DNA from: Anaerolineales bacterium
GTDB taxonomy: Bacteria > Chloroflexota > Anaerolineae > Anaerolineales > Villigracilaceae
Assembly (NCBI GenBank): GCA_020060625.1
Contig: JAGUZU010000101.1
Coordinates: forward strand, 1 to 33,065
Length of the DNA: 33,065 bases
Direction of reading: 5' to 3'
In this document: positions 1 through 33,065 of the stretch, one piece after another
How positions within the stretch are numbered: the stretch's first letter is position 1
How the letters are laid out: every line of letters begins with the position of its first letter
The notes under the pieces: model-generated
The model's database searches: none
What the model was told of the DNA's origin: nothing
What the model saw: the letters and a program-made list of their open reading frames with translations, nothing else
Program-made: the position numbers and the translations under genes

Positions 1-153
1 CCAAAATTCACTCTGTACAAATTCCCAAAATGAACCGCCAAGCCGCCAAGAACGCCAAGAAAAAAATGAAGAAACTTGGCGGCTTGGCGTCCTTGGCGGC
101 AAAAAAACGAAAAATATTCTGATGGGCGATTCTTCAGAATCTGAATGTTCCCC
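1..153. repeat. MITE-like palindromic element, copy 1 (left end cut by window)
   Basis: Non-coding element with a long hairpin core: CGCCAAGCCGCCAAG at 36-50 pairs perfectly with 75-89. The sequence outside the core also matches copy 2 (3312-3455) read on the opposite strand, for example the block TTCTGATGGGC at 117-127 and the end CTGAATG-TCCC near 141-153. The similarity therefore covers about 140 bp and is not limited to the low-complexity core. The left terminus appears to start just before or at base 1. No ORF of substance lies in it. Confidence 0.8.
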
Positions 154-163
154 CCTGCGTTGG

Positions 164-345
164 ACGTTCGTCCTGGCTCATTGGGAATCGCCGTGATTAA
201 AACCTTTTTGGACACGGATTGCGCGGACAACACGGATTTCTAAAGGCTTTTTCTGTGTGAATCCGTGAGACTTGTACTGAGCCTGTCGAAGTATCCGTGT
301 CGTCCGTGTACAGTATCACGGCAACTCCCAGAGAACGTTCGTCCT
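164..345. repeat. Second MITE-like element with inverted termini and 11-bp direct repeats
   Basis: Inverted repeats TGGGAATCGCCGTGAT (182-197) and its near-complement at 315-330 match at 14 of 16 positions. Outside them the 11-mer ACGTTCGTCCT occurs directly repeated at 164-174 and 335-345, as a target-site duplication would, although the 11-mer is itself quasi-palindromic and could be part of the ends. Inside, CGGACAACACGGAT (224-237) pairs with 293-306 with one mismatch, and the loop holds the block CTGAGCCTGTCGAAG (277-291), a motif I recognise as a frequent short repeat in environmental bacterial genomes. There is no coding potential. Confidence 0.6.
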
Positions 346-350
346 TTGAT

Positions 351-378
351 TTTCGACTCGATTAATCACTGGTACAAT
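351..378 (+). promoter_or_regulatory. Probable promoter of the SlyD-type gene
   Basis: Extended -10 TGGTACAAT at 370-378, with a weak -35 TTTCGA at 351-356 and a 16-bp spacer. It lies just outside the repeat element and 30 bp before the start codon, leaving room for the AAGGA ribosome-binding site at 395-399. Confidence 0.45.
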
Positions 379-408
379 GGGCGCAATACCAAGAAAGGAA
401 AAAAATTT

Positions 409-900
409 ATGTCAAAAGATACAGTGCAGGACGGCGTGGTCGTTTCGATGGACTATAAATTGACGGTGGACGGCGAAGTGCTCGATTCCTCCGATGAAGC
501 AGGTCCTTTGCAGTTTCTCGCGGGTTATGGGAACATCATCCCCGGTTTGGAACAGGAAATGATGGGCATGAAGATCGGCGAGAGCAAGGACGTGGTGGTT
601 CAGCCCGAAGACGGCTACGGCGAATTCGACGAAGAAGCTTTCATGGATGTGCCGCGCAGCGAATTCCCTGCCGATATGCAGTTGGAGGAAGGCTTGGAGT
701 TGCATGTCACGGACGAGGATGGCAATCATCAAGCCGCTTATGTTTCGAGTTTCGACGATAAATCGGTGAGTCTGGATTTCAATCATCCGCTGGCGGGCGC
801 GGTCTTGAATTTTTCTGTGAAGGTGGTCGGTTTGCGTGAGCCAACCGAGGAGGAACTCGACCACGGACACGTCCACGAAGGCGGCGGGCATCATCATTAG
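409..900 (+). CDS. slyD: FKBP-type peptidyl-prolyl cis-trans isomerase, SlyD-like
   Basis: Cytosolic prolyl isomerase/chaperone of 163 residues. The N-terminal half has the split FKBP fold with the SlyD signatures YKLTVDGEVLDSS, then NIIPGLEQEMMGMKIGE followed by PEDGYGE. An insert-in-flap chaperone region fits the middle (residues about 70-125). The C terminus ends in a short His-rich tail (HGHVHEGGGHHH), which in SlyD proteins binds Ni2+ and other metals. I chose ATG 409 because AAGGA precedes it at proper distance; a longer frame reaches back to 265 but runs through repeat DNA. It is a single-gene unit with its own promoter and terminator. No nickel-enzyme gene is nearby, so a metallochaperone role is not supported by context. 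Confidence 0.9.
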   Translation: MSKDTVQDGVVVSMDYKLTVDGEVLDSSDEAGPLQFLAGYGNIIPGLEQEMMGMKIGESKDVVVQPEDGYGEFDEEAFMDVPRSEFPADMQLEEGLELHVTDEDGNHQAAYVSSFDDKSVSLDFNHPLAGAVLNFSVKVVGLREPTEEELDHGHVHEGGGHHH

Positions 901-903
901 ACA

Positions 904-938
904 AAAAGGCGGTCACTTTTGAAGAGACCACCTTTTCA
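904..938 (-). terminator. Rho-independent terminator of the obgE-dedA operon
   Basis: Read on the minus strand, GGTGGTC pairs with GACCGCC and is followed directly by TTTTTGT. It sits just past the DedA stop codon. Confidence 0.65.
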
Positions 939-950
939 GGTAACAACCGG

Positions 951-979
951 GCAACTCTCATTTCGAGAGTTGCTGTCTT
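951..979 (+). terminator. Rho-independent terminator of slyD
   Basis: A perfect 9-bp stem, GCAACTCTC (951-959) with GAGAGTTGC (965-973), is followed by TGTCTTTTT. The stem overlaps the last codons of the convergent DedA gene, so the two genes end in interlocked terminators. Confidence 0.7.
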
Positions 980-1551
980 TTTAATTGCCAGTTCCAGACC
1001 TGTTTGACGCCAAAGACGAAGATCAAAACGCCCAACACCAAACCGCCAAAGTTGTTCAGAAAATCGCTGACCAGTTCCCACTGACTGCCGAAGAGATAGC
1101 CCAATCCGCCGTAGCCGAGGATCCACACGATCTCGCCCGCGGCGTCGTATTTCAGCCATTTTTTGAATGGGAAGCGGGTTGTGCCGGAGAGCAGGGTGAC
1201 CGGCAGGGCGATGGCTGTCACCAGAAAGCGCGAAAAGAAAATGGAAAGCGGTCCCCATTTGCGGAAGGACGCCTCGGCTTGCAGCCATCGCGGGGTGTGG
1301 CTGAAACGCTCAAGGACATGCTCGCGGGCGTAATAGCCAATTAAGTAACTGATGACGTCGCCGGTGACCACGCTGACAATGCTGACGAGGGCGGTGGTAT
1401 GCCAGGGCAGGAATCCCTCGCGGGCAAAGGCGCCCGCCGCAATGACCAATACGGTGCATGGCAAGGGTACGCCCAGCCCGCCGACGAAAACGACGACCCA
1501 AAGCAACGGCGCGCCATAGTTAATGACTTGTGTCAGGAGATATTCAGACAT
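958..1551 (-). CDS. DedA-family (SNARE-associated) membrane protein
   Basis: Integral membrane protein of 197 residues, the usual DedA length. DedA proteins are linked to membrane-potential homeostasis and undecaprenyl-phosphate/lipid translocation. The segment GAPLLWVVVFVGGLGVPLPC near the N terminus gives the early glycine/proline re-entrant pattern, and FSRFLVTAIALPVTLLSG at about 105-122 is the DedA core motif. The second arginine usual in that core (PxxR-type) is not seen: the position reads as small hydrophobic residues, which suggests a divergent subfamily. The ATG has AAGG 6 nt upstream. The start is 8 bp after the stop of the preceding small gene, so it is the last gene of the obgE operon. 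The family call is safe; substrate unknown. Confidence 0.82.
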   Translation of the reverse strand: MSEYLLTQVINYGAPLLWVVVFVGGLGVPLPCTVLVIAAGAFAREGFLPWHTTALVSIVSVVTGDVISYLIGYYAREHVLERFSHTPRWLQAEASFRKWGPLSIFFSRFLVTAIALPVTLLSGTTRFPFKKWLKYDAAGEIVWILGYGGLGYLFGSQWELVSDFLNNFGGLVLGVLIFVFGVKQVWNWQLKRQQLSK

Positions 1552-1559
1552 GAGATGCC

Positions 1560-1988
1560 TTACGGGGCGGCAGGAATGGGCGTCAGCGGGGGAAGAGGCT
1601 TGGCTGGCGGAACAGGCGTCGGCGGGGCTTGATGCGCGAGGATTGTCGTCTTGATGATCTCGATCACAAGTCCGTTTGCATGAGGATAAAATTCCCGATT
1701 CAATTCCTCGATGCTTTTCCTGCGGTTACCATGCGGCGGGATTTCCAGCGCGTCGAAGAGGTCGTCTTCCGGCACGCCGTACATCTGCGAGATGAAGGGG
1801 ATGGTCATCCAGTCGCGGATCTCATCCACGTCGGTTTCGATTTCGCTGTGGAGGGGCGGGAGAGGATGCCCCTGAAATTTCTTAAGGGCATGAAAGGCGC
1901 GAAGACCAAAGAACAGGGTGAGCAGGCAGCCGAGGGTGGTCAGCCCGATGACGAGGGCGCGTTGTTCCTTTTTGATCTTCGTGAACAT
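1560..1988 (-). CDS. Small membrane-anchored hypothetical protein
   Basis: 142 residues; I do not recognise a named family. Residues about 12-30 form one hydrophobic helix after a basic N terminus (MFTKIKKEQR), so it is a single-span anchored protein, likely with the rest outside. The middle has a compact motif, DWMTIPFISQMYGVPEDDLF, followed by a stretch with NRRKSIEELNREF that looks helical and resembles a helix-turn-helix-like or SAM-like small domain. The C-terminal 25 residues are Pro-rich (APPTPVPPAKPLPPL), typical of flexible wall-spanning tails. Its AGGA ribosome-binding site overlaps the end of obgE, 6 bp apart, so translation is probably coupled. Confidence 0.7.
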   Translation of the reverse strand: MFTKIKKEQRALVIGLTTLGCLLTLFFGLRAFHALKKFQGHPLPPLHSEIETDVDEIRDWMTIPFISQMYGVPEDDLFDALEIPPHGNRRKSIEELNREFYPHANGLVIEIIKTTILAHQAPPTPVPPAKPLPPLTPIPAAP

Positions 1989-1994
1989 TGAAAA

Positions 1995-3260
1995 TCAATC
2001 CTGCCATTCCAGTTCAAAATCGCCGATATGCACCGTGTCGCCTTCCTGCACGCCCGCTTCGCGCAGGGCGTTATCCACGCCGAGTTTTTGCATCAGGCGT
2101 TGGAAGCGGCGCACCGAGCCGTAATGCTCCCAATACGTCATCTTTGCGGCGCGTTCGATGGCAACGCCGCTGACGCGCCACTTGTCGCCGTCTTCGCGGT
2201 GGATGTTGAACTGGTTCGGGTCCACATCCGGTTTGTAGACGGGCAGCGCCTCTTCCTCGATTTGTTCTGGCGGCAGTTCCTGAAGCAGTTTATACGCTGC
2301 GAACAGGACTTCGCGCGTGTTGGCGCGCGCCATTGCAGAAGCCGTGACGAGTTCCAGTTTCTTCTTTTTGAAACTGGCTTGAATATCCTTCAACCTTGCC
2401 TGCACATCGGGCTGGTCTATTTTGTTCAAGACCACCACCTGCGGCTTTTTGGAAAGTTTGGGATCGAACAGGGATAATTCCGAATTGATCTGGCTGAAAT
2501 CTGCCAGCGGGTCTTCGGCGAGTCCATCGAGCATGTGGATGAGCACGCGCGTGCGCTGGACATGGCGCAGGAAATCGTGTCCCAGCCCTGCGCCTTCATG
2601 CGCGCCTTCGATGAGACCGGGGATGTCCGCCAGCACGACGGTGGTGTCGTCGTCTATGTTGGCGACGCCGAGATTCGGCTCCAGTGTGGTAAAGGGATAA
2701 TCGCCGATCTTCGGTTTGGCTTTCGTCAATGCCGAAAGCAGGGTGGATTTCCCGGCGTTGGGCAAGCCGATGATGCCGATATCCGCTATCAGTTTAAGTT
2801 CGAGGCGCAGGAGTCTTTCCTCGTGCGGCTCGCCGCGCTCCGCCATCCGCGGAGCCTGATTCCGTGACGTGGCAAAATGCTGGTTGCCGCGTCCGCCGCG
2901 CCCGCCTTTGCAGATCATAAGCTGTTGACCCGATTCGGTCAGGTCGCCGAGAAGCGCGCCGGTTTCGGCATCATAGATTACCGTTCCCGGCGGCACATGG
3001 ATGATGAGGTCTTTGCCGTTGCGCCCGGTCATTTGCGCGCCGCCGCCGCCTTTTCCGGGCTCTGCCTCGAACCGTTCGTTCGATCTGAATTTCGAAAGCG
3101 AATTGAGAGTGGGTTTCACTTCAAAGATGACGTCGCCGCCCTTGCCGCCGTCGCCGCCGTCGGGTCCGCCGCGCGGCTCGTATTTTTCGCGGCGAAAATG
3201 CACCATGCCGTCGCCGCCTTTTCCCGATTTTACATGAATGTTAACCTGGTCAATGAACAT
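1995..3260 (-). CDS. obgE: GTPase Obg/CgtA, ribosome-assembly GTPase
   Basis: Essential GTPase that acts on the late 50S subunit and in stress control. The Gly-rich Obg domain covers residues 1-158 (GPDGGDGGKGG, then GRGGRGNQHFATS). The G domain follows: G1 GLPNAGKST at 165-173, G2 around DYPFTTLEPNLG, G3 DIPGLIEGAHEG near 212-223, G4 NKID and G5 SAM. A C-terminal OCT domain is present at about 345-421, so the length of 421 is the long, Gram-positive-like form. MFIDQVNIHVKSGKGG is the classic Obg start; its purine run GGGGGA touches the ATG and is poorly spaced for a Shine-Dalgarno. It heads the obgE / small protein / dedA operon and lies next to a MITE-like repeat. Confidence 0.97.
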   Translation of the reverse strand: MFIDQVNIHVKSGKGGDGMVHFRREKYEPRGGPDGGDGGKGGDVIFEVKPTLNSLSKFRSNERFEAEPGKGGGGAQMTGRNGKDLIIHVPPGTVIYDAETGALLGDLTESGQQLMICKGGRGGRGNQHFATSRNQAPRMAERGEPHEERLLRLELKLIADIGIIGLPNAGKSTLLSALTKAKPKIGDYPFTTLEPNLGVANIDDDTTVVLADIPGLIEGAHEGAGLGHDFLRHVQRTRVLIHMLDGLAEDPLADFSQINSELSLFDPKLSKKPQVVVLNKIDQPDVQARLKDIQASFKKKKLELVTASAMARANTREVLFAAYKLLQELPPEQIEEEALPVYKPDVDPNQFNIHREDGDKWRVSGVAIERAAKMTYWEHYGSVRRFQRLMQKLGVDNALREAGVQEGDTVHIGDFELEWQD

Positions 3261-3311
3261 TCCCCCATTATACCCATCGCGGTCACAAACTGCGCTTTTG
3301 CAACTCGTGAC

Positions 3312-3455
3312 GGGAGCATTCAGACTCTGTAGAATTGCCCATCAGAACATTTTTCGTTTTTTACCGCCAAGGACGCCAAGCCGCCAAGTTTCTTCTTTTT
3401 CTTGGCGGCTTGGCGGTTCATTTTGGGAAAGAATCTACAACATTTGAATGCTCCC
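3312..3455. repeat. MITE-like palindromic element, copy 2 (complete)
   Basis: About 144 bp with terminal inverted repeats. The left end reads GGGAGCATTCAGACTCTGTA (3312-3331) and the right end, on the other strand, GGGAGCATTCAAATGTTGTA (3455-3436), matching at 16 of 20. The core hairpin is CGCCAAGCCGCCAAG (3374-3388) with 3401-3415. It fills most of the gap between obgE and bioY, and its hairpin may serve as terminator for bioY, which has none of its own. I saw no clear target-site duplication. It is inverted relative to copy 1. Confidence 0.85.
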
Positions 3456-3484
3456 CTTGTGACCGCGGGCATATATGCGCGAAT

Positions 3485-4051
3485 TTATTTTACGAACTTC
3501 CAAGCCGAAGGCAAAACCAACGCCGCCGCAATCAACTTGATCAGGTCGCCGACCAGAAACGGAAGCAGACCCAACTGAATGGCTTTGCTGAAACTTCCAA
3601 GCAGGGTCGAAAGCCATGCCACGCCGAAAACGTAAATGATGACTGTCCCAACCAGAAACGGCAGGATGGACGTGCGGACGCTTCGCTCCAAGCCGCGTTC
3701 TGCCAGCCAACCCACAGCATACGCCGCGCCGACAAATCCCAGCAGATAGCCAGCCGTTGCGCCGGTTAGGATGCCAACGCCCGAAGCGCCGCCCGCGAAG
3801 AAGGGAAGTCCCAGCCCACCCTGCGCGATGTAGGCGATCATCGCCGCCGCTCCGCGCTTGGAGCCAAGCAGCGCCCCGACGAGTAAAACCGCAAACGTTT
3901 GACCCGTAATCGGCACAGGCTGAAGCGGGATTTCAATCCGCGCGAACAGGGCTGCGAGCCATGATCCAGCGAGGATAAGAAAAATATCGCGCAGCCAAAT
4001 CGACGTATTCGGGAAGTAACGAGTGGAAAGAGTAGGTGCAAGTGTGGTCAT
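3485..4051 (-). CDS. bioY: BioY, substrate-binding (S) component of a biotin ECF transporter
   Basis: Polytopic membrane protein of 188 residues, normal BioY length. About six hydrophobic helices are visible. Family signatures are PLQPVPITGQTFAVLLVGALL, which forms the region leading into the biotin pocket, GQGGLGLPFF-like IAQGGLGLPFFAGGASGVG, and the C-terminal LPFLVGDLIKLIAAALV. BioY takes up biotin, either with EcfA/EcfT or alone in some bacteria; no ECF ATPase or bio gene is in the window, so it either recruits a shared energising module or acts alone. It is divergent from yjbQ with an 79-bp intergenic region. I saw no BirA- or BioR-type operator that I could support. Confidence 0.93.
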   Translation of the reverse strand: MTTLAPTLSTRYFPNTSIWLRDIFLILAGSWLAALFARIEIPLQPVPITGQTFAVLLVGALLGSKRGAAAMIAYIAQGGLGLPFFAGGASGVGILTGATAGYLLGFVGAAYAVGWLAERGLERSVRTSILPFLVGTVIIYVFGVAWLSTLLGSFSKAIQLGLLPFLVGDLIKLIAAALVLPSAWKFVK

Positions 4052-4114
4052 GTTTGAGCAAAGTTCCTTTTCATGTTTTTTTGATTAAACCCGAAATGGT
4101 CGAAATAGTTAGCC

Positions 4115-4123
4115 TGCTATAAT
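4115..4123 (+). promoter_or_regulatory. Extended -10 promoter of yjbQ, predicted leaderless
   Basis: TGCTATAAT, a perfect extended -10. Only 7 nt separate the last T from the ATG at 4131 and no Shine-Dalgarno fits in between, so transcription should start at or next to the A of the start codon. Confidence 0.65.
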
Positions 4124-4130
4124 CGAATCA

Positions 4131-4562
4131 ATGAACTGGCACAAAACCACCCTCGAAATTTCCACACCCGGCAAGGGGCTTCACGACGTCACCTCATCCA
4201 TCCGCGCGAAATTGAAGGAGTGGGGTGTACGCGAAGGGATGTGCTTTCTATTTCTTCAACACACCAGCGCTTCTCTGGTCATCAGCGAAAACTGGGACCC
4301 GACCGCCCGCGCCGATTTGGAAACCTTCATGGAACGCCTCGTCCCCGAACGAGACACTTGGTACACGCACGATCTCGAAGGACCCGACGATGCGACCTCA
4401 CACATCCGCTCGATGTTGACCGATACCAGTCTCACCATCCCTGTTGATGATGGCGACCTCTCGCTCGGCACTTGGCAGGGAATTTACATCTTCGAGCATC
4501 GCACCCGTCCGCACAAGCGGAAGGTGCTGATGCGTGCCTTGTCGGTGGAGCAAAAGACTTAA
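4131..4562 (+). CDS. yjbQ: YjbQ/UPF0047 family protein
   Basis: 143-residue cytosolic protein of the UPF0047 family. Its signatures are all present: HTSASLVISEN at about 43-53, the strongly conserved GPDDATSHIRSML near 84-96, and LSLGTWQGIYIFEHR near 111-125. Members form compact trimers; E. coli YjbQ has been reported to have a weak thiamin-phosphate-synthase activity, but the physiological role of the family is unsettled. It is a monocistronic gene with a probable leaderless start and is followed by repeat DNA rather than by another gene on its strand. Confidence 0.92.
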   Translation: MNWHKTTLEISTPGKGLHDVTSSIRAKLKEWGVREGMCFLFLQHTSASLVISENWDPTARADLETFMERLVPERDTWYTHDLEGPDDATSHIRSMLTDTSLTIPVDDGDLSLGTWQGIYIFEHRTRPHKRKVLMRALSVEQKT

Positions 4563-4577
4563 TGATGCTTAATTCTC

Positions 4578-4629
4578 ACCACAGAGAAAAAACTCCTCAA
4601 TCCTCCGTGATCTTTGTGGACTCTGTGGT
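4578..4629. repeat. Short palindromic repeat with ACCACAGAG termini
   Basis: ACCACAGAG (4578-4586) is inverted at 4621-4629, with CTCCGTGATCTTTGTGGA between. This style of element (variations on CTCCGTG / CTCTGTGGT) is recognisable as a common intergenic repeat in environmental bacterial genomes; that statement is from memory. Only one copy is in the window. Confidence 0.5.
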
Positions 4630-4638
4630 TAAAAAGGA

Positions 4639-4669
4639 TAGTCGGCTCATCTCAACGACAAACCGACTA
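4639..4669. terminator. Stem-loop between yjbQ and the cpgS-like gene
   Basis: TAGTCGG (4639-4645) pairs with CCGACTA (4663-4669). No strong T-run follows on either strand. It could end yjbQ or the convergent downstream gene, or be part of repeat DNA, since the next bases repeat CCAATCTAC / CCAATTTACC-like units. Confidence 0.3.
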
Positions 4670-4698
4670 CCAATCTACAAACGTACCAATTTACCGAC

Positions 4699-6021
4699 TT
4701 ACTTCCTCACCCCAAACTTCTTCATCAACACATCTTTCAACGTAGGCACACCGATCTCCTGCAATTCATAGCGGACGCGCTGGGTCGGCTTGTTGATCTT
4801 GATGACGCGGCTCAGGTCAATTGGTGTGCCGATCACGACCAAATCCACATCAGACTTGTTGATGGTCTCTTCGAGTTCCTTTGTCTGCTTGTCGCCATAG
4901 CCCATTGCAGGGAGAATCGCGCCTGTGGTCGGGTACTTCTCGAAGGTCTTGGCAATCGTCCCCACCGCGAACGGACGCGGGTCTACGATCTCTTTCGCGC
5001 CGAAGCGGCGGGCGGCAACGTAACCAGCGCCGTATGCCATCTCACCGTGAGTGAGCGTCGGACCATCTTCCACGACCAGCACGCGCTTGCCGAAAATGGC
5101 GTCGGGGTCATTCACGAAGAGCGGAGAAGCGCCTTCGATTTGCACGGCGTTCGGGTTCAACTTGCGCAAGTTCTCGCGCAGCTTGATGACGTTCTCTGCA
5201 TCGGCTGTATCCACCTTGTTGATGACGAAACAATCTGCCATGCGCACATTGGTCTCGCCGGGGTAGTAGGTCGATTCATGTCCAGTACGATGCGGGTCTG
5301 CGACGACGATCTGATAATCAGGCACATAAAATGGGAAGTCGTTATTACCGCCGTCCCACAAAATGATGTCCGCTTCGGCTTCGGCTTTGCGGATGATCTT
5401 CTCGTAGTCCACGCCCGCGTAAATAATCACGCCGTTGTCGATGTGCGGCTCATATTCCTCGCGCTCTTCGATGGTGCAGTCGTATTCATCGAGGTCGTCA
5501 TAGTCGGCGTATCGCTGCACTTCCTGCGCGACGAGATTTCCATACGGCATGGGGTGACGAATCGCCGCGACTTTGTAGCCCATCTCTTGCAAGACGGCAG
5601 CCACACGCCTCGTGGTCTGACTTTTGCCTGATCCCGTCCGAACGGCGCTGATCGACACGACAGGTTTGTTCGACTTGATCTGTGTATGTTTCGTTCCCAA
5701 AATGCGGAAGTCTGCGCCCGCGGCGTTGACGATGCTGGCTTTGTGCATCACATATTCGTGCGGCACATCACTGTAAGAGAAGACGACCTGTTCCGCGCCA
5801 TGTTTCTTGATGAGGTCGAGCAGTTCCTCTTCGGGGTGGATGGGAATGCCCTTCGGGTACAAGTCACCAGCCAACTCGGTAGGATAGAGGCGTCCTTCAA
5901 TATTGGGGATCTGCGTCGCAGTAAACGCTACAACTTCATAGTCCTTGTTCCCGCGATAGTAGGTGTTGAAGTTGTGAAAATCGCGCCCTGCGGCGCCCAT
6001 GATGATGGTTTTGATCGGCAT
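4699..6021 (-). CDS. Cyclic 2,3-diphosphoglycerate synthetase-like P-loop protein
   Basis: 440 residues. The N-terminal 115 residues form a Rossmann-like domain (TIIMGAAGRDFHNFNTYYRG), followed by a P-loop NTPase domain with VRTGSGKSQTTRR at about 128-139, INKVDTADAENV and a C-terminal VVIGTPIDLSRVIKINKPTQ. This domain order is that of the cyclic 2,3-diphosphoglycerate synthetase of methanogens, which makes a compatible solute from 2,3-bisphosphoglycerate and ATP. Bacterial homologues are often just called GTPases and their function is unproven. AGGAG precedes the ATG well. Two small inverted repeats lie upstream. The neighbour upstream is an arginine-deiminase-like gene on the same strand, 169 bp away, so they may be co-expressed, but the gap is wide. 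Confidence 0.8.
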   Translation of the reverse strand: MPIKTIIMGAAGRDFHNFNTYYRGNKDYEVVAFTATQIPNIEGRLYPTELAGDLYPKGIPIHPEEELLDLIKKHGAEQVVFSYSDVPHEYVMHKASIVNAAGADFRILGTKHTQIKSNKPVVSISAVRTGSGKSQTTRRVAAVLQEMGYKVAAIRHPMPYGNLVAQEVQRYADYDDLDEYDCTIEEREEYEPHIDNGVIIYAGVDYEKIIRKAEAEADIILWDGGNNDFPFYVPDYQIVVADPHRTGHESTYYPGETNVRMADCFVINKVDTADAENVIKLRENLRKLNPNAVQIEGASPLFVNDPDAIFGKRVLVVEDGPTLTHGEMAYGAGYVAARRFGAKEIVDPRPFAVGTIAKTFEKYPTTGAILPAMGYGDKQTKELEETINKSDVDLVVIGTPIDLSRVIKINKPTQRVRYELQEIGVPTLKDVLMKKFGVRK

Positions 6022-6048
6022 AGGAAACTCCTGTGCATGTCACCTTGA

Positions 6049-6059
6049 GGACAGTGTCC
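6049..6059. promoter_or_regulatory. Perfect inverted repeat upstream of the cpgS-like gene
   Basis: GGACA-G-TGTCC, centred 33 bp before the start codon of the minus-strand gene. Its size and spacing fit a small dimeric-repressor operator. No regulator gene is adjacent, so the reading is tentative. Confidence 0.3.
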
Positions 6060-6113
6060 GGCAAACTCGGAGTGGGATTTGAGCCTGTCCGTTTTTACCC
6101 ACGATGACATTTA

Positions 6114-6128
6114 CGATAGTTATTATCG
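6114..6128. promoter_or_regulatory. Second inverted repeat in the same leader
   Basis: CGATA-N5-TATCG, about 100 bp before the cpgS-like start, in an AT-rich stretch where a promoter would be expected. Candidate operator only. Confidence 0.25.
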
Positions 6129-6190
6129 AATATACAAGAGCATTGAATGGGCGCGTAGTAACGTTTTGCCTGATTTTGATGTGACAGTTT

Positions 6191-7438
6191 TTATGGTTGT
6201 TTTCTTCTCACAGGCGCGGTCAAACAGTGGATCGCCCCATAGCCATTGACCAGTTTGTTCAACTCCGCGCTCACCACGCGGAATCCGCGCCGCTCCAATT
6301 CGTGGATGACGCGCTGATTCGTGGAAAGCGCCATGATGACAGTTTTGTTTCCGAGGTTGAGTAAATTTGTGGCAAAGTTCTTCTGCTCGGCTTCATCCAC
6401 TTCCAAAATTTCGATGCCCTTTTCCGAGAGAAATTCCCGAAAGCCGCCCAGTTCTTCGATGATGAAACTGTCCATGTTGCGCGAAATGCGGATGATCTCG
6501 CGCTGGTCAAGTTCGTGGCTGTACGCCATCACCAGGTTGTGGGTGAGGGGAATCCAGAACATGTCCAAATGCATGATGCGCATGTGTTCTTCCGTTGGAG
6601 CGCCGTACAGCGCCGCTTCTTCCGCGTGCCGCTTGTTGACCGCCGCCGCGATTTGAATTCCTTGACGCTCCATTTCCGCGCCGATTTTCTTTGATAAATT
6701 TTTGACTGCGCTCATGGTTGTCCGCGCGCCGACGCCGATGTAGCAGGTGTCGCCCAGCACGGCAACGTCGCCGCCTTCGATGGTTCCGTGATCGACTTGA
6801 ACAAAACCGTTATCATATCCCAGCGCGATCAATGCCTGTTTAAAGACGTCTACTTCGGGCTTACGGATGTCCCACTTTAAGGCTGACAACACAATGCGGT
6901 CTGTCAACGTTTGCGACTGGTCTCTGCCGTAGAAAATATTGGCGAGCGGAAGTTCATGCGTCAGACTAAGCAAATGATTGAGGCGGATCGCCCCAGCCTC
7001 CCCGTAGGTTGAAGCGTCTTCCTGTAAAATCTGCTTGATCTCGTTCTGAACCTGCAAATAGACTTCGTCAATATCCCCGTGAATGCCTTCGTTTGAAAAA
7101 TCAACAATTTTTCGGGAGCGATACGTTTCGTAATATTCGTCTGCCCGCTGAAGTAATTTTTGTTCGATCTCCTTGATGGACTTTGGCGCATTTGGCATCT
7201 CTCTTGCGGATAATGCCCTCGCCAGCGCATCCTTCGCGCGGATGAATTTAATTCGTTCTCCCTCGATCAATTCCTGCATGTGACGGAATTCCCGCCGCGC
7301 TTCCTGCACATCGTAATAACTGAAAAAGAGACTCTTCGATTTTGGAAGCAGCTGCCCCAGCAATGCCTCGATTCCCGGCTCGCCCCAAACCAAAACCTCT
7401 TGCAGTGGATGCGTTTCGTCGAATATTTCTGTCTGCAT
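6191..7438 (-). CDS. Arginine deiminase-like amidinotransferase-fold protein
   Basis: 415-residue protein of the guanidino-group-modifying superfamily. Visible motifs in order: ANIFYGRDQSQ at about 166-176 (in place of the usual TRDP motif), EGGDVAVLG at 221-229, IGVGARTT at 234-241, HLDMFW at 290-295 carrying the catalytic His, and GAIHCLTAPVRR near the end with the catalytic Cys405. The residues for hydrolysis of arginine or a related guanidine to the citrulline-type product are therefore present. An inserted, charged helical region at about 60-150 is unlike typical ArcA, and the arginine pathway partners (carbamate kinase, ornithine carbamoyltransferase) are absent from the window. I therefore call it deiminase-like rather than arcA. 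The start has only a weak GGTGAT upstream. Confidence 0.75.
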   Translation of the reverse strand: MQTEIFDETHPLQEVLVWGEPGIEALLGQLLPKSKSLFFSYYDVQEARREFRHMQELIEGERIKFIRAKDALARALSAREMPNAPKSIKEIEQKLLQRADEYYETYRSRKIVDFSNEGIHGDIDEVYLQVQNEIKQILQEDASTYGEAGAIRLNHLLSLTHELPLANIFYGRDQSQTLTDRIVLSALKWDIRKPEVDVFKQALIALGYDNGFVQVDHGTIEGGDVAVLGDTCYIGVGARTTMSAVKNLSKKIGAEMERQGIQIAAAVNKRHAEEAALYGAPTEEHMRIMHLDMFWIPLTHNLVMAYSHELDQREIIRISRNMDSFIIEELGGFREFLSEKGIEILEVDEAEQKNFATNLLNLGNKTVIMALSTNQRVIHELERRGFRVVSAELNKLVNGYGAIHCLTAPVRRKQP

Positions 7439-7452
7439 GGATCACCGATAAA

Positions 7453-7490
7453 AAAACAGACCAAAGCCTGTAAAGGGTTCAGTCTGTTTT
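7453..7490 (-). terminator. Terminator of argS
   Basis: On the minus strand AAAACAGAC pairs with GTCTGTTTT across a 20-nt loop and runs into a stretch of T. It separates argS from the deiminase-like gene. Confidence 0.55.
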
Positions 7491-7511
7491 ATCACAAAAT
7501 GGACCGTCTCG

Positions 7512-9332
7512 CTACATGACGTCGGGCGCTTGAATATCGAGCAGGCGCAGCGCATTGGCAATGACCTGCTTCGCCGCCGCCACCAAACGCAGGCGGGCGG
7601 TCTTCACATTTTCATCGCCGGTTTGCAGGACTGGCACAGCATGGTAAAAAGAATGAAATGCGTTGGCGAGTTCATACGCATACGCCGCCATCACCAACGG
7701 ACGATATTCCTCCGCCGCCTGCTGCACCTTTTGCGGGAATTGAGACATCTGCTCGATTAGTTCGATTTCCTGCTTGGTAAGATCATAGTCAAACGTTGAA
7801 CGTCCAACGTCCGACGTTTGACTTGTGACGTTTGACTTCTTGAGGATCGAATTCGCCCGCACATGCGCGTTCTGAATGTAGGGGCCCGTGCGTCCGTCGA
7901 AGGACAAGGCTTCGTCAATATTGAAAACGATGTCTTTGTTGTTATCCACAGAAAGCATGGAATAGACCAGCGCGCCCAAGCCGATCTGCGACGCGATCTT
8001 CTCGCGCTCGCCAGCGGGGATGTTCCCGCTTTTTTCGGCTTCCACAGCCAGCACACGCCTTGCCGCCTCGGCATAGACTTCCTTGAACAATGCCACCCGT
8101 CCGCGCCGCGCCGACATGGCTCCTTCGGGCAGGGTTACATAGCCGTAAGATAGGTGGTAACACTTTTCCGCCTGGGGGAAACCCCACATTTCCAAAATCT
8201 TGAATGCCTGCTGGAAGTGCAAACTCTGGCGGAAATCCACCACATAGATCGAGCGGTCGACGTGATATTGTTCGAACTTGACCTTTGCCAGCGCGAGGTC
8301 TTTTGTCAGGTACAACGACGTGCCGTCGTTTCGTAAAACAACCGCCGTGCGGTATTTTTCCTTTGCCAGCCCGAGTTTCTCATCGATCTTGACGATCACC
8401 GGACCGCCGTCCGCGCGTTCATCTTCGGCAATTCCCTTTTGGATCAACTCATCCACGATTGACTTGGAAGGCTCGTCCACTTCACTTTCATAGAACCACA
8501 CGTCAATGTTTACATCCAGCATCGCAAGGATGTCGCGCAGTTCCTCCAAACTCCAATCGCGCGTGGTCTTCCACAACTCGCGCACAGACGGGTCGCCCGC
8601 ATCCCATTTGCGGTACATCTCGCGGCGTTCGGCTTCATACCCTTCGCGCTTCGCCGTTTCTTCCGGTGTTTCGTTCTCCTTTTTCTCGAGCATGGCGGTC
8701 GCTTCCGCGTACAACTTCAAGAGCCATTGTCCGCGCTCATGCACGCCTTCGGGTTCCTGCCCCTTGTAAAATTTGTCATAGATCCACATTACCGTGATGA
8801 CGCCCAATCCCAAGTCGCCGGGATACGAGGCGCGGATGGTTTTGAATCCCGCAAACTCCACCAGCCTTGCCAGCGATTCGCCCAGAATCGTGTTCCGCGC
8901 ATGACCGATATGGAACGAGTGATGGGTATTCGGCTGGGCATATTCGACCATGACCGTTTCCGCCTTTGGCGCGCCCCGCCCAAAGTCCGCGCCTGAGGCG
9001 AGGGTTTCATCCACCACACGGCGGGCATAATCAGACGTCTTGAAATAGACGTTGAGATAGCCCTTGACCGCCTCGATGTGACCGATCCCCTCCACGCTTC
9101 CGATCTGACCTCGAACCTGCTTGGCGATTTCCTGAGCCTTTTGCGGCACCGGGACCTGAGCCCCCTTGCCGCGCTTCGCTTCATTGGCGGCGGTCTGAAA
9201 AAAGGACGTGGAAAATCCCCACTCCCCGGCAAAGGGAATGGACTGCCATTTGAGTTCCGCCAGCGCAATGTCATTGGCTTGGCAAAACTCTTTTATCTTA
9301 TCTTCGATGAGTTGTTGTTCTTTTTGAAACAT
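7512..9332 (-). CDS. argS: Arginyl-tRNA synthetase
   Basis: 606-residue class I synthetase that charges tRNA-Arg. The N-terminal additional domain leads into the HIGH motif (HSFHIGHARN, HIGH at 141-144). The KMSKS position reads AMSARRGRV, a form usual in ArgS enzymes that lack the canonical lysine. The C-terminal anticodon-binding domain begins near 490 (YIQNAHVRANSILKK) and ends in a DALRBD-type tail, NALRLLDIQAPDVM. I chose ATG 9332 over an upstream TTG at 9341 because a TATAAT box lies 8 nt before the ATG and overlaps the longer version. Residues about 499-515 (SNVTSQTSDVGRSTFD) are encoded by a palindromic insert, described separately. It forms its own unit between two terminators. Confidence 0.97.
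   Translation of the reverse strand: MFQKEQQLIEDKIKEFCQANDIALAELKWQSIPFAGEWGFSTSFFQTAANEAKRGKGAQVPVPQKAQEIAKQVRGQIGSVEGIGHIEAVKGYLNVYFKTSDYARRVVDETLASGADFGRGAPKAETVMVEYAQPNTHHSFHIGHARNTILGESLARLVEFAGFKTIRASYPGDLGLGVITVMWIYDKFYKGQEPEGVHERGQWLLKLYAEATAMLEKKENETPEETAKREGYEAERREMYRKWDAGDPSVRELWKTTRDWSLEELRDILAMLDVNIDVWFYESEVDEPSKSIVDELIQKGIAEDERADGGPVIVKIDEKLGLAKEKYRTAVVLRNDGTSLYLTKDLALAKVKFEQYHVDRSIYVVDFRQSLHFQQAFKILEMWGFPQAEKCYHLSYGYVTLPEGAMSARRGRVALFKEVYAEAARRVLAVEAEKSGNIPAGEREKIASQIGLGALVYSMLSVDNNKDIVFNIDEALSFDGRTGPYIQNAHVRANSILKKSNVTSQTSDVGRSTFDYDLTKQEIELIEQMSQFPQKVQQAAEEYRPLVMAAYAYELANAFHSFYHAVPVLQTGDENVKTARLRLVAAAKQVIANALRLLDIQAPDVM
7788..7836 (-). repeat. Palindromic insert within argS coding sequence
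   Basis: A 49-bp segment with 9-bp inverted ends (GTCAAACGT / ACGTTTGAC) and internal repeats of the units GTCAAACGTC and GGACGTT. It stays in frame and codes for about 16 polar residues between the helix ending in LKK and the conserved TKQEIEL. The repeat style (variations on GTCAAAGGTC/GTCAAACGTC) resembles the terminator sequence at 10739-10769. Confidence 0.6.
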
Positions 9333-9340
9333 GATTCTCA

Positions 9341-9346
9341 ATTATA
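9341..9346 (-). promoter_or_regulatory. -10 box of argS, predicted leaderless
   Basis: TATAAT on the minus strand with 8 nt (TGAGAATC) before ATG 9332 and no Shine-Dalgarno. Confidence 0.6.
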
Positions 9347-9390
9347 GGCTTCCCGCCTCTTTTGTGGGAGGGCGGAATGGAGGGGATAAC

Positions 9391-9417
9391 AAAAACGGGA
9401 GCCTTTCGACTCCCGTT
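9391..9417 (-). terminator. Terminator of rpsT
   Basis: On the minus strand AACGGGAG pairs with CTCCCGTT around an 8-nt loop, followed by TTTTTGTT. Confidence 0.8.
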
Positions 9418-9433
9418 CTGTTGAAAACAGAAA

Positions 9434-9706
9434 CTACTCGCTCTTGCCAGTCAGAGCCGCAAGATGTTTCATCAGACGGCTCTTACGACGCGCGGCGTTG
9501 TTCTTGTGGATCACGCCTTTTTCTGCCGCCTTATCCAGCATACTGATTGCCTTCATCACCGCTTCCTTGGATTCGGGCTTGCCGGTTTCCACGACTTTGC
9601 GGGCATTGTTAACAGCGGTACGCGCCGTTCCACGAACTGTGCGGTTGCGCAGACGCCGCTTCTCATTCTGACGATTGCGCTTGATCTGAGATTTGATATT
9701 AGCCAA
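9434..9706 (-). CDS. rpsT: 30S ribosomal protein S20, starting at TTG
   Basis: 90-residue basic helical protein that binds 16S rRNA early in 30S assembly. The start MANIKSQIKRNRQNEKRR and the later VIHKNNAARRKSRLMKHL are diagnostic for S20. The start codon is TTG at 9706: GGAGG lies 6 nt upstream and the conserved Ala-Asn-Ile-Lys follows at once, with no in-frame ATG to compete. E. coli rpsT also starts at UUG, where the weak start contributes to S20 autoregulation, so the same control is plausible here. It is transcribed alone, with terminators on both sides. Confidence 0.97.
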   Translation of the reverse strand: MANIKSQIKRNRQNEKRRLRNRTVRGTARTAVNNARKVVETGKPESKEAVMKAISMLDKAAEKGVIHKNNAARRKSRLMKHLAALTGKSE

Positions 9707-9784
9707 GGTCTTCCTCCAAAATACTTGTCTTTCTTTTTCGACAGCGCTGTATTTTACATGAGGGAGGTATATTTGTCCAGTGAA

Positions 9785-9834
9785 ATTAAAAGGCAGGATT
9801 CCGCAGGCATCACCGCCTGCGGAATCCTGCCTTT
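9785..9834 (-). terminator. Very strong terminator hairpin after the LysM gene
   Basis: A perfect 20-bp stem: AAAGGCAGGATTCCGCAGGC (9789-9808) is exactly inverted at 9815-9834 with a 6-nt loop. On the minus strand it starts 3 bp after the LysM stop codon and is followed by TTTTAATTTC. Confidence 0.8.
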
Positions 9835-9837
9835 CGG

Positions 9838-10614
9838 TTAGTTGATCGGCGTGGAGGTTGTGGTCGGCAGCACCGTGCCGGGTCCCGGCGTGATTGGAGT
9901 GCTGGTGGGCGGACGGGTGGCGGTCGGCGTGACCATGTTGACGGGGATCACCAGCAATTGCCCGACGAACAGTTCATTGGGATTCTCGATGCTGTTTTCC
10001 TTGATGATGTCGTCGATTGTGCTGTTGAAATCTGCCGCTATGCTTCCCAGCGAGTCGCCAGCCTGAACGGTGTAATTGATCTTCGTCCCGCGCGGCAGGT
10101 TGGGGGGAATGGGCGTGGCGGTCGGCAGTTCCATGCCCGGGTTGGGGAGCAGGATCACTTGTCCTGGAATGATGTATTGCGTGGCAGGATCGATGCCGAT
10201 GCCGTTTTCAGGATCGAAGGGATTGAGAAGCAGAATCAACGCAACGCCGTCGTCCCCAAGGTTGAAGCGCTCGACGAGCAGGGCGAGATAGTCGCCTTCT
10301 TGGACGGTATAGGTAAATGGAGATGAAAACGTCGCGGTGGGTGTGATCGTCGGCGTTGATGTCTCTGTCGGCGCTGGCGTCGGTGTGGATGTATTGGTGG
10401 GGGTGTAGGTGACAGTGGGCGTCGGCGTCTCTGTGGCAAACAACGAATTGAGAGGCTTGCCGGGACCGGACAGCCAATAGACCAGCAGTCCAATACCTCC
10501 CAATACAAGGACGCCGGCAAGAATATAAACCACGTTCGATCCGCCGCGCCTGCGCCTGCGAAACGAACTGATCCCGCCGGGTGATGAGGATGAAATAGGA
10601 GGTCTGTTGTTCAT
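9838..10614 (-). CDS. Membrane-anchored protein with two LysM domains
   Basis: 258 residues. A basic stretch (FRRRRRGG) precedes one transmembrane helix at about 28-50, then a Thr-Pro linker at about 62-96, then two LysM domains: FTYTVQEGDYLALLVERF (about 98-160, including VILLPNP) and INYTVQAGDSLGSIAADF (about 180-232, ending LLVIPVN). A second Thr-Pro tail closes the protein. LysM domains bind N-acetylglucosamine-containing glycans such as peptidoglycan, so it probably tethers the membrane to the wall; no catalytic domain is present. ATG 10614 is preferred, with AAGGA 9 nt upstream; an upstream TTG is possible. It is separated from uvrA by a terminator. Confidence 0.85.
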   Translation of the reverse strand: MNNRPPISSSSPGGISSFRRRRRGGSNVVYILAGVLVLGGIGLLVYWLSGPGKPLNSLFATETPTPTVTYTPTNTSTPTPAPTETSTPTITPTATFSSPFTYTVQEGDYLALLVERFNLGDDGVALILLLNPFDPENGIGIDPATQYIIPGQVILLPNPGMELPTATPIPPNLPRGTKINYTVQAGDSLGSIAADFNSTIDDIIKENSIENPNELFVGQLLVIPVNMVTPTATRPPTSTPITPGPGTVLPTTTSTPIN

Positions 10615-10738
10615 TGAATCGTTTCCTTTTTGCAATTGCGCTTCTTCCTTTGGTTTCCATCCGCGCGCAATGTAAAATAATTCTACCTGAAAAATGGGGG
10701 TTGTGGGGCTGTGTGTTTGTGCGTCGAGAGCAAAATAT

Positions 10739-10769
10739 AAAGGTCAAAAGCCTTTGACTTTCGACCTTT
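10739..10769 (-). terminator. Terminator of uvrA
   Basis: On the minus strand AAAGGTCGAAAG pairs with CTTTTGACCTTT (12 bp with one G-U), loop of 7, then ATATTTT. The sequence is built from GTCAAAGG units, suggesting it derives from a repeat. Confidence 0.7.
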
Positions 10770-10776
10770 GACATAT

Positions 10777-13689
10777 TTACTTCATATGTTCTTTCAAATA
10801 TTTCCCCGTATACGATCCCTTGACCTTCATCACCTGTTCCGGCGTGCCTTCGGCGATCAACTCGCCGCCGCGGTCGCCTCCTTCGGGACCGAGGTCGATC
10901 AGCCAGTCTGCCACTTTGATGATGTCGAGGTTATGCTCGATGATAAGGACAGAGTTACCTGCATCCACGAGCCGTTGCATGACTTCGATCAATTTATGCA
11001 CATCGGCTGCGTGCAGACCCACGGAAGGTTCATCAAGAACATACAGTGTGCGTCCCGTTGCGCGGCGTGAAAGTTCCTTCGAGAGTTTCACGCGCTGCGC
11101 CTCACCGCCGGAGAGCGTCGTTGCTGGCTGACCGATGCGCACATATCCCAAACCCACCTCCTGCAACAGTTTCAATTTATTCTGCATCTGTGGATAATTC
11201 TGGAATTCTCCCAGCGCATGATCGACGGTCATATCCAGCACATCGGAAATCGAATACTTGTCGCGAAACAACACTTGCAGCGTTTCGCGATTGAAGCGCT
11301 TGCCGTGACAGACATCGCATGGCACATACACATCCGGCAGGAACTGCATTTCGATTCGCAACTCGCCCTGTCCCTGACAGGCTTCGCAGCGCCCGCCATG
11401 CACGTTGAAAGAGAAGCGCCCCGGCTTGTATCCGCGCACTTTGCTCTCGGGCAGTTCGGCATACAGCTTGCGGATCTCGTCGAACAAGCCCGTATACGTG
11501 CCTGGGTTCGAACGCGGCGTGCGCCCAATGGGAGATTGATCAATATTGATGATCTTGTCGAGATACTCAATGCCCTCGATGGTTTCATGCTCGCCAGATT
11601 GAGTCCGCGCGCCCATCAACTTCGCCGCAAGTTCGTTATACAGGATGTCGCTCATCAACGTGGACTTGCCCGAGCCGGATACGCCCGTGATGCACACCAG
11701 TTTCCCAAGCGGGATGTTGACATCGATATTCTTAAGATTGTTCGCGGATGCGTGAACGATCTTAAGACTTTTCCCATTTCCTCCGCGCCTCTTTTTCGGG
11801 ACCCCGACCTGTTTCCGCCCCGAAAGATAGAGTCCAGTCAGCGACTTTGGGTGCGCCAAAATCTGCTTGGGAGTGCCTTCTGCAATAACCCGCCCGCCAT
11901 GCTCGCCCGCGGCAGGACCAAGGTCAATGACCCAGTCCGCTTCACGGATAGTTTCATCATCGTGTTCTACAACCAGCACCGTGTTACCGAGGTCACGCAG
12001 ACCTTTGAGCGTTTCAAGCAGGCGGCTGTTATCGCGCGGATGCAAACCAATGGACGGTTCATCCAAAACGTAGAGAACGCCCACGAGACGGGAACCAACC
12101 TGCGTCGCAAGTCGGATGCGCTGGGCTTCTCCGCCGGAGAGAGTCACGGCAGAACGGTTGAGGGTCAAATAATCCAGCCCAACGTTGACAAGAAAGTTCA
12201 ATCGTTCGTGGATTTCTTTGATAACTCTTTCCGCAATTGCCTTCTGTTTGGTAGTTAGCGGCGAATTCTTGCCCGAAAGGTTCTTGACCCAGTCCAACGT
12301 TTTCAGCACGGGCCAGGAATTCGCTTCGACGATGTTTACGTCGTCCACGGTCACTGCCAACGCGGCGGGGTTGAGACGTTTGCCCTTGCAACTCGGGCAT
12401 GGGCGGTCGGACATGAACTCCGAAATTTTTTCGCGGATGTATTCCGAATTTGTTTCGCGGTAACGGCGTTCCAGATTGGTGATGACGCCCTCGAACGCGC
12501 GCGTGAACTTGAACTCGCTGCCGTTCGCGTTCTGATATGTCATTTGAATCTGCTTTTCGCCCGTGCCATACAAGACGACCTTTTGTTGTTCCTTGGTCAA
12601 TTCCCTGAAAGGTTTATCCAGATCGAATTTGAACGCCTTGGCGGCATTGACCAGACTCTGCCAGTAGTAGCCGCCTTCTTCCTTCGGTCCACTCCACTCC
12701 ATGCTGATGATCGCTCCATCGGTCAGAGACAGGCTGTCGTCCGGGATGATGCGGTCGGGGTCGATTTCCAGTTTCGAGCCAAGCCCCTGACAATCCGGGC
12801 AGGCGCCCTGGGGCGTGTTGAAGGAAAAGGTGCGTGGCTCAATTTCGGGCACGGTCGAGCCGTGTTCGGGGCAGGCAAGATGCTCGGAGTAGGCGATGTC
12901 TTCGCCCTCACCCCCAACCCCTCTCCCTGAGGGGTTGGGGGTGAGGTAAGGGATGTTGACCGTAACATATCCCTCGCCAAATTTAAGCGCAGTTTCAACA
13001 GAGTCTGTGAGTCGTGTAAGCGCAGCTTTCTTATCTTCTTTCGAACCTTCCTGCGAAATGACAAGACGGTCCACAACCGCTTCGATGGTGTGCTGTTTGT
13101 AGCGGTCGAGTTCGATCTCATCATCGAGGGATTGAACAGTTCCGTCCACGCGGGCGCGGGTGAAGCCCGCCTTGCGTATCTCTTCAAAGACAGCTTGATA
13201 CGTGCCTTTTCGTCCGCGTACCAGCGGGGCAAGGATTAGGATGCGGGTGCCTTCGGGCAGGTTGTGGATTTTGTCCACGATCTCTTGAGCCGACTGCTTC
13301 ACTACGACACGTCCGCAAACGGGACAATGCGGAATGCCCGCGCGCGCGAACAAGAGGCGCATGTAGTCGTAGATTTCGGTCACCGTGCCGACGGTGGAAC
13401 GCGGGTTGTGGCTGGTGGATTTCTGGTCAATCGAGACGGCAGGGGAGAGCCCGTCGATGTAATCCACATCGGGCTTGTCCATTTGACCGATGAATTGACG
13501 CGCATACGCCGAAAGCGACTCGACGTAACGCCTCTGACCTTCGGCGAAGATGGTATCGAACGCCAGCGACGATTTACCCGAACCGGATAACCCCGTAATG
13601 ACCACGAACTTGTCGCGCGGAATTTCCACGGTGATATTCTTCAAATTGTGGACGCGCGCGCCCACGACACGAATTTTATTGGATGACAT
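10777..13689 (-). CDS. uvrA: UvrABC system protein A (excinuclease DNA-damage sensor)
   Basis: 970-residue dimeric ABC ATPase that finds helix-distorting lesions and loads UvrB. The first Walker A is [11 protein letters not shown] at 31-41; the second, [11 protein letters not shown], is near 680. Both ABC signature regions ([12 protein letters not shown] and [12 protein letters not shown]) and both [18 protein letters not shown] Walker B segments are intact. The C-terminal zinc finger is C-x2-C...C-x2-C ([16 protein letters not shown]). In the N-terminal zinc site the second ligand is His (CPEHG, later CPDCQGLG). Just before it, residues about 248-262 ([14 protein letters not shown]) come from an inserted palindrome. 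AAAGG lies 10 nt before the ATG. No uvrB or uvrC is adjacent. Confidence 0.98.
12906..12946 (-). repeat. Perfect palindromic element inserted in frame in uvrA
   Basis: Arms of 18 bp, CCTCACCCCCAACCCCTC (12906-12923) and its exact complement at 12929-12946, with a 5-nt loop. It adds about 14 residues ([14 protein letters not shown]) between the strand YVTVNIP and [12 protein letters not shown], a point where UvrA homologues normally have no such segment. A relative lies at 31501-31549. Confidence 0.85.
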
Positions 13690-13722
13690 AATGTGAACCT
13701 TTATGATGGGAAAAGCGTATCA

Positions 13723-13750
13723 ATTATAGCACATACGTTCTGATAATCAA
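13723..13750 (-). promoter_or_regulatory. Promoter of uvrA
   Basis: On the minus strand: -35 TTGATT (13750-13745), 16-bp spacer, extended -10 TGCTATAAT (13731-13723). The -10 lies 33 nt before the ATG, so the mRNA should have a short leader with AAAGG. The same TGCTATAAT occurs before yjbQ and the GMC oxidoreductase gene. Confidence 0.65.
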
Positions 13751-13779
13751 GATTTGCACAACAGGCAAACTTTGATTAT
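13743..13779. promoter_or_regulatory. 37-bp inverted repeat over the uvrA -35 region
   Basis: ATAATCAAGATTTGC (13743-13757) and GCAAACTTTGATTAT (13765-13779) are complementary at 13 of 15 positions with a 7-bp spacer. It covers the uvrA -35 box and lies in the uvrA/regulator intergenic region, so it is a candidate operator. It does not match the LexA boxes I know from E. coli or Bacillus. The rest of the intergenic region (13780-13900) shows nothing else I can support. Confidence 0.45.
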
Positions 13780-13903
13780 ACCGAATGAGACACATAAGAC
13801 TGCTTTTTCAGAAGTGCAAAACAAAATAATCGCCATTTTGGCTGTTTACAAAACTGTTACCAATGGGTGAATATCAATCCGTCAGATTTTGAATCGAAAA
13901 AGA

Positions 13904-13909
13904 TATAAT
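13904..13909 (+). promoter_or_regulatory. -10 box of the LuxR/STAND regulator, predicted leaderless
   Basis: TATAAT, then 8 nt (TTTGCCCG), then ATG 13918; no Shine-Dalgarno and only a weak -35. Confidence 0.6.
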
Positions 13910-13917
13910 TTTGCCCG

Positions 13918-16353
13918 ATGAAGACGCAAACCAACCTCCCTGCGCATCGCGCGAACCCGATTGGGCGGGAAAAAGACATCCAAGCTTTGCAGGAATTACT
14001 GGCGAGCGATGATATTCGCCTGTTGACGTTGACGGGGCTGGGCGGCATTGGCAAAACCACCATCGCCTTGCAGGTCGCTTCGATGCTGGAAGGCGATTTT
14101 TCCGACGGCGTATATTTCGTCAATCTTGCGCCTGTCACTCACAGCGAAGCAATTCTGCTTGAGATCGCGCACACGCTCAAAGTCCGGCAGGAAGCGGGGA
14201 AGGACACATTCGAAAGTCTCAGCGAAGCGCTGTCCGGGCAGGACATCCTACTCATCCTCGATAATTTCGAACATGTCATGGCGGGGGCTTCCTTTGTAAA
14301 TAAACTGCTTCAAGCTTTGCCTCAAATGAAGGTGATCGTTACCAGCCGCGAGCCTTTGCGTTTGCGCGCCGAACAGGTCTATCCGCTTCCGCCGCTTTCC
14401 ACCGATCACGCCGCGGATCTATTCGTTCAACGCGCCCGATCCGTCAAGCCGGATTTTGCGCCAACGAAGGAAGACAATCGCGCCGTCGCCGAGTTATGCG
14501 AACGGCTGGATGGATTGCCGCTTGCCGTGGAACTTGCCGCGCATCGCGCCAGACTCTTCACGCCGCAAATCATGCTCGCCCGTCTCAAATCGGACCTCGA
14601 GCCTGCTTCCCGCATGTTGAACCTTTTCTCCGCCGGAGCCAGAGACCTGCCCGAACGTCAGCAATCCCTGCGAAAGACAATCGCCTGGAGTTACAGCCTG
14701 CTCAATGAAGACGAACAACGCGCGTTGCGATTTGCTTCCGTTTTTCCCGGCACGTTCAGTATTCAATCGCTTTCCAAAATATTATCCGTGGATGAAGTTG
14801 CCGTGATGGAGCTTGTCTCCTCTCTTGTGGATAAGAACCTCATCAAGCCGTCGTTTGAACAGGATGAAGCCGGGCGTTTTTCGATGCTTGAGGCGATCCG
14901 TGAATTTGCCTGGGACGAGATACGTCACGCGGATGAACTCGGGCAGATCAAAAAAACGTACATGTGTTTGTACCTTGAACTTGCAAAAGCGGCGGAAACC
15001 GGATTGCAGGGCGCGGAACAAACCCATTGGTTGAAGGTCATCGAAGTGGAATTTCCCAACTTTGCTTTGGCAATGGAAATGGGCATGACCGCTCCGGTTG
15101 ATTCTCAACTATGGCTGGACGGATTATGGCTTCTTTCCCATTTGGAACAATACTGGCATATCCACGCCCTGTTCAATGAATTGACGACATTGTCCAACCG
15201 CTCGCTGGACCAAATCGAAAAGAGCCATTCCACAGATGAAAACTTTCTTTCCCTAAAGGCGCATTTGTACAGCCTCGCCGGAACCTGCTCCTGGCTTTCA
15301 ACAGATTTTAAGCGCGCATGTGATCTTCATGCAAAAAGCCTTGACTTGTACCGTCAATTGAATGATGAAAGCCGCGTCGCTTTTTCATTGAACAATCTGG
15401 CGGTCAATTTTGGCGAACAGGGTGATTATGAAAAGGCGCTGGATTATTATGGTCAGAGCCTCGCGCTCTATGAACGACTCAGGGATGACTGGGGGCAGGC
15501 GCGCCTGCATCTAAACCTATGTAATTATCATTTGTATGTCACCCATGATGCCCAACGCATCGTTTCCCATGCCGAAAACGGGCTGCGCTTTGCGGAAAAA
15601 CTCAACGATCCATTCCTGATTGCTGCTGCGAGTTACAGTCTTGGCGAAATCCTCCTAATGGAAGGCAATAATGTCGATAGGTCTCGGGAACTGTACAAAC
15701 GGGCGAACCAACTTGCGCGTGAGTTTCAATTTCAACAGGTGCTGACCTGGTCATTGGTGGGACAGGCAGCTTTGTATATAGCAGAAGGTGATTTGGAACA
15801 GGCTTCAACCCATATCCGTGAGGGATTATCCCTGGCGGTTGAGCAGTCAGATCGACTCATCATCAGCGGATATTTGCGGCTTTCAGCATGGCTTTGTTCA
15901 GTCGGGCGGAAGCCATTACAAATGGCATTTCTGGCGGGAGCCGAAGAAGCAATAAAAGAGAAGTCGGGCGCTTTGTACACCATTCCTGACCTGTGGAAGG
16001 AACATCCAGATGTCATCGCTTCGACGCGCGCTGAACTTGGCGATTCGATCTATGACGCGGAATGGGAAAAGGGGCGGGCGCAGCCTCTTGAGCAAGTCGT
16101 CCATTTTGTTATGGAACACTGCCTCCTAAAGGAAGCCCAACCCGCCTCTACCTCGACCTTGAACCTGCTCACCGAACGCGAACAGGACGTGCTCCGATTA
16201 CTCATGCAGGGAAAAACGAATGATGAAATATCGCAGGAATTGGTGGTTGTGTTAAAAACAGTGGAAAAACACGTGGCGAATATTTTGAGAAAGTTGGGAA
16301 TGAAGAACCGCACTGAAGCCGCAGCATGGGCAATGGAGAATGAGATTAAGTAA
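13918..16353 (+). CDS. STAND ATPase / TPR / LuxR-type transcriptional regulator
   Basis: 811-residue signal-integrating regulator of the MalT/AfsR-like STAND class. The NB-ARC-type ATPase has Walker A GLGGIGKTT at 40-48 and Walker B LLILDNFEH at 111-119, with the following VIVTSREPLRL and the GLPLAVELAA motif near 195-205. A winged-helix part (LLNEDEQRALRFASVFPG) follows. Residues about 430-690 are TPR-like repeats (LNNLAVNFGEQGDYEKALDY), the usual inducer-sensing part. The C terminus is a LuxR helix-turn-helix: LTEREQDVLRLLMQGKTNDE with VVLKTVEKHVANILRKLG. It would bind DNA after ATP- and ligand-driven oligomerisation. It is monocistronic, with no recognisable target beside it; the Cys-rich operon converges on its terminator. 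Confidence 0.93.
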   Translation: MKTQTNLPAHRANPIGREKDIQALQELLASDDIRLLTLTGLGGIGKTTIALQVASMLEGDFSDGVYFVNLAPVTHSEAILLEIAHTLKVRQEAGKDTFESLSEALSGQDILLILDNFEHVMAGASFVNKLLQALPQMKVIVTSREPLRLRAEQVYPLPPLSTDHAADLFVQRARSVKPDFAPTKEDNRAVAELCERLDGLPLAVELAAHRARLFTPQIMLARLKSDLEPASRMLNLFSAGARDLPERQQSLRKTIAWSYSLLNEDEQRALRFASVFPGTFSIQSLSKILSVDEVAVMELVSSLVDKNLIKPSFEQDEAGRFSMLEAIREFAWDEIRHADELGQIKKTYMCLYLELAKAAETGLQGAEQTHWLKVIEVEFPNFALAMEMGMTAPVDSQLWLDGLWLLSHLEQYWHIHALFNELTTLSNRSLDQIEKSHSTDENFLSLKAHLYSLAGTCSWLSTDFKRACDLHAKSLDLYRQLNDESRVAFSLNNLAVNFGEQGDYEKALDYYGQSLALYERLRDDWGQARLHLNLCNYHLYVTHDAQRIVSHAENGLRFAEKLNDPFLIAAASYSLGEILLMEGNNVDRSRELYKRANQLAREFQFQQVLTWSLVGQAALYIAEGDLEQASTHIREGLSLAVEQSDRLIISGYLRLSAWLCSVGRKPLQMAFLAGAEEAIKEKSGALYTIPDLWKEHPDVIASTRAELGDSIYDAEWEKGRAQPLEQVVHFVMEHCLLKEAQPASTSTLNLLTEREQDVLRLLMQGKTNDEISQELVVVLKTVEKHVANILRKLGMKNRTEAAAWAMENEIK

Positions 16354-16381
16354 AACAGGTCGCACAAAGTGCGACCTGTTT
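16353..16381. terminator. Bidirectional terminator, regulator / Cys-rich operon
   Basis: AAACAGGTCGCAC (16353-16365) pairs perfectly with GTGCGACCTGTTT (16369-16381) around AAA. T-rich sequence follows on both strands, and the stop codons of both convergent genes are within a few bases. Confidence 0.85.
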
Positions 16382-16383
16382 GT

Positions 16384-17361
16384 TTATGGGCACCCGCCGC
16401 CGGTTGGGTCGGGGATGCAAGCGGTTGGCTCTTCCCTCGTTTCGTCTTCAGTATTCTCTTCAGTATCCTCTGGAGGACGTGGTCGGTCGGGCGCGGAGCA
16501 GCTTGGAAGGGTGATTCCCATTTGCAGTTTTTCCATGTGGTTGTAATCGGGACGGCATGAGAATCCTTCCTGTGTGATTTGATAATCCAAACAGACGAAC
16601 TTGAGCGAATTGGCAGGTCTGGAACCGCAGCATGAATTTTGTTGATCCAGGAACATTCCAGCGCCACAACCTGGGGATATGTTGGTCTGCCCTTCTGGGA
16701 CACAATAGAATGCGTGATCCGATTCCAGAGTGGAGGTTTCGATTTCGTAACCATCGGGGCAGGGATTGCCGGATACCTCGCATGTCTCTGGTCCCAAAGA
16801 ATCGTTAATTTTGATGAGAGCTCCGCTGGGTCCGCTGCAGGTAAAGGCGGCTTCATAGATTGTTTGAAAGCCATCATACACATTTTGTTCGGTGGGCTTT
16901 ATGCTGCTCCAAAAACAAAGCCCGGCTGGATCGCTTTCCAGTGGTATCCCTTTGGAGAGATTTTCCATAATTTGCTCCGCAACTGAACCAGAAACTTTGT
17001 AGGTCAATTGGCGAAAGGAAGTTCCGTCAGACCCACAGTAGGAACTGTCGTCGGAGGCATATGATGTGCCGCAGTAGGGAGGTTTTGCATTCTCCGTCAT
17101 TTCACAAACCGGAAGTTGTTCCGCTGTTGGCTTGGCTGCAATTGGGAGCGGCGCCTCTGTGGGAACGGGAGTTAGCGAGGGTGTGTTTGAATTCAGGTCA
17201 TTGGCTCCGCATATGCCGCCCGGTAAAAAACCGAACTTGCAGCCCATGAAATATAAACCGATGAGGATTGCGCCAGTGGCGCAGGTAAGCATAATCTTGG
17301 GCGAAGTTTTCGATATGCTTGCCATGATTTTTATTGCGCGCGAATCGCTTGTAGATGGCAT
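16384..17361 (-). CDS. Cys-rich exported protein with N-terminal membrane anchor
   Basis: 325 residues, no family recognised. A signal-anchor helix lies at about 22-42 (MLTCATGAILIGLYFMG), followed by a short Thr/Pro linker (SLTPVPTEAPLP) and an outside region with many cysteines (about 20). One stretch, C194-x6-C201-x18-C220 ending in CVPEG with GYEIE inside, resembles the last part of the four-Cys modules in the neighbouring 502-residue protein (GYELD...CDIP), so the two genes probably share ancestry. The tail at 290-312 is Glu/Pro-rich. AAAAGGAG precedes the ATG. It is 18 bp after its neighbour, in one operon, and ends at the shared terminator. An extracellular, disulfide-stabilised role is inferred. 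Confidence 0.75.
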   Translation of the reverse strand: MPSTSDSRAIKIMASISKTSPKIMLTCATGAILIGLYFMGCKFGFLPGGICGANDLNSNTPSLTPVPTEAPLPIAAKPTAEQLPVCEMTENAKPPYCGTSYASDDSSYCGSDGTSFRQLTYKVSGSVAEQIMENLSKGIPLESDPAGLCFWSSIKPTEQNVYDGFQTIYEAAFTCSGPSGALIKINDSLGPETCEVSGNPCPDGYEIETSTLESDHAFYCVPEGQTNISPGCGAGMFLDQQNSCCGSRPANSLKFVCLDYQITQEGFSCRPDYNHMEKLQMGITLPSCSAPDRPRPPEDTEENTEDETREEPTACIPDPTGGGCP

Positions 17362-17379
17362 GTTTGCTCCTTTTCTGAA

Positions 17380-18888
17380 TTACCTTCTGTCTTTTTCTTC
17401 ACGTGTCACAATGACATCATCCGCGCTGCCGGAGTCATCAGTCTGGTTTCTGAGAAAATCGTTCCCATCCACTATGCCGTCCGAATTGAAGTCGCCACTG
17501 GTTGGATGTGGTGAAGAACTTGGTTTGGGTTTCGGTTTGGGCTTGGGTTTTGAATCGCCAGATCCGCCAGTGCTGCTGTTGCTCCCGCTGGAATTTCCTG
17601 TGTTGCCTGATGTGCTGCCATCATCCTTGTTTGCCAGGAGGATGTGTTCACGGGTTTGCGGGGCTGGGTCGTTTGGTTTGTCTTTCAAGTCATACACTGT
17701 TTTTATTTCAGCTCTTCTCACCCTCGCCGCGGAGTCGCGCACTTTTTGTATGGCGGGTAGAAGCACGACGCCAACCACAATGCCCAAGCCAAGTCCGGGC
17801 AGCCAGCCGGAAGGTGGCAAGGTACTGGAACTTGAATTCGGAATGTCGCAGTGATAGATATGCGCGCCCGAAGCATGGTCCAATTCGTACCCGCTGCCGC
17901 CGTCTGCGAGGCAACTCAAGGAAGATATCCAGCAGGTCAAGTAACCGCATTCTTCATCCCAGGAACTGCCTTCCGTGGCGCCGTCATCGGTTGGCGCTGC
18001 GGAAATGGCAGGGGCTTCCTCTGTCGGCGCGGATTTTTCGGGAAGTTCACAGGTTGCAACCGTTGCACCTTTGCCTGTATCAATTTCATCGTAGAGACCG
18101 CCATCCTCATCGCATTGCGCGAAAAAGTCCGACATGCAGTTCTCGTATCCATCGCCGAAATGACAGACGCCTGCGTATTTGTATTTTGTAGGGTCGTCGT
18201 CTGAATCGGCGGGGCTGGTAATGGGCAATCCAAGATCGGGGAGTTCCTCGTGCGGGATGCAATAGAAGTCGTATTTGGTTCCGCCATCGGCGTAAATATC
18301 AACTTCGATCACAAGAAGCTCGTCTTCGCAGGTAAAGTTTTCACGACACTCAGCAAAGTTTTCGCTGGTGCAGGTTCCCAGATAGTCGTCTTCCGGGTAG
18401 GCGAAAGGCATGGGTGTGGGCGGAAGAACAGCCGGGACTTTGCAGGTCAGGGTGACTTCTCCATCTTTGATCGTCGAGGAAACTGTTCCGCCTACATGCT
18501 CACATCCATTTGTGAACAGCCCGATACAGCGTGTAACTTCCTTGACGGAACCTTTGCAGGTTCCCGACCACTCAGCGCCTGCCGAATCGGAGTCATCCGT
18601 TGAGTCTGTGATGGGAAAAGGGGTGGCGGTAGGAATCGGCGTATTGACAGATGGAGGCGGATTTTGGTTCCCGCTGCTGGAACTGTTGTCACTGTCATCA
18701 TCTTCGTCGTTCTGGTCGGTACTGCCTTCTCCGCCGCCGCCCTGCTCAGGCGGGCAGGGAATCACCGCGCCGGTTGCATCGTGGCAGACCGGGTCCTGCG
18801 CGAAAACAATTGCTCCCATGGACGCGGGAGCGCCTGTTGCAAACAGGAACGCCAACAAAAAGGAAACGATAATAAGTTGTTTTTTCAT
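17380..18888 (-). CDS. Exported protein with four tandem Cys modules, TM helix and Ca-loop
   Basis: 502 residues. A signal peptide ends near 30 (VFA-QDP). Acidic Ser/Asn/Pro linkers follow, then four similar modules of 40-45 residues with Cys at 111/121/129/149, 173/181/187/210, 242/251/259/280 and 314/319/326/347. The pattern is C-x(4-9)-C-x(5-7)-C-x(19-22)-C, usually entered by an aromatic-x-G/E and left by an xxP or xP. I know no family with this pattern. A transmembrane helix at 363-380 continues into LLPAIQKVRDSAARVRR, then a (KP)n stretch and one dockerin-like calcium loop, GDFNSDGIVDGNDF at 465-478. AGGAG precedes the ATG. First gene of the operon, divergent from an ECF sigma factor. 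Confidence 0.75.
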   Translation of the reverse strand: MKKQLIIVSFLLAFLFATGAPASMGAIVFAQDPVCHDATGAVIPCPPEQGGGGEGSTDQNDEDDDSDNSSSSGNQNPPPSVNTPIPTATPFPITDSTDDSDSAGAEWSGTCKGSVKEVTRCIGLFTNGCEHVGGTVSSTIKDGEVTLTCKVPAVLPPTPMPFAYPEDDYLGTCTSENFAECRENFTCEDELLVIEVDIYADGGTKYDFYCIPHEELPDLGLPITSPADSDDDPTKYKYAGVCHFGDGYENCMSDFFAQCDEDGGLYDEIDTGKGATVATCELPEKSAPTEEAPAISAAPTDDGATEGSSWDEECGYLTCWISSLSCLADGGSGYELDHASGAHIYHCDIPNSSSSTLPPSGWLPGLGLGIVVGVVLLPAIQKVRDSAARVRRAEIKTVYDLKDKPNDPAPQTREHILLANKDDGSTSGNTGNSSGSNSSTGGSGDSKPKPKPKPKPSSSPHPTSGDFNSDGIVDGNDFLRNQTDDSGSADDVIVTREEKDRR

Positions 18889-18959
18889 GCTCTCTCTCCT
18901 TATAAATTTGGGCTTGCTATTTTGTTGGGTAATTTTGACGGAGAAGGTCGTTTTTGTCG

Positions 18960-18975
18960 GTAGGGTTAACCCTAC
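18960..18975. promoter_or_regulatory. Perfect 16-bp palindrome between sigma and Cys-rich operons
   Basis: GTAGGGTTAACCCTAC, exactly self-complementary with no spacer, 71 bp upstream of the Cys-rich operon and 102 bp upstream of the sigma gene. Candidate operator for a symmetric dimer. Confidence 0.45.
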
Positions 18976-18987
18976 TCTTTACCCCCA

Positions 18988-19018
18988 CTATGAGTTGAAG
19001 CCGGTGTTATACTCATAG
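18988..19018. promoter_or_regulatory. Inverted repeat and -10-like element upstream of the sigma gene
   Basis: CTATGAGT (18988-18995) is inverted at 19011-19018 with a 15-bp spacer. The spacer and right arm contain an extended -10-like TGTTATACT (19005-19013), so binding here could control the sigma promoter. The unit GGTGTTATA recurs at 19037-19045. Confidence 0.35.
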
Positions 19019-19031
19019 AAACTTCTAAAAT

Positions 19032-19063
19032 CCGGCGGTGTTATAGGATGCAAAATCCGCCGG
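19032..19063 (+). promoter_or_regulatory. Hairpin in the sigma-gene leader next to its ribosome-binding site
   Basis: CCGGCGG (19032-19038) pairs with CCGCCGG (19057-19063). The second arm abuts TAAGG, the only Shine-Dalgarno-like sequence for the TTG start at 19077, so the folded mRNA could limit translation. It could equally be a DNA operator. Confidence 0.35.
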
Positions 19064-19076
19064 TAAGGTTTTTAAC

Positions 19077-19649
19077 TTGTCGGATTTGGAATACAACGAA
19101 GAAAAGGTCCTGGCGCTCGCTTCAAAGGGCGACCGTGACGCGTTCGGTCAACTCTACGAGCAATATGTGGAGCGCATCTTCAACTACGTCTACTATCGGA
19201 CGGGCAACCCCCACGATGCAGAAGACCTCACCGCCCGCGTGTTCCAGCGCGCGATGAATCACATTAAAAATTACACAGACCGTGGCGTCCCCTTTTCGGC
19301 GTGGTTGTATCGCATCGCCCACAACTTGGTCGCCAACTGGCACCGGGACAGGAGCCGCAAGCAGGAAATTCCCATTGACGACCTGCCCATCCTTCCGGCA
19401 AAAGGAGACCACCCGGAACGCAATCTCGTCCGTACGCAGGAGCAGGAAGCGTTGCTGCGCATGATCCGCAAACTGCCGCCGGAAAGGCAAAACCTGCTGA
19501 TTTTGAAATTCGTGGAGAACATGTCGAACGCTGAAATAGGCAGGATCATGGGAAGAAGCGAAGGAGCCGTGAAAAGCCTGTACCACCGCACACTTTTGGC
19601 TTTGCGCGATCAACTCGAAGGACAAAACCTTAATCTTGAAGGAGAGTAA
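19077..19649 (+). CDS. ECF-type RNA polymerase sigma factor
   Basis: 190 residues with only sigma regions 2 and 4, the ECF layout. Region 2 covers about 20-88 (DAFGQLYEQYVERIFNYVYY, then DAEDLTARVFQRAM and the -10-recognising FSAWLYRIAHNLVANW). Region 4 covers about 128-180 with LPPERQNLLILKF and the helix-turn-helix MSNAEIGRIMGRSEGAVKSL. The start is TTG 19077: TAAGG is 8 nt upstream, an in-frame stop lies at 19044, and no in-frame ATG occurs between. Start weakness plus a leader hairpin suggests low or controlled synthesis. It begins an operon with degV (3-bp gap) and a small membrane protein, and faces the Cys-rich operon, which is a natural candidate target. Confidence 0.93.
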   Translation: MSDLEYNEEKVLALASKGDRDAFGQLYEQYVERIFNYVYYRTGNPHDAEDLTARVFQRAMNHIKNYTDRGVPFSAWLYRIAHNLVANWHRDRSRKQEIPIDDLPILPAKGDHPERNLVRTQEQEALLRMIRKLPPERQNLLILKFVENMSNAEIGRIMGRSEGAVKSLYHRTLLALRDQLEGQNLNLEGE

Positions 19650-19652
19650 ATC

Positions 19653-20495
19653 ATGTTGAGAATTGTGACCGACGGCGCGGCGGACATCCTCCCCGAATGG
19701 GCGGACGAGTACGGCATCGAGATGATTCCCGTGAATATTTTGTTCGGGGAAAAATCGTACCTTCAAGGTGTGGAGTTGGATAACGAAGGCTTTTACAGGC
19801 TGGTGGATGAAAGCAAGCGCATCCCCAAGACCTCCCAGCCATCGCCGCATCAATTCGTCGAGTTCTACCGCAAGGTGGCGCAGAAGGGCGATACCATCCT
19901 GTCCATTCACATCACGGCAAAATTATCCGGCACGTACGCATCCGCCGTTTCCGCCGCGGAGGAGTTGAAGGGCGAATTCAACGTCATTCCAATTGACTCC
20001 GCCTGCGGCTCGCTCGGCATCGGCTTGATGTGCCGCGAAGCCCGCAAGATGGAACGCGCCGGAAAAAGCATTGACGAAATTGTGAAATATATCGAGGAAA
20101 TAAAATCAAACACCCTCGTGATCCTAACGTTGGATACTTTGGAATACGCAAAAATGTCCGGGCGGGTGGGGACCATGCAGGCGGCGCTGGCTTCCTTGTT
20201 GAACGTCAAACCGATTGCGGTCCTGCGTGACGGTGTTTTGAACATGGCGGAGAAAGTCCGCACGCGCAAAGCCGCATTGGAGCGCGTCATTGCAATGGCG
20301 AAGGAGGAATACGGTGACAAGCCGGTTTACCTCGCCGTCGTCCATGCGCGCGACGTGAAATCCGGGCAGGCTTTATTGGACGACGCAATGAAGCATTTCA
20401 ATTGCAAGGAAACCATGTTGGGCGAGCTTTCCATTTCCATCGCGGCGAATCTTGGACCCGGCACGGTGGGGTTGATCCTTTACCCCGCTGAATAA
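19653..20495 (+). CDS. DegV family fatty-acid-binding protein (FakB-like)
   Basis: 280 residues, full DegV length. DegV/FakB proteins bind a fatty acid and present it to a kinase (FakA) for phospholipid synthesis. Signatures: RIVTDGAADILPEWADEYGI at the N terminus, KTSQPSPHQFVEFY near 59-72, IHITAKLSGTYASA near 86-99, and the C-terminal LGPGTVGLILYP. ATG 19653 follows GGAGAG and lies 3 bp after the sigma stop, so it is co-transcribed. No fakA is in the window. A link between an ECF sigma factor and lipid supply would fit envelope stress, but that is inference. Confidence 0.93.
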   Translation: MLRIVTDGAADILPEWADEYGIEMIPVNILFGEKSYLQGVELDNEGFYRLVDESKRIPKTSQPSPHQFVEFYRKVAQKGDTILSIHITAKLSGTYASAVSAAEELKGEFNVIPIDSACGSLGIGLMCREARKMERAGKSIDEIVKYIEEIKSNTLVILTLDTLEYAKMSGRVGTMQAALASLLNVKPIAVLRDGVLNMAEKVRTRKAALERVIAMAKEEYGDKPVYLAVVHARDVKSGQALLDDAMKHFNCKETMLGELSISIAANLGPGTVGLILYPAE

Positions 20496-20518
20496 AAGAT
20501 GAAGGAACAGGCGCGACT

Positions 20519-20794
20519 ATGACAAAGCGCAAAACCAACCCCACGCACGAAGAAAATCTGGATGCAATCGAGGCGCATCTTGCCGGGACCTTGAAGCCGG
20601 TTACGCCTTCGAACGACATTGTCCAACGCCTGAGGGATCGGATTCAGTTCCCGAGCCGCGATGAAATCACACTGCGGTTGAGCGATTGGCGCCGGCTGTT
20701 CTTTGTTTTCAGCGGCGTGATGTCTGGAATGCTCCTGCTGATTACGATTGCCCGCGCTTTTTATTACCTGGTTGGACGCAGAAGCGCGACGTAA
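20519..20794 (+). CDS. Small single-span membrane protein, candidate anti-sigma factor
   Basis: 91 residues. The N-terminal 60 are polar and helical, including LAGTLKPVTPSNDIVQRLRD, a phrase similar to short proteins I associate with ECF operons in Chloroflexota; this likeness is from memory. One transmembrane helix follows at about 65-85 (FFVFSGVMSGMLLLITIARAF) with a basic end (RRSAT). A cytosolic N-terminal domain plus membrane anchor is the general design of anti-sigma factors, though the zinc-binding HxxxCxxC motif is missing. It ends the sigma-degV operon, 23 bp after degV, just before a terminator. Function unproven. Confidence 0.65.
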   Translation: MTKRKTNPTHEENLDAIEAHLAGTLKPVTPSNDIVQRLRDRIQFPSRDEITLRLSDWRRLFFVFSGVMSGMLLLITIARAFYYLVGRRSAT

Positions 20795-20814
20795 TTTCTC
20801 CGCCTGATTCACAG

Positions 20815-20852
20815 ACTCCAAGGACTTTGACAGACTTGGAGTTTAGTTTTTT
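20815..20852 (+). terminator. Terminator of the sigma-degV operon
   Basis: ACTCCAAG (20815-20822) pairs with CTTGGAGT (20835-20842), followed by TTAGTTTTTT. The T-run lies in the end of the convergent minus-strand gene. Confidence 0.75.
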
Positions 20853-21172
20853 AACAACCAGTCGCATAATTCGCGCGCTTCGGCGATCAGGTCCGCTTCG
20901 ACGGGGAGTTTGAATTCTTCGGTGACGCGCAAGGTCAAATGGTCAGCGACCAGTTTCAGGTCGGGGGGGAGAGGCGTTTCGTCTTTGATGAGATTCAGCA
21001 AATCGTAGGCGCTGGCGCTTGGGGGGCGAATCCCGCGACGGGCTAGATAGTCCCGAATGGCAATGCCTGCCGCGCGCCGCGCGCAGACCCGCGCCTGCCC
21101 CTCATTGCCGCGCATCCTTGCCTGTGTTGCCCGTTCGAATTCCTGCTCCAGTTCAATGGTGTTATTATTCAT
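20843..21172 (-). CDS. Small helical protein, possibly HEPN-like
   Basis: 109 residues, predicted all-helical and cytosolic. The segment ARVCARRAAGIAIRDYLARR and the later DHLTLRVTEEFKLP...EARELCDWLLK resemble small HEPN-like proteins that bundle four or five helices, but the RNase motif R-x4-6-H is absent and no nucleotidyltransferase partner is adjacent, so a toxin role is not supported. I chose ATG 21172 over a longer frame because a TATAAT box sits 7 nt upstream. There is no Shine-Dalgarno, so the mRNA is probably leaderless. Divergent from the S41 lipoprotein gene, with which it shares its promoter core. Confidence 0.65.
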   Translation of the reverse strand: MNNNTIELEQEFERATQARMRGNEGQARVCARRAAGIAIRDYLARRGIRPPSASAYDLLNLIKDETPLPPDLKLVADHLTLRVTEEFKLPVEADLIAEARELCDWLLKN

Positions 21173-21179
21173 GCGCGCG

Positions 21180-21187
21180 ATTATACT
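21180..21187. promoter_or_regulatory. Overlapping divergent -10 boxes
   Basis: ATTATACT: on the minus strand it reads AGTATAAT, giving TATAAT (21185-21180) 7 nt before the ATG of the small helical gene; on the plus strand it gives TATACT (21182-21187), 23 nt before the ATG of the S41 gene with GGAGG in its leader. The -35 regions are weak on both sides. Confidence 0.55.
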
Positions 21188-21210
21188 TCTCAACCACTGC
21201 GGAGGCATTG

Positions 21211-23688
21211 ATGAATGATAAAAGATTACGATTCTTCCTCGTTGCGGCTATTCTTGCGTTGACGCTTTCTGCGTGCGGCGGGTTGGAGACTTCGATTTCG
21301 GATGGATCGTCAGCGGAGACGAACGGCGAAGAGCCTTTTGAAGTAAAAGGCGTCTATTCCATTACGAACGATTTTGTTTTTATATACTATGTCGAAAATG
21401 CGGTGGCGCTCCTGGACATGCACGGGTTCGTAATCCGCGACCGTGAATGGGAGTTGCCGGTTGATTCGCAGACGCTGGGTTATATGACGTATGATCCCGA
21501 ATCGCTTGGCGGCACGTTCGATTTGAATCTTCCCGCTTTGCCGGAAGGCGAATTCAATGATGTGGATAACGATGGCGCGAACGATCAGGGCGTGCAAATT
21601 TTTGCCGTTGGGTATTCGCCCAATCTTTATGGCGATCCGTTTTCGGCGGGCGATGACCGCTCGATAGGATGGCCTACGTACCTTGCCTCCGTGAAGACCG
21701 ACACCGAGAATAATGATGAAGTCATCGGCGGGATGCTGATTGTCTGGTCGCCGGATGTGGAGCAGGAATTCCCCACAGGCTTTGGCGACGACGGTCTGCT
21801 CTTTACCGGGGACGATCCGGTCGGCGCCATTGGCGCGGGATACACGATTGTGGATTTGGACCAAAGTCCCTTTGCCTTCATTAAACAGCCCAGCGTGGAA
21901 ATGACTTTGTATGAGCCTGCGGACGTTGCGGTGAAGGACTTCTCCGAGCTTTCCTATACCGAGTCCTTTGACAGGATGTTCGAGATCGCGGGCAAGGAAT
22001 ACGCTTTTAACGGCGTCGAGGGCAAGGAACCGGATTGGGATGCGTTGTATGAAGAGTTGAAGCCGCGCGTCGAGCAGGCGGAACGGGATGGCGATGCAAA
22101 TGCCTTTTATCTGGCTTTGCGCGATTTCACCTGGGCATTCAAGGATGGTCACGTCGGTCTGGATGGTGGTCAATATGCGAACGAAGATTTCAGCAAAGCC
22201 ATCGAAGGCGGCTACGGATTTGCCATCCGCGAACTGGATGATGGGCGCGTGATGGTCATCTATGTGCTGGACGGCGGTCCCGCCGCGCAGGCGGGAATGC
22301 AGGTCGGCGCGATGGTGACGGCTTTCAGCGGCGAACCGATTGGCGACGCGATTGGAAACGTCCAGCCGTACGCCTTGCAATCTTCCGATTTTACGATCCG
22401 GTATCAGCAGGCGCGTTATCTTCTTCGCGCGCAGGTTGGGAACACCGCCGAGATCAAATTTACAAACCCGGGCGGTACGCCGCAGGTCGAAACGCTGACG
22501 GCGATTCCCGAACGCGAATCCTTCAGCCGCACTTCGATCTACTTTGGCGTGAATACAGATGTGCTCCTCCCGGTGGAGTCGGAGATCATCACCCGCGGCA
22601 ACGCGCGAATTGGTCACATCCGCATCAACAGCAATTTCGACGATCTCAATCTTCTCGTGCGTCTCTTCGAACGGGCATTGCAGCAATTCGAAGCGCGCGA
22701 TGTGGAAGGCATCATCATTGACATGCGCTACAACACGGGCGGCGCCAATTTGGGGCTGGCAGGTTTTTTGACAGACCAGGAGATTCCGCTTGGGCAGTTG
22801 GAATATTACAGCGAAGCAACCGGCAGGTTCGAGCCGCAGGGCATACGGGATAAAGTCCTGCCGAGCGAGAATCAATATCAATTCGATAAAATGGTTTTGC
22901 TGGTCGGGCAGGCGTGTTACAGCGCGTGCGAGATCGAAGCCTATGGATTCAGCCAGGTACCGGGCATGGTCACGGTGGGACAGTACCCCACCGCCGGCGT
23001 GGAAGCGGAAGTGGCGCGCGGTCAGTTCATGCTGCCCGAAGGATTCTCGCTTCAAATTCCAACGGGACGGCTGGTACTGCCAAACGGCAGTATCTTCCTC
23101 GAAGGAAAGGGCGTCCCGCCAACCCTGCGCGTTCCCGTGGATGAATCCACCGTTCTGGCAACCGACGATGTCGTCTTGCAGGCAGGCATACAGGCTGTTC
23201 TCGAACCGCTCGGAGCGGGGATCGCGCCGTCCGCGCCGCCCAGTGTCGCATCTGCTGATGAGGCGGAATCCGCGTTGTCAGCCGGCGCAAGTTTCCTCGA
23301 GGATGTCGCGCGCGAAGTCTACGAAGAATCTGATTTTGCCGCCCCCGGTGTATGGACGTACACGATTGCATTGACCAAATCAGAAACCCTCATCTGGGCA
23401 TATCCCTGGTGCGCATCGGATGCTGAAACGCTCGAACAAAACTTCAGCCAGATCGGTTTGAAATTCACCCTCGAAGGAAAAGAAATCCCGGCTGCTGATT
23501 TCAATACTCTCGACGTGGAATCCGGCGGGCGTCAATGCCGCCTTATCTACACCGCGCTCTCGGATTGGAAGGCTGGCGAACATCACCTCACCACCACAGT
23601 CTCGTTCAAAAGCGCCATCGATGACGGCATCTCCGAGTACGAGGCGGGTGACTATGTTTCTGAGTACACGGTATATGTCAAACCGTAG
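21211..23688 (+). CDS. S41-family (C-terminal-processing-protease-like) lipoprotein
   Basis: 825 residues. The signal peptide ends in lipobox LTLSAC with the lipidated Cys22. Residues 40-240 are an unassigned domain with an Asp-rich loop (DVDNDGANDQG). A helical part with the S41 motif FKDGHVGLDGG (His314) follows, then a PDZ-like domain at about 333-430 (GGPAAQAGMQVGAMVTAFSG), and the S41 core at about 460-600: IIIDMRYNTGGANLG and YSACEIEAYGF with the nucleophile Ser571. The lysine of CtpA-type Ser/Lys enzymes (GEPTFGKG) is not seen at the matching place (GQYPTAGVEA), so this is likely the His-using subgroup. The last 120 residues form a separate beta-rich domain. GGAGG precedes ATG 21211. 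Extracytoplasmic. Confidence 0.87.
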   Translation: MNDKRLRFFLVAAILALTLSACGGLETSISDGSSAETNGEEPFEVKGVYSITNDFVFIYYVENAVALLDMHGFVIRDREWELPVDSQTLGYMTYDPESLGGTFDLNLPALPEGEFNDVDNDGANDQGVQIFAVGYSPNLYGDPFSAGDDRSIGWPTYLASVKTDTENNDEVIGGMLIVWSPDVEQEFPTGFGDDGLLFTGDDPVGAIGAGYTIVDLDQSPFAFIKQPSVEMTLYEPADVAVKDFSELSYTESFDRMFEIAGKEYAFNGVEGKEPDWDALYEELKPRVEQAERDGDANAFYLALRDFTWAFKDGHVGLDGGQYANEDFSKAIEGGYGFAIRELDDGRVMVIYVLDGGPAAQAGMQVGAMVTAFSGEPIGDAIGNVQPYALQSSDFTIRYQQARYLLRAQVGNTAEIKFTNPGGTPQVETLTAIPERESFSRTSIYFGVNTDVLLPVESEIITRGNARIGHIRINSNFDDLNLLVRLFERALQQFEARDVEGIIIDMRYNTGGANLGLAGFLTDQEIPLGQLEYYSEATGRFEPQGIRDKVLPSENQYQFDKMVLLVGQACYSACEIEAYGFSQVPGMVTVGQYPTAGVEAEVARGQFMLPEGFSLQIPTGRLVLPNGSIFLEGKGVPPTLRVPVDESTVLATDDVVLQAGIQAVLEPLGAGIAPSAPPSVASADEAESALSAGASFLEDVAREVYEESDFAAPGVWTYTIALTKSETLIWAYPWCASDAETLEQNFSQIGLKFTLEGKEIPAADFNTLDVESGGRQCRLIYTALSDWKAGEHHLTTTVSFKSAIDDGISEYEAGDYVSEYTVYVKP

Positions 23689-23708
23689 GGATGAGGCGGG
23701 TTGGTATG

Positions 23709-23739
23709 AAAAAAAGACGGGCGTTGCGCCCGTCTTTTT
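23709..23739. terminator. Bidirectional terminator, S41 gene / glycosyltransferase
   Basis: GACGGGCG (23716-23723) pairs with CGCCCGTC (23727-23734) around TTG, flanked by a run of A on the left and TTTTT on the right, so it works on both strands. The glycosyltransferase stop codon overlaps the T-run. Confidence 0.9.
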
Positions 23740-24421
23740 AGTCCACAAACCTGTATTTAATCAACGCCCAAACCGCCTCGAACGCGTCATGCAGTTTGAT
23801 CTTCTTTCCCTGCGTGTAATCGCGCGGATTGAAGGTGATCGGCACTTCGAAGATGCGGTATTTCCGTTTTAGGATCTTCGCGGTGAATTCCGGCTCGAAG
23901 TTGAAACTGTTGGCGCGAATCACCATTCCCTCGATCACTTCCCTGCGAAACACCTTGTAGCCGGTTTCCATGTCGGTCAGAATGGTATCGTACAGAATGT
24001 TCGTCATCAGCGTGAGCGACTTGTTCGCCACCATGTGCCAGAACATCGTTACGCGATGCGCCCTGCCGAGAAAACGGGACCCGTACACAACGTCCGCGAG
24101 ACCCTCCTCGATGGGCTTCAACAATTCGGGATAATCGCGCGGGTCATATTCGAGGTCGGCGTCTTGAATGAGAAGCACGTCCCCTTTTGCAGCGGACATG
24201 CCGGTGCGCACCGCCGCCCCCTTGCCCTGATTCTTTTCATGCAGGATGACGCGCACTCCCTTTTTGCCGTCCAATTTTTTCAGCAGATCGCGGGTGCCGT
24301 CCTGCGAGCCGTCGTCAACCGCGATAATCTCGTGAGCGCGCCCGGTATCCTGCACGCGCTTTAGAATGGTTTCGATGCTTTCAACTTCATTGTAAACAGG
24401 AATTATGACGGATAGTTTCAT
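23738..24421 (-). CDS. Family-2 glycosyltransferase, dolichyl-phosphate-sugar-synthase-like
   Basis: 227-residue GT-A enzyme. LSVIIPVYNEVESIE opens the nucleotide-sugar fold, AVDDGSQDGT follows at 35-43, and the metal-binding DxD is QDADLEYDP with DAD at 87-89. The region GYKVFRREV and the C-terminal TFNPRDYTQGKKIKLHDAF match soluble polyprenyl/dolichyl-phosphate mannose or glucose synthases, which put a sugar on a lipid carrier for envelope glycosylation. No transmembrane domain is present. ATG 24421 is chosen because the fold begins there and a TATAAT lies 9 nt upstream; a longer frame continues to 24502 but its extra residues look non-coding. Donor sugar unknown. Confidence 0.9.
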   Translation of the reverse strand: MKLSVIIPVYNEVESIETILKRVQDTGRAHEIIAVDDGSQDGTRDLLKKLDGKKGVRVILHEKNQGKGAAVRTGMSAAKGDVLLIQDADLEYDPRDYPELLKPIEEGLADVVYGSRFLGRAHRVTMFWHMVANKSLTLMTNILYDTILTDMETGYKVFRREVIEGMVIRANSFNFEPEFTAKILKRKYRIFEVPITFNPRDYTQGKKIKLHDAFEAVWALIKYRFVD

Positions 24422-24430
24422 GGTGGCTGG

Positions 24431-24436
24431 ATTATA
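24431..24436 (-). promoter_or_regulatory. -10 box of the glycosyltransferase, predicted leaderless
   Basis: TATAAT on the minus strand, 9 nt (CCAGCCACC) before the ATG, no Shine-Dalgarno. A plus-strand TATAAT at 24449-24454 probably serves the divergent AAA ATPase gene, 46 nt before its ATG. Confidence 0.55.
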
Positions 24437-24500
24437 AACGAAAAGAAGTATAATCGGCTCACGGCAGTTACACCATTTCCACTTTGGACGAGTAGACATC

Positions 24501-25832
24501 ATGATGAAACAAACAGGACAAATGCCTTCCGCGCCTGTTGGCGGGTTTTCCCCGCCTCAGATCAACACACTTGAAGATACCGGGCTTTCGCCTCTCTGGT
24601 TGCAGGATTTGATTCTCAAAGTCCTGTATTTTCGCGGCTACCTGACCGGTTTCAAGATCGCGGAGGAGATCGCGCTCCCGTTTGCGGGCGTCACAGACCA
24701 GCTGCTTACAACGCTCAAGCAGGAAAAACTGATCGAAGTCAAATCCTCGCAGGGAGGCTTGGGCGAAGGGGCGTACACCTATGGGATCACGTCCGCAGGC
24801 ATTCTACGGGCAAGGGAAGCGCTGGAACGCAGCCAATATGCCGGCGCCGCCCCCGTCCCATTTGAAGTCTACAACGAAGCCATCCGCCGCCAGAAGACCG
24901 GGCGCGTTGCCGTGACAACCCGCACCATGCGCCAGATTCTTTCGCAAATGGTCATCTCCGAATCGACGTTCCAACGGCTCGGTCCCGCGCTCAACTCCGG
25001 CTCCTCCATTTTCATGTACGGTCCTCCGGGTAACGGAAAGACCAGCATTGCCCGCGCATTTGGCAACCTCGTTCTCAGTCACAGCATGTACATCCCCTAC
25101 GCCCTGTACCTGGACGGACAGGTTATCAAGGTCTACGACGCCGTCAGTCACAGCATGGTATCCGAAGCCGATGCAGGCAGCCCAAACAGCACGGGCGGGC
25201 TCAGGTCGAATACGCGCCGCGACCCGCGCTGGGTAAAGATTCGCAGACCTTTCATCGTCGTGGGCGGCGAGTTGACCCTCGAAGGGCTGGACCTCGTCTT
25301 CGACGACACCACAAAATTCTACGAAGCCCCATTTCAGGTCAAAGCCAACGGCGGCATTCTTTTGATTGACGACTTTGGCAGGCAGCAAGTCCGCCCGCGC
25401 GACCTGCTCAACCGCTGGATCGTCCCTTTGGAAAACCGCGTGGATTACCTACGCCTTCACACCGGGCGCAAAGTGGAAGTGCCGTTCGACGTGTTGATCG
25501 TTTTTTCCACCAACCTGCCGCCGAAAGATTTGGTGGACGAAGCCTTCCTTCGCCGCCTGCGTCACAAAATCGAAATCGGCGACCCATCCTTTGAGGAATA
25601 CCGCGAAATCTTCCGCCGCGTTGCGCAGGACAAACGCATCGAATACAACGATCAAAGCCTCGCCTATCTTTTGCAGGAATGGTACATCAAACGCAACCGC
25701 AAACTGCGCGCGTCGCATCCCCGCGACCTGTGCGACCAGATTATTGACATCGCCTCCTATCTCGCCGTCCCGCCTCTCATGTCTCGTGAAATGATTGACC
25801 ACGCCGCCGAGGCTTATTTCGTGGACATCTAA
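24501..25832 (+). CDS. AAA+ ATPase with N-terminal winged-helix domain
   Basis: 443 residues, cytosolic. Residues about 30-110 look like a winged helix (LQDLILKVLYFRGYLTGFKI and an EKLIEVKSS wing). The AAA+ module has Walker A GPPGNGKTS at 174-182, Walker B GILLIDDFG at 285-293, sensor 1 FSTN near 335-338 and the DEAFLRRLRHKIEIG box at 346-360, where the arginine finger would sit. The C-terminal part (ASHPRDLCDQIIDIASYL) is a helical lid. Substrate unknown; the winged helix suggests DNA or a protein partner. The start could be ATG 24501 or 24504. GlpQ-like and GH3-like genes follow in the same direction, 33 bp and further away, so co-transcription with the first is possible. Confidence 0.85.
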   Translation: MMKQTGQMPSAPVGGFSPPQINTLEDTGLSPLWLQDLILKVLYFRGYLTGFKIAEEIALPFAGVTDQLLTTLKQEKLIEVKSSQGGLGEGAYTYGITSAGILRAREALERSQYAGAAPVPFEVYNEAIRRQKTGRVAVTTRTMRQILSQMVISESTFQRLGPALNSGSSIFMYGPPGNGKTSIARAFGNLVLSHSMYIPYALYLDGQVIKVYDAVSHSMVSEADAGSPNSTGGLRSNTRRDPRWVKIRRPFIVVGGELTLEGLDLVFDDTTKFYEAPFQVKANGGILLIDDFGRQQVRPRDLLNRWIVPLENRVDYLRLHTGRKVEVPFDVLIVFSTNLPPKDLVDEAFLRRLRHKIEIGDPSFEEYREIFRRVAQDKRIEYNDQSLAYLLQEWYIKRNRKLRASHPRDLCDQIIDIASYLAVPPLMSREMIDHAAEAYFVDI

Positions 25833-25865
25833 TCCGCCTCTCATCGGACCCGCAGCCTGATTCTC

Positions 25866-26618
25866 ATGCTCGAACATTTTCCCAGCCCCATCATCCTCGC
25901 CCATCGCGGCGACCTCGCCCACGCGCCGGAAAACACCCTGCCATCCTTTTCGCAAGCCATCCAAAAAGGCGCGGACGGCGTCGAACTGGACGCAAAGCTG
26001 ACCGCCGACGGGCGCGTCATCGTCATCCACGATCCCACCGTAGATCGCACTACGAATGGAACTGGCAAGGTTGCTTCATTTACCCTCGAAGCCATCCGCA
26101 GCCTGGACGCCGGCTCCTGGTTCGACTCGAAGTTTGCAGGCGTCAAAGTCCCTTTGCTGGAGGAGGTGTTTGAAACCGTCGGCAGGGATAGGCTCATCAA
26201 CATCGAACTGACCAACTACAACACTCCGCGCGATGGATTGACTCGGCGCGTTTGTGAATTAATCCAGCGTCACAACAACCAAAACCAGATTATCTTTTCC
26301 TCGTTCTATTCATCCAATTTGAAGGTCGCCGCGCGGATGCTCCCCGAAGTTCCGCGCGGACTGCTTGCCATGCCCGGCGTTCTCGGGCTTTGGGCGCGTT
26401 CCTTCGGTTTTATGTTCGGCGATTACCAGGCTTTGCACCCGCATATTTCGAGCGCCAGCCGCGAGCAAATTCAACGCGCTCACCGCATCAAACGCCGCAT
26501 CCACGTGTGGACGGCAAATGCCCCCGAAGATGTCATCCGGCTCAAGGAATGGGACGTGGACGGTATTTTTACCGACGACCCGGAAACCGCCCTGCGCGCG
26601 CTTGGGAGGGCGGGATGA
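25866..26618 (+). CDS. Glycerophosphodiester phosphodiesterase
   Basis: 250-residue GDPD-family TIM barrel that cleaves glycerophosphodiesters to glycerol 3-phosphate and an alcohol. Catalytic and metal residues are visible: HRGDLAHAPENT with H13, R14, E22, N23, then VELDAKLTADG with E40 and D42, and HDPTVDRTTNG with the second His55. The C-terminal VWTANAPEDVIRLKEWDVDG and IFTDDPE complete the barrel. There is no signal peptide, so it acts in the cytosol on phospholipid breakdown products. No clear Shine-Dalgarno precedes the ATG. Lies 33 bp after the AAA ATPase gene. Confidence 0.94.
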   Translation: MLEHFPSPIILAHRGDLAHAPENTLPSFSQAIQKGADGVELDAKLTADGRVIVIHDPTVDRTTNGTGKVASFTLEAIRSLDAGSWFDSKFAGVKVPLLEEVFETVGRDRLINIELTNYNTPRDGLTRRVCELIQRHNNQNQIIFSSFYSSNLKVAARMLPEVPRGLLAMPGVLGLWARSFGFMFGDYQALHPHISSASREQIQRAHRIKRRIHVWTANAPEDVIRLKEWDVDGIFTDDPETALRALGRAG

Positions 26619-26688
26619 AACCCTCCGAATGCCGGGAACAGGCTCGAGCGGGGAATGAGGCGAAAAAGCATCAGGCGGCGTCGTTCAT

Positions 26689-26710
26689 CGGACAGCGTCC
26701 GTTTTGTCTT
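26689..26710 (+). terminator. Small stem-loop with T-rich tail after the phosphodiesterase gene
   Basis: CGGAC (26689-26693) pairs with GTCCG (26697-26701), followed by TTTTGTCTT. The stem is short, so this is tentative. Confidence 0.4.
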
Positions 26711-26731
26711 AAAGTTGGGTTGTGTTATAAG
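26704..26731 (+). promoter_or_regulatory. Promoter of the GH3-like gene
   Basis: -35 TTGTCT (26704-26709), 16-bp spacer, extended -10 TGTTATAAG (26723-26731). The -10 ends 8 nt before ATG 26740; GAGGGG overlaps its end, so either a leaderless start or a very short leader is possible. Confidence 0.5.
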
Positions 26732-26739
26732 AGGGGACG

Positions 26740-29469
26740 ATGCGTTTAATCCGGATTTTTCTTTTGCTTTTGTTCGCCGTTTCGCTTGCGCCCGCCGGCG
26801 CGCAGGCGCAGACTCAAACACCGCCCGCCGGTGTGCGGCTGGTTCTAAGTTCAATGACGCCTGAAGAGCGCGTTGGGCAGTTGTTCATGGTCGCGTTCAA
26901 GGGGACGGACGCAAGCGCCGACTCGCAGATTCATGATTTGATCGCGCGGCATCATGTCGGCGGCGTGGTGTTGATGGCTTCGAACGATAATTTTGCCGGG
27001 ACGGATACGCCCGCTCAAACGCATTCGTTGATCGAGAATTTACAGCGCGCGGAGTGGAACGCTTCCGTCAATTCGGATATCAATCCGTCCACCGGACAAA
27101 GGGAGAAGGTCGTTTATGCGCCGCTTTTTATCGGGGTCGCACAGGAAGGAGGGGGGTATCCGACCGACCAGATTTTGAGCGGTTTGACTCCCCTGCCGAG
27201 TGAAATGGCAATCGGCGCAGCCTGGAATACAGAGATTGCCGCCCAGGTGGGTGAGATTCGCGGGCGCGAACTTGCCGCGCTCGGATTTAACTTTCTTATT
27301 GGTCCATCTCTCGATGTGTTGGAAAGCCCGACGACTTTGGGAGGCGACCTGGGGACGCGGGTCTTCGGTGGGGATCCGTTTTGGGTGGGGGAAATGGGGC
27401 GCGCCTATGTGACGGGTCTGCACCGCGGCGGCGGGAAGATGTTCGTGGTTGCGAAGCATTTTCCCGGCGTGGGCGGCGCCGACCGCCTGCCCGAAGAGGA
27501 GGTTTCCACCGTTCGAAAATCGCTCGAACAGTTGAAACAGATCGAACTCGCGCCCTTTTTTGCAGTAACGAATATTTCCAACCCTTCCGAAATGGTTGTG
27601 GATGGTCTGCTGGTTTCCCACATCCGTTACCAGGGGTTTCAGGGAAATATCCGCGCCACCACGCGTCCGGTCAGTTTCGACCCGCAGGCATTGAGTCAGA
27701 TACTATCCCTGCCCCAATTTTCGGACTGGGTCGAGGCGGGAGGGTTGTTGGTAAGCGATGATCTCGGCTCGAACGCCGTGCGCTCCTTCTATGAGTCGGG
27801 CGGCGGTCAGTTCCTTGCGCGCACCGCCGCGCGGGACGCCTTCCTTGCCGGGAACGACATTCTTTATCTTGGCAACATCAAATCCACCGATGCGCCGGAC
27901 AATTACACGACCGTTGTGCGTATTCTCGATTTCTTTGTGCAAAAATACCGCGAAGACCCGGCATTTGCCGAACGCGTGGATGAGTCCGTTACGCGCATCC
28001 TCACGGCAAAGTTCGAAATGTACGGAAGTTTCGCCCTTGCCGGCGTCCTTGTTTCAAAGGAACGCCTGTCGGACCTGGGCGGCGCCACCGACGTCACGTT
28101 TGCCGTGGCGCGCAGTTCGGCAAGTTTGATCAGCCCGGAATTGCAGGACCTGACCACTGTCATGCCGCTTCCGCCCCAGCCCAATGAACGCCTGGTCTTT
28201 CTGACGGATTCCACCAGTGTGAAACAGTGTTCGGAGTGTCAGCCTCAACCTGTGTTGGCGGCAAACGCTTTGGAAACCGCCACGCTGCGGTTGTATGGTC
28301 CCGGCAGTGGAAATCAGATCGAAGGGTTCAGGCTCAGTTCGCATTCCCTTCAAACCCTGCAAGCCTTTCTCGATTTTCCCGACGAAAACCAATTCCTGGC
28401 GGACGACCTTGACAATGCGGATTGGGTCATCGTATCGGTTGCCGATTCCTTACAGGGACAACCCGCCCTTGTCAGCCGCTTCCTGCGCGAACGCCCCGAT
28501 CTGTTGCGCGGCAAACGCGTGATCCTTTTCTCCTTCGGCGCGCCTTATTATTTCGATACCACCACGCTTTCCAAATTCACCGCATATTATGCGCTTTACA
28601 GCAAACAATCGCAATTTGTGGATGTCGCCGTTCGTTTGTTGTTTCAGGAACTTGCCCCCATCGGATCATCCCCCGTTTCCGTGTCCGCCGTTGGCTATGA
28701 CATGATCAAGGTCATGGCGCCCAGCCCGTCGCAGATCATTCCGCTCTTCCTGGACCTGCCGCCTGCTCCTGTGACCCCGGGCGCTTTATTCACCCCCGAA
28801 GCGACTCCGATTCCGCTCTTCCGCATCGGCGACACCATCGACCTGCGAACCGGCGTTATAAAAGACCATAACGGACGCCCCGTCCCGGATGGAACTGTAG
28901 TGCAATTTTCCATGGTGCTGACCGGCGAAGGCGGGGGAATCTTGCAGCAGGTGGAGTCCGTTACCACGCAGGGCGTGGCGCGCGCCTCCTTCGGCTTGGA
29001 CAAACCCGGTCTGCTCGAGATCCGCGTATCGAGCGAGCCAGCCGTTGTCTCCGAAGTACTGCAATTGGATGTTTCCCAATCCGGCGCTGTCGCTGTGACC
29101 GTCGTCGTCCCCGAGTTGACGCGGTCCACGGAACCTTCCCCCGCGCCGCTCCCCACCGAGGAAGAAGAGGAATACATCTCGCAGGAAGGCTATCCACGCC
29201 TTTTTGCGTGGTTTATTTCCATGCTGATGATCCTGTTTGGCGGAGGGATTGTTTACAGTGCCGCTTATCGTCTGGCAAATCGGACTCGGGCATTACGCTG
29301 GTCTTTGGGAATGTTGTTGGGAGGCTTGACCGCCTACAATGTTCTTTCCTTCGGGCTGTTTGGGATCACAAATTGGATCGCAAGTTCAGGGTTAACCGGA
29401 GTGGTCGTATTTACCTTCGTGGGTCAGGCGCTTGGATTCTTTGGGGGATGGTTATGGTCGCGCCGCTAA
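26740..29469 (+). CDS. Membrane-anchored GH3-like protein (beta-N-acetylhexosaminidase-related)
   Basis: 909 residues. A signal peptide ends near 24. The GH3 TIM-barrel-like domain covers about 35-430: TPEERVGQLFMVAF, LGFNFLIGPSLDV, KHFPGVGGADRLPEEE at 239-254 and the presumed nucleophile loop LLVSDDLGSNAV with Asp340. The NagZ-type His/Asp acid-base loop (KHFPGHG...DSH) is not conserved, so activity on peptidoglycan amino sugars is uncertain. Residues about 430-700 are a second alpha/beta domain, 720-800 an Ig-like beta domain (DHNGRPVPDGTVVQFSM), then an acidic linker and three or four transmembrane helices from about 820 to the end (FAWFISMLMILFGGGIVYSA). Probably an outward-facing cell-wall protein. 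First gene of its own unit. Confidence 0.85.
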   Translation: MRLIRIFLLLLFAVSLAPAGAQAQTQTPPAGVRLVLSSMTPEERVGQLFMVAFKGTDASADSQIHDLIARHHVGGVVLMASNDNFAGTDTPAQTHSLIENLQRAEWNASVNSDINPSTGQREKVVYAPLFIGVAQEGGGYPTDQILSGLTPLPSEMAIGAAWNTEIAAQVGEIRGRELAALGFNFLIGPSLDVLESPTTLGGDLGTRVFGGDPFWVGEMGRAYVTGLHRGGGKMFVVAKHFPGVGGADRLPEEEVSTVRKSLEQLKQIELAPFFAVTNISNPSEMVVDGLLVSHIRYQGFQGNIRATTRPVSFDPQALSQILSLPQFSDWVEAGGLLVSDDLGSNAVRSFYESGGGQFLARTAARDAFLAGNDILYLGNIKSTDAPDNYTTVVRILDFFVQKYREDPAFAERVDESVTRILTAKFEMYGSFALAGVLVSKERLSDLGGATDVTFAVARSSASLISPELQDLTTVMPLPPQPNERLVFLTDSTSVKQCSECQPQPVLAANALETATLRLYGPGSGNQIEGFRLSSHSLQTLQAFLDFPDENQFLADDLDNADWVIVSVADSLQGQPALVSRFLRERPDLLRGKRVILFSFGAPYYFDTTTLSKFTAYYALYSKQSQFVDVAVRLLFQELAPIGSSPVSVSAVGYDMIKVMAPSPSQIIPLFLDLPPAPVTPGALFTPEATPIPLFRIGDTIDLRTGVIKDHNGRPVPDGTVVQFSMVLTGEGGGILQQVESVTTQGVARASFGLDKPGLLEIRVSSEPAVVSEVLQLDVSQSGAVAVTVVVPELTRSTEPSPAPLPTEEEEEYISQEGYPRLFAWFISMLMILFGGGIVYSAAYRLANRTRALRWSLGMLLGGLTAYNVLSFGLFGITNWIASSGLTGVVVFTFVGQALGFFGGWLWSRR

Positions 29470-29546
29470 TTGGTACTATTGTTCAATCGAAATCATGAAA
29501 AAGGGTGATACCATCCTGCCCATCCCGGCAGGCAAGGAGAAAATAC

Positions 29547-30557
29547 ATGGAAACCAAGAGTAAAAACAATCGGGAAAAACAACCGCCCATCCTCTTTGAC
29601 AAGACACAAGCCATCATCAAGGAAGTGAACAAGCTTCTTGGCGGCACGCTCGTGACCTATTTCAACAATCCGCGCGGAAGCGTTTGTCATGACGACGTGG
29701 TTGCCCTGTTCGAATTGCTCGAGAAGATCGGGCGTCAAAAGAATATCTATCTTTTCATCAAATCCAGCGGCGGTAATGGGCAGGCTTCCCTGCGGATCGT
29801 CAACCTGCTCCGCCAGTATTGCGAGGAAGTCGTCGCCGTCATTCCCCTCGAATGTGCCTCCGCAGCGACCATGATCGCGCTCGGCGCGAACGAGATTCGC
29901 ATGGGACCGATGGCATACCTCACGCCGGTGGACACCTCCCTCACGCATGCGCTTTCCCCCATTGACCGCGATAACGACCGCGTGAGCGTGTCGCTCGACG
30001 AGTTGACACGCGTCGTTCGGTTGTGGCAGTCTCAAAAGTCCGATAAGAACGAGAACCCCTATCAGCAATTATTCCAATACGTGCATCCGCTGGTGATCGG
30101 CGCAGTGGACCGGGCGGAGTCGCTTTCCATCATGCTGTGCAAGGAACTGCTTGCCTATCACATCAAGGACGAAAAAACACAGGACAAGATCGCCAACGCC
30201 TTGAACGCGCGTTATCCATCGCACGGCTATCCAATTCTTCTCGATGAAGCCAAGCGGATCGGGTTGAAAAGCGAACACCTTTCGCCGGAGATCAACACGC
30301 TCCTGCTTGAACTCAACGAACTATATAGTGAGATGGGACAGCGCGCCACCACTGATTTCGATGATACGCACGCGCACGGAAACGAGATTCTCAACATCTG
30401 GGAATCAACGGACGTGCTGGTCTATTACCAGCAGGACAAGGACTGGTTCTACCGCACCGAGGAACGCCGCTGGATCTCACTCAACGACAACAGCAGCTGG
30501 CGGCGCACGGTACGAGTCGGCAGCAAAGTCGAGAAATCCATTTTGCACATCGCGTAA
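29547..30557 (+). CDS. SDH-type serine protease, ClpP/crotonase fold
   Basis: 336 residues resembling the serine-dehydrogenase-proteinase (SDH, PF01972) family, relatives of ClpP and SppA. The oxyanion-like loop is IKSSGGNGQAS at 71-81 and the nucleophile Ser105 lies in ECASAATMIALGANEI, followed by MGPMAYLTPVDTSL. There is no signal peptide or transmembrane helix, unlike many family members, and the C-terminal 75 residues (ILNIWESTDVLVYYQQDKDW) look like an extra beta-rich domain. ATG 29547 is chosen because AAGGAG lies 7 nt upstream; the frame is open back to 29505. A small hairpin (CCTGCC/GGCAGG, 29515-29532) sits just before the ribosome-binding site. Substrate unknown. Confidence 0.82.
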   Translation: METKSKNNREKQPPILFDKTQAIIKEVNKLLGGTLVTYFNNPRGSVCHDDVVALFELLEKIGRQKNIYLFIKSSGGNGQASLRIVNLLRQYCEEVVAVIPLECASAATMIALGANEIRMGPMAYLTPVDTSLTHALSPIDRDNDRVSVSLDELTRVVRLWQSQKSDKNENPYQQLFQYVHPLVIGAVDRAESLSIMLCKELLAYHIKDEKTQDKIANALNARYPSHGYPILLDEAKRIGLKSEHLSPEINTLLLELNELYSEMGQRATTDFDDTHAHGNEILNIWESTDVLVYYQQDKDWFYRTEERRWISLNDNSSWRRTVRVGSKVEKSILHIA

Positions 30558-30571
30558 AGAACTTTCAAAAA

Positions 30572-30602
30572 CAAAACGACTTCCTTTCGGGAAGTCGTTT
30601 TG
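30572..30602. terminator. Bidirectional terminator, SDH protease / GMC oxidoreductase
   Basis: CAAAACGACTTCC (30572-30584) pairs perfectly with GGAAGTCGTTTTG (30590-30602); A-rich left and T-rich right arms make it usable by both convergent genes. Confidence 0.85.
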
Positions 30603-30614
30603 CATTGAAAAACC

Positions 30615-32237
30615 CTATTCGGTTCTCTTCTTTTCAATCCTGCTCATCGCATATTCCGCCAGCGCGGTGATGGTCAGCGACGGGTTCACGCCGGGATTGG
30701 CAGGCACCACCGAACCATCGATGATGTACATGCCTTCGTAATTATGCACGGCAAAATTTTCATCCACCGCGCCTTCGTTTGCATCTTTCCCAATGGGCGC
30801 GCCGCCCAGGATATGGGCAGTGGTCGGCAGACCCAAAAGATTTTCCCCAATCGAGCCAAGCGGAACTCCGTTCGCGCGCTTTGCAAATTCGCGCACGATC
30901 TCATGCGAGCCTTCCACCTGCGCGTTGATTCTGTAACCGGGTTCCTCGTCCGCCACTATGCCGGTTCGGAATAACGTAAAAGGGCTTCGTCCAATGCGGA
31001 AGCGCATCCGGTTATCCGCGTGCTGCATCATGAGCAGGATGGTCACATTGTGCGCCCAGCCCGGCAGGACAAGCGCCTTCAAAAAATCAATGGGATGCGT
31101 GAACACCCACCAGAAAAATTTCAGGATGCGAACCGGCACGCTCACGCCGGTATCGATCAACGGCGCGGCGAGGAAGCGCAGCAGCGACGAACCGTCCGGG
31201 AAGCGGGTAGGCTCGACGCGCGTCATCTCATCGTGATTGTAGATGGAAGAGATGGCGACGCCTTCCGAATAATTGACATCCGACTTGCGAGCCACGCTTC
31301 CAAGCAGACCTTCGGAGTTGGTCCTCACCATCGTCCCCAACTTCGCTGAAAGTTTCGGCAGCGACTTCTTCACATCGCGCAGATTCAACAGCAGTTTCAT
31401 CGTCCCCATCACCCCCGCCGAGAAGATGACGTTTTTGGCGTAGACAGTTTGCGTGCGCTTGAAAAGCTTGGTCGAATCACGATACGTAATTTCGTAACGA
31501 CCCCCCACTCCTTGCCGCTCTCCCTCGGGGAGAGGGGTTGGGGTGAGGGCGCGAACGTCAGTAACTTCCACTTCCGAAACCACTTTCGCCCCGTTTTTCT
31601 CCGCAAAATACAGATAATTTTTTGGCAGGGTATTCTTTGCGTTGTAACGGCATCCTACCATGCAGCCGCCGCAGTGCCGGCAGCCCGCCCGGGCGGGACC
31701 CTCTCCGCCAAAGTAAGGATCGGGGACGGTCACACCCGCTTCCCCGAAGTAGGAGCCGACATCCGTCGCGCGAAAGGTGTGCCCCATGCCGCGTTCCTCC
31801 GCCATTTGTTTGAGAAGCAGGTCTGCCGTCCATAGTTTGGGGTTGCGCGCCGCGCCGAGCATTTTCCTTGCCGTTTCATAGTGAGGGCGAAGCGCCTCGC
31901 CCCATTTGATATTTTGATTCCATGCCGGGGTGGCGAAGGTTTCATCGGTTGGGACTTCCAGCACATTGGCGTAGCCGAGGCTTCCACCGCCCACGCCCGC
32001 GCCGTGCAGGACCATCACACCTTTGAGAAGGCTGATTTGCAGGATGCCGTGTCCGCGCAGGGCAGGCAGCCAGAGATATTTCCAATACTGCCAGTTGGTT
32101 TTGGCGAAGTCCTCGTCTTCGTATCGTTTTCCCTTTTCAAGGACGAGAACGGAATATCCCTTTTCCGTTAATCGCATTGCCGAAACGCTTCCCCCGAACC
32201 CCGACCCAATAATCACATAATCGTAGACTTGCGACAT
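30615..32237 (-). CDS. GMC-family FAD oxidoreductase (cholesterol-oxidase-like)
   Basis: 540 residues. The FAD-binding Rossmann motif GSGFGGSVSAMRL is at 11-23, followed by LVLEKGKRYEDED and GAGVGGGSLGYANV. The C-terminal part has YIIDGSVVPANPGVNPSLTI, the conserved GMC end with the catalytic-site Asn. A Cys cluster, C186-x2-C189-x2-C192-x3-C196 (CRHCGGCMVGC), precedes NAKNTLPKNYLY; this is a recurring feature of bacterial cholesterol-oxidase-like members and its cofactor, if any, is unclear. Residues about 231-246 (LTPTPLPEGERQGVGG) derive from an inserted palindromic element. There is no signal peptide. GGAGGG lies 7 nt before the ATG. Substrate probably a lipid alcohol or sterol-like compound, inferred only from the family. 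Confidence 0.92.
   Translation of the reverse strand: MSQVYDYVIIGSGFGGSVSAMRLTEKGYSVLVLEKGKRYEDEDFAKTNWQYWKYLWLPALRGHGILQISLLKGVMVLHGAGVGGGSLGYANVLEVPTDETFATPAWNQNIKWGEALRPHYETARKMLGAARNPKLWTADLLLKQMAEERGMGHTFRATDVGSYFGEAGVTVPDPYFGGEGPARAGCRHCGGCMVGCRYNAKNTLPKNYLYFAEKNGAKVVSEVEVTDVRALTPTPLPEGERQGVGGRYEITYRDSTKLFKRTQTVYAKNVIFSAGVMGTMKLLLNLRDVKKSLPKLSAKLGTMVRTNSEGLLGSVARKSDVNYSEGVAISSIYNHDEMTRVEPTRFPDGSSLLRFLAAPLIDTGVSVPVRILKFFWWVFTHPIDFLKALVLPGWAHNVTILLMMQHADNRMRFRIGRSPFTLFRTGIVADEEPGYRINAQVEGSHEIVREFAKRANGVPLGSIGENLLGLPTTAHILGGAPIGKDANEGAVDENFAVHNYEGMYIIDGSVVPANPGVNPSLTITALAEYAMSRIEKKRTE
31501..31549 (-). repeat. Palindromic element inserted in frame in the GMC oxidoreductase gene
   Basis: Imperfect inverted repeat centred near 31525 (CTCTCCC-TC-GGGGAGAG with outer arms rich in CCCCAC/GTGGGG). 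On the coding strand it begins CCTCACCCCAACCCCTC, nearly the arm of the uvrA element, and is read in the same phase (Leu-Thr-Pro). It adds about 16 residues (LTPTPLPEGERQGVGG) between VTDVRA and RYEITYRD. Confidence 0.75.
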
Positions 32238-32266
32238 CTGCGTACCCTCCGCGTTGAGTTGATGCG

Positions 32267-32275
32267 ATTATAGCA
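32267..32275 (-). promoter_or_regulatory. Extended -10 promoter of the GMC oxidoreductase gene
   Basis: TGCTATAAT on the minus strand, 29 nt before ATG 32237, leaving a normal leader with GGAGGG. No convincing -35. Same nonamer as before yjbQ and uvrA. Confidence 0.55.
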
Positions 32276-32330
32276 TTGCCTCTTGAATAATTTTCAGTCT
32301 GGATTAACATGGGATTGAAAGGAGTTTTCA

Positions 32331-32945
32331 ATGACGATTGCATCGGTTGAAACCTTCATCCGTTCGCTGGGCGGGGCGACGGCGTTTTCCGCGCTTGTCA
32401 TCCTATTTTACGGAATTTGGCGCGGTACTAGACAGAAGGCGGGGCGCGTTACAGGCGGTGCGGGTCGTTTTCTGCGCTCGTCGTCGTTCTATTTTTTAGC
32501 ATCCGTTTTTTTCTTTGGTTTATCATACCTTGGCTGGATTCGCATCCCTTGGCAGATTTCTCCGCAAGTCCGCGTGTGGATGCTGATTATCGGTTCGCTC
32601 TTATTCTTCCCCGGCATGGCGTTCTTACTTTGGGCGCGAATAACGCTTGGAAAATATTATTTCGTCTCCACAGGGTTGGGCGCGCAATTGTTTGCAGACC
32701 ATCAACTCGTGCAGGCGGGTCCGTATGCCATCGTGCGTCACCCCATGTATGTCGGGCTTGCCTTCGCCGCGTGGGGCGCTCTGTTGATCTACTTCACATG
32801 GACGACTATTTACTTTGTCTTGTTCGCTCCGACGCTGGCGGTTCGCGCCTATCGGGAGGAAGCCGCATTATCGGCAGAGTTCGGCGAGCAATGGCAGGAA
32901 TATTGCAGGCGGGTCCCGCCGTTTGTTCCACGATTGAGCAAGTGA
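32331..32945 (+). CDS. Isoprenylcysteine carboxyl methyltransferase-family membrane protein
   Basis: 204 residues with about five hydrophobic helices. The C-terminal catalytic region is typical of the ICMT/PEMT superfamily: LVQAGPYAIVRHPMYVGLAF at about 125-144, then the second helix and AYREEAALSAEFGEQWQEYC with the conserved Glu, ending VPPFVPRLSK. Such enzymes use S-adenosylmethionine to methylate lipids or small molecules at the membrane; bacterial members have no prenylated-protein substrate known, so the acceptor is open. AAAGGAG lies 6 nt before ATG 32331. Divergent from the GMC oxidoreductase gene, 93 bp apart, which may point to a shared lipid-related role. Confidence 0.88.
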   Translation: MTIASVETFIRSLGGATAFSALVILFYGIWRGTRQKAGRVTGGAGRFLRSSSFYFLASVFFFGLSYLGWIRIPWQISPQVRVWMLIIGSLLFFPGMAFLLWARITLGKYYFVSTGLGAQLFADHQLVQAGPYAIVRHPMYVGLAFAAWGALLIYFTWTTIYFVLFAPTLAVRAYREEAALSAEFGEQWQEYCRRVPPFVPRLSK

Positions 32946-32997
32946 CTTACTCGCGCGAAACGAGGAGTTTCTCTACCGTACATTTTAGATTTTTTAC

Positions 32998-33065
32998 CGC
33001 CAAGATGCCAAGTACGCCAAGTTTTCAAGGTTTTCTTGGCGGCTTTGGCGCACTTGGCGGTTCGA
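32998..33065. repeat. MITE-like palindromic element, copy 3 (right end cut by window)
   Basis: The core ACCGCCAAG...CGCCAAG at 32998-33026 is followed by CTTGGCGGCTTTGGCGC and CTTGGCGG to the end of the window, forming an imperfect hairpin of the same kind as copies 1 and 2. The left flank (GAGGAGTTTCTCTACCG at 32963-32979) resembles but does not match the terminal repeat of copy 2, so this copy is more diverged. Confidence 0.65.

Follow-up and report, generated by a model that had tools for sequence, protein, structure and literature searches.

In published work, the Escherichia coli activator MalT is described as a switch in which ligand binding to the sensor domain leads to ADP/ATP exchange, oligomerisation and activation (PMC10427625; PMC4381067; PMC6468293), and MalK is described as anchoring MalT at the E. 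coli membrane while transport is idle (PMC10427625). The locus considered in the current work lies within a DNA stretch of 33,065 nucleotides from an Anaerolineales bacterium (hereafter the window), and encodes a regulator which has in common with E. coli MalT and the STAND-LAL LuxR proteins an NB-ARC (NOD) domain, a TPR sensor and a C-terminal LuxR HTH, as well as, in common with MalT, a candidate site close to the promoter. MalT governs sugar uptake genes, whereas the genes linked to this cassette encode surface and exported proteins; the candidate site itself, the palindrome GTAGGGTTAACCCTAC, is presumably unlike the MalT box. With a probability of roughly 60%, we read the locus as a regulator-operator-effector cassette for the inducible display of a fast-diverging, modular surface protein, here named CysA (Cys-module surface protein). 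A literature search of titles and the beginnings of abstracts returned nothing on the CysA protein, the cassette or the palindrome site, and the string GTAGGGTTAACCCTAC did not occur in the papers searched.

Table 1. Position of the cassette features within the 33,065-nucleotide window.
Feature	Position	Strand	Details
MalT-type STAND regulator: NB-ARC, TPR region, C-terminal LuxR/GerE HTH	13918..16353	+	convergent with CysA
325-aa Cys-rich gene downstream of CysA	16384..17361	-	variable slot between CysA and regulator
CysA	17380..18888	-	502 aa counted from ATG
Tail motif QTREHILLANKDD	17620..17658	-	residues 411-423; recognisable in 5/8 full-length proteins
Transmembrane-like segment	17749..17805	-	residues 362-380; Lys/Arg 0 in 20 residues before, 6 in 20 after
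Module 4	17839..17964	-	
Module 3	18040..18180	-	predicted strand 2-7, helix 12-25, strands 29-34 and 39-45; pLDDT 94
Module 2, "core" class	18250..18387	-	found in 8/8 full-length proteins compared
Module 1	18433..18573	-	
N-terminal Cys loop C35-x9-C45 (CHDATGAVIPC)	18754..18786	-	
Sec signal peptide, probable	18799..18888	-	residues 1-30, V-F-A end before Q31
-10-like box CAAAAT	18932..18937	-	22 nt after palindrome
Palindromic candidate operator GTAGGGTTAACCCTAC	18960..18975		16 bp, upstream of CysA

CysA is composed of a leader, an N-terminal Cys loop, an acidic/Thr-Pro linker, four modules, a transmembrane-like (TM) segment and a tail (Table 1), its cysteines being located at residues 35, 45, 111, 121, 129, 149, 173, 181, 187, 210, 242, 251, 259, 280, 314, 319, 326 and 347. 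The initial annotation, made from the sequence of 17380-18888 (minus strand), had described four copies of the pattern C-x(4-9)-C-x(5-7)-C-x(19-22)-C with a Pro soon after the last Cys of each, and this description is exact: the open reading frame, the Cys positions and the spacings (9/7/19, 7/5/22, 8/7/20 and 4/6/20 for modules 1 to 4) all agree, and a Pro is found at most three residues after the last Cys in each of the four modules. The fourfold pattern is far beyond chance, as 100,000 shuffles of the mature sequence contained no copy in 98,251 cases, one in 1,736, two in 13 and never more than two. Eight full-length proteins were compared, these being that of the window and L046-L052 from a contig scan of genomes (L046-L050 and L052 were taken as G036, G025, G064, G034, G004 and G018, and L051 as G390, each being counted once). 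In all eight, the total of mature cysteines equals two, contributed by the N-terminal loop, plus 4n, with n being 2, 3, 3, 3, 4, 4, 5 and 5. A protein with a single module is encoded by G247, and a fragment at a contig end of G327 comprises one module and a second that is cut off.

The AlphaFold2 prediction of module 3 with 29 aligned modules (mean pLDDT 94, pTM 0.66) has a beta-alpha-beta-beta order, and a model of the four-module ectodomain based on 8 sequences (mean pLDDT 55.5) has this same order in every module. The structure predictions which the initial annotation had proposed as a check consequently yield one secondary-structure order common to all four modules, at high confidence for module 3 only. 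In the predicted fold, C1 and C4 are located at the ends of strands 1 and 3, respectively, and C2 and C3 in the early and the late part of the helix; because of this beta-alpha-beta-beta topology, only C1-C2 and C3-C4 should be near each other, and the strand/helix order of the models thus suggests that these two pairs probably form the disulfides.

The databases searched (Pfam, NCBIfam, PDB and BFVD) contained no named family to which the module could be assigned, in agreement with the view taken in the initial annotation. For the whole CysA protein no Pfam or NCBIfam family was retrieved at E<=10, and PDB sequences provided no match to CysA and none above chance for the modules. Structure comparison of the module by Foldseek produced nothing at E<=0.001 (best E 0.37 in PDB and 0.055 in BFVD), and comparison by VIA-align 2 reached a best Z of 6.5, none of the matches being accepted. 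Among the 29 modules, weak Pfam E values were obtained for one or two members each, i.e. PepSY (0.014), SPARC_Ca_bdg (0.022), Kazal_1 (0.022), DUF333 (0.037), CLIP_1 (0.059) and Flg_new_2 (0.29). The chain path resembles that of the designed protein MOPD-1 (7rjf, a half-ferredoxin beta-alpha-beta-beta; Z 6.5, rmsd 1.9 over 45 residues), although identity is 9% and this Z lies within the range that the tool labels a common arrangement. CS-alpha-beta (defensin-like) folds, which have six or more cysteines and whose signature is a helical CxxxC plus a CxC in the final strand, share with the module the beta-alpha-beta-beta order and the presence of cysteines in helix and strands; the module, in contrast, has four cysteines, two of which lie near opposite ends of the helix and one in the final strand, and neither the CxxxC helix motif nor the CxC strand. 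It is very improbable that the modules represent a remote branch of DUF333 (PF03891; helix Cys, GG, hairpin Cys) with an extra first strand. The second half of the module has the same C-x3-G-x(about 20)-C spacing and hhalign pairs C3-C4 with two DUF333 cysteines, but at a probability of 8%; the best profile match (E 0.037, 1 of 29 modules) does not reach the curated cut-off; and none of the 29 modules has the NPAS-x2-C start or the C-x2-W end, with an additional Cys, that are seen in 7 aligned DUF333 sequences. DUF333 was therefore rejected as the identity of the module.

Across the eight full-length proteins the modules fall into positional classes. An alignment of six proteins (genus set: window, G036, G025, G034, G004 and G018) has 41 invariant columns, 16 of which fall in the core class, to which module 2 of the window belongs. 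The last class, represented in the window by module 4, occurs in 6/8 proteins, and the class preceding it consists of two alternative types. Comparison of class profiles reveals clear homology between modules 1 and 3 (96%, E 2.7e-9), probable homology between modules 4 and 3 (78%, E 1.9e-5) and weak homology between modules 2 and 3 (17%, E 0.0015). When each class was left out in turn, members scoring above every shuffle numbered 7/8 for the module-3 class, 5/8 for the first, 1/7 for the last and 0/8 for the core class. The scores of window modules 2 and 4 in this test were not above those of the best shuffles (2-4% of shuffles scored as high as module 2 and 9-10% as high as module 4), and the case for these two modules therefore rests on how their cysteines are spaced, where they lie and which fold is predicted for them. 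One module is 94% identical at the protein level between L046 and L050 and lies inside a 174-nt stretch at 82% identity, the two proteins being 42% identical overall and the remainder of the gene exhibiting only short stretches at about 73%. Interspecies exchange would be the simplest reading of this alignment, with strong local conservation as the alternative.

Of 400 genomes sampled from the order, 12 contain modules and belong to three genera of a single family, and one further genome with modules is from a fourth genus; in the samples searched, the module is thus restricted to four genera of one Anaerolineales family. The genus search gave matches at E<=0.1 in 11 of the 57 genomes, nine of these being confident (E<=0.001). 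The matches in G026 (E 0.0074, partial, with a stop inside) and G003 (E 0.0986, 21 positions), both genomes being without the palindrome, were dropped as chance, as was a second weak place in G034. In a phylum sample of 400, the genome of the window matched, as did one sequence with two internal stops that was taken as chance, and a scan of viral contigs gave 17 pattern matches with no relative among them. In the window's genome the only module matches at E<=0.1 are the four CysA copies. The "related piece" assigned previously to the downstream gene (C194-C220) is not borne out, since the module profile scores -0.5 bits for the whole protein and -3.1 for C201-C220, and this 325-aa product was rejected as a module protein. 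Its C-terminal 43 residues (ending CIPDPTGGGCP) are shared with the end of an L052 lipoprotein carrying an FGE domain (BLAST E 0.003).

All eight full-length proteins begin with a short hydrophobic leader ending x-A-Q, indicative of probable Sec export, and in all eight a second hydrophobic segment follows the modules, preceded by 20 residues with 0-1 Lys/Arg and followed by 20 with 3-6 (hydropathy and leader assignments were made with a custom script rather than a trained predictor). This charge asymmetry would place the modules outside and the tail inside, so that CysA is predicted to be anchored in the membrane. Of the earlier proposal of a secreted disulfide-rich family in this lineage, the lineage restriction holds, but simple secretion does not, given the TM-like residues 362-380 with their positive far side (8/8). 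Nine zero-module relatives in the genus (L062-L066 and L069-L072), found at other loci, consist of a leader, a Cys loop, a Thr/Pro-rich stalk and a TM; their loops, like those encoded by other palindrome-bearing exported genes, resemble the N-terminal loop of CysA, and an ECF sigma factor gene adjoins 3/9 of them in the same direction. Weak matches of the TM profile (L067, L068 and L073) were left out of this set, L073 being a pilin-like protein matched at E 0.003.

The TM of L048, L050 and L052 reads like a type IV pilin helix (VILIGLLLPAVQKVREAAAR; in L050, AVAIPAFMKNARRAKTAEAVTNVKKMYD). A type IV pilin identity (TM LLPAxQKxRxAA) was rejected, the prepilin leader G|FTxxE being absent before the TM in the aligned TM regions; a Pfam scan of 6 proteins gave DUF1427 as sole match, in one protein and at E 0.059. 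The window tail (17452-17496) and the end of L050 contain a dockerin-like half repeat (GDFNSDGIVDGNDF and GDINSDGDVDGSDF, respectively), though the tail is predicted to be cytosolic. A dockerin was also rejected for the window tail, which has the single half repeat GDFNSDGIVDGNDF instead of two Ca-binding DxNxDGxxDxxD and no Pfam match at E<=10. The tails of L047, L051, L052 and L164 contain other short motifs, for example DYLLEIDGIKGEA or YIKLGDIKGE, that resemble the start of Hcp-type tube proteins.

The regulator of the window matches the NB-ARC/P-loop ATPase profile (PF00931, E 5e-13, residues 18-208), TPR_MalT in its sensor region (PF17874, E 3.2e-13, 50.1 bits against a cut-off of 45; TPR_12, E 1.2e-15) and the LuxR/GerE HTH (PF00196, E 1.9e-18, residues 750-805), the HTH being alignable in all 12 cassette regulators. 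Such a regulator is separated by 0-2 genes from the module gene in 12/12 testable loci (window, G036, G004, G018, G025, G064, G034, G020, G013, G390, G788 and G247; the module contig of G327 ends, placing it outside this count). Seven of these, i.e. the first seven listed, are syntenic genus loci in which the same ECF sigma gene is located beside CysA and, on the other side, 0-2 variable genes are followed by the MalT-type regulator. At other chromosomal places (G390 and G788), or beside uvrA in another genus (G247), the regulator and the module gene are arranged head to head; in G247, where linkage was established via two contig ends sharing the same 5' sequence, the divergent regulator lies on the other side of the module gene and not between it and uvrA. 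No regulator was found at the ECF locus in any of the 19 module-less loci fetched (from 41 module-less genus genomes with an ECF match; 19 of 20 fetched loci were kept, L105 of G013 being removed as its modules are on other contigs), and in these 19 uvrA lies inside the fetched stretch in 15 and directly adjoins the ECF gene in 13. When six module genomes were searched with the window regulator, the cassette copy was the best match (36-58%) and the sole one reaching the HTH, other matches ending by residue 656 of 811 at no more than 37% identity; two paralogues in the window's own genome likewise gave no alignment to the LuxR HTH. The ECF sigma factor was rejected as specific partner because it is present irrespective of modules, in 49 of 57 genus genomes.

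The palindrome GTAGGGTTAACCCTAC is the sole match in the window at up to 3 mismatches (chance expectation 0.04) and is located upstream of all eight full-length genes, five copies being exact and three having one mismatch. At up to one mismatch it precedes the module gene in 10/10 visible promoters, including those of the cassettes situated elsewhere in the chromosome (L051/G390 and G788); outside these ten are G020, whose module promoter lies beyond the contig and whose palindrome precedes a lipoprotein gene, and G013, whose palindrome lies near a contig end before an undefined start. In a genus search at up to one mismatch, the palindrome was retrieved from 9 of 57 genomes (11 sites), which are exactly the nine with confident modules, and from none of the remaining 48, while a reversed control pattern gave single sites in five of the 57. 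An exact search of the family, in which twenty palindrome-free genomes were new and outside the module search, retrieved GTAGGGTTAACCCTAC from 10 of 152 genomes: six of the genus, three other known module carriers, and G788. The latter genome, found blind by its palindrome, also has a regulator 54% identical to that of the window and a two-module gene (by profile score). The two ends of one G788 contig (L162 and L163) carry the same stretch in opposite orientation, so that one of the three palindrome sites of G788 is probably an assembly duplicate.

The motif A[AT]A[AC]T occurs at a single fixed offset from the palindrome in 13 of 16 sites, compared to five or fewer for the best offset in 2,000 shuffles, a test that is partly post hoc, the wording of the motif having been chosen once the first 13 sites had been seen. 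Among the later sites, those of the G788 970-aa gene, G327 and G247 fit the motif and that of the G788 module gene does not. The 22-nt gap between palindrome and hexamer, taken with the usual distance to the start site, would place the centre of the palindrome at about -42.5, and the region around -42.5 is the class II activator position of LuxR-type proteins. Next to this promoter, window positions 18990-19076 contain inverted CCGGCGG/CCGCCGG copies around TATA-like boxes in the ECF leader, and these recur in the syntenic loci.

Additional palindrome sites precede exported genes, namely that of a 584-aa protein of L049 with an N-terminal loop and a C-terminal hydrophobic segment, those of membrane proteins of about 970 aa, and those of lipoproteins (L047 and G020). 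The approximately 970-aa membrane protein with HExxHxxGxxH lies behind the palindrome in G390 and G788, with a truncated look-alike in G327; its representatives L169:8607-11510 and L162:2705-5620 have the sequence HEGGHNYGLGH, which we take to be a metzincin motif, a C-terminal hydrophobic segment, an N-terminal Cys loop and the same palindrome. A second STAND-like protein (L169:5915-8434, with AAA/TPR matches; L165:2340-4490) adjoins the palindrome-bearing gene of this type. Lipoproteins with a Cys-rich C-terminus are encoded between the module gene and the regulator at L052:7234-8688 and L127:1486-3150. That of L052 contains an FGE/SUMF1 domain and that of L127 is alike, the end of the latter presumably resembling an S74 intramolecular chaperone.

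Over the seven syntenic loci (L051 was left out, having no ECF neighbour), the mean identities of the ECF factor, the surface protein and the regulator are 90.9%, 49.0% and 40.6%, respectively. The cassette is not alone in diverging fast, as the S41 peptidase and DegV genes on the same flank vary as well (42-75% and 65-94% identity to the window, respectively, and 88-98% for uvrA). Within the regulator, mean identity between cassettes amounts to 70% for the HTH, 51% for the NB-ARC and 26% for the TPR region, a contrast which fits a constant site that may be read by a conserved HTH while the sensor changes between species. LuxR HTHs are generally conserved, and the 70% identity is therefore weak evidence for a common site. 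Divergence of the surface protein and of the regulator was found to be uncorrelated (rho -0.06 over 21 pairs), giving no sign of matched co-evolution across the seven loci.

Alternatively, the modules may form an antigen-like or phage-facing variable layer, which evades or captures binders through module gain, loss and exchange, the role of the regulator being confined to tuning expression. The low identity of surface protein and regulator beside the 91% of the ECF factor, the range of 1-5 modules per protein, the 94% identical module within proteins that are otherwise so different, and presence or absence at a fixed site would all suit such a layer; we nevertheless consider it rather unlikely, since a core class kept in 8/8 proteins is not expected of a freely varying antigen, the flanking S41 peptidase gene diverges fast too, and no relative was recovered from the viral contigs scanned. 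Somewhat less probable again is that CysA acts as receptor for its own regulator, its ectodomain sensing a ligand and its cytosolic tail (QTREHILLNKDD-like) holding or freeing the STAND activator. The charge rule predicts a cytosolic tail in 8/8 proteins, and the tail motif, found in five of the eight full-length cassette proteins, is absent from the short tails of the nine zero-module relatives; yet the tail of L049 has 15 residues and no motif despite the presence of regulator and palindrome, L047, L051 and G788 have an altered motif or none at all, and the divergence of the protein does not follow that of its supposed partner. A published precedent for such tethering is MalK holding MalT at the E. 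coli membrane (PMC10427625).

An extension of the receptor proposal, marginally more doubtful than the proposal itself, is a self-contained loop: an interchangeable two-disulfide ectodomain would read the ligand, and the tail would control the STAND activator that sets, via the palindrome, display of the ectodomain and, in some species, of the metzincin-motif protein. A loop of this kind, if real, would amount to a receptor-NLR-like switch in bacteria, contained in one cassette and equipped with exchangeable recognition domains.

In the preferred reading, that of an inducible regulator-operator-effector cassette, the MalT-type STAND ATPase with its LuxR HTH would, by analogy with MalT, be switched on by a cytosolic cue acting at the fast-diverging TPR sensor. 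The regulator would then bind the candidate operator GTAGGGTTAACCCTAC near -42.5 and recruit RNA polymerase as a class II activator; the palindrome, its co-occurrence with the modules and its spacing to the -10-like box are observed features of the loci, to which regulator binding and the start site would add the functional link. Activation would yield a Sec-exported single-pass protein that presents 1-5 beta-alpha-beta-beta modules on a low-complexity stalk and keeps its C-terminal tail in the cytosol, each displayed module probably being closed by two disulfides (C1-C2 and C3-C4); the architecture of CysA is read from its sequence, and we infer the topology and the disulfide pairing from it. 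In some species the same site may also govern the 584-aa surface protein, the metzincin-motif membrane protein and lipoproteins which it precedes. When induced, the protein would most probably serve in adhesion or recognition at the surface of the cell, the variable part being how many modules it has and of which type; this role is a guess made from the variation in module number and the apparent exchange of modules, and the weakest step of the proposal.

The 49% identity of the surface protein and the 41% of the regulator beside the 91% of the ECF factor mark a quickly changing locus, on a flank where the S41 peptidase varies too. An extracellular domain without a named family obtains a definition through its Cys register, predicted fold and range, and is tied to a specific regulator and to a 16-bp site, a search for which led blind to one more cassette. 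Of the whole finding, the regulation lends itself best to testing and was the least expected: with the regulator, its candidate site and the exported targets all legible side by side, a surrogate host can be used to test the regulon.
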